A stretch of DNA of 64,000 nucleotides from Spiroplasma phoeniceum (lineage in GTDB: Bacteria > Bacillota_I > Bacilli_A > Mycoplasmatales > Mycoplasmataceae), in contig CP110830.1 of the NCBI GenBank assembly GCA_026239495.1, forward strand, positions 1,054,001 through 1,118,000, given 5' to 3'. The notes under the pieces were generated by a model. The model was given only the letters and a program-made list of their open reading frames with translations. It was not told the origin of the DNA and did not search any database. Both the position numbers and the translations under genes were made by a program. Positions 1 to 64,000 of the stretch are shown here, piece by piece. How positions within the stretch are numbered: the stretch's first letter is position 1; each line of letters opens with the position of its first letter.

Positions 1-703
1 TAATAAATTATCACTAGAAAATCGGCTACTGATGACTTTATCGTATTGACGAGAATATCGGAATTATTTTCATCTTGCTAAAAGTTTTGATATTAGTGAA
101 TCTAGTTGTTATCGCAATATCAAGTGAATTGAAGATATTTTAGTTAAACACTCTGATTTTCAACAACTCGCTGGTAAAAAATCACTAATAAATGATTGTT
201 TTAATGATAAAACTATTATTATTTATGTTACCGAAACCCCAATCCAACGCCCAAAAAAAGACAAAAACAATCTTATTCTGGTAAAAAGAAAAAACACACC
301 ATTAAAACACAAGTAATTATCGAACAATAAACCAAAAAAATTATTGCAACAATTTTTTCGATTGGGAAAAACATGATTGTGCTTTATTTAAAGAATCAAA
401 AATCTCAATTTTAAAAAATACCAAATTAATAGTTGATAGTGGTTGTCAAGGAATTCAAAAAATTCACAATAATGTTCTAATACCTACAAAAAAACAAAGA
501 AAAACCCTTTAAATAAAGTACAAAAACAACTTAATAGAATAGTTTCAAAAATGAGAATTATTATTGAAAATATTTTTGCTATTCTTAAAAAATTTAAAAT
601 TATTACAGAAAAATATCGTAATCGAAGAAAACGATTTAGTTTAAGATTTAATTTAATTGCTTCAATTTATAATTTGCAGTTAGCATAGAAGATTTATTTA
701 AAA
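1..703 (+). mobile_element. IS5-family type B copy, left end outside window, right end lost
   Basis: Most of a type B IS5-like transposase gene on the plus strand, entering from the left edge and reaching the usual TAG stop at 686-688. The catalytic region is recognisable but broken by point mutations, for example a TAA in place of the Glu codon in the EQETKK stretch. Homology to other copies ends near 703, before the right inverted repeat, so this is a dead remnant. It is followed by a terminator hairpin and plectrovirus sequence. Confidence 0.85.
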
Positions 704-730
704 TGTAGAATAAAGGATGAAGTAGGAAAA

Positions 731-758
731 AACAACTCTTATTAAGGGTTGTTTTTTA
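731..758 (+). terminator. Rho-independent terminator
   Basis: A 10-bp stem (AACAACTCTT with AAGGGTTGTT, one G-T pair) around a 3-base loop, followed by a T-rich tract. The same motif, preceded by a GATGAAG-like sequence, recurs at 4878-4925, 12191-12249 and, inverted, near 41650-41705. Confidence 0.7.
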
Positions 759-796
759 TTTGAAATAAAACACCCCCAAAAAAGGAGGTAATTATA

Positions 797-1022
797 ATTA
801 AACAACAAAAAATATGTGATGTTAATGATTGTTATAAAGTAATAACATTAATTACCGAAAAATTTTTATCAAATAAAGTTTTATGAACTTGTGAAAAACA
901 CAAATATTTATTGAATAAAGTAAAAGGTAAAAAAAGCAATTTTATCAGAAACTGGAAAATTCAAAAATTATCTTTGATTTAGAAACTGGTTTTTTAAAAC
1001 TTTGATTTTATAAAACAACTTA
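797..1022 (+). pseudogene. plectrovirus small ORF, ATT start, frameshifted
   Basis: Homologue of the intact 77-codon ORF at 12495-12728. It begins I-K-Q-Q-K-I-C-D at an ATT codon placed 7 bases after a perfect AAAGGAGG ribosome-binding site (781-788); no ATG, GTG or TTG is available in frame nearby. A frameshift after about residue 46 leads to a TAG at 980-982, while similarity in another frame continues to about 1022. Function is unknown. It retains paired cysteines also seen in the intact copy. Confidence 0.55.
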
Positions 1023-1542
1023 ATGCATAGTGGGACAGTTATTTTAAATAAATAAGTGCTTCTATAAGAACATGAGTATTAACTCATTACCACAGCCGTC
1101 CGAGGTAAGTACTGAAATAGTGTATGAGGAAAAATGTAAATCGGCGTTGGTTGTAAGAACAACTAAACGATAGTCGTTATAAGTCCAAGGTTAATATCAA
1201 ACTACAATAAACATATAGATAAAGACTTTATAAATAAATTTGCGATTAGCATTAGGCTCTTCAAGGTACAAGTGAATTTATTTTAAAAACTGAACGCTTT
1301 TACCTTAAATGGTGCGGATGAAGAGGTAAATATATACGGCGTAACAAATTTACAAACAACTACAAAATGTAGAACATTGTAGTACTTTGTAGTTAATTGT
1401 AAATGTTAGCACCGCCACCGCGCACCCCTAGTGAAGCGTATGGCGTAGTAAATAAATAGATAAATATTTATATAACTAATTCTCGCTTTGGCACTTTCAC
1501 TTGGGAGTGAGTGCCAGCGAGTTAAAACTAGGAGGAATTATA
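1023..1542. other. plectrovirus intergenic region, copy 1
   Basis: About 520 bases without a credible gene, similar along its length to 12729-13225. Shared landmarks include a conserved block at about 1255-1290 (AGGCTCTTCAAGG followed by AAGTGAATTTATTTT), a GC-richer patch at 1415-1445, and the strong hairpin at 1482-1521. In filamentous phages such regions usually carry replication origins and packaging signals. Assigning that role here is inference from position and structure. Confidence 0.5.
1482..1521. promoter_or_regulatory. strong hairpin in plectrovirus intergenic region
   Basis: The arms CTCGCT-GGCACT-CACT and AGTG-AGTGCC-AGCGAG give 16 base pairs, interrupted by unpaired TT pairs, around a TGGG loop. 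It is much more GC-rich than its surroundings and lies just before a ribosome-binding site (TAGGAGG) and the ATG at 1543. An equivalent hairpin is at 13177-13219. Candidate single-strand origin or packaging signal; a terminator is less likely because no T tract follows. Confidence 0.6.
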
Positions 1543-1828
1543 ATGGCAGAATATAAAAGTTTGTATATTAATAAAACTTGAAACGAAATAATAACATCAT
1601 TTGATTGAATAGATTGTAAACCTATTAATTGTCGTATTTCACATCATAAAAAGCATTAATGATTTGCAATGTTTAGAATGAGCCCAAATGTACTTAAATT
1701 TATTTAAAGATAAATGAGATGTTATTGTTTCTTATATGCAACATTACAAAATTAACGATATTTTAGATTTAGCTTCCGATGGTTGAAAAATATTACAAAT
1801 TGACCAAAAAATCAAAGGAATATTTTAG
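1543..1828 (+). pseudogene. plectrovirus gene, frameshifted and shortened copy
   Basis: Starts MAEYKSLYINKTWNE after a TAGGAGG ribosome-binding site and closely matches the gene at 5597. An extra base at about residue 38 (AAGCATTAATG versus AATCATTATG in the other copy) puts a TAA in frame. Similarity then continues in the next frame to a TAG at 1826-1828. The region that in the other copy encodes the RNase H/RuvC-like segment is missing, so this copy is both frameshifted and internally deleted. Confidence 0.6.
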
Positions 1829-1837
1829 GGGGTTTAT

Positions 1838-1900
1838 ATGAAAAGGTTAAATAAAATTTGTCTTAAACAAAGATATTGAGGATATTGCTCAAAATGCAAT
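1838..1900 (+). pseudogene. 5' fragment of a small plectrovirus gene
   Basis: ATG at 1838 after a GGGGG-rich ribosome-binding site. Encodes MKRLNKICLKQRYWGYCSKCN before the IS5-like element at 1901 cuts it off. The fragment ends with two nearby cysteines (CSKC), which could belong to a small zinc-binding protein. Too little remains to name it. Confidence 0.35.
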
Positions 1901-2973
1901 AGACTTCTTGCGTAACCTATTAAAAAATTGCAAATATTTGTAAAAAGACACTAATAGAAAAACATAATTTTAATTAATTATGTTTTTTATTTAAAAATTT
2001 AATATTTTGCCACAACAAAAAATGAATTTATTATTTAAATTCTTTAATTTTAAATAAATCTTCTATGCTAACTGCAAATTATAAATTGAAGCAATTAAAT
2101 TAAATCTTAAACTAAATCGTTTTCTTCGATTACGATATTTTTCTGTAATAATTTTAAATTTTTTAAGAATAGCAAAAATATTTTCAATAATAATTCTCAA
2201 TTTTGAAACTATTCTATTACGTTGTTTTTGTACTTTATTTAAAGGTTTTTTCTTTGTTTTTTTTGTAGGTATTAGAACATTATTGTGAATTTTTTGAATT
2301 CCTTGATAACCACTATCAACTATTAATTTGGTATTTTTTAAAATTGATATTTTTGATTCTTTAAATAAAGCATAATCATGTTTTTTTTCAAGCGAAAAAC
2401 TTGTTGCAATAATTTTTTTGGTTTCTTGTTCGATAATTACTTGTGTTTTAATGGTGTGTTTTTTTTACCAGAATAAGATTGTTTTTGTCTTTTTTTGGGC
2501 GTTGGATTGGGGTTTCGGTAGCATCAATAATAATAGTTTTATCATTAAAATAATCATTTGTTAGTGATTTTTTACCAGCGAGTTGTTTAAAATCAGAGTT
2601 TTTAATTAAAATATCTTCAATTCACTTGATATTGCGATAACAACTAGATTCACTAATATCAAAACTTTTAGCAAGATGAAAATAAGTCCGATATTCTCTT
2701 CAATACGATAAAGTCATCAGTAGCCGATTTTATAGTGATAATTTATTATTTTTTCCACCTTTTTTAAATTTTTCTATTTAAGCTACTTGTAAAATATTTA
2801 ACATTTTATTAAAAGTAGCTTTTTTTTGCTCGGGTTAATCGCAATAATTCTTTATCATTAATAAAATTAAATTTATCAAATTTCATAATTTTAATCTCCT
2901 ATAATTTCTATTTTAATTTAAAAATATTTTATAGAAATTTTAAAATAATTAGATTAGGTTATGCAAGAAGTCT
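1901..2973 (-). mobile_element. IS5-family type B copy, complete ends, TSD AAT
   Basis: Full-length element with ends AGACTTCTTGCG (left) and GCAAGAAGTCT (right) and AAT repeated on both sides (1898-1900 and 2974-2976). The minus-strand transposase carries lesions, including a TTTAAAT-type stop replacing the Glu codon of the EIEKFKK stretch and an indel near the GAKKAT stretch, so it is not expected to be active. It truncates the plectrovirus gene at 1838. Confidence 0.9.
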
Positions 2974-3119
2974 AATATTTAATTTAAATTAGCAATAGAT
3001 TTTAAATTTATCATACTAGTTAAAAATAAAATTATTGCTTTATATAAAATAATAATAAATAAAAAACAACTTATAAAAAGTTGATTTATTGTTTTTATTT
3101 TTTTAAAAAATAAGCAAAC

Positions 3120-4454
3120 TTAAATTCGATTAAAAATCAAATTAGATTTATCAAATTTTTGTTTTTTTTGTTTTCATTTTTTATTACCTTGGGTATTAAA
3201 TTTATTTTTTGCACTAGATTGGTTCTTTTTATTATCTAAATATGAATACGCATATTTAAAACTATTATTTTTTTGATTAAAAGTTCCTTTTTTATTACTA
3301 TAACTAATGTTTTTTGTTCCTTGTGGTTTTTGTTTTAAATCATATGTTGTAATATCTAATAACTCAATTTTTTTCTTTTGATATGTACCCAAATGTTGAA
3401 TTTCTCTTAAATCATTACGATTTGAAACAATTGATATTGCTACACCAGTAGCGCCAGCGCGTGCTGTTCTTCCAATCCGATGAATATAACTTTCTCGTTC
3501 TATTGGAATATCGTAATTAATAACATAATCAATATTATCAATATCAATTCCTCGTGCTGCAACATCAGTGGCAACCATAACTTGTACTTTACCATCCCGA
3601 AATAAACGCATTGCCCGTCCTCGTTCATAGCGACTTTTATCACCATTAATGACACAACAAGGAATACCATTATTTGTTAACATTTCAGCAATTTTATTAG
3701 TAAAAACTTTTGTATTTGAAAAAATGATACTTAGTTTTGGTTGCAAATGTTTATATAATGCTATTAAAACGTCTTCCTTATGATAAGACAATGCATTTAC
3801 ATATTGCTGTCTAATATTATTTTGTTCAATAACATTTTTTGTAACAACAATTTCAACAGGATTATTTTGATAGTTATTAGCAATTTCTAATACTTGTTTT
3901 GACATTGTTGCTGAAAATAATAATGTTTGATATTGTTTAGGAGCATTTTGAAATACTTTATCAAGATCATTTTTAAATCCCATTTTTAACATTTCATCAG
4001 CTTCATCTAAAACAATTGTTTTAATTTTATCTAATCGTAATGTTTTACGATTAATATGATCAGCAATTCGTCCCGGAGTTCCCACAATAATATTACTTTT
4101 TTTTAAAGCATAAATTTGACGTTGGATATGTGAACCACCACAAATTAAGGTTGCATTTACACCTTCCAAATAAGTTGCTAATTTTCGAACCTGGTCAATT
4201 ATTTGGCTCGCTAATTCATGGGTTGGGCATAAAATAATCGCTTGTGGTTGTTTTAAGTTCGTATTTAATTTTTGCAAAATTGGTAAAATAAAAGCTATAG
4301 TTTTACCAGTTCCCGTATGACTTTTACCAATAATATCTTGATTATTAAGAGCCACTGGGATAGCTTTTTGTTGGATTTCAGTTAGGTTAGTATAACCCAT
4401 TTTAACAATCATTCGCTGTAATGCTGGGTATAAATTTAATGTATTAAAATTCAT
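3120..4454 (-). CDS. DEAD-box ATP-dependent RNA helicase
   Basis: A 444-residue helicase of the CshA/DeaD type, expected to unwind RNA duplexes in ribosome assembly and mRNA turnover. Visible motifs: P-loop SHTGTGKT (residues 45-52), GG, TPGR, DEAD (150-153), SAT (about 180), and the C-terminal ARGIDI and HRIGRTARAG. Length is typical for the core plus a short basic tail. The last 18 or so residues lie beyond an in-frame TGA (Trp) at 3174-3176; the true stop is TAA at 3120-3122. The start ATG has an AAAGGAG site 8 bases upstream. It stands alone, with mobile DNA on both sides. The tail is rich in Asn, Lys and Gln, as expected for an RNA-binding extension. Confidence 0.95.
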
Positions 4455-4758
4455 TTAGTCTCCTTTAAAATTTAGTATAAATAGTTTAGTTGTTTTTTTA
4501 ACATTACAGCTGTTGAGTTTACATATTAATATTATTTTAGATAACAGAATAAATTAAAGTTTAACAACTTATTGATTATATCTTAAAAAATTAATAAAAT
4601 AAAGTATTTTTCCTAGAAATTAAAAGGAATTTTATTATAATTTTAGAATCACAAGCAAAATTAAAAGGAATGAATCTAGACTGCATAGACTGCGCCCCAA
4701 AAAGTAAGTAAAATTAAAAAAGAACTTTACTAAATTTTTAGAGGAGGTGCATTTTTAT

Positions 4759-4890
4759 ATGGCAAAAAAGGCCAAAAATTTAAAACATATAATACAGAAT
4801 TTAGAAAAAGTACAGTAAAACAAAATGAACAAACATCGCTTACTTATATTTCAAAAAAATATAAAGTAAATGGCGTCCTGTGCGATGAAC
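4759..4890 (+). pseudogene. remnant of an IS3-type orfA
   Basis: After a GAGGAGGTG ribosome-binding site an ATG begins MAKK. A one-base shift in the following A/G run then gives GQKFKTYNTEFRKSTVKQNE and later SLTYISKKYKV, the pattern of an N-terminal helix-turn-helix OrfA of IS3-like elements. The reading is lost after KVNG, where the repeated GATGAA-terminator module begins. It appears to be an internally deleted leftover of an element not otherwise present in the window. Confidence 0.45.
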
Positions 4891-4896
4891 CGGCAA

Positions 4897-4925
4897 AAAC
4901 AATTCTTGTGAGATTGTTTTTTTTT
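4897..4925 (+). terminator. Rho-independent terminator
   Basis: Stem AAACAAT/ATTGTTT with a 9-base loop followed by nine T residues. Part of the repeated module that also occurs at 731, 12214 and, inverted, near 41660. Confidence 0.6.
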
Positions 4926-4954
4926 ATTTTTATATTAAAAAACATAAATTTATT

Positions 4955-5093
4955 TGCATTATTCATCGGATAGTATCTTTAAATTTAGAATTTTTATCAT
5001 AAAAACAGATATTATTCTGTTTTCCCTACACAAAATAAACGATATTTTTATAAATTTCCTTTTAAATAAAGATATTATCCAACGAATAATGCA
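4955..5093. repeat. short inverted-repeat element (TGCATTATTC family), copy 1
   Basis: A 139-bp segment bounded by ~28-bp imperfect inverted repeats: TGCATTATTCATCGGATA at the left and the complement of TGCATTATTCGTTGGATA at the right. A second pair with almost the same ends but a different interior lies at 62587-62760. No protein signal lies inside. A minus-strand TTG-initiated ORF crosses it but is not credible. Confidence 0.6.
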
Positions 5094-5202
5094 GCCCGTA
5101 AAACTTAATATTTTTTGATGCTTAAAGATGGATAACCCATCTATGGCACGAAGTCTTAAAGAAAGTGTGAAAGCGACTGGATTTATTCTCCTATTTATTT
5201 CT

Positions 5203-5469
5203 TTAATTCTCGACAATATTAATCACTTGTGAAATGTCAGAGCGCGTGTTTTTTGCTTGTTTTCATAAAAAGAGTGATGTTAAACCAAAAAAAATATTGG
5301 ACACCAAAAAAACAAGAGGGATGGCACTCCAAAAGGTTATTTTCTTTATATAAAGTTGTCTAGGGATGTATGAAGCGTAATTAATAACTGGGTAAATTTG
5401 TTTTACTTCCGTAGGAGTATAAACTCTGTTTAAATATAGAATTTTAGTATTGCCATCACTCACCCACAA
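5203..5469 (-). CDS. small single-pass membrane protein, unknown
   Basis: An 88-residue ORF starting TTG (MWVSDGNTK...), running through one in-frame TGA (Trp) to TAA at 5203-5205. It has one clear membrane segment (roughly residues 46-68, rich in Ile, Leu, Val, Phe) preceded by basic residues and followed by the polar tail KQAKNTRSD. A frameshifted homologue lies on the plus strand at about 62220-62477, so the block is a repeated unit, possibly phage- or plasmid-derived. A TTG start is unusual. A short hairpin (CCAC...GTGG) covers the start region. Function unknown. Confidence 0.45.
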
Positions 5470-5596
5470 AGTGGGGTGGATGGCGAATTAAGCTAATTAA
5501 ATCAAAATACAAATATTCTTACTAAATATCAAAATATTAACCAACAAAGGGATTTTCTGTTTATTTAAAAAAATAAAAAGAAAGGAATAAAATATT

Positions 5597-6024
5597 ATGC
5601 AAAAATATAAAAGTAAATATATCAATAAAACTTGAAATGAAATAACAACATCATTTGATTTAGTTAATTGTAAGCCCGTTGATTGTCGTATTTCGCACCA
5701 TAAAAATCATTATGATTTACAACGTTTAGAATGAGCAAAGATGTATTTAAATTTATTTGAAGATAAATGAGATGTTATTAACTCATATATGCAACATTAC
5801 AAAATTAACGATATTTTAGATTTGGCTACAGATGGTTGAAAAATATTACAAATTGATAAAAAAAATAAAACAAATAAATTAAAATATATTATTGCAATTG
5901 ACCCTTCCGTAATTGGCCAAACTGGTATTATTATTTATAATGTTTTGCAAAATAAAATAATTAATAATATTACCTTTCATTCTAAAAATGAAGATGAAGC
6001 AATAAATAATATGTATTTAATATT
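5597..6024 (+). pseudogene. plectrovirus gene with RuvC/RNase H-like segment, cut by IS5-like element
   Basis: ATG at 5597 after an AAAGGAAT site. The first 142 codons read through in the mycoplasma code (several TGA=Trp) and match the broken copy at 1543. After about residue 95 the sequence YIIAIDPSVIGQTGIIIYN resembles the first beta strand and acidic residue of RNase H-fold resolvases (D followed by P and TG). That is a motif-level inference. The IS element at 6025 removes the rest; reading continues into it to a TAA at 6074. No function can be claimed for the fragment. Confidence 0.55.
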
Positions 6025-7094
6025 AGACTTCTTTCGATACCTGGTTTTATTATTAAAATATTATTATAAAATATAATTTATGAGGATATTAAATTATGAA
6101 ATTTGATGAATTTAAAAATATTAATGATAAAGAATGATTAAGATTAACAGGAATAAAACAAGATATTTTTAATAAAATGTTAAATATTTTACAAGTAGCT
6201 GAAATAGAAAAATTTAAAAAAGGCGGCAAAGCTAATAAATTATCACTAGAAAATCGATTATTGATGACTTTATCGTATTGACGAGAATATCGAACTTATT
6301 TTCATCTTGAAAAAAATTTCGGAATTAGTGAAGCTAATTGTTATCGCAATATCAAGTGAATTGAAGATATTTTAATTAAACACCCTGATTTTCAGCAAGT
6401 TGCTGGTAAAAAAGCACTAATAAATGATTATTTTAATGATAAAACTATTATTATTGATGCTACCGAAACCCCAATCCAACGCCCAAAAAAAGACAAAAAC
6501 AATCTTATTCTGGTAAAAAGAAAAAACACACTATTAAAACACAAGTAATTATCGAACAAGAAACCAAAAAAATTATTGCAACAATTTTTTCACTTGGAAA
6601 AAAACATGATTATGCTTTATTTAAAGAATCAAAAATATCAATTTTAAAAAATACCAAATTAATAGTTGATAGTGGTTATCAAGGAATACAAAAAATTCAC
6701 AATAATGTTATAATGCCCACAAAGAAAACTAAGAAAAAACATTTAAATAAAGAACAAAAACAACATAATAGACTAGTTTCAAAAATAAGAATTATTATTG
6801 AAAATATTTTTGCTATTCTTAAAAAATTTAAAATTATTACAGAAAAATATCGTAATCGAAGAAAACGATTTAGTTTAAGATTTAATTTAATTGCTTCAAT
6901 TTATAATTTACAATTATTATAGTTATCATAAAAGATTTATTTAAAATTAACAAATTTGAATAATAAAATAATTTTTCGTTGTGGCAAAATATTAAATTTT
7001 TAAATAAAAGACATAATTAATTAAAATTATAATTTTATATTAACCCCTTTTTACAAATATTTGAAATTATTTTAATGGGTTATGCAAGAAGTCT
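6025..7094 (+). mobile_element. IS5-family type A copy, complete, TSD ATT
   Basis: A 1070-bp element with ends AGACTTCTTTCGATACC and GCAAGAAGTCT and ATT on each side (6022-6024, 7095-7097). Left flank is a plectrovirus gene, right flank the chromosomal rimI fragment, so the element sits on a phage/chromosome junction. Its transposase shows no stop or indel beyond the expected frameshift and it may be functional. Confidence 0.92.
6096..6922 (+). CDS. IS5-family transposase (type A), two frames joined by -1 frameshift
   Basis: The first frame starts MKFDEFKNINDKEW at 6096 and would end at a TAA soon after the slippery run; the second frame carries the rest to TAG at 6920-6922. They overlap at CCAAAAAAAG (A7 at 6485-6491), where a -1 slip on A AAA AAA joins them into about 275 residues. 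The DDE catalytic residues are visible: D in IIIDATETP, D in LIVDSGYQG, and the R(3)E(6)K signature of IS4/IS5 enzymes in RIIIENIFAILK. It is DNA cut-and-paste machinery acting on the AGACTTCTTGC ends. All in-frame TGA codons are Trp. This is one of three copies in the window with no visible disabling lesion. Confidence 0.88.
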
Positions 7095-7208
7095 ATTAAT
7101 CATTTGAATTAAATTACGATATTTATAATAATTATGTGGATAATTTTCTTGTTCTAATAAAAATAATAATAAAACATCACTATTATTAACTGGTTTTAAA
7201 ATAACCAT
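7095..7208 (-). pseudogene. rimI: rimI-like acetyltransferase, N-terminal fragment
   Basis: ATG at 7208 follows directly on the tsaB stop codon. It encodes MVILKPVNNSDVLLLFLLEQ... for about 37 residues before the IS5-like element. The start resembles the N-terminal strand and helix of GNAT acetyltransferases (ribosomal protein alanine acetyltransferase), and a rimI next to tsaB is a common bacterial arrangement. The acetyl-CoA-binding part is gone. Identification rests on position plus the short N-terminal pattern. Confidence 0.6.
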
Positions 7209-7781
7209 TTAACTTCAATCCTTTTTTAAATACTGTGGCTCTAAAGCAAAAATATCTTCAACTAATGTAAAATGCTTTTTTAGAACAAGATAATTTTGAA
7301 CAAAATCAATTTCTTGTAAATCATAACGAAACTCATAAACTGGAAATTGCTTTGTAATTTCAATACAAGTTTCATAATCAATAACTTGCCTTGGGATCAC
7401 CTCTACAACATTACTAATTACCGCAAAATACCGTTTTCCACTCCGCGCATCAAGCGTTGAAACAACATTATCTAGCCCAGCCTGATAAAGTAATGTATTA
7501 ATTGTATAAACATTAATCGCTGGATTAATTACTTTTACTGTTTTTACAATCGTCATTGGAATACGAACACCGGTATAACTACCTGGACCAGTTGTTAAAT
7601 AAAAATTATTAATGTCTTTTAATTTTAGTTGATGTTGACCTAATAACTGGGTAATTGTTGGTAATGTTGCTTCAGTATGACGACGAGCATGGTTTTGGTG
7701 AACTTGACCAATGATTTTTTGTTCTTTTTCTAAAATTAAAATTAAAAAATCAGTACTAGTATCAATAAATAGATTTAACAT
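7209..7781 (-). CDS. tsaB: tRNA threonylcarbamoyladenosine (t6A) protein TsaB
   Basis: A 190-residue TsaB (YeaZ), the partner that activates TsaD in making t6A37 of ANN-decoding tRNAs in the cytoplasm. Seen: the N-terminal DTST motif (residues 7-10), GPGSYTGVRI (about 65-74) and ARSGKRYF, all characteristic of the ASKHA-fold family. The last two residues lie past a TGA (Trp); stop is TAA at 7209-7211. It starts two bases after the tsaE stop and is followed immediately by the rimI fragment, so tsaE-tsaB-rimI was one operon. Length is slightly below the usual 210-230. Confidence 0.93.
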
Positions 7782-7782
7782 C

Positions 7783-8247
7783 TTATCCCTCTTTTCCTAA
7801 TGCGCTTTGTAAATGTTTGTTGTTGGTTTTAATGGTAAAAATTCGTTCATCCTCATTAATTATCTTAATGGTAATTTTAATTACCTCGTACTTTAAGCTT
7901 AACTGGTTACTAATTCCCGCTGGTCATTCAATAATATTAATGCTATCAGAAAAATTTTCAAAATACATTTCTCACTCTTCTTCTTGTTCTAAACCTAACA
8001 ATCGATAGCAATCCATATGATTAATAATAACATGCTGATTTGTCCTATACTGTTGCATAATTAAAAACGTTGGTGAAGTAACGGGAGTAGTTACCCCTAA
8101 CCCTTTTAATAAATATTTTGTAAAAGTTGTTTTCCCAGCGGCTAGCGGTCCATCTAATAATAAGCATAAATTAGGATGTAAAAATGGAGCAATTTTTTCA
8201 GTTAAAAGTTTTGTTGCTATCTCATTTTTAACAATTATTTTCATCAA
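7783..8247 (-). CDS. tsaE: tRNA t6A biosynthesis ATPase TsaE
   Basis: A 154-residue P-loop ATPase that works with TsaB and TsaD in the t6A cycle. Walker A is GPLAAGKTTFTKYL (about residues 33-46); TSPTF and the INHMDCYRL segment are family hallmarks (MDCYRL corresponds to the usual DxYR). Reading continues through two TGA (Trp) codons after residue 91 to TAA at 7783-7785; without recoding it would look truncated. ATG-ATG start, with an AAGAGAG site upstream. First gene of the tsaE-tsaB-rimI operon. Confidence 0.94.
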
Positions 8248-8288
8248 TATCCCACTCTCTTTTACTAATTATATCTAGGAATTAATTA

Positions 8289-8316
8289 TTGTGCTAGACT
8301 TTTAAAAAAATATGTA
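8289..8316 (+). promoter_or_regulatory. candidate sigma-70-type promoter
   Basis: TTGTGC (8289-8294) and TATGTA (8311-8316) are separated by 16 bases, about 40 bases upstream of the flavoprotein start at 8359, in the 110-bp divergent gap with tsaE. AT-rich background makes chance matches common. Confidence 0.35.
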
Positions 8317-8358
8317 ATAATTAAAGTGCAGAAAAATTAGAAAGATTTTTATAAATAA

Positions 8359-9345
8359 ATGAAAGATATTTTAATTATTGGGGCTGGGCCGGTTGGGTTA
8401 TATGCTTGGAGTTGTGCTGGCATGTTAGGATTAAGTGGTTATATAATTGAAGGAAACGATAGCCCTGGTGGACAACCATGAGAATTATATCAAGAAAAAC
8501 CATTATATGATATGCCTGGATTTGGTGAAATCAAAACTAAAACATTTATTGAGAATTTAATTAACCAAGCAAAAAAAAATACGGGGCAAATAACATACAT
8601 TGGTAAAACTAACATTAGTAATATCCTTACAATAACTGATGGTTTTACTATTACTTTAACAACTAATCAAACATTTACAGTTAAAACAATTTTAATTACA
8701 AGTGGAAATGGTGTTTTTACCCCCATTCGCCTAGAACATCTTGACCCTCGCCAGGAATATGAAAACTTATGATACGCTGTTAAAAACCCAACTCTTTTAA
8801 CAAACAAGAAAATTGTTATTCTTGGAGGTGGTGATAGTGCTGTTGATTGGGCAAATCATTTGATTGAAGATAACATTAGTAAAGATGTTACAATTATCCA
8901 TCGTCGAACATTATACCGAGCCAAAGAAAACAATGTCCAAAAATTACAACAAAATAAGGTGACCGAATTAAAACCTTATCATGTTAAAACAGTTGAAACA
9001 ATTGATAATAAAATTACCACTTTAACATTAATGCATGAAACAACACATGAACTATTAACTACTACAGCTGATTATTTTATTGTTCAATATGGCGCAAAAG
9101 TTGCACCAACAATGTTGAAACAATTAACTTTAACAACAACTCCAATGCAAAAAATTATTATTGCACCAAATGGTAAAACAAGTCATCCTCATATCTTTGC
9201 CGCTGGAAATAGTACTTATTATGAAGGAAAATATTATAATATGGTAACTGGATTTGGTGAAGCTATTAATGCGCTTTATAATATTACAAAAATTATTCAT
9301 GGTCAAAAATACCATCCTGGTTATTTAAGTGATATTAAAAAATAA
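8359..9345 (+). CDS. ferredoxin/thioredoxin reductase-like FAD/NADPH oxidoreductase
   Basis: A 328-residue flavoprotein. The N-terminal FAD site is GAGPVGLY (residues 8-15), the second nucleotide site is GGGDSAVDWA (about 157-166), and a C-terminal ANGKTSHPHIFAAGN gives the FAD-contacting D/N-like segment. There is no CxxC pair, so it is not a thioredoxin reductase but fits the type 2 ferredoxin (flavodoxin)-NADP+ reductases of Firmicutes (YumC-like). Two in-frame TGA are Trp. It is monocistronic: divergent from tsaE, with a terminator overlapping its stop. The electron partner is not encoded nearby. Confidence 0.88.
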
Positions 9346-9368
9346 GTTAGGAATAACTTATTTTTTTT
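9343..9368 (+). terminator. Rho-independent terminator
   Basis: Stem TAAGTTA/TAACTTA with a GGAA loop and eight T residues; the left arm includes the stop codon of the reductase gene. It also overlaps the end of the convergent membrane-protein gene. Confidence 0.85.
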
Positions 9369-11232
9369 AGCCTGTTAACTTATAAATTTCTTTATTTGGT
9401 TCATCTTTCTCTATTTTTTTCGTATTTTTACGTAAAGTTTCTTCTCGTTCTCACATTTTTTGATATGGCGTTTTTGGTTCTGTTAAGGTAATAAAATCAT
9501 CTTCATATTCTTCACGACTTAGAATCCGCGTTTTATCTTGGTGTTTAGTTCAAATTTTATAAACAAGTTGTAACCGTAAGAATATCACCCGAACATAACC
9601 GGGTGCTCAAAAAATTGAATTAGCAAAAATAACAAACAAGGAAGCAAAGATTAAACCAAAGAAGAAATTCAATAATTTTTGTCATCCTCAAACTGGCTGT
9701 AAATCAATATTATAAATTTGATTAGGATTATGTGTTTTTGATAAAAATAAATAATTAACTAAAATAGCAATAATCATTGGCACTAACAAAATCATTCAAT
9801 TTCGAAAAACGCCTTTAAAGTTACTATTATAAGTTAAAAATATTCAATTATAACATCATAAGAATAAAAACCGCAAAAAAATCATTAAGCAAGTAATAAT
9901 TAAAATACTATATAATGCAGCTGCTAAATTATTAAAGCCAAAGCGTCATAGTAAAGCGCTAAAAAAACAAAATACAATGTTAAGACAGCCAATAATGAAA
10001 GTCGGAATTGCGCTTTGTTTATAATTTGCTTTAGCATATACCAAAACATTTGCGGGTTCAGCTAAAACAATAAAAACAGAACCTAAGGCAATTAATAATG
10101 AAAAGGTTGGCTGATAAAAGATGCTTTTAAAAATTTCACGTTCCTGTGATGTTCATGGATTTAATGTTGAATCACTAGTTCTAATTTGTTCAATAATTTG
10201 TGGCGCATACAATGTTGTCACAAAATATGGTGATAAAATAAACTGGTTAACAAACAAGAACCCAACTATCATAAAAGCGTATGTTTCAAATTTCATATAA
10301 CTCTGTCAATCAACCCGACCATTTTTTGCTGTTCATGCGGCAAAAAACTCACGAAAGGAATTAATTAAAATCATCATAATGCTACGAACTCCAGCCGTAA
10401 TTGTCATATATAGCGATAAGGTTGATGATATTCGTAACCCTAATAACAGCGCCGTAATAATAAAATCACCGTTAATTAACAATGTTTCGCCAATATTTTT
10501 AAATAAAACAATATTACTTGATTTAACTAGTTGCATGTTATCGCGTTGGCAAACAATACGAACTCAAGGATAATGTAACTTAATAAATAAATAAACTAAA
10601 CTTCCTTTCATAAGAGAATAAACTAAGAAAATTAAAAATACAAAAACAGGATCCACTGCAATTGAAATTAAGTAGAAAACAATTGAATATGATATTAAAT
10701 CACAAATCATTAAAATTAAACGTCGCAAATGATTGTTTTGATCAGCTTGCATTAAGTTTTCATATGCTGCTGTTCAAAATAATGCAATTAAGTTTTTTGA
10801 CCCAATAATAAATACAATTAAAATCATTTTTCATAACGGATAACTAATTGTTTCATCATTTTGTAAAATACTAAAATTCTTTTCAAATAAATAAATATAA
10901 GCACTATAACCAACAGCAATGGCAATTAATAAAATAACACCAATGTACCCTGATATTTTATATTGATGCTTTGCTGTATTAACCATTTCATTTGCTTTAA
11001 TTCAATCTTTTTGTAACAATGGTTTTACTAAAAAAATAACAGTAATGGCTCCTAAGCCGCCTTCCACTGTTCCTAAAAAAGCAACAATTGCAACGCTATT
11101 CTTTACAAACCCATTAAACTGCGAACCATAACTACGAATTAATAAATACATTAGCGTAAATTGAAAACATGTTCCAATTAACGAAGTAAAAGCCCCGATT
11201 AAAATACTAAAAATTCCTCTTCTTGTTGACAA
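9367..11232 (-). CDS. large multi-pass membrane protein, possible polysaccharide/lipid flippase
   Basis: A 621-residue protein with about 12-14 predicted membrane segments spread evenly over the first ~560 residues and a charged cytoplasmic C-tail (KIWTKHQDKTR..., EKDEPNKE). Layout resembles the MOP superfamily of Wzx/MurJ-type exporters, but no signature proves this. TTG start at 11232 has a GAGGTGA site 7 bases upstream. The track is broken by many TGA=Trp codons. It starts 25 bases after the RluD-type pseudogene and was probably cotranscribed with it. Function by family layout only. Confidence 0.75.
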
Positions 11233-11257
11233 TTAATTCACCTCGTTCCTAATATTT

Positions 11258-12157
11258 TTATTTTATAATATTTTCTGGAATTTTAATAATCTTTTCATTT
11301 AAATAACTTAAATGGTTTGGCAGTTGATGAAAGATTAAGGTTGTTGCATATAAAGCAATCATATACTTCTTTGTTTCTTGTTTTGCTCCATATTTAACAT
11401 CATTAATAATGGGGTGGTCCAATTATTAATGTTGCTTCAAGGCACGTTGCTTTGATATCTGAGCTTGAATTTTAAAATGTGTTTTAGCTACTTTAGCATG
11501 TGGTTTCTATGTTTTAGTAAAAACCATTTTTTATTTATCTTCATCTTTATATAAATAACCACTAAGGTTAAAATCAGTTTCTTGAATAATTCCTTCACAC
11601 TTTGTTAAATATTTCTTTTCAATAAATTCTTTTTGGTTGATTTTAGCCAATAACAAATATAATGTAATTTTATTTTTCGCATATAGCACTAATCCTCGTG
11701 TTAATTTATCTAATCGATGAACACGGGAAATGACAAAATACTGTTCATTCTGTGGATGATATTCATCTTTTTGGATTAAACAATGTTGCGCCATAGCATC
11801 TAATGAAGTATGAAACTTTGAGTGGATTGCTACTCAATGTGGTTTATCAACAACAAGAATGTTATCATCTTCATAAACAACTTGTAATGGTAATGGTACA
11901 ACATTATTATAAGTTGCTGTCTGGTTTCATTCTGTTACAACTAAATTTTTAGCAAAAATAATAATTTAGTCTCCTAATTGAAGTTTATAATTTCGTTCTT
12001 TCATTACTTTTTTATTTACTTTAATTTTTTTATTACTAAATAACTTATAAATAACTGATAACGGAGTTGTTTGAAACATTTTTTTAATAAAATTAAAAAT
12101 TGTTTGATTAACATCATCTGCTTTAAATGTTAAAGTAACAACCGTTTTTGGTTTCAT
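11258..12157 (-). pseudogene. RluD/RluC-type 23S rRNA pseudouridine synthase, disrupted
   Basis: An N-terminal S4-like domain (SVIYKLFSNKKIKVNKKV, about residues 34-51) is followed by the catalytic-domain motif SRVHRLDKLTRGLVLYAK, where the Asp of HRLD is the catalytic residue. A C-terminal part reads HPIINDVKYGAKQETKKY. It is broken at least three times: a TAA within the GD-IIIFAKN linker (Glu codon expected), a TAA after YKDEDK, and a frameshift before the GHPIINDVKYG segment. Three reading fragments remain. Enzymes of this family convert uridines in 23S rRNA; another paralogue would have to cover the role. Confidence 0.85.
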
Positions 12158-12213
12158 ACTTCCCCCGTTTTCCTATTATTAATTATGTGTCCATGTACGA
12201 TGAAGCGACAAAA

Positions 12214-12249
12214 AACAACTCTTGTTAAATAAAGGAGTTGTTTTTTTAT
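12214..12249 (+). terminator. Rho-independent terminator
   Basis: Stem AACAACTC/GAGTTGTT with a 13-base loop and a seven-T tract. Third example of the repeated GATGAAGC-plus-terminator module; a degenerate inverted copy is near 41636-41705. Confidence 0.7.
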
Positions 12250-12275
12250 TTATAAAACCAAATTATTTATTGATT

Positions 12276-12433
12276 CAGAGAAAGGGCGGCATCTTAAATT
12301 CTTAAAATAGAAACTTTTTATCACATCTTTTGTTAACTTTATAAAAGTTGTGTTACACATTTATTAAGTATCTTAAAAATCTTTACAAAGTGTACCTGTT
12401 TTTATCCTAATTTAAGGTGTTGTCCTTTCTCTG
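12276..12433. repeat. 158-bp inverted-repeat element (CAGAGAAAGG ends)
   Basis: CAGAGAAAGGGCGGCATCTT at the left faces the complement of CAGAGAAAGGACAACACCTT at the right, about 23 bp with few mismatches including TTAAA. The inside is AT-rich and non-coding, with an AACTTT/AAAGTT mini-hairpin. It sits between a terminator and the plectrovirus ORF at 12495. No clear target duplication was found. Candidate non-autonomous element or phage-related structure. Confidence 0.5.
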
Positions 12434-12494
12434 TTTCAGTTAATTAATTTGCTAATAAAATAACTTAATAAAAAGGAAGAAATAAGTAGTAAAA

Positions 12495-12728
12495 ATTAAT
12501 AAGCAACAACAAATTTGCGATATTGATAGCTGCTATAAAACAATATCATTCATTACTGAAGAATTTTTATCAAATAAAGTTTTATGAACTTGTAAAAAGC
12601 ATAAAGATTTATTAAATCACACAAAAGATAAAAAACAAAAGCGGTTTTATAAAAGATTAGAAAATTCAAAAATTATCTTTGATTATGAAACTGGTTTTTT
12701 AAAACTTAAATTTTATAAAACAACTTAA
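12495..12728 (+). CDS. plectrovirus small protein, ATT start
   Basis: A 77-codon ORF beginning I-N-K-Q-Q-Q-I-C-D and ending at TAA 12726-12728, with one TGA=Trp. The in-frame stop TAA at 12483-12485 leaves ATT (12495) as the most plausible initiator, matching the frameshifted homologue at 797. The upstream site is AAGGAAG. It is lysine-rich, with Cys residues at about 8, 13 and 32 and His at 35 that could bind a metal. No known domain recognised. It precedes the phage intergenic region in both copies. Confidence 0.55.
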
Positions 12729-13225
12729 TGCAGTGTGGGGCGGTTGGTTATTTTAAATAACTAAGTGTTTTTTCCATATAGAGGCGGTATATCCCAGCGA
12801 TAATCAGTCCGGAAATAATAGACGCTTTAACAGGCAATGGTCGCGATAAGTACAAGGTCAGCATCGAACGACAATAAATATTGAGATGGCCACTTTATAA
12901 ATAAATTTGCGATAGATATTACTTCTTAGAAGTGGCAGCGTTTTAATAAAAAACACAAAGTAACTATTAGGCTCTTCAAGGTGCAAGTGAATTTATTTTA
13001 AAAAATGAACGATTTGACCTGAAATGGCGCGGATTAAGAGAGAGAGAACTCTCTGGCGTAAAAAACAAAAAAACTGTGTATTATTAAACATTCAAACAAT
13101 TAACATACCGCCACATCTCACCCTGGTGAAGCGGATGGCGTAGTAAATAAATAGATAAATAATTATATAACTAATTCTCGCTTTGGCACTTTCACTTGGG
13201 AGTGATGAGTGCCAGCGAATTAAAA
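12729..13225. other. plectrovirus intergenic region, copy 2
   Basis: Aligned with 1023-1542 by eye: the AGGCTCTTCAAGG block (about 12970), the GGCGCGGAT patch, the GAAGCGGATGGCGTAG segment (about 13128) and the hairpin at 13177-13219 all recur in the same order. No gene is seen. Probable location of phage replication or packaging signals (inference). Confidence 0.5.
13177..13219. promoter_or_regulatory. strong hairpin in plectrovirus intergenic region, copy 2
   Basis: Same stem as at 1482-1521 (CTCGCT-GGCACT-CACT against AGTG-AGTGCC-AGCGA), with an extra ATG between the two right-hand stem segments. Conservation of the stem while its surroundings differ supports a functional structure. Confidence 0.6.
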
Positions 13226-13427
13226 ATGATATGTAATAAAGCATTAAAAATTAAAATTAAATTTATATCTTAAATTTGGTGATGAAGAACGACATGTAAG
13301 TAGTGTTGAGCTACCAATAGATTTTAATTTAAATTTCAAATGATATGAAATTGATTAAGTTAAAGGTCTAATAGATGATTATTTAGAAGATGAAGAAGCA
13401 TATTACGAGGTGATAAATTATGAATAA
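13226..13427 (+). pseudogene. plectrovirus early ORF, disrupted
   Basis: ATG at 13226 begins MICNKALKIKIKFIS and stops. In a shifted frame the sequence continues KFGDEERHVSSVELPIDFNL and, after an in-frame TAA where Gln is expected, VKGLIDDYLEDEEAYYEVIN to TAA at 13425-13427. This acidic small protein overlaps the next start (13420) by a few bases, as in compact phage operons. Function unknown. Confidence 0.4.
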
Positions 13428-13584
13428 AAAATATTTATTAGTAACAAAAGATAAATATAGCTTAAATATTAAATATTTTTATACATTTGATGAAGCAAGA
13501 ATTTATTATGAAAATTTAAATTATTGTAAAACAAAAATTATTGATTTAGAAAACAAAAATATTAAATGAAAAGGATGTGAATAA
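13420..13584 (+). CDS. small plectrovirus protein, 54 residues
   Basis: MNKKYLLVTKDKYSLNIKYF... ends KWKGCE with one TGA=Trp. ATG overlaps the preceding ORF's end, and GAGGTG 8 bases upstream is a good ribosome-binding site. Lysine- and tyrosine-rich, no recognised domain. Part of a run of closely spaced small ORFs (13420, 13586, 13726). Confidence 0.5.
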
Positions 13585-13585
13585 T

Positions 13586-13723
13586 ATGTGAAAAGATGAA
13601 GAAGGGAAAGTTTATACCCAAGAAGATTTATTTAATATGGCATTAGAAGAATGTAATTCAGAAGAAAGTGCTTATGATTATATTGATAATTTAATTAATG
13701 AAATGGAATTAGATGAAATTTAA
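13586..13723 (+). CDS. small acidic plectrovirus protein, 45 residues
   Basis: MWKDEEGKVYTQEDLFNMAL... to TAA at 13721-13723, second codon TGA=Trp. It starts two bases after the previous stop, with AAGGATG as ribosome-binding site. Strongly acidic (many Glu/Asp), helix-prone. No known domain. Confidence 0.5.
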
Positions 13724-13725
13724 TT

Positions 13726-13947
13726 ATGTCAGATTTAAAGTTAAATAATGAAGTTAAAAATATTACTTATCCATTTTGTTTAAAAGGAAATGATTTTAAA
13801 GAATTAAGTTTAAAAGCATTAACAATTAAAAAATGAATTGATGAAAATGGGCAAGAATTAGCAAAATTTATATATCGACAAAAAGCTTGATTAATAAATG
13901 GAAAATTTAAATCACAATCACTAAAAGATTTAAAATTAGTAGTTTAA
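13726..13947 (+). CDS. small plectrovirus protein, 73 residues
   Basis: MSDLKLNNEVKNITYPFCLK... to TAA at 13945-13947, starting two bases after the previous stop; two TGA codons read as Trp. Basic, with a YRQKAWLINGKF stretch that could bind nucleic acid (inference). Last gene of the small-ORF cluster before an IS5-like element. Confidence 0.5.
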
Positions 13948-14584
13948 AAAATTGATTATATTTTTAGATAACCATTAGACTTAATAGACTTATTGCATGA
14001 CCTAATCTAATTATTTTAAAATTCCTATAAAATATTTTTAAATTAAAATATAAATTATAGGAGATTAAAATTATGAAATTTGATAAATTTAATTTTATTA
14101 ATGATAAAGAATTATTGCGATTAACCGGAGAAAAAAAGCTACTTTTAATAAAATGTTAAATATTTTACAAGTAGCTGAAATATAAAAATTTAAAAAAGGT
14201 GGCAAAACTAATAAATTATCACTAGAAAATCGGCTACTGATGACTTTATCGTATTGACGAGAATATCGGACTTATTTTCATCTTGCTAAAAGTTTTGATA
14301 TTAGTGAATCTAGTTGTTATCGCAATATCAAGTGAATTGAAGATATTTTAATTAAACACTCTGATTTTCCAACAACTTGCTGGTAAAAAATCACTAATAA
14401 ATGATTATTTTAATGATAAAAATATTATTATTGATGTTAACGAAACCCCAATCCAACGCCCAAAAAAAGACAAAAACAATCTTATTCTGGTAAAAAGAAA
14501 AAACACACCATTAAAACACAAGTAATTATCGAACAAGAAACCAAAAAAATTATTGCAACAAGTTTTTCGCTTGAAAAAAACATT

Positions 14585-14781
14585 AGACTTCTTGCATAAC
14601 CCATTAAAATAATTTCAAATATTTGTAAAAAGGGGTTAATATAAAATTATAATTTTAATTAATTATGTCTTTTATTTAAAAATTTAATATTTTGCCACAA
14701 CGAAAAATTATTTTATTATTCAAATTTGTTAATTTTAAATAAATCTTTTATGATAACTATAATAATTGTAAATTATAAATT
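14585..14781 (-). mobile_element. IS5-family type A right-end fragment
   Basis: About 197 bp of the type A right end (AGACTTCTTGCATAACCC...) up to the end of the transposase gene, where another element begins at 14782 after ATT. The matching remainder of a type A gene, broken at the same site, is found in inverted orientation ending at 17375. Confidence 0.8.
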
Positions 14782-15858
14782 AGACTTCTTGCGTAACCTA
14801 TTAAAAAATTGCAAATATTTGTAAAAAAACACTAATAGAAAAGTATAATTTTAATTAATTATGTTTTTTATTTAAAAATTTAATATTTTGCCACAACAAA
14901 AAATGAATTTATTATTTAAATTCTTTAATTTTAAATAAATCTTCTATGCTAACCGCAAATTATAAATTGAAGCAATTAAATTAAATCTTAAACTAAATCG
15001 TTTTCTTCGATTACGATATTTTTTTGTAATAATTTTAAATTTTTTAAGAATAGCAAAAATATTTTCAATAATAATTCTCATTTTTGAAACTATTATATTG
15101 CGTTGTTTTTTGTACTTTATTTAAAGGGTTTTTCTTTGTTTTTTTTGTAGGTATTAGAACATTATTGTGAATTTTTTGAATTCCTCGATAACCACTATCA
15201 ACTATTAATTTGGTATTTTTTAAAATTGAGATTTTTGATTATTTAAATAAAGCATAATCATGTTTTTTTCCAAGCGAAAAACTTGTTGCAATAATTTTTT
15301 TGGTTTCTTGTTCGATAATTACTTGTGTTTTAATGGTGTGTTTTTTCTTTTTACCAGAATAAGATTGTTTTTGTCTTTTTTGGGGCGTTGGATTGGGGTT
15401 TCGGTAACATCAATAATAATAGTTTTATCATTAAAATAATCATTTATTAGTGATTTTTTACCAGCGAGTTGTTGAAAATCAGAGTGTTTAATTAAAATAT
15501 CCTCAATTCACTTGATATTGCGATAACAACTAGATTCACTAATATCAAAACTTTTAGAAAGATGAAAATAAGTCCGATATTCTCGTCAATACGATAAAGT
15601 CATCAGTAGCCGATTTTATAGCGATAATTTATTAGTTTTGCCACCTTTTTTAAATTTTTCTATTTCAGCTACTTGTAAAATATTTAACATTTTATTAAAA
15701 GTAGATTTTTTTGCTCCGGTTAATCGCAATAATTCTTTATCATTAATAAAATTAAATTTATCAAATTTCATAATTTTAATCTCCTATAATTTCTATTTTA
15801 ATTTAAAAATATTTTATAGAAATTTTAAAATAATTAGATTAGGTTATGCAAGAAGTCT
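14782..15858 (-). mobile_element. IS5-family type B copy, left arm of composite structure
   Basis: Full-length type B element with both ends. Flanks are ATT on the left and AAT on the right, so the two sides do not form a simple target duplication. The transposase contains a TAA in ALFKES and indels near the A7 run. With 15859-16485 and the element starting at 16486 it forms a composite found again at 55068-58004. Confidence 0.85.
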
Positions 15859-16485
15859 AATAATGTTTTGGTAAAATTGGCAGAAAAAAGTCATTACTAT
15901 TACAAATATCTGTTAGTAAACTATTAGTAATATTTTTTTCATTAAAAAGGAAATAACAACTTTATAGCAGGTATGTGTCCCTGCAATAATAATTTTATTA
16001 TTTAAATCAATTGTTTTAACTAATTCTCAAATTATTCGTTCTTGATTCTCAGAAAAAAAGTACGATTGAAACTGATAATTACGACGTTTAAATCAATCAA
16101 CAACAGTATAATATCGCGCAAAAATCCAGTTGGCAAATTTGTCAGCGGATTCTCACCAATATAAAGAATTTATTTTTTCTTGTCAAATTCATGATTCAAC
16201 GCCATTTATTGGAGCAAAGCATACATCATTTCATTATCATTATTAATAAAAACAGTATACCCTCATTGACGACCATGCACAATAATTGAAACATTAATTG
16301 TCTTTAAAAAGGGGGCCGATATTTTGGTCATTACTAATCGTAAATAAAATTAAAGAAGCTGGTTTACGGCGAACAATTTATTGTAAATGTAATAAATAAC
16401 GATGCTAATCATAAATTGTTTCAACAACAAAAGGAAATACTTTAGCAAAATCATCATTAATTTGTTTTAAAATTGATTTAACAAT
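15859..16485 (-). pseudogene. decayed chromosomal gene carried between two IS5-like copies, copy 1
   Basis: A 627-bp cargo. Minus-strand pieces such as VSIIVHGRQWGYTVFINND and SADKFANWIFARYYTVVDW show former coding, separated by stops and frame changes (for example after MMYALLQ and EFDKKK). I cannot assign a family. The block is repeated nearly base for base at 56145-56771, with only scattered single-base differences. Confidence 0.6.
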
Positions 16486-17375
16486 AGCCTTCTTTTATAA
16501 CCTAATCTAATTATTTTAAAATTTCTATAAAATATTTTTAAATTAAAATAGAAATTATAGGAGATTAAAATTATGAAATTTGATAAATTTAATTTTATTA
16601 ATGATAAAGAATTATTGCGATTAACCGGAGCAAAAAAATCTACTTTTAATAAAATGTTAAATATTTTACAAGTAGCTGAAATAGAAAAATTTAAAAAAGG
16701 TGGCAAAACTAATAAATTATCGCTATAAAATCGGCTATTGATGACTTTATCGTATTGACGAGAATATCGAACTTATTTTCATCTTGGAAAAAATTTCGGA
16801 ATTAGTGAAGCTAATTGTTATCGCAATATCAAGTGAATTGAAGATATTTTAATTAAACACCCTGATTTTCAGCAAGTTGCTGGTAAAAAAGCACTAATAA
16901 ATGATTATTTTAATGATAAAACTATTATTATTGATGCTACCGAAGCCCCAATCCAAAGCCCAAAAAAAGACAAAAACAATCTTATTCTGGTAAAAAGAAA
17001 AAACACACTATTAAAACACAAGTAATTATCGAACAAGAAACCAAAAAAATTATTGCAACAAGTTTTTCGCTTGGAAAAAAATGATTACGCTTTATTTAAA
17101 GAATCAAAAATCGCAATTTTAAAAAATACCAAATTAATAGTTGATAGTGGTTATCAAGGAATACAAAAAATTCACAATAATGTTATAATGCCCACAAAGA
17201 AAACTAAGAAAAAACATTTAAATAAAGAACAAAAACAACATAATAGACTAGTTTCAAAAATAAGAATTATTATTGAAAATATTTTTGCTATTCTTAAAAA
17301 ATTTAAAATTATTACAGAAAAATATCGTAATCGAAGAAAACGATTTAGTTTAAGATTTAATTTAATTGCTTCAAT
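16486..17375 (+). mobile_element. IS5-family B/A hybrid, right end missing
   Basis: Starts with a mutated left end (AGCCTTCTTTTATAACC), the same mutated end as at 56772. The N-terminal half is type B (FDKFNFINDKELL), the C-terminal part type A (NNVIMPTKKTKKKHLNKEQ). It stops at GCTTCAAT, the exact point where the type A fragment 14585-14781 begins. A stop replaces Glu in the LSLEN stretch and a deletion removes the His of KKHDYA. Reciprocal partner of 17376-18591. Confidence 0.8.
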
Positions 17376-18591
17376 AGACTTCTTGCATAACCCATTAAAA
17401 TAATTTCAAATATTTGTAAAAAGACACTAATAGAAAAATATAATTTTAATTAATTATGTTTTTTATTTAAAAATTTAATATTTTTCCACAACAAAAAATG
17501 AATTTATTATTTAAATGGTAATAAGAAAAAAATTTAGGTTTTGGTATAAAAATTATTCTTTATTTTAAATATATTTCTAAAACACTGATAAATCAACCTT
17601 TTAAAAATTTATCTAATTATTTTATTTATATTTTTTATAAAACCTAAGCTTTTGTAATACTATCATTTAAATTCTTTAATTTTAAATAAATCTTCTATGC
17701 TAACTGCAAATTATAAATTGAAGCAATTAAATTAAATCTTAAACTAAATCGTTTTCTTCGATTACGATATTTTTCTGTAATAATTTTAAATTTTTTAAGA
17801 ATAGCAAAAATATTTTCAATAATAATTCTTATTTTTGAAACTAGTCTATTATGTTGTTTTTGTTCTTTATTTAAATGTTTTTTCTTAGTTTTCTTTGTGG
17901 GCATTATAACATTATTGTGAATTTTTTGTATTCCTTGATAACCACTATCAACTATTAATTTGGTATTTTTTAAAATTGCGATTTTTGATTCTTTAAATAA
18001 AGCATAATCATTTTTTTCCAAGCGAAAAACTTGTTGCAATAATTTTTTTGGTTTCTTGTTCGATAATTACTTGTGTTTTAATAGTGTGTTTTTTCTTTTT
18101 ACCAGAATAAGATTGTTTTTGTCTTTTTTTGGGCGTTGGATTGGGGCTTCGGTAGCATCAATAATAATAGTTTTATCATTAAAATAATCATTTATTAGTG
18201 CTTTTTTACCAGCAACTTGCTGAAAATCAGGGTGTTTAATTAAAATATCTTCAATTCACTTGATATTGCGATAACAATTAGCTTCACTAATTCCGAAATT
18301 TTTTTCCAAGATGAAAATAAGTTCGATATTCTCGTCAATACGATAAAGTCATCAATAATCGATTTTCTAGTGATAATTTATTAGCTTTGCCACCTTTTTT
18401 AAATTTTTCTATTTCAGCTACTTGTAAAATATTTAACATTTTATTAAAAATATCTTGTTTTATTCCTGTTAATCTTAATCATTCTTTATCATTAATATTT
18501 TTAAATTCATCAAATTTCATAATTTAATATCCTCATAAATTATATTTTATAATAATATTTTAATAATAAAACCAGGTATCGCAAGAAGTCT
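17376..18591 (-). mobile_element. IS5-family A/B hybrid carrying a small element
   Basis: The minus-strand gene has type A sequence at its N-terminus (FDEFKNINDKEW, GIKQDIF) and middle and the type B right end. That end is interrupted by the 148-bp small element at 17517-17664. Outer flanks are AAT (left) and ATT (right), again discordant. An inserted T in the KNFGI region and a missing base at KKHDYA disrupt the transposase. Confidence 0.8.
17517..17664. mobile_element. small non-autonomous element (GGTAGTA family), copy 1, 8-bp TSD
   Basis: 148 bp with ends GGTAATAAG... and ...ACTATC. The two ends form imperfect inverted repeats around TTAGGTTTT. ATTTAAAT is duplicated exactly at 17509-17516 and 17665-17672 inside an IS5-like right end; the uninterrupted site is visible in other IS copies. 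No ORF. Confidence 0.88.
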
Positions 18592-18835
18592 ATTATTATG
18601 CTTTATTTAAAGAATCAAAAATCTCAATTTTAAAAAATACCAAATTAATAGTTGATAGTGGTTATCAAGGAATTCAAAAAAATCACAATAATGTTCTAAT
18701 ACCTACAAAAAAACAAAGAAAAACCCTTTAAATAAAGTACAAAAACAACGCAATATAATAGTTTCAAAAATGAGAATTATTATTGAAAATATTTTTGCTA
18801 TTCTTAAAAAATTTAAAATTATTACAGAAAAATAT

Positions 18836-18986
18836 GGTAGTAAGAAAAGGGTTGAGGTTTTGGTATAAAAAGTATTTTTTTAATGTTATTGATGAATTTA
18901 AAACACTAATAAATCAGGATTTTTAAAAATTTATCCAATTATTTTATTTATATTTTTTATAAAACCTCAACTTTTGTAATGCTATC
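18836..18986. mobile_element. small non-autonomous element (GGTAGTA family), copy 2, 8-bp TSD
   Basis: 151 bp, second subfamily (TTGAGGTTTTGG end), inserted in the transposase gene of an IS5-like copy with AAAAATAT duplicated exactly on both sides (18828-18835, 18987-18994). No coding capacity. Confidence 0.88.
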
Positions 18987-19228
18987 AAAAATATCGTAAT
19001 CGAATAAAACGATTTAGTTTAAGATTTAATTTAATTGCTTCAATTTATAATTTGCAGTTAGCATAGAATATTTATTTAAAATTAAAGAATTTAAATAATA
19101 AATTCATTTTTTGTTGTGGCAAAACATTAAATTTTTAAATAAAAAACATAATTAATTAAAATTATATTTTTCTATTAGTGTCTTTTTACAAATATTTGCA
19201 ATTTTTTAATAGGTTACGCAAGAAGTCT

Positions 19229-19424
19229 AATATATAAGAATGAAAAACCTCTTACAATAAGAATCTAAGATTATATAGAAGATCTTAATATCCTCTTTAG
19301 ACAACAAGCAAATCCCCCTGCTAACTTATTGTAATTTTTTACATAATATATTCATTTTTGATGAAAACCTCTTACTTGTTAAGAGGTTTTATTTTTTAAA
19401 TTCTACTTTTAAACAATATATTTT
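19229..19424. other. intergenic region with repeated AACCTCTTA motif
   Basis: About 200 bases with no ORF. AAAACCTCTTAC occurs twice (19245 and 19364); the second occurrence is the left arm of a terminator hairpin. It could be the tail of a lost transcription unit or a small RNA, but nothing more can be shown. Confidence 0.35.
19364..19397 (+). terminator. Rho-independent terminator
   Basis: Twelve-base arms AAAACCTCTTA(C)/(T)TAAGAGGTTTT with a short CTTG loop, followed by ATTTTTT. The best T tract is on the plus strand, although no intact plus-strand gene precedes it. Confidence 0.7.
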
Positions 19425-19572
19425 GATAGTATTACAAAAACTTATATTTTATAAAAAAATATAAATAAAATAATTAGATAACTTTTTAAAAGGTTTAGTT
19501 ATCAGTGTTTTAGAAATATATTTAAAATAAAGAATAATTTTTATACCAAAACCTAAATTTTTTTCTTACTAG
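19425..19572. mobile_element. small non-autonomous element (GGTAGTA family), copy 3, diverged
   Basis: Starts GATAGTATTAC and ends TTCTTACTA, with the usual internal order (TTATCAGTGTTTTAGAAATATA). The ends are slightly mutated and no exact 8-bp duplication can be made out, suggesting an older insertion. Confidence 0.75.
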
Positions 19573-19590
19573 CTAAATTTTTGTTTGTTG

Positions 19591-20392
19591 TTATGGTAAA
19601 TTATTAATTCATAGTTTTTGGTCAAGCGGAGTTGTTTGATAATTAATGTCATCTTGATGGCCATCTCGTGGTTCAACACAAGTATATTTTGCATCATTTT
19701 GACATTTTCAAATCAATAAATTTGGATAACCTTTTTGTTGTTAAACTAATTTCTCGAGTTGAATCAACAATTAAAACTTTGTTTTTTGTTTGTTTTAGTA
19801 ACGCATAAAATTGTCCAGTTGTAAAATCATATTGATTTATTAAAAACTGATAATTTGTTTCTTTCTTCATTTCTGAACCTAAAAAAGTCCCACCAGGAAT
19901 ATGGGTAATTATTTGTGTATTATCAAAAATAATTTTACCAGTATGCTCATCACAAATAAATGCTGGATGTCAACCAAAATTATATGGCAATGGTTTTAAG
20001 TGAAGATTAGTAATCTTAACTTTATTAATTAATTTATTTACTTCTAATTGACATGTTACTTCCAATTTAAACAAAAATGGATACTGATGATAAAATTATT
20101 TTGTTGCTCTATATTCAACCACTAGTGTATCTGCTGTATAAGAAAGATCTTTTCAAGCAGTAATTGCACGAAAAAACCCGTGTGCCCGATCATCGTATAA
20201 ATTTTATATGCTAATTGATATTCATTATCAATTAACTTCCCCGTGATTGAAAAACAAATTGGTCACGATTTTTTTACAAGTACTATCTTGTTGATAAATA
20301 TATTCCTTGCCAACTTTTTTAATGAAATTAATTCAAACGAATCAGAACTAAGAGTTGCTTCTAAATTTTTTTATTTTGCTGCTTTATGTCAA
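19591..20392 (-). pseudogene. galM: aldose 1-epimerase (mutarotase)-like, disrupted
   Basis: Segments in three frames spell an aldose epimerase: DRAHGFFRAITAW (HGF motif with the first catalytic His), NFGWHPAF (second His) and CVEPRDGHQDDINYQ (EP motif with the catalytic Glu), ending INNLP at TAA 19591-19593. There are at least two frameshifts and an in-frame TAA (before FYHQYPFLFKLE). Such enzymes interconvert sugar anomers. It directly follows deoC, so it was probably the last gene of a sugar-catabolic operon that is now decaying. Confidence 0.8.
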
Positions 20393-21055
20393 CTAATAGC
20401 CTGTTTGATGTGGTTTATTTTCCATAATATTAACACCTCCACTTGTTCCAATTCGCGTTGCTCCTGCTGTAATCATTGCTAAAGCGTCATCTTTAGTACG
20501 AACTCCACCAGCTGCCTTAACTTGCATACGTTCTCTAACTGTTTTTTTCATTAGTTTAACATTGGCAATCGTTGCACCTGCTTTACTAAACCCTGTTGAA
20601 GTTTTAACAAAATCAAGACCTGCTTCTTCTGCTAACTGACACGCTTTAATAATTTCTGTATCAGATAATAAGCATGTTTCTAATATTACTTTTACAATAT
20701 GTTGCCCAGCTGCTTTTTTACATGCTGCCATATCGGCACGAACTAAGTCATAATTTTTTGATTTAAACTGACTAATATTCATTACCATATCAATTTCTGT
20801 TGCTCCTTCGGCTAATGCCGTTGAAATTTCTGTCACTTTTGTTATGGTAGCATTCGCCCCCAATGGAAAACCCGCCACAACGCAAACATTAACTGTAGTA
20901 TCTTGTAATAAATTATGCGCTAATCGAACATAAGTTGGATTAATACAAACGGATGCAAAATCATATTCTTTTGCTTCAGCACATAATTTTTTAATCTCTA
21001 CTATAGTTGAATCTGGTTTCAATAAAGTATGATCAATATATTTATTTAATTTCAT
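20393..21055 (-). CDS. deoC: deoxyribose-phosphate aldolase
   Basis: A 220-residue DeoC, normal length, which cleaves 2-deoxyribose-5-phosphate to glyceraldehyde-3-phosphate and acetaldehyde in the cytosol. Seen: the N-terminal IDHTLLKPD motif, the Schiff-base lysine in DFVKTSTGF (Lys151) and the second active-site lysine in VKAAGGVRT (Lys180). Stop TAG. The start has AAAGGAAG 12 bases upstream. Both neighbours (oxidoreductase upstream, epimerase downstream) are pseudogenes, so deoC alone of this cluster remains intact. Confidence 0.96.
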   Translation of the reverse strand: MKLNKYIDHTLLKPDSTIVEIKKLCAEAKEYDFASVCINPTYVRLAHNLLQDTTVNVCVVAGFPLGANATITKVTEISTALAEGATEIDMVMNISQFKSKNYDLVRADMAACKKAAGQHIVKVILETCLLSDTEIIKACQLAEEAGLDFVKTSTGFSKAGATIANVKLMKKTVRERMQVKAAGGVRTKDDALAMITAGATRIGTSGGVNIMENKPHQTGY

Positions 21056-21077
21056 TTAATAATTCTTCCTTTTATTC

Positions 21078-22018
21078 TTAATTGATTTGAACTGCTTCTA
21101 AAACAAGAATCGCCGCAATTGAGTAATCTAATAACCGCTTCATTTCCGAATAGTTCTCACTATTTATTATATTAATAAAATACTGTAATTCATAATACAT
21201 TTTATTATTATGTTCTGATCCTAATGGTAAAACTGTTGTTTGATTTGTAAGGCAATTATATTTTGTAATTGCTTCTAATTTTGTTAGATTAGTAACATTA
21301 ATTGTAGTATCATAACTTAAAATTTCACTAGGAGTAATGCCTGTCGATGCTTTTGAACAAACAATAATAGTTAAAATATTATTACTATGTTGTAAAAGAA
21401 CGGCATTATTAATATCAACACCATTCTTTAACTTATGACTAATTGCTTTAAAATCTTTGGCTGGCCCAAATAAAGCAACTGATAATTCAACAGGATAAAT
21501 TAACATATCATATAAAGAACCTTTTCCTAAAGTATCATCAAAAACAGAATTATATTGGTCTAATAAAGCTTCTTTCATTCAACTTGAATACTGGTTGCAA
21601 TGAAAAAAAGCTAAAAAAGGTTTAATTTTATTAACATTTGTTTGTAAAATTTGATAAGCTGACAAATGTAAGGGTTTAAAAGCTTCCATCAAAAAAATTA
21701 TTAATTTTTGCTATCTGTTTTAATTCAATTAATTCATGTGCAAAAAAAGTTGCCGTTTTTTCAACTAAAACATGCTTTTGTTGTTGCAAAAAATAATTTT
21801 CTTGTTGATAATGCAATATAAATAATATCAATATAATCTAACATATCTTAAAAATTATCTACAATATGGGCTAATAAATTATTTTTTTAAGCAAAAATTT
21901 TAGCTTTTTCCAAACTACGTGAATAAAGGAAAATAATTTTAACTCCTTGTACATCACGACAAGCATCAATAAATTCACTCACAATATTGCCTGTACAAAT
22001 GGTTACAATCTTTAACAT
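21078..22018 (-). pseudogene. Gfo/Idh/MocA-family oxidoreductase, disrupted
   Basis: The start MLKIVTICTGNIVSEFIDACRD (ATG at 22018 with GAGGTG upstream) is the Rossmann beginning of a Gfo/Idh/MocA NAD(P)-dependent oxidoreductase. Stops follow at IFA* and DNF*, with frameshifts near ALSTRK and in the EKTATFF and EAFKPLH segments. The last 166 residues (from MKEALLDQYNSVFDD) remain open and give the C-terminal substrate-binding domain. The expected EKP motif survives as VEKTATFF. Upstream neighbour of deoC in the same orientation. Confidence 0.75.
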
Positions 22019-22065
22019 AAAGGCACCTCACTATGTACATTTCATTTTTGTTAAGTGTTGGTAAA

Positions 22066-22728
22066 TTAGTTATTTCATATCAACATTAAAATAATTTCAC
22101 TTGTTTGGAAAAAGTTACTTTGACCCCTTTTAACTGAAACTATATAAAGTTTTTGGTCTTCATGATATGTTCCTTGTAAGCCAAGACCATCCAAATTACT
22201 TTGTTTAAAGGCTGGACCACCCAATGTCTTAGTAGCAACAGCATCTAATTCACTTGGATCTTTAACTTCTAATTTTGGTGATGCTAATGATAATCAATTT
22301 TTTAAATCTGGACGAAGATCAACATAAGATTTTGTTTCTAAATTTCCTCACATTACTGAACCTTTTACTGATTTTGCATCTGGTTTTGCCTCCATTTTGA
22401 CATAAACTTGATTAAAAGTAAATTTATCATTTAAAAAGTTAACCGTAATATTAACTTCATCTAAAGGCAAATATACTGGAGATAAATTTTGAATTCCTTT
22501 TTTAATTGCTGAAGTTAAATTAATTTCATCATTAACGATTGCGTTATATTTTTTTAAACTAAATTTTTGGGAAATAATTTTATCATAAGAAAATGAATTC
22601 AAATCTAATTTGTCCCCAACAATATTATTATTGTTGCCACTATTTCTTGGAGGCACACATGCAACAACATTTGATCCAATAGTAGTCCCAATCATTATTG
22701 CTACTAATAAACTTAATATTTTTTTCAT
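22066..22728 (-). CDS. putative lipoprotein
   Basis: A 220-residue protein with a lipoprotein signal: MKK, a hydrophobic stretch, and the lipobox NVVAC with Cys24 as the predicted lipidated residue. It would be exported and anchored on the outer face of the membrane after processing by Lgt (encoded at 52729) and signal peptidase II. The mature part is polar with no recognised domain. Reading passes two TGA=Trp codons after residue 126. The short hydrophobic end (SEIILMLIWNN) looks abrupt and could reflect a late frameshift. Monocistronic, AGGATGAAAAAATG start context. Confidence 0.75.
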
Positions 22729-22862
22729 TTTTTCATCCTCCGTTATTAATTTCTCTTTTTTTTAATTATAAACTAATTATTATTTTTATAATCATCAAAG
22801 AAAGGATTTTAACTCTTTTTTGCTTGCTGCTCATTTGTTAAAACAGTATTATTTTTTCCTTG

Positions 22863-23342
22863 TTATTTTGCTCATTGTTCTGAATCTTGTCAATTTTTTT
22901 TAACAATAAAAATTCGTTCTTCAACACGAACAATTGATTCAAAGATTGAACAAGCAATTGTACCAACAAAGACTGTTGGAAATCACACATATCAAAAAAT
23001 ACAAATTTGGACTGAATTTAAAACTTTTGTATTAGCTAAAATTAAAAAAAATAAACTAATCACAAAAATCAAATATTGACAAATATAAAAAATTTGCATA
23101 AAAATAATATGTTTGCGTAATAATTGAAATGGTGTCTTTTTTAACTCATGAATACGAACTAAATGATAAATAATAAAAATAATAATAGCCAAACCAATTA
23201 AAACATAGCCAATTTTGTAGCCAGTTACTGATGCAATATCTCATTTTTGTAATCCTAAAATTATAAAAATTAGCACTAAAGCTGTATATAATATTATATT
23301 TGCAACACTAACTAGTGCTTTAATCGATACTACTTTTGTCAT
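22863..23342 (-). CDS. four-pass membrane protein, unknown
   Basis: A 159-residue protein with about four membrane segments (starts MTKVVSIKALVSVANIILYTAL), a basic middle loop (IHELKKTPFQLLRKH) and a charged tail. It reads through TGA=Trp codons and ends at TAA 22863-22865. Beyond it the same frame stays open for 20 more codons (QGKNNTVLTNEQQAKKS), so the stop may be a recent nonsense mutation. Starts after GGAGAAGG, 12 bases downstream of rsmE. Function unknown. Confidence 0.7.
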
Positions 23343-23354
23343 CTTTGCCTTCTC

Positions 23355-24074
23355 CTATAATTCTTTTTCATACATAATCATTGCTAAAAGTGCAACTGGT
23401 GCTGTTTCGGCTCGTAAAATTCGTTGTCCTAATAAAACGGGGTAATATTGATATGAAGATAAAGCTGCAATTTCATGTGGAGTAAACCCACCTTCAGGGC
23501 CAATTACAACTGTAATTGTTTTAAAATCTTGTTGTAAAAACTGTTTTATTGATAATGTTTCAGCAACGTTTTCATAACAAACAAGATTAACATCACTTTG
23601 ATATTGTTGTAACACCTTTAAATCACTTTTAACATCATGTACGAACGGTAATTGATTACGATAAGATTGTTCTGCTGCTTCCTTACAAATTTTTGTTCAA
23701 CGTTCAATTTTTTTAAAATTATTTTTATCTTTTAATTTTACCACACAACGACTAAACTGAAAGGGAATTATTTCATTAACTCCTAATTCTGTTGCTTTTT
23801 GTAATAAATAATCTCATTTTACATTCCGAATTAGACCTGCAATTAATCGTACTTTAATTGGACTTTCATGGTTTTGCTGTAATTTTTTAATTAATTTAAA
23901 TAAGTACTTTTGTGGTGCTTGTACTTCTAATGACGTTAAATAATGCTCGCCATTATAAATACAAATAATTTGTGTTTGGTCTCTTAAACGCAAAACTTGT
24001 TTAATTTGTTTAACATCATCTTCAGCTAAAATAAAGTAATTATCTTCTAATTGATTGGCAACAAAACGGTGCAT
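23355..24074 (-). CDS. rsmE: 16S rRNA (uracil1498-N3)-methyltransferase RsmE
   Basis: 239 residues, normal family length. An N-terminal PUA-like part (MHRFVANQ...) is followed by a SPOUT methyltransferase domain whose knot motifs are visible: VIGPEGGFTPHE (about residues 186-197) and LGQRILRAETAPVALL near the C-terminus. It methylates U1498 of 16S rRNA using S-adenosylmethionine. One TGA=Trp at residue 87. Its ATG overlaps the coaE stop (TAATG), implying translational coupling. Confidence 0.94.
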
Positions 24075-24649
24075 TATTGATCATCTCCTAATATGTCTTC
24101 CATTATTTTATCTAATTCTTGATACACTTCTGGCAGTGATTTGTTAGTTATTATTTTATAATGGGGTTTTATCTGTTTAAAAAACCTTGCTTGAATTTTT
24201 AATAACTGTTCTGTTTGCTCTGATGATTGTTGATCACGAGCATTAATTCGCGTAATAATGTTCTTTTTACTAGCAGTAATAAATATTTTTGCTGTAAAAG
24301 AAAGCGATAATGTGCTTAAGCCAATTGCTTCAATTAAAAATTTTTGGTTTGGATTATTATTAATAATTGTGATAATTTGTTGATTAACTTTTGGTCATAA
24401 ATGATTATTCAACTTATTGTTAGCAAGAGGATTAGTAAAAATAATTTTTCTTAAACGCTCACGATTAAGAACACCATTAATAAATATTCCCGGAAAAGTT
24501 TTCTCTAAAAAAAGCAAAACGGTTGGCTCTTGCATAATTTCTTTTGCAATTTTATCCGCATTTAAATAAGTGAAATGATATTTATTTTGTAAGTATTCAC
24601 AGGCACTTGTTTTTCCTACTCCAATATAACCATAAAAACCAATAATCAT
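24074..24649 (-). CDS. coaE: dephospho-CoA kinase CoaE
   Basis: 191 residues. Walker A is GYIGVGKTS (residues 7-15), followed by NADKIAKEIM (the D-x-I/V-A-K-E family motif) and IEAIGLS in place of the usual P-LLFE strand. It adds the 3'-phosphate in the last step of coenzyme A synthesis. One TGA=Trp follows NNHL. Stop TAA shares bases with the rsmE start. The downstream pair coaE-rsmE forms an operon with the membrane-protein gene at 22863. Confidence 0.9.
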
Positions 24650-24686
24650 TTATGCTTAATTCCTTTCTAATTGCTTGTTGCTAAAA

Positions 24687-25373
24687 TTAATTTAAATTTA
24701 ATAAATTTTCTGCAACAATAACATCAAAAATGGTTTGGGCAATAGGCATTGTTTTCGTTGGTGTATAATGAATGCCATCATATTCATTTTGATCTTCGGG
24801 ATGTGGATTTGCTGATAATTGTAAATTAACAGCAGGAATATTTAATTTTGCACAATATTTTTGATAAGCTTCTGGTAAGGATGTCAACAATTTACCATCA
24901 TACAACGTTAATACTTTTGATGGGCAAACTACTAAAACATGATAGTTCAATTCTTCTTTATTATCTTTATGCAATACTATCATTTTATTAATCAATTCCC
25001 CTAATGAGTCAACAATTTTTGTTTCAATTGGATAATCTGGGATTTCTTTTAATTTTGCATAAGCATCATAACCAAAATAATCATTTATTCCTAAAAAAAT
25101 CATGAATAAATCAATTGGATGTGTTTTTTGATATAAAACCGATAAATTGTCCATTACATTATCTTGGGGAAAACCAAAATCAATTAATGGCTTAATAATT
25201 GTTCTTCCTGGTTGAGCATCAGTTTGAATTTCAATTTTTCCTTTTTGATAATATTTTGTTAATAAATTTTCTAATTTTACTGGTCAATTATCGGCATCTG
25301 CCATTTTGCCAGTTCCCATCGGTAAATAACCAAAAGTTAGTGAATATCCTAAAATTGCAATTTTCTTTTTCAT
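24687..25373 (-). CDS. SGNH/GDSL-type hydrolase
   Basis: 228 residues. Block I is GYSLTFGY near the N-terminus with the nucleophile Ser in YSLT, block III LGINDYF (GxND), block V YDGIHYT with the Asp-x-x-His pair. These define the SGNH esterase/lipase fold; the substrate (lipid, acetyl group or other ester) is unknown. No signal peptide, so probably cytoplasmic. ATG at 25373 with GAGAGGAAAG upstream; the first 73 residues lie before a TGA=Trp codon and an internal Met that could be mistaken for the start. Confidence 0.88.
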
Positions 25374-25422
25374 CCAAACTTTCCTCTCTGTTATACCATT
25401 ATTTTATCTTACTTAATTATAA

Positions 25423-25756
25423 TTAAGATTTAATTTTAAAAACTTTCTGAAAAAATAAAATAACCCCTGCTAAACAAAATAAAATACGTAATGCACTAGG
25501 CAATGTTTGATAAAATCGTAAGTATTGCGCTAAAGAATAAAATAAAAATAAAAATAAAATAATAAATGAACAAAAAAATCATAACAAAATAATTACAATA
25601 ATATTTGGTCATTTATTATTATTATTTTGTAATTGCGCTGTAAAATCACTTGATGAAGGAAAGCGAGTAAAAAAATAAGATAATGGTCATGATAATAGAT
25701 ATCAAAAATATAAAATTGGATATAATAACAAAAATAAAATAACTTTTATAAAAATA
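25423..25756 (-). pseudogene. C-terminal fragment of a membrane protein, cut by IS3-like element
   Basis: Open frame from the IS3-like right end to TAA at 25423-25425. It encodes hydrophobic stretches (KVILFLLLYPILYFWYLLS, NIIVIILLWFFCSFIILFLF) separated by a polar loop (FPSSSDFTAQLQNNNNK) and a basic end. No start remains; the N-terminal part was removed by or lies beyond the IS3-like element. No family recognised. Confidence 0.6.
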
Positions 25757-27030
25757 TGCACAGTTTCAAATAACTGAGAATTATTTTTTTAATTTAAAAT
25801 GCTTTTTAATTCAAGTTGAATTGGAGGAATTTTTAATTTTAAAACCCTTCTATAATTATTATACTCAACAATATAATTATCTATCATATTTTTTAGCTCA
25901 TTAAAATTTTTGTATTTTGTTATATTTTTATTTTCTGTTTTTAAAATTGAAAACCAATTTTCAATAGGTGAATTATCTAAAAAATTTACACGTCGATACA
26001 TACTTATATTTACTCCATAATCTCTTAATAAATCAAAATATGCATGTGAAGTAAAATGAATGCCTTGATCAGAATTAATTATTAATTTACTAGGTTTAAT
26101 TTTTCGATTAATTAAGCTTTGTTTTAAACAATTAATTACTCAATTTACTGTTGGCCCTGCTGTTAGTGAGTATCCAACAATTGCATTACTAAATAAGTCT
26201 TTAATAGCAAATAAATATACTGATTCTGAATATATTTTAATTATTTTAATATCCATTGATCATTTTTGATTCATTTGATTAGAATGAAAATTACGTTTAA
26301 GTAAATAGGGGTATTTTTTATGTTCATATAACATATTATTAAAATGTTTAATTCGTTTTTTATGTTTAATTCTAACTTCAGAAAATATTCGTAATATCTT
26401 CATATAACGATATACAGTACTTGCTGATATTTTTATTTTTTGTTCTTCCAAATCAAATTTTATCTGTCGATGACCTTTATTTTTATTGTTTTTTAAAATT
26501 ATTTTAATTATTTCTAATATATTGTAATCAATTTTTCATTCATATTTTTCATGAATATTTTTATATTTATTTCATGTATTATGTGAAATGCATAATATTT
26601 TTAAAAATCATCTTAATGGTAAGATTGCGTTATTATTTAATTCTTTTTTAATAAAATCAATTTGTTTTCTAATATTCATCTTTGTTTTTGTTTTTGGAAG
26701 AGGTCCAAGCTTTTTTAAAATATCATTTTATGCTTTTATTTGTTTATTTTCTTTTGTTAATAAATATATAGTTTCATCATGCAAATTATTAAAAATTGGC
26801 ATTTTTTAATATATGTTCGTTTATCAAATTTTTTATCTTTATTGAAAACATTAATTCAAATAGAAATAGTTGCAGTACTTATTTCATATTCTTTAGATAT
26901 TAAAGATATTGATTTATTATATTCGTAATATTCGTTAATAATTTTATTTTTAAATTCAATATCATGGTCTTTTGACCCTTTAGTTTTACCCTTTGCCATA
27001 TAAAAAATGTTTCTCCTAAATTTATATATT
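25757..27030 (-). mobile_element. IS3-family element, decayed, left end lost
   Basis: OrfA starts MAKGKTKGSKDHDIEFKNK at 26999 (helix-turn-helix region SISLISKEYEISTATI). OrfB follows in another frame with integrase-core residues WSMDIKIIK (D), NSDQGIHFTS (D) and NSPIENWFS (E), ending at TAA 25789-25791. A stop in KQIKAENDIL (GCATAAAAT) and the orfA/orfB frame gap make it inactive. The right end is TGCACAGTTTC at 25757. The left end is cut by the IS5-like copy at 27031. Similar fragments are at 41360 and 61021. Confidence 0.85.
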
Positions 27031-27959
27031 AGACTTCTTGCGATACCTGGTTTTATTATTAAAATATTATTATAAAATATAATTTATGAGGATATTAAAT
27101 TATGAAATTTTATGAATTTAAAAATATTAATGATAAAGAATGATTAAGATTAACAGGAATAAAACAAGATATTTTTAATAAAATGTTAGATATTTTACAA
27201 GTAGCTGAAATAGAAAAATTTAAAAAAGGTGGCAAAGCTAATAAATTATCACTAGAAAATCGATTATTGATGACTTTATCGTATTGACGAGAATATCGAA
27301 CTTATTTTCATCTTGGAAAAAATTTCGGAATTAGTGAAGCTAATTGTTATCGCAATATCAAGTGAATTGAAGATATTTTAATTAAACATTCTGATTTTCA
27401 ACAACTCGCTGGTAAAAAATCACTAATAAATGATTATTTTAATGATAAAATTATTATTATTGATGTTACCGAGACCCCAATCCAACGCCCAAAAAAGACA
27501 AAAACAATCTTATTCTGGTAAAAAGAAAAAACACACTATTAAAACACAAGTAATTATCGAACAAGAAACCAAAAAAATTATTGCAACAAGTTTTTCACTT
27601 GGTAAAAAACACGATTATGCTTTATTTAAAGAATCAAAAATCTCAATTTTAAAAAATACCAAATTAATAGTTGATAGTGGTTATCAAGGAATTCAAAAAA
27701 TTAACAACAATGTTCTAATACCTACAAAAAAACAAATAAAAACCCTTTAAATAAAGTACAAAAACAACGTAATAGAATAGTTTCAAAAATAAGAATTATT
27801 ATTGAAAATATTTTTGCTATTCTTAAAAAATTTAAAATTATTACAGAAAAATATCGTAATCGAAGAAAACGATTTAGTTTAAGATTTAATTTAATTGCTT
27901 CAATTTATAATTTGTAGTTAGCATAGAAGATTTATTTAAAATTAAAGGATTTAAATAAT
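27031..27959 (+). mobile_element. IS5-family A/B hybrid, right end missing
   Basis: Left end AGACTTCTTGCGATACC and type A N-terminal gene part, switching to type B in the middle (KHSDFQQLAGKKSL and NNVLIPTKK). The slippery run has six A instead of seven, which changes the frame relation. It is cut at 27959 by the next element and the missing right end is not found after 30117. Confidence 0.82.
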
Positions 27960-28115
27960 AGACTTCTTGCATAACCCATTAAAATAATTTCAAATATTTG
28001 TAAAAAGGGGTTAATATAAAATTATAATTTTAATTAATTATGTCTTTTATTTAAAAATTTAATATTTTGCCACAACGAAAAATTATTTTATTATTAAAAT
28101 TTGTTAATTTTAAAT

Positions 28116-29185
28116 AGACTTCTTGCATAACCCATTAAAATAATTTCAAATATTTGTAAAAAGGGGTTAATATAAAATTATAATTTTAATTAATTATGTC
28201 TTTTATTTAAAAATTTAATATTTTGCCACAACGAAAAATGAATTTATTATTCAAATTCGTTAATTTTAAATAAATCTTTTATGATAACTATAATAATTGT
28301 AAATTATAAATTGAAGCAATTAAATTAAATCTTAAACTAAATCGTTTCCTTCGATTACGATATTTTTCTGTAATAATTTTAAATTTTTTAAGAATAGCAA
28401 AAATATTTTCAATAATAATTCTTATTTTTGAAACTAGTCTATTATGTTGTTTTTGTTCTTTATTTAAATGTTTTTTCTTAGTTTTCTTTGTGGGCATTAT
28501 AACATTATTGTGAATTTTTTGTATTCCTTGATAACCACTATCAACTATTAATTTGGTATTTTTTAAAATTGCGATTTTTGATTCTTTAAATAAAGCATAA
28601 TCGTGTTTTTTACCAAGCGAAAAACTTGTTGCAATAATTTTTTTGGTTTCTTGTTCGATAATTACTTGTGTTTTAATAGTGTGTTTTTTCTTTTTACCAG
28701 AATAAGATTGTTTTTGTCTTTTTTTGGGCGTTGGATTGGGGTTTCGGTAACATCAATAATAATAGTTTTATCATTAAAATAATCATTTATTAGTGCTTTT
28801 TTACCAGCAACTTGCTGAAAATCAGGGTGTTTAATTAAAATATCTTCAATTCACTTGATATTGCGATAACAATTAGCTTCACTAATTCCGAAATTTTTTC
28901 CAAGATGAAAATAAGTTCGATATTCTCGTCAATACGATAAAGTCATCAATAATCGATTTTCTAGTGATAATTTATTAGCTTTGCCACCTTTTTTAAATTT
29001 TTCTATTTCAGCTACTTGTAAAATATCTAACATTTTATTAAAAATATCTTGTTTTATTCCTGTTAATCTTAATCATTCTTTATCATTAATATTTTTAAAT
29101 TCATCAAATTTCATAATTTAATATCCTCATAAATTATATTTTATAATAATATTTTAATAATAAAACCAGGTATCGCAAGAAGTCT
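28116..29185 (-). mobile_element. IS5-family type A copy, complete, TSD AAT
   Basis: 1070 bp with perfect ends and AAT at 28113-28115 and 29186-29188. Nested within another IS5-like copy, which makes it younger than its host. Its transposase is open apart from the expected frameshift. Confidence 0.92.
28288..29114 (-). CDS. IS5-family transposase (type A), -1 frameshift, apparently intact
   Basis: Start ATG 29114 (MKFDEFKNINDKEW), A7 run near 28726, second frame ending at 28288. Same DDE residues as the copy at 6096, with LIVDSGYQG and RIIIENIFAILK. No nonsense codon in either frame with TGA read as Trp. The length of 827 nt equals that of the other apparently intact copies. Confidence 0.85.
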
Positions 29186-30117
29186 AATAAATCTTTTATG
29201 ATAACTATAATAATTGTAAATTATAAATTGAAGCAATTAAATTAAATCTTAAACTAAATCGTTTTCTTCGATTACGATATTTTTCTGTAATAATTTTAAA
29301 TTTTTTAAGAATAGCAAAAATATTTTCAATAATAATTCTTATTTTTGAAACTATTCTATTACGTTGTTTTTGTACTTTATTTAAAGGGTTTTTATTTGTT
29401 TTTTTGTAGGTATTAGAACATTGTTGTTAATTTTTTGAATTCCTTGATAACCACTATCAACTATTAATTTGGTATTTTTTAAAATTGAGATTTTTGATTC
29501 TTTAAATAAAGCATAATCGTGTTTTTTACCAAGTGAAAAACTTGTTGCAATAATTTTTTTGGTTTCTTGTTCGATAATTACTTGTGTTTTAATAGTGTGT
29601 TTTTTCTTTTTACCAGAATAAGATTGTTTTTGTCTTTTTTTAAGCGTTTGATTGGGGTTTTTCTAACATCAATAATAATATTTTTATCATTAAAATAATC
29701 ATTTATTAGTGATTTTTTACCAGCGAGTTGTTGAAAATCAGAGTGTTTAATTAAAATATCTTCAATTCACTTGATATCGCGATAACAACTAGATTCACTA
29801 ATATCAAAACTTTTAGCAAGATGAAAATAAGTCCGATATTCTCGTCAATACGATAAAGTCATCAGTAGCCGATTTTCTAGTGATAATTTATTAGTTTTGC
29901 CACCTTTTTTAAATTTTTCTATTTCAGCTACTTGTAAAATATTTAACATTTTATTAAAAGTAACTTTTTTTGCTCCGGTTAATCGCAATAATTCTTTATC
30001 ATTAATAAAATTAAATTTATCAAATTTCATAATTTTAATCTCCTATAATTTCTATTTTAATTTAAAAATATTTTATAGGAATTTTAAAATAATTAGATTA
30101 GGTTATGCAAGAAGTCT

Positions 30118-30487
30118 AATAAATAAACATATTAATTTGCAACTACATACAAATTTTTTAGAATATCAAAACTATGTCTTAGAGAAAAATTTTGGTAAAA
30201 AAGATGAACAAAAACTATGATTACAAAATCTAGTTAAACTTAGTCTTAAAAATAATATGCCAGTAATACTTGGCATTAAGGGTAGTCGGCCTTGATGACC
30301 AAATAGTCAAGTAAAACATGTTGTTATTATAATAGCAATATTGATTGATGATAATCCGGATAAAACCATTTACTATGTTAGTGATGCTTTTGATGGCACT
30401 ACTAATAAAACTTTTATAGGCCGTAATTTAATAAATATGCTTAAAATAGCATCTGCTAATCTTTGCACCATTGCAAAGCTTCTATAA
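30118..30487 (+). pseudogene. C39-like cysteine peptidase, C-terminal fragment
   Basis: An open frame of about 120 codons directly after the IS5-like right end, without its own start. NNMPVILGIKGSRPWWPN, then VKHVVIIIAILIDD and YYVSDAFDG, match the C-terminal His and Asp regions of C39-like peptidase domains (GHxVVVxGY... and xxxDPxxG). The catalytic Cys part is missing. Full-length relatives are usually exported or transporter-linked; that cannot be told here. Confidence 0.5.
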
Positions 30488-30553
30488 TTTAATAATTTTT
30501 ATATTAAATTTTTTACGATAACATTAAAAATAGGCAAAATATAATAATTATTT

Positions 30554-32710
30554 TTATTTTAAAAATGTTTTAATTTTTTCTTGTAAAGTTGTTCGGCGTT
30601 TTTGTGGTAAATTATTAACACCATATAAAAATGATGATGATTCACCAATTAAATATAATTTAGTTTTAGTACGAGTAATTCCTGTATAAATTAGATTTCG
30701 TTTTAACATCATTCAAAAACTTTTTGTTATTACAAAAATAACATTATCATATTCACTGCCCTGCAATTTATGAACACTACAAGCATAAGCCAAAGTAATA
30801 TCACAATAAAGTTCTTTACTATATGCAATTACATTATCGTATTTTACTAAGATTACATCATTTAAATTTTTATCTTTTTTAATATCAACAATAATGCCAA
30901 CATCGCCATTATAAATTTCTAATTCAGGTCGATTTTTAAGTTGCATAACTTTATCATTAACTCGGAAAAAACGATGCCCAATCTTAATTTCTTTTTGACC
31001 ACTTGCATGATTCATTCGATTTTGCAAATAATTATTTAATGCATTAATTCCAACTGGACCATTATACATTGGGGCAATTACTTGAATAGCATTATAATCT
31101 GCTCCATATTCATCACTAAGTTTTTGATATAAATTACCAACAATTGTTAATAATTTTTGTGAATCAGTTTCATTAATAAAAGTAAAATCTTTTTTGTCAA
31201 ATAAATTATTACCTTCAAAATGTTTTTGTTCAATTGCATAAGATAGTTCTAAAATGTCATTTCCAGCTTCTTGACGATAAACTTCTTCTAATTTAATAAC
31301 ATTAAAAACATCACTTTGAATAATATCTCGTAACAAATCACCACAAGCAACTGACGGTAATTGATTTGGGTCGCCAATTAAAATTAATTTACGCAAATTA
31401 ACACTAGCTTTTGCAATTTGTGATAATAACAAACTATCAACCATACTAACTTCATCTAAAATTAAAATATCATTTTCCAAAGGATTATTTTCATTATAAA
31501 AAAAATGATTATTCAAAGCATCATATTTTAATAATTTATGAATTGTTAAGGCTTTTTGCCCAGTTTTTTCTCGTAATCGTTTGGCTGCTTTTCCTGTTGG
31601 TGCTGCTAATACAATTTTTGATTGTTGATAAACTTTTTTTAAAATACTAACAATACCATCAACAACTGTTGTTTTACCCGTCCCGGGTCCTCCAATAATA
31701 ACTAAAAAATTAGAATGCACAGCAGTCTTTATTGCTTTTGTTTGATTAATATTATAAATAATTTGTTTTTTATTTGTTAACTTTTCTAATTCTTCTGTTA
31801 ATTTTTGATCATCATATTGATCAATCGTATTCAAACCAACTAACATTGCAGCAATATTAATTTCACTATGATATATTTCTGCAACATAAATTTTATCATA
31901 CTTAAAAATTAATAATTTAATTTCTTTACTATATTTTAATCCGGCTAACAACTGTTCTTTTGTTAAAAAGGGGAAATTATTTTGTAATATTTTTGTTAAT
32001 TCATTTAACGTTAAATAAGTATCACCATTATTATTACAAAATTCTTTTGCTAAATATCAGGCATAATAACCAATTCGAATGTTAGTAAAAGGTTCTTGTT
32101 CAAATGCTAAATAAATCTTATCAATTGTTTTAAAAGCAATATTGTCTTTTAATAATAATGAATAAGGATCTTTCTTTAATAAAGCATAAATCTGATCAAC
32201 ATTATATTTTGTTTTTAATAAAGATAAAACTTGTAAAGATAATCCTTTTTGATTAAATTGATGATTTAATTCATCATCACGGCTAATTGACTTAAATACC
32301 TTTGCAATAATATTAGCTTGCCTAACACTAATGCCCTTAATTTCATGTAAGACTGATAAATTTTCTTTAATTTTGGTAATCACATCGGTTTGATAATAAT
32401 CAATAATTATTTGTGCTGCTTTTTCACCAATTGTCGGAAATAAACTACTAGTTAAATATTTTAAAACCTCATCATTACTCCGTGGGGAAAGTTTATGAAT
32501 TTCCTTAACTTCAAAATTTTCACCATAGCGTTCATTATAGACAAAGTCCCCTTGTAATTGATATAATTGTTCTGGCTGTAAAGTGGATAAAAATCCTTTA
32601 ATAAAAATAAAATGTTTTTTATCATTTTCTAATTGAAATTTGCAAATCCGATAACCATTATTGGACTCAAAAACAATTAATTTTAAATAACCCCGTATTT
32701 TTTCAGCCAT
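30554..32710 (-). CDS. recD2: RecD2-type DNA helicase (RecD-like ATPase)
   Basis: 718 residues, the size of Gram-positive RecD2. An N-terminal OB-like part is followed by helix-hairpin-helix repeats (FPTIGEKAAQII, IKGISVRQANII), then helicase domain 1 with Walker A IIGGPGTGKTTV and DEVSMVD (Walker B), GDPNQLPSV (motif III) and a C-terminal domain with LAYACSVHKLQGSEYDNV and YTGITRTKTKLYL. It is a 5'-3' helicase for DNA repair and recombination. TGA=Trp codons occur after GYYA and KSF. It lies 15 bases downstream of mnmA in the same operon. The first ~60 codons are duplicated at 36328. Confidence 0.95.
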
Positions 32711-32725
32711 TTTAGTAATCCTTTC

Positions 32726-33865
<1,140 letters not shown>

Positions 33866-34007
33866 TCACTTCCTTTTTTATAAATAAATAATAAATAATT
33901 AGTACTATTATTTTAACATTGAAAATTAAAAATCACAAGATAAGAAATTGGTTTCCTATTGTTTAAATAATTTACTATATAAATTTTAAGACCTTTTTTT
34001 ATTTTGT

Positions 34008-34207
34008 AAATTGTAAATGCAAATGTAGCACTTTATGAACTATAAAATCAAGATTTTTAAATTTTTAAAAATATGTTATAAAAATTAAAGCAAAAATATA
34101 TTTTATTTTATGGCTTATTTTCGTTAATTAATTACTAAAATTAAATATTAAGCTTAAAACTAATATTTTCATTCATATAAAAAGTGCTACACTTCATGGT
34201 ACAATTT
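34008..34207. repeat. 200-bp inverted-repeat insertion (TGTAGCACTTT ends)
   Basis: AAATTGTAAATGCAAATGTAGCACTTT-type left end and an inverted right end (AAAGTGCTACACTTCATGGTACAATTT on the plus strand) enclose AT-rich non-coding DNA. The other arm of the large inverted duplication lacks it, so it inserted after the duplication. Related end sequences occur at 48681 and near 49581. Confidence 0.65.
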
Positions 34208-34503
34208 AAATTTTTAAAACTGCTGCTAACATTAAAATATTTGCCAACAATAAAAAAATATAACTAATAATTTGCATAATATTACTGGACCAATTAAAAA
34301 TATTGTTCATAAAAAAAAATAACTATATAATGCAATACCAATCACACTAGATAAGAAAAGTAAACTTAATGGTAAAAAATAATAAAGCTGGATTTTAAAA
34401 TTTGATACCAAACAAAACGGAAGAAGAAAAGCAAAAAACCTTAATCCTAGTGTTTTGCCTTTGACAAATAAGCGCTCAAGGTCTACTGTTCAAGCAACAA
34501 CAA
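34208..34503 (-). pseudogene. membrane-protein fragment at palindrome centre, RDD-like start
   Basis: Minus-strand reading VVAWTVDLERLFVKGKTLGLRF (in the spacer) continues into the left arm as LLPFCLVSNFKIQLYYFLPL and further hydrophobic segments, ending in the 200-bp insertion. KGKTLG is reminiscent of RDD-family membrane proteins, but the evidence is only this motif. It appears to be a chimera created at the duplication boundary. Confidence 0.35.
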
Positions 34504-35120
34504 TGTTTAATAATAATTATAAAATTAAGCAATTATCAAATGGGCGTCAACGAATTACTAAAATTAAGAAAAACAATATTCTTAAATGACGTGATCCAAT
34601 TGTTTTAATTGCAAGTCTTATGGAGATTATTTGATTAATAGTATTATGTAGTGCATTTTTAGTGTTTAATAATTGAATTAATAATTCAGCCTTAGATTTA
34701 TATAATTTTTTTGTAGTTAATTTTGGTAAATTTAATTTTATTGCTGTTAATCATCATTATTTTTTCGTGAATCGAATATTTATGTTAATTTTAATTGGGA
34801 TTTATGCAATTATTGTTGTTCTTCCATTTTGTTTGGTATCAAATTTTAAAATTCAGCTTTATTATTTTTTACCATTAAGTTTACTTTTCTTATCTAGTGT
34901 GGTTGGGATTGCATTACATATTTATTTTTTTATTAACAATATTTTTAATTGGTCCAGTAATATTATGCAAATTATTAGTTATATTTTTTTATTGTTGGCA
35001 AATATTTTAATGTTAGCAGCAGTTTTAAAAATAAAAAAAGGTATTAAAATTTATATAGTAAATTATTTAAACAATAGGAAACCAATTTCTTATCTTGTGA
35101 TTTTTAATTTTCAATGTTAA
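34503..35120 (+). CDS. four-pass membrane protein, unknown (right arm)
   Basis: 205 residues from ATG 34503 to TAA 35118-35120, with in-frame TGA=Trp. A basic N-terminus (KIKKNNILKWRD) is followed by four hydrophobic segments and a loop with FNWSSN. No good ribosome-binding site precedes the ATG and the frame is open further upstream, so the start is uncertain and the gene could itself be a fragment. Its second half is duplicated in inverted orientation in the left arm. No family recognised. Confidence 0.5.
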
Positions 35121-35173
35121 AATAATAGTACTAATTAGTTATTATTTATTTATAAAAAAGGAAGTGATGTACA

Positions 35174-36312
<1,139 letters not shown>

Positions 36313-36327
36313 GAAAGGATTACTAAA

Positions 36328-36509
36328 ATGGCTGAAAAAATACTGGGTTATTTAAAATTAATTTTTTTTGAGTCCAATAATGTTTATAGGATTTGCAAAT
36401 TTCAATTAGAAAATGATAAAACACATTTTATTTTTATTAAAGGATTTTTATCCACTTTATAGACAGAACAACTATATCAATTACAAGGGGGGGGCTTTGT
36501 CTATAATGG
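36328..36509 (+). pseudogene. recD2: recD2 duplicate, 5' fragment
   Basis: MAEKILGYLKLIFFESNN... parallels the first ~55 residues of the intact gene, then a TAG (FLSTL*), a run of extra G residues and the end of homology at about 36509. Confidence 0.85.
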
Positions 36510-37102
36510 ATGATAGTGTTATATTATTCGATTAAAGTTATTTGTATATCGACGGAAATAGTCCTCACGACTATAAAAAAAGTTCATAGTGGTAAAATTC
36601 CGTGAATTGTTTTGGCAAGGCATTTTGGTAATCGTGCGTTGTTTACAGATCGGCGTGAAGGTATGATTTGAAGCAATATTCGGCAATTAGCGAGCGGTCT
36701 TATTATTCCAATTTCGCTTAAAAAAACCTATTGCTAAAAAGGGTTTAATTTTTTTAATCGTTTCTTTATTATGCGAATTGGTGTTTTTCAGGATATTACA
36801 GATTATGAAATTTGAAAAACAAAATCAGTATAACGAACAGCAGAGGGCAAACGAGTAAAGCATAAATCAGATGTTGGGTTAGGAATTCGGTTTTTTAAAA
36901 TAATTATTCCATTATAATTTGCACAGAAATATGATAGTCAGTGATTAAAGTTTGTTCGTGATTTAAAAAATGATGAAATAGTTAATTATAAAGAATATTA
37001 CTGTTCAGAAATTACTAAATTGAGTGTTAAAGAGCGTTTAGAATTGTTTGATATTGATATTTTGAAAAAAAATTTAAAACCTAAAAAAAGGAAGTGGCAA
37101 AG
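36510..37102 (+). pseudogene. plectrovirus Zot-like morphogenesis gene, C-terminal fragment
   Basis: Broken frames spell SPHDYKKVHSGKIPWIVLAR, NRALFTDRREGMIW, YEIWKTKSV and LELFDIDILKKNLK, matching the copy on the minus strand at 58826-59945, which also has the P-loop. Stops and frame changes are present. The encoded family (phage pI/Zot ATPases) drives virion assembly at the membrane. Confidence 0.65.
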
Positions 37103-37417
37103 ATGATTAATTTATTAACTGAAAATAGTAGTAATTGAGATAAAATTTTTATTTTTATTTTTGATATTTTTTTGTTTATTTTTGATGTAATTTGAAATAC
37201 AAAATTACCGACGACAAATACAACAATTGCTTATTTTATTATCTTTTTTATGGTTGTTAAGTTATCTATTTATGCTATCCATTGAGCAATAACTCAATAT
37301 AATGAATTAGGTTCAACAATACAAAGCGGTGTATTAAAAGTATATTCATCAACTGTTAGGAAAGGTATAAATTTTAGTAAAAGTGCTTATCAAAATAGTA
37401 ATAAACAACAAGTTTAA
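37103..37417 (+). CDS. plectrovirus small membrane protein, 104 residues
   Basis: MINLLTENSSNWDKIFIFIFD... with two hydrophobic segments (IFIFIFDIFLFIFDVIW and TIAYFIIFFMVVKLSIYAI) and a polar tail. GGAAGTGG precedes the ATG. After the TAA at 37415-37417 the frame stays open for 27 more codons (KELKRQSIRYQ... to TAG). The homologue at 58515 stops at the equivalent place with an open frame beyond. Probably a virion or assembly protein, by position next to the Zot-like gene. Confidence 0.6.
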
Positions 37418-37494
37418 AAAGAACTTAAACGACAAAGTATTAGATATCAAGCAAAAAATATTAGAGGTACTGAATTCAAAGGAGTTAATAAGTA

Positions 37495-37731
37495 GTGATA
37501 AAATTAGTTTTATTGGTTGCGGCAATTGCTATATTTGGTACCGGTTTTATTACTGTTATTATTAATCAGTTGACATCAGCAAAAAATATTATTATGGATT
37601 TATATAACTATGATACTTTTTTACTTTCTTTATTTGGTAAAACGGCAATTTTATTTAGTCATCCATTAATGTTAACGATATCAAGTTTATATATCGTTGG
37701 GTTTATAGTTTCAAAAACATTGTATAGTTAG
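37495..37731 (+). CDS. plectrovirus small membrane/coat-like protein, 78 residues
   Basis: GTG start at 37495, [21 protein letters not shown]..., with a second hydrophobic segment ([15 protein letters not shown]). Small two-span proteins of this kind next to the adsorption gene are typical of filamentous phage coat or minor coat genes. A frameshifted copy is on the minus strand at 58005-58203. Assignment to coat is inference. Confidence 0.55.
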
Positions 37732-37742
37732 GAGTTGATTTT

Positions 37743-37811
37743 ATGAAAAAAATATTTTCTATATTTTCTATTGGTATTTTAACGATTTTAGGGTTAATTA
37801 TTCCATTTATT
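37743..37811 (+). pseudogene. plectrovirus large (adsorption-type) gene, 5' end only
   Basis: ATG after TAGGAGTTG starts MKKIFSIFSIGILTILGLI, a signal-peptide-like N-terminus, cut by the IS5-like element at 37812. The fragment at 39974-40289 is likely a later part of the same gene. In filamentous phages the secreted large protein at this position is the adsorption protein. Confidence 0.5.
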
Positions 37812-38886
37812 AGACTTATTGCGTAACCTATTAAAAAATTGCAAATATTTGTAAAAAAACATTAATAGAAAAATATAATTTTAATTAATTATGTTTTTTA
37901 TTTAAAAATTTAATATTTTGCCACAACAAAAAATGAATTTATTGTTTAAATTCTTTAATTTTAAATAAATCTTCTATGCTAACTGCAAATTATAAATTGA
38001 AGCAATTAAATTAAATCTTAAATTAAATCGTTTTCTTCGATTACGATATTTTTCTGTAATAATTTTAAATTTTTTAAGAATAGCAAAAATATTTTCAATA
38101 ATAATTCTCATTTTTGAAACTATTCTATTACGTTGTTTTTGCAATTTATTTAAAGGGTTTTTCTTTGTTTTTTTTGTAGGTATTAGAACATTATTGTGAA
38201 TTTTTTGAATTCCTTGATAACCAATATCAACTATTAATTTGGTATTTTTTAAAATTGAGATTTTTGATTCTTTAAATAAAGTATAATCATGTTTTTTTCC
38301 AAGCGAAAAACTTGTTGCAATAATTTTTTTGGTTTCTTGTTCGATAATTACTTGTGTTTTAATGGTGTTTTTTTCTTTTTACCATAATAAGATTGTTTTT
38401 GTCTTTTTTTAAGCGTTTGATTGGGGTTTTTGTAACATCAATAATAATATTTTTATCATTAAAATAATCATTTATTAGTGATTTTTTACCAGCGAGTTGT
38501 TGAAAATCAGAGTGTTTAATTAAAATATCTTCAATTCACTTGATATTGCGATAACAACTAGATTCACTAATATCAAAACTTTTAGCAATATGAAAATAAG
38601 TCTGATATTCTCGTCGATACGATAAAGTCATCAGTAGCCGATTTTCTAGTGATAATTTATTATTTTTGCCACCTTTTTTAAATTTTTCTATTTCAGCTAC
38701 TTGTAAAATATTTAACATTTTATTAAAAGTAGATTTTTTTGCTACGGTTAATCGCAATAATTCTTTATCATTAATAAAATTAACTTTATCAAATTTCATA
38801 ATTTTAATCTCCTATAATTTCTATTTTAATTTAAAAATATTTTATAGGAATTTTAAAATAATTAGATTAGGTTATGCAAGAAGTCT
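37812..38886 (-). mobile_element. IS5-family type B copy, TSD ATT
   Basis: Complete ends (AGACTTATTGCG at left, GCAAGAAGTCT at right) with ATT on both sides (37809-37811, 38887-38889). Transposase damaged around the slippery region (ATTGGGGTTTTT instead of the TTTCGG form) and elsewhere. Confidence 0.88.
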
Positions 38887-38894
38887 ATTATAAT

Positions 38895-39973
38895 AGACTT
38901 CTTGCATAACCTATTAAAAAAATTGCAAATATTTGTAAAAAGACACTAATAGAAAAATATAATTTTAATTAATTATGTTTTTTATTTAAAAATTTAATAT
39001 TTTGCCACAACAAAAAATGAATTTATTATTTAAATTCTTTAATTTTAAATAAATCTTCTATGCTAACTGCAAATTATAAATTGAAGCAATCAAATTAAAT
39101 CTTAAACTAAATCGTTTTCTTCGATTACGATATTTTTCTGTAATAATTTTAAATTTTTTAATAATAACAAAAATATTTTCAATAATAATTCTCATTTTTG
39201 AAAATATTCTATTACGTTGTTTTTGTACTTTATTTAAAGGGTTTTTCTTTGTTTTTTTTTGTAGGTATTAGAACATTATTGTGAATTTTTTGTATTCCTT
39301 GATAACCGCTATCAACTATTAATTTGGTATTTTTTAAAATTGAGATTTTTGATTCTTTAAATAAAGCATAATCATGTTTTTTTCCAAGCTAAAAACTTGT
39401 TGCAATAATTTTTTTGGTTTCTTGTTCGATAATTACTTGTGTTTTAATGGTGTTTTTTTTCTTTTTACCAGAATAAGATTGTTTTTGTCTTTTTTTAAGC
39501 GTTTGATTGGGGTTTTTCTAACATCAATAATAATATTTTTATCATTAAAATAATCATTTATTAGTTATTTTTTACCAGCGAGTTGTTGAAAATCAGAGTG
39601 TTTAATTAAAATATCTTCAATTCACTTGATATTGCGATAACAACTAGATTCACTAATATCAAAACTTTTAGCAATATGAAAATAAGTCTGATATTCTCGT
39701 CGATACGATAAAGTCATCAGTAGCCGATTTTCTAGTGATAATTTATTATTTTTGCCACCTTTTTTAAATTTTTCTATTTCAGCTACTTGTAAAATATTTA
39801 ACATTTTATTAAAAGTAGCTTTTTTTTGCTCCGGTTAATCGCAATAATTCTTTATCATTAATAAAATTAAATTTATCAAATTTCATAATTTTAATCTCCT
39901 ATAATTTCTATTTTAATTTAAAAATATTTTATAGGAATTTTAAAATAATTAGATTATGTTATACAAGAAGTCT
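38895..39973 (-). mobile_element. IS5-family type B copy in tandem, discordant flanks
   Basis: Begins eight bases after the previous element ends. Left flank AAT, right flank ATT, so no matching duplication. Shares the unusual ATTGGGGTTTTT variant with the preceding copy, and has further lesions (for example a stop in place of Ser in SLGKK). The right end is slightly changed (ATACAAGAAGTCT). Confidence 0.85.
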
Positions 39974-40289
39974 ATTAACTGCTTTTAAAACGAGTTCAAA
40001 CTACTTTAAAACAACCAATAAATAGTTATCAAAAAGCAAATGGTATTAATGAAACTGATTTTATTAATACAATGTTTTTACGCAGTATTTTTTTTTTGAA
40101 AATTGGTCGGAAACAAATTATTTTATTAATCCAACTTTAAAAACATCGCAATCATTAACTTATAACAATAAATGATATTTAGATTTTTTAAATGATGCTT
40201 ATTCAACTGGAATTTCATTTGATAACCCTAGTGATAAATTTATGGATTTATATAAAAATTGAGATAGTTATGCTAAACAATATAACATT
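39974..40289 (+). pseudogene. plectrovirus adsorption-type gene, internal fragment
   Basis: LLLKRVQTTLKQPINSYQKANG..., then after a frameshift in a long T run FENWSETNYFINPTLKTSQS... and DNPSDKFMDLYKNWDSYAKQYN. Polar, secreted-protein-like composition. No start or end remains between two IS5-like elements. Confidence 0.5.
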
Positions 40290-41359
40290 AGACTTCTTGC
40301 ATAACCAATTAAAATAATTTCAAATATTTGTAAAAAGGGGTTAATATAAAATTATAATTTTAATTAATTATGTCTTTTATTTAAAAATTTAATATTTTGC
40401 CACAACGAAAAATTATTTTATTATTCAAATTTGTTAATTTTAAATAAATCTTTTATGATAACTATAATAATTGTAAATTATAAATTGAAGCAATTAAATT
40501 AAATCTTAAACTAAATCGTTTTCTACGATTTCTATATTTTTCTGTAATAATTTTAAATTTTTTAAGAATAGCAAAAATATTTTCAATAATAATTCTTATT
40601 TTTGAAACTAGTCTATTATGTTGTTTTTGTTCTTTATTTAAATGTTTTTTCTTAGTTTTCTTTGTGGGCATTATAACATTATTGTGAATTTTTTGTATTC
40701 CTTGATAACCACTATGAACTATTAATTTGGTATTTTTTAAAATTGCGATTTTTGATTCTTTAAATAAAGCATAATCGTGTTTTTTACCAAGTGAAAAACT
40801 TGTTGCAATAATTTTTTTGGTTTCTTGTTCGATAATTACTTGTGTTTTAATAGTGTGTTTTTTCTTTTTACCAGAATAAGATTGTTTTTGTCTTTTTTTG
40901 GGCGTTGGATTGGGGTTTCGGTAGCATCAATAATAATAGTTTTATAATTAAAATAATCATTTATTAGTGCTTTTTTACCAGCAACTTGCTGAAAATCAGG
41001 GTGTTTAATTAAAATATCTTCAATTCACTTGATATTGCGATAACAATTAGCTTAACTAATTCCGAAATTTTTTCCAAGATGAAAATAAGTTCGATATTCT
41101 CGTCAATACAATAAAGTCATCAATAATCGATTTTATAGTGATAATTTATTAGCTTTGCCACCTTTTTTAAATTTTTCTATTTCAGCTACTTGTAAAATAT
41201 CTAACATTTTATTAAAAATATCTTGTTTTATTCCTGTTAATCTTAATCATTCTTTATCATTAATATTTTTAAATTCATCAAATTTCATAATTTAATATCC
41301 TCATAAATTATATTTTATAATAATATTTTAATAATAAAACCAGGTATCGCAAGAAGTCT
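40290..41359 (-). mobile_element. IS5-family type A copy, TSD ATT, inactive
   Basis: 1070 bp with matching ATT flanks (40287-40289, 41360-41362). A TAA replaces Glu in GISEANC, so the transposase is dead. The left flank is phage, the right flank an IS3 fragment. Confidence 0.88.
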
Positions 41360-41632
41360 ATTAAGAGATTATGGAGTAACTATAATTATGTCTCGACGTG
41401 GAAATTGTTTAGATAATTCACCTATTGAAAATTAGTTTTCAATTTTAAAAACAGAAAATAAAAATATAACAAAATACAAAAATTTTAATGAGCTAAAAAA
41501 TATGATAGATAATTATATTGTTTAGTATAATAATTATAGAGGGGTTTTAAAATTAAAAATGCCTCCAATTCAATTTGAATTAAAAAGCATTTTAAATTAA
41601 AAAAATAATTCTCAGTTATTTGAAACTGTGCA
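41360..41632 (+). mobile_element. IS3-family 3' fragment
   Basis: The last ~75 codons of the IS3 OrfB (LRDYGV..., NCLDNSPIEN...) with two nonsense codons (TAG for the Trp codon after PIEN, TAG for Glu in YIVEYNN) and the right end up to CTGTGCA at 41632. Followed by a degenerate inverted copy of the GATGAAGC-terminator module (to about 41705). Confidence 0.8.
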
Positions 41633-41705
41633 ATAAATAATTTGGTTTTATAAATAAAAAAACTTTTTTATTTAACAAGAGTTGTTTTTTTCCGCTTCAT
41701 CGTAC

Positions 41706-41960
41706 ATGATACATTTTATTAATATTTAAATTAGGAAATTGTTGTTTTAATTTTTCTTTAATCTGTATTTTTTTCGGAATATGTAATCCATTAGTTTTAA
41801 TGGTTTTTAAATTGTGATCATTAACAATTGTCCCTAACTCAAGTGGTCTTGGATTTAAATAACCAAGATATCAGACATACAGAACAAAAATGACAAAAAA
41901 CGTTACCATTAAAACTAATGTTGAACTAATAATTCAACATTTTTTGCCATTTTCTTTCAT
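41706..41960 (-). pseudogene. membrane-anchored protein, C-terminus lost
   Basis: ATG 41960, MKENGKKCW followed by a membrane segment (IISSTLVLMVTFFVIFVLYVWYL, read here through TGA=Trp) and a polar exterior part (NPRPLELGTIVNDHNLK...). Conservation-like reading is lost where the repeated GATGAAGC module begins at about 41705, and the frame then drifts into repeat sequence. It lies downstream of ffh in the same direction. Unknown function. Confidence 0.45.
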
Positions 41961-42104
41961 ATGTTTTTCCTTTTCTAAAACTTTTAATAATTTATAATGT
42001 TTGATCTTGGATAGTCATTTTATTATTTAAAAATAATTTTGTTAAAACAACATTATTTTGTATCAAAAAATAAAAAATGTTTTTTAAACATTTTTTTTAA
42101 TAGA

Positions 42105-43463
42105 TTAATTAAAACCCATTCCGCTTAGACCATCCATCCCAGGAATATTTGGCATACGCCCTAATTTAATTTGGCGAGCAATTTCATCAACTTGTTTTTT
42201 TGTTTTTTCAAATTGATTAATTAACTCATTATATTCTTTTTCAGTTCGTCCTGAACCTTTTAAAATCCGATTTTTTCTTGATAAATGTTTTAATAATCGT
42301 GGTTCACGACGTTCTTTCGCTGTCATTGATGATAATAATACTTCGGTTACTTTTAATTTTCGTTCAGCATCAGCAATTTTTTCATCACTTAATTTTGGCA
42401 TTCCAGGTAATAATTTCATAATTCCGCCCATTTTACCCATTTTTGAAATTTGGCGCATTTGGTTTAATAAATCTTGCAAATCAAACTGTCCCATCATCAT
42501 TCGATTCATTGTTTTTTTGATATCACGTTCATCTAATACATCTTTTGCTTTTTCAACTAAGGTTTGAACATCTCCCATTCCTAAAATTCGATCAGCCATT
42601 CGGTCAGGATAAAAGATTTGTAAATTACTCATTCCTTCTCCAGTTGCAATAAAAGTAATTGGTAATTTTGTTAAATGTGTAATTGACAAAGCAGCCCCAC
42701 CACGAGCATCACCATCTAGTTTTGTAACAACTACTCCTGTTAATTTTAATAACTGATTAAATTCAGTTGCAACATTAATAATGTCTTGCCCTGTCATCCC
42801 ATCAACAACAAGAAGAATTTCATCCGGGGTAATATTATTTTTAATTTCTTTTAATTCTTGCATTAACTCAGCATCAATATGTAAACGTCCGGCTGTATCA
42901 ATTAAAATAACATTATTTTTATTATCTTTTGCATAAATAATTGCTTGTTGCGCGGTCGTTACTGGATTTTGTGTTCCGCGCTCAAAAACTTCAATATTTA
43001 AATTTTTCCCAATTGTTTTTAATTGTTCAATCGCTGCTGGTCGATAAATATCACAAGCAACTAATAATGGTTTTTTGTGATATTTCTTTTCAACTAACTT
43101 AGCAATTTTTCCCGTTGTGGTTGTTTTACCACTTCCTTGTAAACCAACCATCATTACAATTGTTGGTTTTGAAGTAAATGATAATTCTTTAACTATTTTT
43201 CCAAATATATTAACTAATTCTTCATGCACAATTTTAACCATCATTTGTGGCGCATTTAATCCATCAAGAATATATTCACCCCGCGCTTTTGCTTCAACAG
43301 CTTTAATAAAATCTTTAACTACTTCATTATTAACATCGGCCTCTAATAATGCTAATCGAATTTCACGGATTGTTTCAGTAATAGCATCAGTCGTTAAAGT
43401 TGATTTTTTAATATTTTTTTCAATTGATTTTTTCAATCGATTCGCTAAAAAATCTCCAATCAT
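42105..43463 (-). CDS. ffh: signal recognition particle protein Ffh (SRP54)
   Basis: 452 residues, normal length. The N domain is followed by the GTPase G domain with G1 GLQGSGKTTTTGK (about residue 108), DTAGRLH and TKLDGDARGG, then the Met-rich M domain (NRMMMGQFDLQDLLNQM, KMGKMGGIMKLLPGM) and the 4.5S RNA-binding segment RILKGSGRT. It delivers ribosomes making membrane or secreted proteins to the translocon. AAGGAGAAA before ATG. An IS1595-family element inserted about 80 bases upstream, beyond the ribosome-binding site, may have replaced its original promoter. Confidence 0.97.
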   Translation of the reverse strand: MIGDFLANRLKKSIEKNIKKSTLTTDAITETIREIRLALLEADVNNEVVKDFIKAVEAKARGEYILDGLNAPQMMVKIVHEELVNIFGKIVKELSFTSKPTIVMMVGLQGSGKTTTTGKIAKLVEKKYHKKPLLVACDIYRPAAIEQLKTIGKNLNIEVFERGTQNPVTTAQQAIIYAKDNKNNVILIDTAGRLHIDAELMQELKEIKNNITPDEILLVVDGMTGQDIINVATEFNQLLKLTGVVVTKLDGDARGGAALSITHLTKLPITFIATGEGMSNLQIFYPDRMADRILGMGDVQTLVEKAKDVLDERDIKKTMNRMMMGQFDLQDLLNQMRQISKMGKMGGIMKLLPGMPKLSDEKIADAERKLKVTEVLLSSMTAKERREPRLLKHLSRKNRILKGSGRTEKEYNELINQFEKTKKQVDEIARQIKLGRMPNIPGMDGLSGMGFN

Positions 43464-43657
43464 ATTTTTCTCCTTTAATTTTTATAACAAATACACTCCT
43501 ATTAATTATAACAAAATTAACATAAAAAAGAATAAAAATTTTACTTTAATTTTGTCGAAAACTCTTGATGAAATAAAAAAAATCATCAATATGACAATTT
43601 AAAAACTAATTTTGTGTAAGATTATGATTTTGTTTTAAATTTTTTAAACGTTAAAAT

Positions 43658-44754
43658 AGACTTCTTGCGATACCTGGTTTTATTAGACTTCTTGCGATAC
43701 CTGGTTTTATTATTAAAATATTATTATAAAATATAATTTATGAGGATATTAAATTATGAAATTTGATGAATTTAAAAATATTAATGATAAAGAATGATTA
43801 AGATTAACAGGAATAAAACAAGATATTTTTAATAAAATGTTAGATATTTTACAAGTAGCTGAAATAGAAAAATTTAAAAAAGGTGGCAAAGCTAATAAAT
43901 TATCACTAGAAAATCGATTATTGATGACTTTATCGTATTGACGAGAATATCGGACTTATTTTCATCTTGGAAAAAATTTCGGAATTAGTGAAGCTAATTG
44001 TTATCGCAATATCAAGTGAATTGAAGATATTTTAATTAAACACCCTGATTTTCAGCAAGTTGCTGGTAAAAAAGCGCTAATAAATGATTATTTTAATGAT
44101 AAAACTATTATTATTGATGCTACCGAAACCCCAATCCAACGCCCAAAAAAAGACAAAAACAATCTTATTCTGGTAAAAAGAAAAAACACACTATTAAAAC
44201 ACAAGTAATTATCGAACAAGAAACCAAAAAAATTATTGCAACAAGTTTTTCACTTGGTAAAAAACACGATTATGCTTTATTTAAAGAATCAAAAATCGCA
44301 ATTTTAAAAAATACCAAATTAATAGTTGATAGTGGTTATCAAGGAATACAAAAAATTCACAATAATGTTATAATGCCCACAAAGAAAACTAAGAAAAAAC
44401 ATTTAAATAAAGAACAAAAACAACATAATAGACTAGTTTCAAAAATAAGAATTATTATTGAAAATATTTTTGCTATTCTTAAAAAATTTAAAATTATTAC
44501 AGAAAAATATAGAAATCGTAGAAAACGATTTAGTTTAAGATTTAATTTAATTGCTTCAATTTATAATTTACAATTATTATAGTTATCATAAAAGATTTAT
44601 TTAAAATTAACGAATTTGAATAATAAAATAATTTTTCGTTGTGGCAAAATATTAAATTTTTAAATAAAAGACATAATTAATTAAAATTATAATTTTATAT
44701 TAACCCCTTTTTACAAATATTTGAAATTATTTTAATGGGTTATGCAAGAAGTCT
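43658..44754 (+). mobile_element. IS5-family type A copy with extra 27-bp left end, TSD AAT
   Basis: AAT at 43655-43657 and 44755-44757. The complete 1070-bp element is 43685-44754; it is preceded by a duplicate of its own first 27 bases (43658-43684, ending ATT). The empty site is known from the other IS1595 copies, which proves the 3-bp duplication. Confidence 0.92.
43756..44582 (+). CDS. IS5-family transposase (type A), -1 frameshift, apparently intact
   Basis: Two-frame gene identical in layout to the copy at 6096: start MKFDEFKNINDKEW, A7 run at about 44145-44151, second frame ending TAG at 44582. No disabling codon seen. DDE residues are IIIDATETP, LIVDSGYQG and RIIIENIFAILK. Confidence 0.86.
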
Positions 44755-45798
44755 AATATAATACCGTTGATTGTTGGTTTGGTGTTAAACCTTTATGTTG
44801 GTATTTTCATTTTCAGAGCTTTAAATAATTTTGAATATTAGTGAAACCCAAACCATGATAATGAATTAAGGCTTCTTTAAGACTGGATTGTAATTTATTA
44901 ATCTTATTTAACTTTCGATAACTAGTATCAGGGTTTGTACTAGTTTTGGTGGAATATAGAGTAGAATTTGTTTGTTTTGCTACTAATAAATATAGTGGTT
45001 GCATGTCAGAAATAATCGTTGATTTTTCTTTAATCAATTGCTTATTCATATTTTCAATAATTCATTGTTTTTGTAATCGTTTGGTATTGGTAGATTGAAC
45101 AAAAATATTATTATTGCTATCAACTGCCATTTGAATACAGCATTTGGTATTGGTTGAAAATGGATCGAGATGAGTTTTTCGTTTATCAAATTTATCTTTA
45201 AAATTACCTTTATGGATTTCTTTAATAAATGTTTCATCCATTTGAATTTGACCATTTAATTTTTTAAATTTTAATTGGGTATTTTCTAATTGTTTTGATT
45301 GCATTAATTTTTGTCGATTATACCAAGCAGTTTTTGGGGTTGTTTTAATAAAACGAGAAATTATTTTGCTAGATTGTCCTAATAATGCAATTTGAATTAA
45401 TAAATTTCATTGTTCATAATTTAAATGACTTCAATAAGTAAAATGATGACGAAAAGCATCAAAACTAGCACGACATTTTTTACATAAATATTTTTGTTTT
45501 CCTTCAGGATTATGACCATTTTTAACACAATGAAAAGATTTGCAATTAGGACATGTAGTGCCTTTATCTCTAAATTTTTGATCAATTTCATTTAAACGTT
45601 TTTGTTTTTTGATTACCTTTACTTCTTTTTTTATTTTTTCATAAAATTCTAAAAATTGATCATCTGTAAAACTGTTTTTTAATTCTGTAATTATTTTTTC
45701 CATCAATTATTTACCTCTATATATTAAAAATATACCTAAAATTAGGTATATTCTATAAATATCAAGAGTTTTCGACAAAATTAAAGAAATTTTATTCT

Positions 45799-47328
45799 TT
45801 AAATAACAGTTTCCGTAACTCGCAATTCACGGATAACTGTAATAACAATATCACCAGGAATTTCCTTTGCTTGTTTAATTTTTTCCTTAATATCAAGCGC
45901 AATTTTATGAGTACGATCATCATCATTAATAATTGGATTAACAATAACTCGAATTTGTCGTCCTGCTTGTAAAACATAAGCTGATTGGACACCATGGACT
46001 GTTTGGCAAATTTTTTCTAGCTCATTCATTCTAGCAATATAATTTTCAACAGTATTATTACGACTGCCTGGGCGAGCAGCTGACAACGTATCAGCAGCCG
46101 ATACTAAAACAGAATAAGGATTAGTTACTGGTACTTCGCCATGATGCGAAGCGATTGCATTAATAATAATTGGATGTTCATTACATTTTGTTGCAATTTG
46201 AACACCTAAAGTAACATGACTTCCTTCATTTTCAAAATCAACTGCTTTTCCAATATCGTGTAATAACCCAGCACGCATTGCAATTTTAGGGTCTAACCCC
46301 AGTTCACTTGCCATTATTGCTGCTAATTTTGCTACTTCGACAGAATGTAATAAGACGTTTTGACCATAACTAGTTCGATATTTTAAAATTCCTAAGTGAC
46401 TAATTAATTTAATATCTAAATTATCAATTGCTAATTCAGCCGCAATTTCTTTTCCTGCTTCAAGAATTGTCATTTCGATTTCTTCTTGTTCTAATTTGAT
46501 TGTTTCTTCAATTCTCGTTGGTTGAATTCGGCCATCAAGTAATAATTTTCCTAAAGTTTTTTTTGCAATCTCCCGACGAATTGGGTTAAAAGATGAAATT
46601 TGTACAACATTAGGTGTATCATCAATAATTAAATCAACCCCTGCCGCTATTTCGAATGTACGAATATTACGTCCATCTTTCCCAATAATTCGCCCTTTCA
46701 TATTATCATCTTCTAAATAAATTGAAGTTGTTGTTTTTTCTACAACAACTTTTGCTGAATAACGTTCAATTGCAGTAGTAATAATGTTAATGGCTGTTTG
46801 TTTGGCATTAATTTTTGCAGTATTTTCAGCATTTCGTAAAAATTCACCAATTTCCTTTTGATGCCGAGCACTTATTTCTTTAAAAAGGACATCTTTTGCT
46901 TCTTCAAGTGAATATCGGGTAACTTTTTCAAGTTGATGAAGATTTCGTTCTACCATTTCTTGATAATAGTTAATCTTTCCTTGCAATTCTTCTTTCTTGC
47001 GAAACACTTCTTGCTCTTTGCCATTTAATACTTCTTCTCTCTCAACAATTAAACGTTCTCTATCTACTAAAAATTTTTCGGTTGCTAAAAATTCTTCACG
47101 TTTGCTAGTTAATTCATCTTTCATTTTTTGCTTAATTTGTGCTGCTTCAATGCGTCCATCTGCTTTAGCGGCATTAATAATTTTTTTTGCTTTATCTTCT
47201 GCTTGTTTAATTTTTAATTTTGTTTTTTTGATTAATTTAAATTTTAAATATTTTTCAAATAAATATCCAAGAAAGTAAGAACCTATTGCAACAGTAATAA
47301 GTATAATTACTCATATGTGTGTTTGCAT
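45799..47328 (-). CDS. rny: ribonuclease Y
   Basis: 509 residues. An N-terminal membrane anchor (VIILITVAIGSYFLGYLF, with TGA=Trp just before) is followed by a long coiled coil (about residues 40-200), a KH domain with GRIIGKDGRNIRTFE and an HD domain with LLHDIGKA, whose His-Asp pair binds the catalytic metal. It is a membrane-bound endonuclease that starts bulk mRNA decay, working with DEAD-box helicases. The start ATG 47328 has AAGGAG upstream; internal Met codons are not the start. IS1595-family copies lie on both sides (13 bp beyond the stop and 130 bp before the start). Confidence 0.96.
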
Positions 47329-47420
47329 AATTATTTCTCCTTTACTTAAAAGATTAAGTAAGAAGTATTAATTTTAAATATATAAGTGGAATGCTAGAAA
47401 TGAAATTATTGCCAAATATC

Positions 47421-47426
47421 ATTATA
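47421..47426 (-). promoter_or_regulatory. candidate -10 box of rny
   Basis: On the minus strand TATAAT, preceded by AATAG, lies about 93 bases upstream of rny between the gene and the IS1595-family element. No convincing -35 is visible at the usual distance. Confidence 0.35.
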
Positions 47427-47458
47427 CTATTTTTTAGAAAAATTTTTGCATAAGATTT

Positions 47459-48601
47459 CTTTAATTTTGTCGAAAACTCTTGATATTTATAGAATATACC
47501 TAATTTTAGGTATATTTTTAATATATAGAGGTAAATAATTGATGGAAAAAATAATTACAGAATTAAAAAACAGTTTTACAGATGATCAATTTTTAGAATT
47601 TTATGAAAAAATAAAAAAAGAAGTAAAGGTAATCAAAAAACAAAAACGTTTAAATGAAATTGATCAAAAATTTAGAGATAAAGGCATTACATGTCCTAAT
47701 TGCAAATCTTTTCATTGTGTTAAAAATGGTCATAATCCTGAAGGAAAACAAAAATATTTATGTAAAAAATGTCGTGCTAGTTTTGATGCTTTTCGTCATC
47801 ATTTTACTTATTGAAGTCATTTAAATTATGAACAATGAAATTTATTAATTCAAATTGCATTATTAGGACAATCTAGCAAAATAATTTCTCGTTTTATTAA
47901 AACAACCCCAAAAACTGCTTGGTATAATCGACAAAAATTAATGCAATCAAAACAATTAGAAAATACCCAATTAAAATTTAAAAAATTAAATGGTCAAATT
48001 CAAATGGATGAAACATTTATTAAAGAAATCCATAAAGGTAATTTTAAAGATAAATTTGATAAACGAAAAACTCATCTCGATCCATTTTCAACCAATACCA
48101 AATGCTGTATTCAAATGGCAGTTGATAGCAATAATAATATTTTTGTTCAATCTACCAATACCAAACGATTACAAAAACAATGAATTATTGAAAATATGAA
48201 TAAGCAATTGATTAAAGAAAAATCAACGATTATTTCTGACACGCAACCACTATATTTATTAGTAGCAAAACAAACAAATTCTACTCTATATTCCACCAAA
48301 ACTAGCACAAACCCTGATACTAGTTATCGAAAGTTAAATAAGATTAATAAATTACAATCCAGTCTTAAAGAAGCCTTAATTCATTATCATGGTTTGGGTT
48401 TCACTAATATTCAAAATTATTTAAAGCTCTGAAAATGAAAATACCAACATAAAGGTTTAACACCAAACCAACAATCAACGGTATTATATTTTAACGTTTA
48501 AAAAATTTAAAACAAAATCATAATCTTACACAAAATTAGTTTTTAAATTGTCATATTGATGATTTTTTTTATTTCATCAAGAGTTTTCGACAAAATTAAA
48601 G
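47459..48601 (+). mobile_element. IS1595-family element, complete, TSD TAAGATTT
   Basis: 1143 bp with CTTTAATTTTGTCGAAAACT ends and TAAGATTT exactly duplicated at 47451-47458 and 48602-48609. Carries one uninterrupted transposase gene. Confidence 0.95.
47542..48501 (+). CDS. IS1595-family (ISXO2-like) transposase
   Basis: 319 residues in one frame with TGA=Trp. An N-terminal helix is followed by a zinc ribbon (CPNC at about residue 53 and CKKC about 25 residues later), a helix-turn-helix-like region and the ISXO2-type catalytic domain with GQIQMDETFIK (first acidic residue) and STIISD (second). ATG chosen over an in-frame TTG one codon upstream; AGAGG is nine bases before the ATG. Looks functional. 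Confidence 0.9.
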
Positions 48602-48680
48602 TAAGATTTCAATTTTATAGGAATATTTTTTCATTTCAACCCTATATTTTAATATTTTTTTATTATTTTTATTAACTTGT

Positions 48681-49581
48681 AGATTGTAAATGCAAGTGCA
48701 ACAAATCAAGTCAGAAATGAACATCTAAAATAAAAATTATGTTAAAATTTTATTAAAAAATGTTCTTTTTATTTTATTTATTTCAAATTTAATAATTGTT
48801 TGCAGAACGAATATTATTTGAACCATAATAAATTGAATTTTAACTAGGGCTAATTCTTCATGATTGACTACCATCTTCATTATCACTAACAAAAGTGACT
48901 ATTATCTGTGTTATATCTATATTCGGGTTGCATTAACTTAATCTAGTCAGAATTATTTTGCAATTATTAATGGGTAGTTCTACTAAGTTATGGTTTGTAA
49001 TTACAGTTGATAGCGAAAATTGCGATAGAATAAGGGCTGTTGACTTTCAATTTGTCTTTTATTTTTAATATTTTTTGATTAATAGAAACTTTCAACAATT
49101 ACCATTGGTATGATCTTTACAATAATTATTATTGTACTTAACAAACTTAGTAATTTATTCATATCTACATCTATTTCTTTCATTTATGCTTATAGTTAAC
49201 TATCTAAAATGTAATATTATTTTTAAATTTTGTATTAATTAAATAGTAACACATTTTATAAAAATTAATAGAATATATTGTTCGTCTTTTTTTACACAGT
49301 ATTGATAACATTAGGTAGTAATAAAAAAGTTTAGGTTTTGGTATAAAAATTATTCTTTATTTTAAATATATTTCTAAAACACTGATAAATCAACCTTTTA
49401 AAAATTTATCTAATTATTTTATTTATATTTTTTATAAAACCTAAGCTTTTGTAATACTATCTAACATCTTTTCCATACTTAGTTACTAAGGACCGCAAAA
49501 TAAAATAATGTTTTCTTTCCATTAAAAAATTAACTCCTTTCTAGGTTGATTTGTTACACTTCATATTGCATTTTACAACTT
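48681..49581 (-). other. decayed mobile-element or lipoprotein remnant region
   Basis: Both edges carry related inverted sequences (AGATTGTAAATGCAAGTG at the left; the inverse of AAGTTGTAAAATGCAATATG at the right), similar to the ends of 34008-34207. Inside, minus-strand pieces such as MERKHYFILRSLVTKYGKDV (start 49522 after AAGGAG) and a hydrophobic LLSLLSTIIIIVKIIPMVI are open only briefly, with many stops. The small element at 49314-49461 is inserted. Identity cannot be decided. Confidence 0.35.
49314..49461. mobile_element. small non-autonomous element (GGTAGTA family), copy 4
   Basis: 148 bp, first subfamily, ends GGTAGTAAT... and ...ACTATC. Flanking octamers TAACATTA and TAACATCT agree at six of eight positions, an imperfect duplication suggesting later mutation. 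Confidence 0.82.
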
Positions 49582-49631
49582 TTAATCTAATTTTAATCAA
49601 TTTCAACATCATATTTCTTTTTAATTTCATT

Positions 49632-50096
49632 AGACTTATTGCGTAACCTATTAAAAAATTGCAAATATTTGTAAAAAGACGCTAATAGAAAAATATAATT
49701 TTAATTAATTATGTTTTTTATTTAAAAATTTAATATTTTGCCACAACAAAAAATGAATTTATTGTTTAAATTCTTTAATTTTAAATAAATCTTCTATACT
49801 AACTGCAAATTATAAATTGAAGCAATTAAATTAAATCTTAAACTAAATCGTTTTCTTCGATTACGATATTTTTCTGTAATAATTTTAAATTTTTTAAGAA
49901 TAGCAAAAATATTTTCAATAATAATTCTCATTTTTGAAACTATTCTATTGCGTTTTTTTGTACTTTATTTAAAGGGTTTTTCTTTGTTTTTTTTGTAGGT
50001 ATTAGAACATTATTGTGAATTTTTTGAATTCCTCGATAACCACTATCAACTATTAATTTGGTATTTTTTAAAATTGAGATTTTTGATTCTTTAAAT
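49632..50096 (-). mobile_element. IS5-family type B right-end fragment
   Basis: Right inverted repeat AGACTTATTGCG and the C-terminal half of the transposase, cut after TTTAAAT by the next element. The missing half is not present after 51836. Confidence 0.82.
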
Positions 50097-50763
50097 AGAC
50101 TTCTTGCATAACCCATTAAAATAATTTCAAATATTTGTAAAAAGGGGTTAATATAAAATTATAATTTTAATTAATTATGTCTTTTATTTAAAAATTTAAT
50201 ATTTTGCCACAACGAAAAATTATTTTATTATTCAAATTCGTTAATTTTAAATAAATCTTTTATGATAACTATAATAATTGTAAATTATAAATTGAAGCAA
50301 TTAAATTAAATCTTAAACTAAATCGTTTTCTACGATTTATATATTTTTCTGTAATAATTTTAAATTTTTTAAGAATAGCAAAAATATTTTCAATAATAAT
50401 TCTTATTTTTGAAACTAGTCTATTATGTTGTTTTTGTTCTTTATTTAAATGTTTTTTCTTAGTTTTCTTTGTGGGCATTATAACATTATTGTGAATTTTT
50501 TGTATTCCTTGATAACCACTATCAACTATTAATTTGGTATTTTTTAAAATTGCGATTTTTGATTCTTTAAATAAAGCATAATCGTGTTTTTTACCAAGTG
50601 AAAAACTTGTTGCAATAATTTTTTTGGTTTCTTGTTCGATAATTACTTGTGTTTTAATAGTGTGTTTTTTCTTTTTACCAGAATAAGATTGTTTTTGTCT
50701 TTTTTTGGCGTTGGATTGGGGTTTCGGTAACATCAATAATAATAGTTTTATCATTAAAATAAT
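50097..50763 (-). mobile_element. IS5-family type A fragment
   Basis: Right end and C-terminal two thirds of a type A gene up to the IIIDVTETP region, cut after AAAATAAT by the following element. The left part is missing. Confidence 0.82.
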
Positions 50764-51836
50764 AGACTTCTTGCTTAACCTAATATAATTATTTTAAAAT
50801 TCCTATAAAATATTTTTAAATTAAAATAGAAATTATAGGAGATTAAAATTATGAAATTTGATAAATTTAATTTTATTAATGATAAATAATTGTTGCGATT
50901 AACCGGAGCAAAAAAATCTACTTTTAATAAAATGTTAAATATTTTACAAGTAGCTGAAATAGAAAAATTTAAAAAAGGTGGCAAAAATAATAAATTATTA
51001 CTAGAAAATCGGCTACTAATGACTTTATCGTATTGACGAGAATATCGGACTTATTTTCATCTTGCTAAAAGTTTTGATATTAGTTAATCTAGTTGTTATC
51101 TCAATATCAAGTGAATTGAAGATATTTTAATTAAATACTCTGATTTTCAACAACTCGCTGGTAAAAAATCGCTAATAAATGATTGTTTTAATGATAAAAC
51201 TATTATTATTGATGTTACCGAAACCCCAATCCAACGCCCAAAAAAAGACGAAAACAATCTTATTCTGGTGAAAAGAAAAAACACACCATTAAAACGCAAG
51301 TAATTATCGAACAATAAACCAAAAAAATTATTGCAACAATTTTTTCGATTGGGAAAAACATGATTATGCTTTATTTAAAGAATCAAAAATCTCAATTTTA
51401 AAAAATACCAAATTAATAGTTGATAGTGGTTATCGAGGAATTCAAAAAATTCACAATAATGTTATAATACCTACAAAAAAACAAAAAAAACCGTTTAAAT
51501 AAAGTACAAAAAAAACGTAATAGAATAGTTTCAAAAATGATAATTATTATTGAAAATATTTTTGCTATTCTTAAAAAATTTAAAATTATTACAGAAAAAT
51601 ATCGTAATCGAAGAAAACGATTTAGTTTAAGATTTAATTTAATTGCTTCAATTTATAATTTGCAGTTAGCATAGAAGATTTATTTAAAATTAAAGAATTT
51701 AAATAATAAATTCATTTTTTGTTGTGGCAAAATATTAAATTTTTAAATAAAAAACATAATTAATTAAAATTATATTTTTCTATTAGTGTCTTTTTACAAA
51801 TATTTGCAATTTTTTAATAGGTTTCGCAAGAAGTCT
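50764..51836 (+). mobile_element. IS5-family type B copy, TSD AAT, inactive
   Basis: Complete ends with AAT at 50761-50763 and 51837-51839. A TAA at the fourth codon of the INDKELL stretch and others (ISE to IS-stop) kill the transposase. Confidence 0.86.
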
Positions 51837-52122
51837 AATAAATAAAAGTTTATAACTCTTTTTATTAATAATTACTAAAATGGGTACATTCTAATTTTTG
51901 TGTCCTTTCTTTTTTTATTCATTATTTTTTAGAAGCCATACTACGGTTGTTTGATATTAAATGATTAATAAAAAAATAAAATTTATTTTTATAATTTAAT
52001 TATTAACAACCTAAACCTTTTTATTTTGATTTAGTAATTTTATTATACATAAATATTAAATATAATATATTATTACTTAGTTAATATTTTTTGCTGCATT
52101 TGCAATTAAAATTTACAAATGA
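51837..52122. other. intergenic region, nothing recognised
   Basis: About 285 AT-rich bases between an IS5-like copy and the terminator of the ferritin-like gene. Only short open frames. A stretch near 52090-52116 (GCTGCATTTGCAATTAAAATTTACAA) faintly resembles the element ends at 34008 and 48681. Confidence 0.3.
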
Positions 52123-52160
52123 AAAAAATGTTTTTTCTTTTTAAGAAAAAACATTTTTTA
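52123..52160 (-). terminator. Rho-independent terminator of the ferritin-like gene
   Basis: Near-perfect palindrome: AAAAAATGTTTTTTCTT facing AAGAAAAAACATTTTTT around a few bases, overlapping the stop codon, with a T tract on the minus strand. Confidence 0.85.
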
Positions 52161-52682
52161 TGCATGGGGACTAAACGGGTCAATAACTGTTAAAGTATCT
52201 GGTTCTTCTTTTTCTCCCATTTTTCGATCAATTTTATAATAACTATTATTTGACATTTTAATTCATTCAATAATATCTTTTACTTCAGCTAATTCCTCAT
52301 AAAAGTCAATAATAAATCAATCATAAAATTTATAAGTAACTAAATCACCAAGTGTATTGGCCTGCTGTGCTAATTTATTTGTTAATTCAGCAAAATATGC
52401 TCGTTTTGTTTGATAGGTTTCCATTAATTCAATAATATTTTTAATATCTTTATATTCTTCAGCAATATTTTTAATCTGATAATATCCCTCGCGGTCTAAA
52501 ATAAAATTAATAATTCGACGTTGATGTAAAACTTCATCTTGTGCTTGAACTTGGAAATAATGTCTAAAACCAGGAAACCCTAAATTATCAGCGGCTGAAC
52601 TTAAATTATAACAAAATAATTGCATTTTGATGTGTTCATCAATATAATGTTGTAAATCTTTTTCAATGTTTTTTGTTAACAT
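52158..52682 (-). CDS. ferritin-like iron-storage protein
   Basis: 174 residues, the usual length of bacterial non-haem ferritins. The four-helix pattern is visible: DLQHYIDEHIKMQLFCYNLS, GFRHYFQVQAQDEVLHQRRI (E and H ligands of the di-iron centre) and a later helix with ELTNKLAQQANT. It should oxidise and store iron. The start was set at ATG 52682 (MLTKNIEKDL) because AGAGAGG lies eight bases upstream; an in-frame ATG 11 codons earlier has no such site. TGA=Trp follows YKFYD. Lies directly downstream of lgt. Confidence 0.85.
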
Positions 52683-52728
52683 AATTTTTCCTCTCTTTCT
52701 ATTCTTATTGTACACTCTTAAAAGTTAA

Positions 52729-54612
52729 TTATTCTCATTTTAATTTAAAAGCAATTTTTTTATTAAAGTAATAAAATTGATTTTCTTTAAATTGGAATTT
52801 GGATATTTCAATTTTTTTTTCTTTTGGATTAATTTTTAATTCATCAAAAGCAATTAAATCATTCAAATCAAGATCAAAAATTATTGTTTTTTGTTCATTA
52901 ATATGAGGATAAAATTGATACCACCTCGTTTTAATTTCATTTGCCTTTTCAGGAGTATGAATAATAGCATTTAATAATAATCCCAATTTTTTTTTCGTTA
53001 AGGTAAAATAATTATTATCATCAGTTTTTGATAATATTAATGTTGTTTGTTGTAAAATTTTACTTAAATTAAATTTAAAAGTTTGATTAACAACTAATTC
53101 ATCAATAAATTTATTATTTGTTCCTGGTAAAACAATTATTTTAAAACTATAATTAATAACTTCATGCTTGCTTGCTTCTTGTTCATTTGTTTTACTGTAT
53201 TTTAATTCAAAATATTTTTCAAAAGGTTCACCTTGATATCCTAAGAATTCCATAACTTTTGTCTTAATGAATGCTGGTAATTTATTAACATAATTATCTT
53301 CGCCAATAATAATACTATTATTTAAATATTTTTCAAATTTTCATGTTTGCAAATTATGAAAATCAACATATTCTTTTTCATACATAATTCCATTTTTACG
53401 TGATTTTTTCGGCGCTCATCATTGCGCATAAATTGCTAATCCTAAACCAATTAGTGCAATTAAAATTAAGACCGTATAATCTAGCGTACGATGATTTTTA
53501 ATAAATAAACTTGTGTCATCATCACGTTGTGTTTCTAAAATAAAACGAATCAAATTTCATAAAAAGAAATAAAAACCAGTTTGTACCCCGCTACGCGTGA
53601 TTGAATAACGACCCGGATTATTTAATTTTGTTAATGCAGCACTATCATTATGTCATCATTTTTTAATTCTATTGGTAAAACTATTTTGTTTTTTTGAACT
53701 ATCTATTTGCCCACTTTTTTTAACCATTTCATCTAATTGCTTTTGGTTTGGTACATAGTTAAAATATGCTTTATCCCAAACTTCTTTTCAAGTCATTTTA
53801 TCAAGTTTAAGATATTTTCGATTAAAAAAATGAATAAAATTATATTTTAAATCAAAAGGATATTCTTTGGCGTCTTTCCCCCATGGTTTTTTACTAAATA
53901 ATTGTCCAGCAACAGGAATAAAAAAAGTAATAAATAATCATGCTAAGAAATTAAAGAATGATTCATATAAAAAGATCGGTTGGTGAAAGACAATTTTACC
54001 AAGGTTATTTGTTTCTGATGATAAAACGTCTCACTGCCATAAGTTATCCCGAATAAAAGCTGGTAATCAACTTAATGAATCATATGAAGTAACGCTTCCT
54101 AATAATTCATGATTAAAAAAATTACCTCAACGTCCTAATACTTGTCCTAATAAAATGTTTGGAATAATACAATCCGTATAAACTAAAAGTGAAACTTTTT
54201 CTTTTCGATCAACAATTTCAAAAACAATTAAGCCAGTAATTGTTCCGAACAAAACACCACCATGAATACTCATCCCAGCTTTTCAAAACGCAAATAAAGA
54301 CCAAAATGGAACATCACCCGGTTCTGAAATTCAAGGGTGATTAGCATCATTATTAAATTTTCCAAAAAAACTTGCTCCAAATAATGAAAATGGAATAATA
54401 GCAAAAATTGATCAAATTAATGCTTCAATTGGAACCTTTTTTAATTTTAGTCGAATAAAACAGGCTAAAACCGAACAAATCATTCCTATTGTAATAAAAA
54501 CAGCATACATGTGAATTCATCCGCCATATGTTGCCAAAATATTATGTGTTGTATTACTCGGCGTAATTCATTCTGGATTTGGTGGTACTCTTGTTAATAA
54601 TAAACTGCTCAT
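52729..54612 (-). CDS. lgt: prolipoprotein diacylglyceryl transferase with long C-terminal extension
   Basis: 627 residues, against about 260-300 for usual Lgt. The first ~400 residues are multi-pass membrane with MSIHGGVLFG and the signature LGRWGNFFNHELLG and IFLYES, which define Lgt: it moves diacylglycerol from phosphatidylglycerol to the lipobox cysteine. A polar insert (KSGQIDSSKKQNSF) separates the last membrane segments. The final ~190 residues (from about KNGIMYEKEYVDF) form a soluble, mostly beta/alpha domain of unknown role. Many TGA=Trp. ATG 54612 with AAGGAGTG. Substrates would include lipoproteins such as the one at 22066. Confidence 0.92.
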
Positions 54613-54792
54613 TTATTTTTTCACTCCTTAATTGTTTTTATTTTCTAAATTATAAAACAATACATAATTATTATATATCAAGTTCAAATAAAAAAGTCTA
54701 TTTATTTTTAAGACTTAATTGTAGTCTTACTTTTTTTAAATTATAATTTACTTAAAACAATATTAATTTTAGAAAGCGATGTGAAATAACAA

Positions 54793-55067
54793 ATGACTAG
54801 CACTGTATTATCAGAAACAGCAGTTAATAAAATTAAAGCACTTCATCAAGAACATATACAAAATCATTATCGAAAAATTACTAGTTTTTGACGTAAATCA
54901 ATTATTGTTGATTTTATTTTTAGTTCATTAATCTTAATTTTTACTACTGATTTATTTATTGGTATTATTCTTACTTTTATTGCTAATAATAATGGCCCTG
55001 CACTTACATTTTATTTAATATAATTACATTTACCGCTGTTAGTAATAACAATTGTTGTTTATATATT
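54793..55067 (+). pseudogene. membrane-protein 5' fragment, cut by IS5-like composite
   Basis: ATG 54793, MTSTVLSETAVNKIKALHQE..., then KITSFWRKSIIVDFIFSSLIL, a pattern like the R..iD first helix of RDD-family proteins, and a second hydrophobic segment. TAA at 55021-55023 interrupts it, open frame resumes (LHLPLLVITIVVYI) and the element at 55068 ends it. The KGKTLG motif of the fragment near 34470 would fit the lost part, but this is only a suggestion. Confidence 0.45.
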
Positions 55068-56144
55068 AGACTTCTTGCGTAACCTATTAAAAAATTGCAA
55101 ATATTTGTAAAAAAACACTAATAGAAAAGTATAATTTTAATTAATTATGTTTTTTATTTAAAAATTTAATATTTTGCCACAACAAAAAATGAATTTATTA
55201 TTTAAATTCTTTAATTTTAAATAAATCTTCTATGCTAACCGCAAATTATAAATTGAAGCAATTAAATTAAATCTTAAACTAAATCGTTTTCTTCGATTAC
55301 GATATTTTTCTGTAATAATTTTAAATTTTTTAAGAATAGCAAAAATATTTTCAATAATAATTCTCATTTTTGAAACTATTATATTGCGTTGTTTTTTGTA
55401 CTTTATTTAAAGGGTTTTTTCTTTGTTTTTTTTGTAGGTATTAGAACATTATTGTGAATTTTTTGTATTCCTTGATAACCACTATCAGCTATTAATTTGG
55501 TATTTTTTAAAATTGCGATTTTTGATTCTTTAAATAAAGCATAATCGTGTTTTTTACCAAGCGAAAAACTTGTTGCAATAATTTTTTTGGTTTCTTGTTC
55601 GATAATTACTTGTGTTTTAATAGTGTGTTTTTTCTTTTTACCAGAATAAGATTGTTTTTGTCTTTTTTTGGCGCTGGATTGGGGTTTCGGTAACATCAAT
55701 AATAATAGTTTTATCATTAAAATAATCATTTATTAGTGATTTTTTACCAGCGAGTTGTTGAAAATCAGAGTGTTTAATTAAAATATCTTCAATTCACTTG
55801 ATATTGCGATAACAACTAGATTCGCTAATATCAAAACTTTTAGCAAGATGAAAATAAGTCCGATATTCTCGTCAATACGATAAAGTCATCATTAGCCGAT
55901 TTTCTAGTAATAATTTATTATTTTTGCCACCTTTTTTAAATTTTTCTATTTCAGCTACTTGTAAAATATTTAACATTTTATTAAAAGTAGATTTTTTTGC
56001 TCCGGTTAATCGCAATAATTATTTATCATTAATAAAATTAAATTTATCAAATTTCATAATTTTAATCTACTATAATTTCTATTTTAATTTAAAAATATTT
56101 TATAGGAATTTTAAAATAATTAGATTAGGTTATGCAAGAAGTCT
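55068..56144 (-). mobile_element. IS5-family type B copy, left arm of composite, copy 2
   Basis: Complete ends; left flank ATT, right flank AAT. The transposase has a TAA for Glu in NDKELL and a lost C in the CGCCC before the slippery run. Very similar to 14782-15858, and followed by the same cargo. Confidence 0.87.
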
Positions 56145-56771
56145 AATAATGTTTTGGTAAAATTGGCAGAAAAAAGTCATTACTATTACAAATATCTGTT
56201 AGTAAACTATTAGTAATATTTTTTTCATTAAAAAGGAAATAACAACTTTATAGCAGGTATGTGTCCCTGCAATAATAATTTTATTATTTAAATCAATTGT
56301 TTTAACTAATTCTCAAATTATTCGTTCTTGATTCTCAGAAAAAAATTACGATTGAAACTGATAATTACGACGTTTAAATCAATCAACAACAGTATAATAT
56401 CGCGCAAAAATCCAGTTGGCAAATTTGTCAGCGGATTCTCACCAATATAAAGAATTTATTTTTGCTTGTCAAATTCATGATTCAACGCCATTTATTGGAG
56501 CAAAGCATACATCATTTCATTATCATTATTAATAAAAACAGTATACCCTCATTGACGACCATGCACAATAATTGGAACATTAATTGTCTTTAAAAAGGGG
56601 GCCGATATTTTGGTCATTACTAATCGTAAATAAAATTAAAGAAGCTGGTTTACGGCGAACAATTTATTGTAAATGTAATAAATAACGATGCTAATCATAA
56701 ATTGTTTCAACAAAAAAAGGAAATACTTTAGCAAAATCATCATTAATTTGTTTTAAAATTGATTTAACAAT
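56145..56771 (-). pseudogene. decayed cargo gene between two IS5-like copies, copy 2
   Basis: Same 627 bp as 15859-16485 with a few single-base differences (for example TTTTTGCTTG versus TTTTTTCTTG, ATTGGAAC versus ATTGAAAC). It keeps the same broken frames, so the gene was already dead when duplicated. No family recognised. Confidence 0.6.
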
Positions 56772-58004
56772 AGCCTTCTTTTATAACCTAATCTAATTAT
56801 TTTAAAATTTCTATAAAATATTTTTAAATTAAAATAGAAATTATAGGAGATTAAAATTATGAAATTTGATAAATTTAATTTTATTAATGATAAAGAATTA
56901 TTGCGATTAACCGGAGCAAAAAAAGCTACTTTTAATAAAATGTTAAATATTTTACAAGTAGCTGAAATAGAAAAAATTTAAAAAAGGTGGCAAAACTAAT
57001 AAATTATCGCTATAAAATCGGCTACTAATGACTTTATCGTATTGACGAGAATATCGGACTTATTTTCATCTTGCTAAAAGTTTTGATATTAGTGAATCTA
57101 GTTGTTATCGCAATATCAAGTGAATTGAAGATATTTTAATTAAACACTCTGATTTTCAACAACTAGCTGGTAAAAAATCACTAATAAATGATTATTTTAA
57201 TGATAAAACTATTATTATTGATGTTACCGAAACCCCAATCCAACGCCCCAAAAAAGACAAAAACAATCTTATTCTGGTAAAAAGAAAAAACACACCATTA
57301 AAACACAAGTAATTATCCAACAAGAAACCAAAAAAATTATTGCAACAAGTTTTTCGCTTGGAAAAAAACATGATTATGCTTTATTTAAAGAATCAAAAAT
57401 CTCAATTTTAAAAAATACCAAATTAATAGTTGGTAGTAGTTATCAAGGAATTCAAAAAATTCACAATAATGTTCTAATACCTACAAAAAAAACAAAGAAA
57501 ACCCCTTTAAATAAAGTACAAAAACAACGTAATAGAATAGTTTTAAAAATGAGAATTATTATTGAAAATATTTTTGCTATTCTTAAAAAATTTAAAATTA
57601 TTACAGAAAAATATCGTAATCGAAGAAAACGATTTAGTTTAAGATTTAATTTAATTGCTTCAATTTATAATTTGCAGTTAGCATAGAAGATTTATTTAAA
57701 ATTAAAGAATTTAAATGATAGTATTACAAAAGCTTAGGTTTTATAAAAAATATAAATAAAATAATTAGATAAATTTTTAAAAGGTTGATTTATCAGTGTT
57801 TTAGAAATATATTTAAAATAAAGAATAATTTTTATACCAAAACCTAAATTTTTTTCTTACTACCATTTAAATAATAAATTCATTTTTTGTTGTGGAAAAA
57901 TATTAAATTTTTAAATAAAAAACATAATTAATTAAAATTATATTTTTCTATTAGTGTCTTTTTACAAATATTTGCAATTTTTTAATAGGTTATGCAAGAA
58001 GTCT
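56772..58004 (+). mobile_element. IS5-family type B copy, right arm of composite, carrying a small element
   Basis: Left end mutated to AGCCTTCTTTTATAACC exactly as at 16486; right end GCAAGAAGTCT at 58004. Contains the small element 57717-57864 near its right end, at the same ATTTAAAT site as in the 17376-18591 copy. The transposase has stops (GAAAAAATTTAAAAAAGG region and LSL-stop-NRL). Confidence 0.87.
57717..57864. mobile_element. small non-autonomous element (GGTAGTA family), copy 5, 8-bp TSD
   Basis: 148 bp from GATAGTATTAC to CTTACTACC with ATTTAAAT exactly duplicated at 57709-57716 and 57865-57872. Because it sits at the homologous site of the composite's right arm, it was most likely copied along with it (compare 17517-17664). 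Confidence 0.88.
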
Positions 58005-58203
58005 AATATATAAAATTGATATTGTTAACATTAACGGATGACTAAATAAAATAGCCATTTTACCAAAAATAGATAACAACCAAGTGTCAGAATTATATAA
58101 ATCCATAATAATATTTTTTCTGATGTCAACTGATTAATAATAACTGTAATAAATCCAGTTCCGAATATAGCGACTGCCGCCACCAATAAAACTAACTTAA
58201 TCA
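58005..58203 (-). pseudogene. plectrovirus small membrane/coat-like gene, frameshifted
   Basis: ATG 58203 begins [20 protein letters not shown] like the copy at 37495, then a one-base loss in the AAAAA run after LTSE shifts the frame. The 3' end is cut by the element ending at 58004. GCAAGGAG precedes the start. Confidence 0.6.
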
Positions 58204-58273
58204 TATAAAATCAACTCCTTGCCTATTTTTTTATTCTTTTAGTAATATGAATTCTTTTAAACCCTAATTCTCT

Positions 58274-58425
58274 GGTAGTAAGAAAAAGGTTGAGGTTTTG
58301 GTATAAAAATTATTTTTTTTACTATTATTGATGAATTTAAAACAATAATAAATCAGGATTTTTAAAAATTTATCCAATTATTTTATTTATATTTTTTATA
58401 AAACCTCAAATTTTGTAATGCTATC
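58274..58425. mobile_element. small non-autonomous element (GGTAGTA family), copy 6, 8-bp TSD
   Basis: 152 bp, second subfamily (TTGAGGTTTTGG), with AATTCTCT exactly duplicated at 58266-58273 and 58426-58433, inside plectrovirus sequence. Confidence 0.9.
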
Positions 58426-58514
58426 AATTCTCTTGTTTTTTCTTGTCTTGCTAAGCTTGATAACTGTTGTTTATTGAGACTAACTTTAAATTGTTTTTGT
58501 TCTTTAATGTGTTT

Positions 58515-58817
58515 TTATAAACCTTGTTTAGTACTAGAAACACCCGGAACAGTAGCGCCGTATAGTTTAGAACTATTAATAACACCACTTTTAACTGTTG
58601 AACCTAAATCGTTATAATTAGTTGATGTTCCGTGAATTGCATAAATTGATAATTTAATAACCATAAAAAAGATTAAAAAATAAGCAATCGTTATATTTGT
58701 CATTGTTAATTTAGTATTTCAAATCACATAAAAAACAAATAAAAAAGTATCAAAAATAAAACTAAAAATATTATTTCAATTATCGTTATTAAAGCTTTCA
58801 CTTAATAAATTAATCAT
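58515..58817 (-). CDS. plectrovirus small membrane protein, 100 residues
   Basis: MINLLSESFNNDNWNNIFSF..., homologue of 37103-37417 with the same two hydrophobic segments. ATG after AGAAAGGAAAG. Ends at TAA 58515-58517; the frame beyond is open for about 27 codons (KHIKEQKQFKVSLNKQQLS...) up to the small element, as in the other copy. Confidence 0.55.
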
Positions 58818-58825
58818 TTTTTATC

Positions 58826-59945
58826 TTTCCTTTCTCTTTTTTTTGCTTTTAAATTTTCTTTCAAAATATCAATATCAAACAATTCTAAGAGTTGTTTGTT
58901 ATTTAATTTTGATATATCTTTTCAAAAATATTATTTTTTATTAACAACTTCATCATTTTTTAAATCACGGACAAAACTTAATCAATGACTATCATATTTA
59001 TTGGCAAATTCAAGCGGAATAATTATCTTAAAAAACCGAATTCATAATCCAACATCCGACTTATTTTTTGCTCATTTACCTTCTGCTGTTCGTTCTACTG
59101 ATTTTGTTTTTCAAATTTCATAATCTGTAATATATTGGAAAATACCAATTCGCATAACAAAACTACGATTAAAGATATTACTTAATTTTGACTTAACGGG
59201 TTTTTTTCAATGAAATCGGAACAATAATACCTCTTGCTAAATGACGAATATTATTTCACATCATACCCTCGCGCTGTACGGTAAAAATCGCTCTATTTTT
59301 AAAATGTCTTGCTAAAACAATCCACACACTTTTACCACCATGAAATTTTTTAACTTCGTGAGGACTAGTTCCATAAATATATAAAAAAACTCTCATCAAA
59401 CAAAATTAAACTATCATCAGGGGGACTAATTTAGTTCTATCAGTAAAATCTAAGTTATTAAAAGTTAAAAGTTTTATTGAATAATCTTCGATTGGATAAT
59501 TACTATAAATTTTCGATAGCATTACAAAAGTTGAGGTTTTATAAAAAATATAAATAAAATAATTGGATAAATTTTTAAAAATCCTGATTTATTAGTGTTT
59601 TAAATTCATCAATAATAGTAAAAAAAATAATTTTTATACCAAAACCTCAACCTTTTTCTTACTACCCAATTTCTTCGTTAAAATTTTTATAGCTTTTGAT
59701 AGAAAAGTTAAAAGCAATGTTTTACCAGTTCCTAATTTACCAATAATTACTGATAAAGGATTGTCCCGAATAAAGTAAACTAAACGAAAAAAAATTAACT
59801 GATAAAAAACATTTTTTCAAACTCACCAAACAAAATATACACATTGTAAAGCAAATGATAGTCAAAATACTAAACCAGTATAATTTAATGAAATTATTCA
59901 AAGTAATAAATCAATTAAAATAAACAAAACCATTGAACCATTAAT
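58826..59945 (-). pseudogene. plectrovirus Zot-like packaging ATPase, disrupted
   Basis: Minus-strand fragments show a membrane-proximal hydrophobic part, the P-loop SVIIGKLGTGKTLLLTF (Walker A GKLGTGKT), then, after the small element at 59515-59666, DDSLILFDESFFIYLW (Walker B). Next come SPHEVKKFHGGKSVWIVLAR, YEIWKTKSVERTAEGK and LELFDIDILKENLK. Several frameshifts; the 5' end is cut at 59946. Zot/pI proteins power extrusion of filamentous phages. Confidence 0.75.
59515..59666. mobile_element. small non-autonomous element (GGTAGTA family), copy 7
   Basis: 152 bp, second subfamily in inverted orientation to copy 6, interrupting the Zot-like gene between its Walker A and Walker B regions. Flanking octamers do not match exactly. 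Confidence 0.85.
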
Positions 59946-61020
59946 AGACTTCTTGCATAACCTAATCTAATTATTTTAAAATTCCTATAAAATATTTTTA
60001 AATTAAAATAGAAATTATAGGAGATTAAAATTATGAAATTCGATAAATTTAATTTTATTAATGATAAAAAATTATTGCGATTAACCGGGGCGAAAAAAAA
60101 GCTACCTTTAATAAAATGTTAAATATTTTACAAGTAGCTGAAGTAGAAAAATTTAAAAAAGGTGGCAAAACTCATAAATTATCACTATAAAATCGGCTAC
60201 TGATGACTTTATCGTATTGGCGAGAATATCAGACTTATTTTCATCTTGCTAAAAGTTTTGATATTAGTGAATCTAGTTGTTATCGCAATATCAAGTGAAT
60301 TGAAGATATTTTAATTAAACACCCTGATTTTCAGCAAGTTGCTGGTAAAAAAGCACTAATAAATGATTATTTTAATGATAAAACTATTATTATTGATGTT
60401 ACCGAAACCCCAGTCCAACGCCCAAAAAAAGACAAAAACAATCTTATTCTGGTAAAAAGAAAAAACACACTATTAAAACACAAGTAATTATCAAACAAGA
60501 AACCAAAAAAATTATTGCAACAATTTTTTCGATTGGGAAAAACATGATTATGCTTTATTTAAAGAATCAAAAATCTCAATTTTAAAAAATACCAAATTAA
60601 TAGTTGATAGTGGTTATCAAGGAATTCAAAAAATTCACAATAATGTTATAATACCTACAAAAAAACAAAGAAAAACCCTTTAAATAAAGTACAAAAAAAC
60701 GTAATAGAATAGTTTCAAAAATGAGAATTATTATTGAAAATATTTTTGCTATTCTTAAAAAATTTAAAATTATTACAGAAAAATATCGTAATCGAAGAAA
60801 ACGATTTAGTTTAAGATTTAATTTAATTGCTTCAATTTATAATTTGCAGTTAGCATAGAAGATTTATTTAAAATTAAAGAATTTAAATAATAAATTCATT
60901 TTTTGTTGTGGCAAAATATTAAATTTTTAAATAAAAAACATAATTAATTAAAATTATATTTTTCTATTAGTGTCTTTTTACAAATATTTGCAATTTTTTA
61001 ATAGGTTATGCAATAGGTCT
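59946..61020 (+). mobile_element. IS5-family type B copy, right end mutated
   Basis: Left end AGACTTCTTGCATAACC after AAT; right end changed to GCAATAGGTCT, followed by GTT, so the two sides do not match. The gene has an extra A run in GAKKAT and a stop in LSLENR. It joins phage sequence (left) to an IS3 fragment (right). Confidence 0.85.
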
Positions 61021-62030
61021 GTTTATTAAAAAAAGAAAATGAACAAATAAAAGCAGAAAATAATATTTTAAAAAAGCTTGAATCTCTTACAAAAACAAAA
61101 ACAAAGATGAATATTAGAAAACAAATTTATTTTATTAAAAAAGAATTAAATAACAATTCAATCTTACCATTAAGATGATTTTTAAAAATATTATGCATTT
61201 CATATGATACATGAAATAAATATAAAAATATTCATGAAAAATATGAATGAAAAATTGATTACAATATATTAGAAATAATTAAAATAATTTGAAAAAACAA
61301 TAAAAATAAAGGTCATCGACAAATAAAACTTGATTTGGAAGAACAAAAAATAAAAATATCAGCAAATACTGTATATCTTTATATGAAGATATTACAAATA
61401 TGTTCTGAAGTTAGAATTAAACATAAAAAACGAATTAAACATTTTAATAATATATTATATGAACATAAAAAATGCCCCTATTTACTTAAAAGTAATTTTC
61501 ATTCTAATCAAATGAATCAAAAATGATCAATTGATATTACAATAATTAAAATATATTCAGAATCATTATATTTATTTGCTATTAAAGACTTATTTAGTAA
61601 TGCAATTGTTGGATACTCACTAATAGTAAGGCTAATAGTAAATTGAGTAATTAATTTTTTAAAACAAAGCTTAATTAATCGAAAAATTAAACCTGTTCAA
61701 TTAATAATTAATTCTGATCAAGACATTCATTTTACTTCACATGCATATTTTGATTTATTAAGAGATTATGGAGTAACTATAAGTATGTCTCGACGTTGAA
61801 ATTGTTTAGATAATTCACATATTGAAAATTGGTTTTCAATTTTAAAAACAGAAAATAAAAATATAACAAAATACAAAAAATTTTAATGAGCTAAAAAATA
61901 TGATAGATAATTATATTGTTGAGTATAATAATTATAGAAGGGTTTTAAAATTAAAAATGCCTCCAATTCAATTTGAATTAAAAAGCATTTTAAATTAAAA
62001 AAATAATTCTCAGTTATTTGAAACTGTGCA
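61021..62030 (+). mobile_element. IS3-family element, 5' part lost
   Basis: Begins within the coiled region before OrfB (LLKKENEQIKAENNIL). The integrase core shows WSIDITIIK (D), NSDQDIHFTS (D) and NSHIENWFS (E, with His for the usual Pro). A one-base insert in KYKNFNE breaks the last 45 codons; the right end CTGTGCA is at 62030. More complete than the copy at 41360, but without orfA. Confidence 0.82.
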
Positions 62031-62586
62031 ATGGATAAGCACGTAGCATTAATTCTTGTAATTTACTTTCAATTTTTTTATTTCATTTTTTCATCAAATA
62101 TTTCCCTTTCTGTAAAAAACATAATATTCCTTTATTGGTAATATTTTGATATTTAGTAAATAATTTATTTTAGTATTTAATTACTTCGCTGCCCGCTTCA
62201 CTTCGGGGGTGAGCGGGAGTGCGGATAGGATATTTTGATAGATTTTTTACCCACATACGGGAAATAAACAAAAAAATAGTTTACCCAGTTATTAATTACG
62301 TTTCATCCATCCCTAGACAACTTTTATATAAAAAAAATAACTTTTTGGAGTTCCAAGCCTCTTGTTTTTTTAGTGTCCGATATTGTTTTTTTCGATTTAA
62401 CAAAACTCTTTTTATGAAAACAAGCCAAAAAAACACATGCTCTGACATTTCGCGAGTGATTAATCTTGCCGATAATTAAATAAATAAATAGTAGTAAATC
62501 CAATCACTCCCACAATTTCTTTAAGGCTTCGTGCAATAGATGAGCTGTTCATCTTTAAGCATCAAAAAATATTAATTTTTAGGGGC
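62031..62586 (+). pseudogene. decayed copy of the 5094-5583 block
   Basis: Plus-strand sequence matches the minus strand of 5094-5583. VYPVINYVSSIPRQLLYKK, a frame slip in the TTTTTGGAG run, and SDISRVINLADN correspond to the small membrane protein at 5203-5469. Upstream is a GC-rich hairpin (CCCGCTTCAC facing GGTGAGCGGG, about 62190-62216). A stem-loop at 62538-62554 is conserved with a compensatory change relative to 5126-5142. Confidence 0.5.
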
Positions 62587-62760
62587 TGCATTATTCATTG
62601 GATAATATCTTTATTAAAAATGATATTATTATTATTATTAGTAGTTGTTAAGCCGAAAAAATATAATAAATCACAGAAAGGAAATTATAAAAATTAACTA
62701 ATTTGTAAGGAAAAATAGGTTAATTTTTAATTTTAAAGATACTATCTGATGAATAATGCA
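62587..62760. repeat. short inverted-repeat element (TGCATTATTC family), copy 2
   Basis: 174 bp between TGCATTATTCATTGGATAAT and the inverse of TGCATTATTCATCAGATAGT. Ends match those of 4955-5093 while the interior differs in length and sequence. Confidence 0.6.
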
Positions 62761-62762
62761 AA

Positions 62763-62792
62763 TAAAAAAATCGCTCTAATAAGCGATTGCTT
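62763..62792 (-). terminator. Rho-independent terminator on the minus strand
   Basis: Stem AATCGCT/AGCGATT with a six-base loop; the plus-strand A7 run at its left gives a T tract on the minus strand. Confidence 0.6.
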
Positions 62793-62807
62793 TAATTTAT
62801 ATTTAAT

Positions 62808-62853
62808 TACTTTATTTATATTTTTGTAAAACCTAAGCTTTTTTCCGACTACC
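62808..62853. repeat. partial end of the GGTAGTA small element
   Basis: TTTATTTATATTTTTGTAAAACCTAAGC followed by CGACTACC matches about 45 bases of one end of the family (compare 17620-17664), with mutations; the rest is absent. Confidence 0.55.
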
Positions 62854-62937
62854 AAAAATTTATATTGAATTACAAGAAGAAGAAAGAGTACAACAAAAAA
62901 TTAAAGTATAATTTTAATAAAAAATTTCTTTAATTTT

Positions 62938-64000
62938 GTCGAAAACTCTTGATGAAATAAAAAAAATCATCAATATGACAATTTAAAAACTAATTTTGTG
63001 TAAGATTATGATTTTGTTTTAAATTTTTTAAACGTTAAAATATAATACCGTTGATTGTTGGTTTGGTGTTAAACCTTTATGTTGGTATTTTCATTTTCAG
63101 AGCTTTAAATAATTTTGAATATTAGTGAAACCCAAACCATGATAATGAATTAAGGCTTCTTTAAGACTGGATTGTAATTTATTAATCTTATTTAACTTTC
63201 GATAACTAGTATCAGGGTTTGTACTAGTTTTGGTGGAATATAGAGTAGAATTTGTTTGTTTTGCTACTAATAAATATAGTGGTTGCATGTCAGAAATAAT
63301 CGTTGATTTTTCTTTAATCAATTGCTTATTCATATTTTCAATAATTCATTGTTTTTGTAATCGTTTGGTATTGGTAGATTGAACAAAAATATTATTATTG
63401 CTATCAACTGCCATTTGAATACAGCATTTGGTATTGGTTGAAAATGGATCGAGATGAGTTTTTCGTTTATCAAATTTATCTTTAAAATTACCTTTATGGA
63501 TTTCTTTAATAAATGTTTCATCCATTTGAATTTGACCATTTAATTTTTTAAATTTTAATTGGGTATTTTCTAATTGTTTTGATTGCATTAATTTTTGTCG
63601 ATTATACCAAGCAGTTTTTGGGGTTGTTTTAATAAAACGAGAAATTATTTTGCTAGATTGTCCTAATAATGCAATTTGAATTAATAAATTTCATTGTTCA
63701 TAATTTAAATGACTTCAATAAGTAAAATGATGACGAAAAGCATCAAAACTAGCACGACATTTTTTACATAAATATTTTTGTTTTCCTTCAGGATTATGAC
63801 CATTTTTAACACAATGAAAAGATTTGCAATTAGGACATGTAATGCCTTTATCTCTAAATTTTTGATCAATTTCATTTAAACGTTTTTGTTTTTTGATTAC
63901 CTTTACTTCTTTTTTTATTTTTTCATAAAATTCTAAAAATTGATCATCTGTAAAACTGTTTTTTAATTCTGTAATTATTTTTTCCATCAATTATTTACCT
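62938..64000 (-). mobile_element. IS1595-family element, right edge outside window
   Basis: Starts with CTTTAATTTTGTCGAAAACT at 62938 after AAAATTT and continues past the window edge. Sequence is almost identical to 47459-48601 in inverted orientation, so a recent insertion. Confidence 0.92.
63028..63987 (-). CDS. IS1595-family (ISXO2-like) transposase
   Basis: 319 residues, uninterrupted, stop TAA at 63028-63030. Same zinc ribbon (CPNC, CKKC) and catalytic segment (QMDETFIK) as the copy at 47542; it differs by single residues such as STIISDMQ versus STIISDTQ. Likely functional. Confidence 0.9.

What the first reader, a model, noticed from the sequence alone, without database searches (positions are those of the whole stretch)
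17517..17664. Family of ~150-bp gene-free elements with ~29-bp inverted ends and perfect 8-bp target duplications
Seven near-full copies (17517, 18836, 19425, 49314, 57717, 58274, 59515) and a fragment (62808) share ends around GGTAGTA...TTAGGTTTT and fall into two subfamilies (TTAGG and TTGAGG). Exact 8-bp duplications are seen at 17517 (ATTTAAAT), 18836 (AAAAATAT), 57717 (ATTTAAAT) and 58274 (AATTCTCT), with uninterrupted sites readable in homologous IS copies. They insert into IS elements and phage genes. The ends differ from the IS1595 and IS5-like ends here, so the mobilising transposase is not in the window. Conserved internal sequence and the AT-rich symmetrical ends also allow a folded transcript. 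I do not know a description of this family.
Basis: partly seen in the sequence, partly recalled or inferred. Interest (0 to 1): 0.82.

Follow-up and report, generated by a model that had tools for sequence, protein, structure and literature searches.

The report
Tiny hitchhikers of a jumping prophage
The 150-base gene-free repeats are miniature jumping DNAs that share the ends of a 16-kb prophage in the same Spiroplasma genome, and they are most likely moved by that prophage's own transposase, which makes the prophage a Mu-like jumping virus with natural parasites.

Summary
The genome holds 68 full copies (65 independent insertions), not seven: 52 of the TTGAGG type (33 identical to the base, 49 with an exact 8-10-bp target duplication) and 16 of the older TTAGG type (all different, 7 with a duplication). 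They are miniature inverted-repeat elements (MITEs). It has the same end motif (GGTAG...TTGAGGTTTT), five copies flanked by exact 8-bp duplications, and an intact 440-aa DDE transposase gene beside its right end. That protein passes the NCBIfam cut-off for the Mycoplasma-ICE transposase (Mutator superfamily). Other Spiroplasma species, including S. poulsonii and S. phoeniceum, carry relatives of the prophage. A related phage sequenced from S. poulsonii particles has a 40% identical transposase, and its DNA runs end-to-end across a 5-bp spacer, as expected of a circular transposition intermediate. A second Spiroplasma species has its own 172-bp MITE family with the same ends. The window "fragment" at 62808 is the end of a decayed prophage copy, not a MITE. 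Mobilisation in trans is inferred, not shown experimentally. New variant of a known kind.

The parts
17517..17664 (+). MITE, TTAGG (e1) subfamily, 148 bp; duplication ATTTAAAT; inside an IS
   Evidence: shares flanks with 57717, so the same insertion event
18836..18986 (+). MITE, TTGAGG (e2) subfamily, 151 bp; duplication AAAAATAT; one of 33 identical copies
   Evidence: uninterrupted IS site found
19425..19573 (-). MITE, TTAGG subfamily, outer end altered (ACTAG); duplication 7/8
49314..49461 (+). MITE, TTAGG subfamily; duplication 6/8 (TAACATTA/TAACATCT)
57717..57864 (-). MITE, TTAGG subfamily; duplication ATTTAAAT; copy of the 17517 insertion
58274..58425 (+). MITE, TTGAGG subfamily, 152 bp; duplication AATTCTCT
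59515..59666 (-). MITE, TTGAGG subfamily; no duplication left
62114..62853 (-).
   Evidence: 84% to prophage bases 1-728
4949..6025 (+). Decayed fragment of the partner prophage (prophage bases 89-1187)
   Evidence: 88% identity
1536..1822 (+). Decayed fragment of the partner prophage (prophage bases 753-1038)
   Evidence: 86% identity

Best explanation
The repeats are MITEs moved in trans by the DDE transposase of a resident ~16-kb transposable prophage. The prophage integrates by transposition at AT-rich sites with 8-bp duplications; its transposase (440 aa, Mutator superfamily, Mycoplasma-ICE/ISLre2 type) is coded beside its right end. It is proposed to recognise the terminal GGTAG and the TTGAGGTTTT box at each end, join the ends as a circle with a short spacer, and insert the circle elsewhere. 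A MITE keeps only about 26-60 bp of such ends around a gene-free middle, so any cell with an active prophage moves it. Shown: MITE transposition, shared end motif, prophage transposition, intact transposase gene beside the shared end, recent burst. Inferred: that this enzyme acts on the MITE, and the circular intermediate in this genome.
For: 56/68 copies with exact 8-10-bp duplications at unrelated sites and 45/56 uninterrupted sites. MITE right end aligns 51/62 (S. poulsonii) and 45/53 (own) without gaps to the prophage left end, far above shuffles (scores 40 and 37 against maxima 20 and 21); MITE left end 34/40 to the S. poulsonii prophage left end (26 against 17). Five own prophage copies with exact 8-bp duplications AAAAAAAC, AAGAGTTT, AAAATTAT, TAATTTCT, AGAATTCT and one in S. 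poulsonii (TTGTTAAC). Transposase beside the right end: 224 bits to NF046004 (cut-off 162) and 90 to ISLre2; 16/20 homologues hit UPF0236. Only this transposase type is adjacent to GGTAG/TTGAGG ends; the 41% identical UPF0236-type genes in the genome sit by GGTTGTA/AAGGG ends. In this genome the intact, near-identical transposases belong to TTGAGG-ended prophages, and the young 33-identical MITEs are TTGAGG; the TTAGG-ended prophage at 2088178 has a transposase with 9 TAA/TAG stops, and TTAGG MITEs are old. A related species has a second MITE family (at least 17 full copies, 172 bp) with the same ends and a different middle. Particle-derived phage MaM-2019a: transposase 40% identical, and ends joined head-to-tail with 5-bp spacers ATAAT and ATTTT in two records.
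Against: No direct evidence that the transposase binds or moves the MITE. The MITE left end is not significantly similar to this prophage's own right end outside the GGTAG and TTGAGG boxes (score 14, shuffled maximum 20); both MITE ends look like prophage left ends. Across species the TTAGG/TTGAGG end type does not track transposase sequence, so the box is not shown to be a specificity determinant. Portal and capsid assignments rest on gene order and the sister phage; AlphaFold models were useless (pLDDT 32 and 38).
Confidence: 0.85

Rival explanations
1. The MITEs are moved by a separate, ordinary insertion sequence (for example an IS256- or ISLre2-type IS) with the same ends, and the prophage merely shares those ends.
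For: ISLre2-type transposases are usually on ISs (PMC3942029); 47 matches to this transposase family, many broken, lie in the genome.
Against: No IS256 transposase (PF00872: 0 matches). Every matching end followed up that lacked a MITE partner belonged to a prophage, an interrupted or partial MITE, or a decayed prophage. The intact 440-aa type was found only in prophages.
Confidence: 0.08
2. The copies are a structured RNA or regulatory hairpin (attenuator or terminator) spread by segmental duplication.
For: The TTGAGG element folds better than shuffles on one strand (z = -5.3), because its ends are complementary.
Against: The same strand of the TTAGG subfamily does not (z = -0.03); the TTGAGG interior without the ends is average (z 0.5-0.6); no Rfam match; flanks unrelated and 8 bp duplicated; the paired TTAGG/TTGAGG end boxes also occur at prophage ends 16 kb apart, where they cannot form an RNA stem.
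Confidence: 0.03
3. The MITEs are remnants that moved with an older relative of the prophage and are now immobile.
For: True in part for the TTAGG subfamily: all 16 copies differ, 9 have lost their exact duplication, and the own TTAGG prophage transposase has 9 TAA/TAG stops.
Against: 33 TTGAGG copies are identical to the base at unrelated sites, two sit inside recent prophage copies, and intact transposases are present.
Confidence: 0.06

Closest known systems
Spiroplasma phage MaM-2019a (OL689226, OL689227; particles from S. poulsonii, Ramirez et al. 2023 as cited in PMC12453411)
   Same: ~19-kb genome with terminase, portal and capsid genes and a UPF0236-type transposase after terL; similar end architecture; joined ends in the record
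   Different: Transposase 40% identical, most structural proteins not alignable, other end box (AAGGG or TTGGGG instead of TTGAGG); no MITE described; a third MaM record has an IS30-type transposase instead
Mycoplasma integrative conjugative elements (ICEA and others, p-MULT 5; PMC3942029)
   Same: Same transposase family by curated model (NF046004), gene beside one inverted repeat, 8-9-bp duplications, terminal G/C, near-random insertion
   Different: Carries a phage module, no conjugation gene found; and has MITE derivatives
ISLre2 / TnGBS (p-MULT 3)
   Same: Related DDE transposase (90 bits), 8-9-bp duplications
   Different: Below the ISLre2 cut-off of 200 bits; no sign of the upstream-of-promoter preference in base counts around 50 sites
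Phage Mu and other transposable phages
   Same: Prophage integrates by DDE transposition at many sites
   Different: No MuA-type match found; 8-bp instead of 5-bp duplication (Mu value from general knowledge); ~16-kb genome; likely circle-forming Mutator chemistry
Bacterial MITEs, e.g. of Cardinium (PMC9769881, title and abstract only)
   Same: Short non-autonomous element in many copies in an arthropod symbiont
   Different: Driver here is a prophage rather than an IS

Membership tests
MITE | Short, no coding capacity, terminal inverted repeats | tested here: met
   148-152 bp, gene-free; imperfect inverted ends sharing GRTAG and the TTGAGG/TTAGG box
MITE | Target-site duplication of constant length at many unrelated sites | tested here: met
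   56/68 with 8-10 bp (50 of them 8 bp); permutation maximum 6
MITE | Autonomous partner with matching ends | tested here: met
   Prophage ends
MITE | Mobilised in trans by the partner's transposase | not testable with these tools
   Needs a transposition assay
Mutator-superfamily element (p-MULT 5, Mycoplasma-ICE transposase family) | Transposase above the curated cut-off of NF046004 | tested here: met
   224 bits against 162
Mutator-superfamily element (p-MULT 5, Mycoplasma-ICE transposase family) | 8-9-bp duplications, 18-39-bp inverted ends, terminal cytosine, transposase beside one end | tested here: met
   criteria from PMC3942029
Mutator-superfamily element (p-MULT 5, Mycoplasma-ICE transposase family) | Circular intermediate with 6-10-bp spacer | tested here: inconclusive
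   5-bp spacer junctions in the related phage MaM-2019a only
Mycoplasma ICE | Conjugation genes | tested here: not met
   No conjugation family among the element's main ORFs scanned with Pfam, PHROGs and NCBIfam
ISLre2 family | Above the ISLre2 cut-off; 1-2-kb IS | tested here: not met
   90 bits against 200; element is 16 kb
Tailed phage (partner element) | Large terminase, portal, capsid | tested here: inconclusive
   Terminase_3 E about 1e-4 in 6/6 homologues, 1.3 bits under the cut-off for the query; remote hit to a phage terminase; same terL-then-transposase arrangement as MaM-2019a and partial similarity to its capsid protein (66-85% over about 97 aa); portal and capsid not proven by fold
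Mu-like transposable phage (MuA family) | MuA-type transposase, 5-bp duplication | tested here: not met
   Transposase is Mutator type; duplication 8 bp

The most novel reading that the evidence does not exclude
Spiroplasma hosts a class of transposable temperate phages that arose independently of Mu: they lysogenise with a Mutator-superfamily transposase of the kind otherwise known from Mycoplasma conjugative elements, through a circular joined-ends form that may also be the packaged or packaging-ready DNA, and they repeatedly spawn MITEs that parasitise the phage transposase and ride inside its genome.
Probability: 0.6. Interest if true: 0.78.

Novelty: new variant of a known kind. Interest (0 to 1): 0.62.

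Why it matters
Repetitive, phage-rich Spiroplasma genomes are described, but how their prophages enter the chromosome is largely open. Here the ends, the duplications, the enzyme and a small substrate are all in hand, so the mechanism is directly testable. It joins three things that were separate: phage-like particles of S. poulsonii, the transposase family of Mycoplasma conjugative elements, and a class of MITEs driven by a virus instead of an insertion sequence. MITEs sitting inside prophage copies could travel between cells with the phage. The MITE is also a ready-made 150-bp substrate for transposition assays.

Tried and rejected
IS256 family as driver (guessed from the 8-10-bp duplications): PF00872 has no match in the genome. 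A 3.2-kb candidate between two right ends at 1636086 and 1639272: proved to be two separate MITEs. Orphan left or right ends: MITEs interrupted by an IS (L062, L059) or partial copies. The 41% transposases (second prophage type) as driver: their ends are GGTTGTATG...AAGGGTTTT. The idea that the TTAGG and TTGAGG boxes mark two transposase lineages: a tree and region-by-region comparison show no association. AlphaFold for capsid and portal candidates: low confidence, not used. Searches of phage and plasmid records with the MITE: nothing. RNA families: nothing. Literature: no paper found joining Spiroplasma with UPF0236, transposable phage or MITE in the library held; subscription papers, including Ramirez et al. 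2023, could not be read.

Full report
Where it is. The window is bases 1,054,001-1,118,000 of a single-contig 2.18-Mb genome, a Spiroplasma by its relatives (those that could be named are S. poulsonii MSRO_BK and S. phoeniceum P40; TGA read as Trp).

The observation. The seven listed copies are real. Two genome-wide searches and two end-pattern searches gave 68 full-length copies: 52 TTGAGG-type (e2) and 16 TTAGG-type (e1). Of the 52, 33 are identical over 151 bp and 6 more form a second identical set; the 16 TTAGG copies are all different (mean pairwise identity 94.6%). Exact duplications of 8 bp occur in 50 copies, of 9 bp in 5 and of 10 bp in 1; permuting right flanks gives 1.3 on average and 6 at most. 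Only one trio and one pair of copies share 60-bp flanks, which leaves 65 independent insertions. The trio includes window 17517 and 57717, so those two 'ATTTAAAT' duplications are one event copied with its host IS. For 45 of 56 copies an uninterrupted homologous site with a single copy of the duplicated bases was found. Target bases are AT-rich with an AAAATTTT-like tendency and no clear signal outside the duplication. The copies are therefore true transposition products, most of them recent.

The partner. Searching for variants of the end found 12 further ends. Those of the TTGAGG type open a homologous stretch of 15-17 kb. Its other end reads GGTAGTATACATTATTTTGAGGTTTTTAATAAAATTAAG. Five copies are flanked by exact 8-bp duplications: AAAAAAAC (15,844 bp), AAGAGTTT (16,989), AAAATTAT (15,997), TAATTTCT (17,398) and AGAATTCT (about 17.8 kb, with insertions). 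S. poulsonii has the same element with TTGTTAAC (16,640 bp). Two own copies contain a MITE, each with its own duplication.

What the partner codes for (element coordinates in the 15,844-bp copy): a RuvC-like nuclease candidate (weakly similar, 35% over 80 aa, to a MaM-2019a protein annotated so), a run of structural-type genes (408-aa capsid candidate, 534, 309, 416-aa portal candidate, 729 aa), a variable block of lipoprotein or secreted proteins on the other strand, a 578-aa large-terminase candidate (Terminase_3 in all six homologues, best E 8e-5), and a 440-aa transposase 0.2 kb inside the right end. No integrase or conjugation family was found. The transposase scores 224 bits against NF046004 'Mbov_0401 family ICE element transposase-like protein' (cut-off 162) and 90 bits against ISLre2; 16 of 20 homologues hit Pfam UPF0236. 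The acidic residues D169, D257 and E370 are invariant in 20 homologues (their catalytic role is inferred). A 2014 study defined this group as Mutator-superfamily p-MULT 5, then known only from Mycoplasma ICEs, with 8-9-bp duplications, 18-39-bp ends with a terminal cytosine, the gene beside one end, and circular intermediates with 6-10-bp spacers (PMC3942029). The element here meets the end, duplication and gene-position features.

Is it a phage? A phage sequenced from S. poulsonii particles (MaM-2019a, OL689226 and OL689227; particle origin as described in PMC12453411) carries a 40% identical transposase beside its terminase genes, plus portal and capsid genes. Our element shares the terL-then-transposase arrangement, a capsid C-terminal part (66-85% over about 97 aa) and secreted proteins. 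In both MaM records the two ends lie head-to-tail separated by 5 bp...CATACAACC-ATAAT-GGTCGCATGG... and ...TATACGACC-ATTTT-GGTCGTATAA.... The right end of MaM clone P1 is the same as that of the second prophage type in our genome. These records therefore read through a joined-ends molecule, as a circular transposition intermediate would give; assembly of another concatemer is an alternative. A third MaM record has an IS30-type transposase at the same place, which suggests that these phages swap their integration enzyme.

Link between MITE and prophage. The MITE right end matches the prophage left end over about 55-60 bp and the MITE left end matches the S. poulsonii prophage left end over 26-40 bp, all well above shuffles. 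The own intact 440-aa genes are near-identical and lie beside TTGAGG-type right ends, while the gene beside the TTAGG-type right end at 2088178 is broken by nine TAA/TAG stops; this parallels the young TTGAGG and the old TTAGG MITEs. It is a correlation in one genome. In a related species (G175) a different MITE, 172 bp, at least 17 full copies, 6 of 8 checked with exact 8-bp duplications, has the same ends but a different middle. Thus the ends, not the middle, go with mobility, and MITEs probably arose more than once. The alternation TTAGG/TTGAGG is matched at both ends of MITEs and occurs at both left and right prophage ends, which argues against an RNA stem as the cause. However, transposase sequence does not sort by end type across 13 prophage copies, so I do not claim enzyme-end coevolution.

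The window fragment. Bases 62114-62853 are 84% identical to prophage bases 1-728 and end in the TTAGG-type prophage terminus.

Verdict. Observation confirmed; the interpretation as an undescribed family of small transposons is supported and completed by finding the probable driver. What is new, as far as the library held shows, is a prophage as the driver of MITEs and the association of a Mycoplasma-ICE-type transposase with a phage in several Spiroplasma species; the phage-transposase association itself is visible in deposited MaM-2019a annotations. Trans-mobilisation remains to be shown by experiment.

Noticed in passing
L268 (OL689227) about 105-140 and L269 (OL689226) about 100-145: Particle-derived phage records are opened so that the two transposon-like ends are joined with a 5-bp spacer; the record annotation does not mention it.
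   Followed up: partly
L270 (OL689230) 567-1742: A sister phage (MSRO-P1) has an IS30-type transposase where the others have the UPF0236 type: exchange of integration enzyme.
   Followed up: no
L164 (G173:C1:544000-563500): Same phage backbone (terL candidate 78%, 534-aa protein 65%) with a transposase only 30% identical: another likely enzyme swap.
   Followed up: no
L182, L183, L184, L185 (own genome): A second prophage type in the same genome with 41% transposase and right end GGTTGTATGTATTATTTAAGGGTTTT; left ends not located.
   Followed up: partly
L243, L244 against L080 2917-4140: The capsid candidate keeps its first ~315 residues (about 84-89%) but has a different C-terminal part in some relatives; the C-terminal ~97 aa is shared with MaM-2019a: domain exchange.
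   Followed up: no
L063 4888-4980: A defective MITE with right ends on both sides (GATAGCATTACAAAAGTTGA at each end).
   Followed up: no
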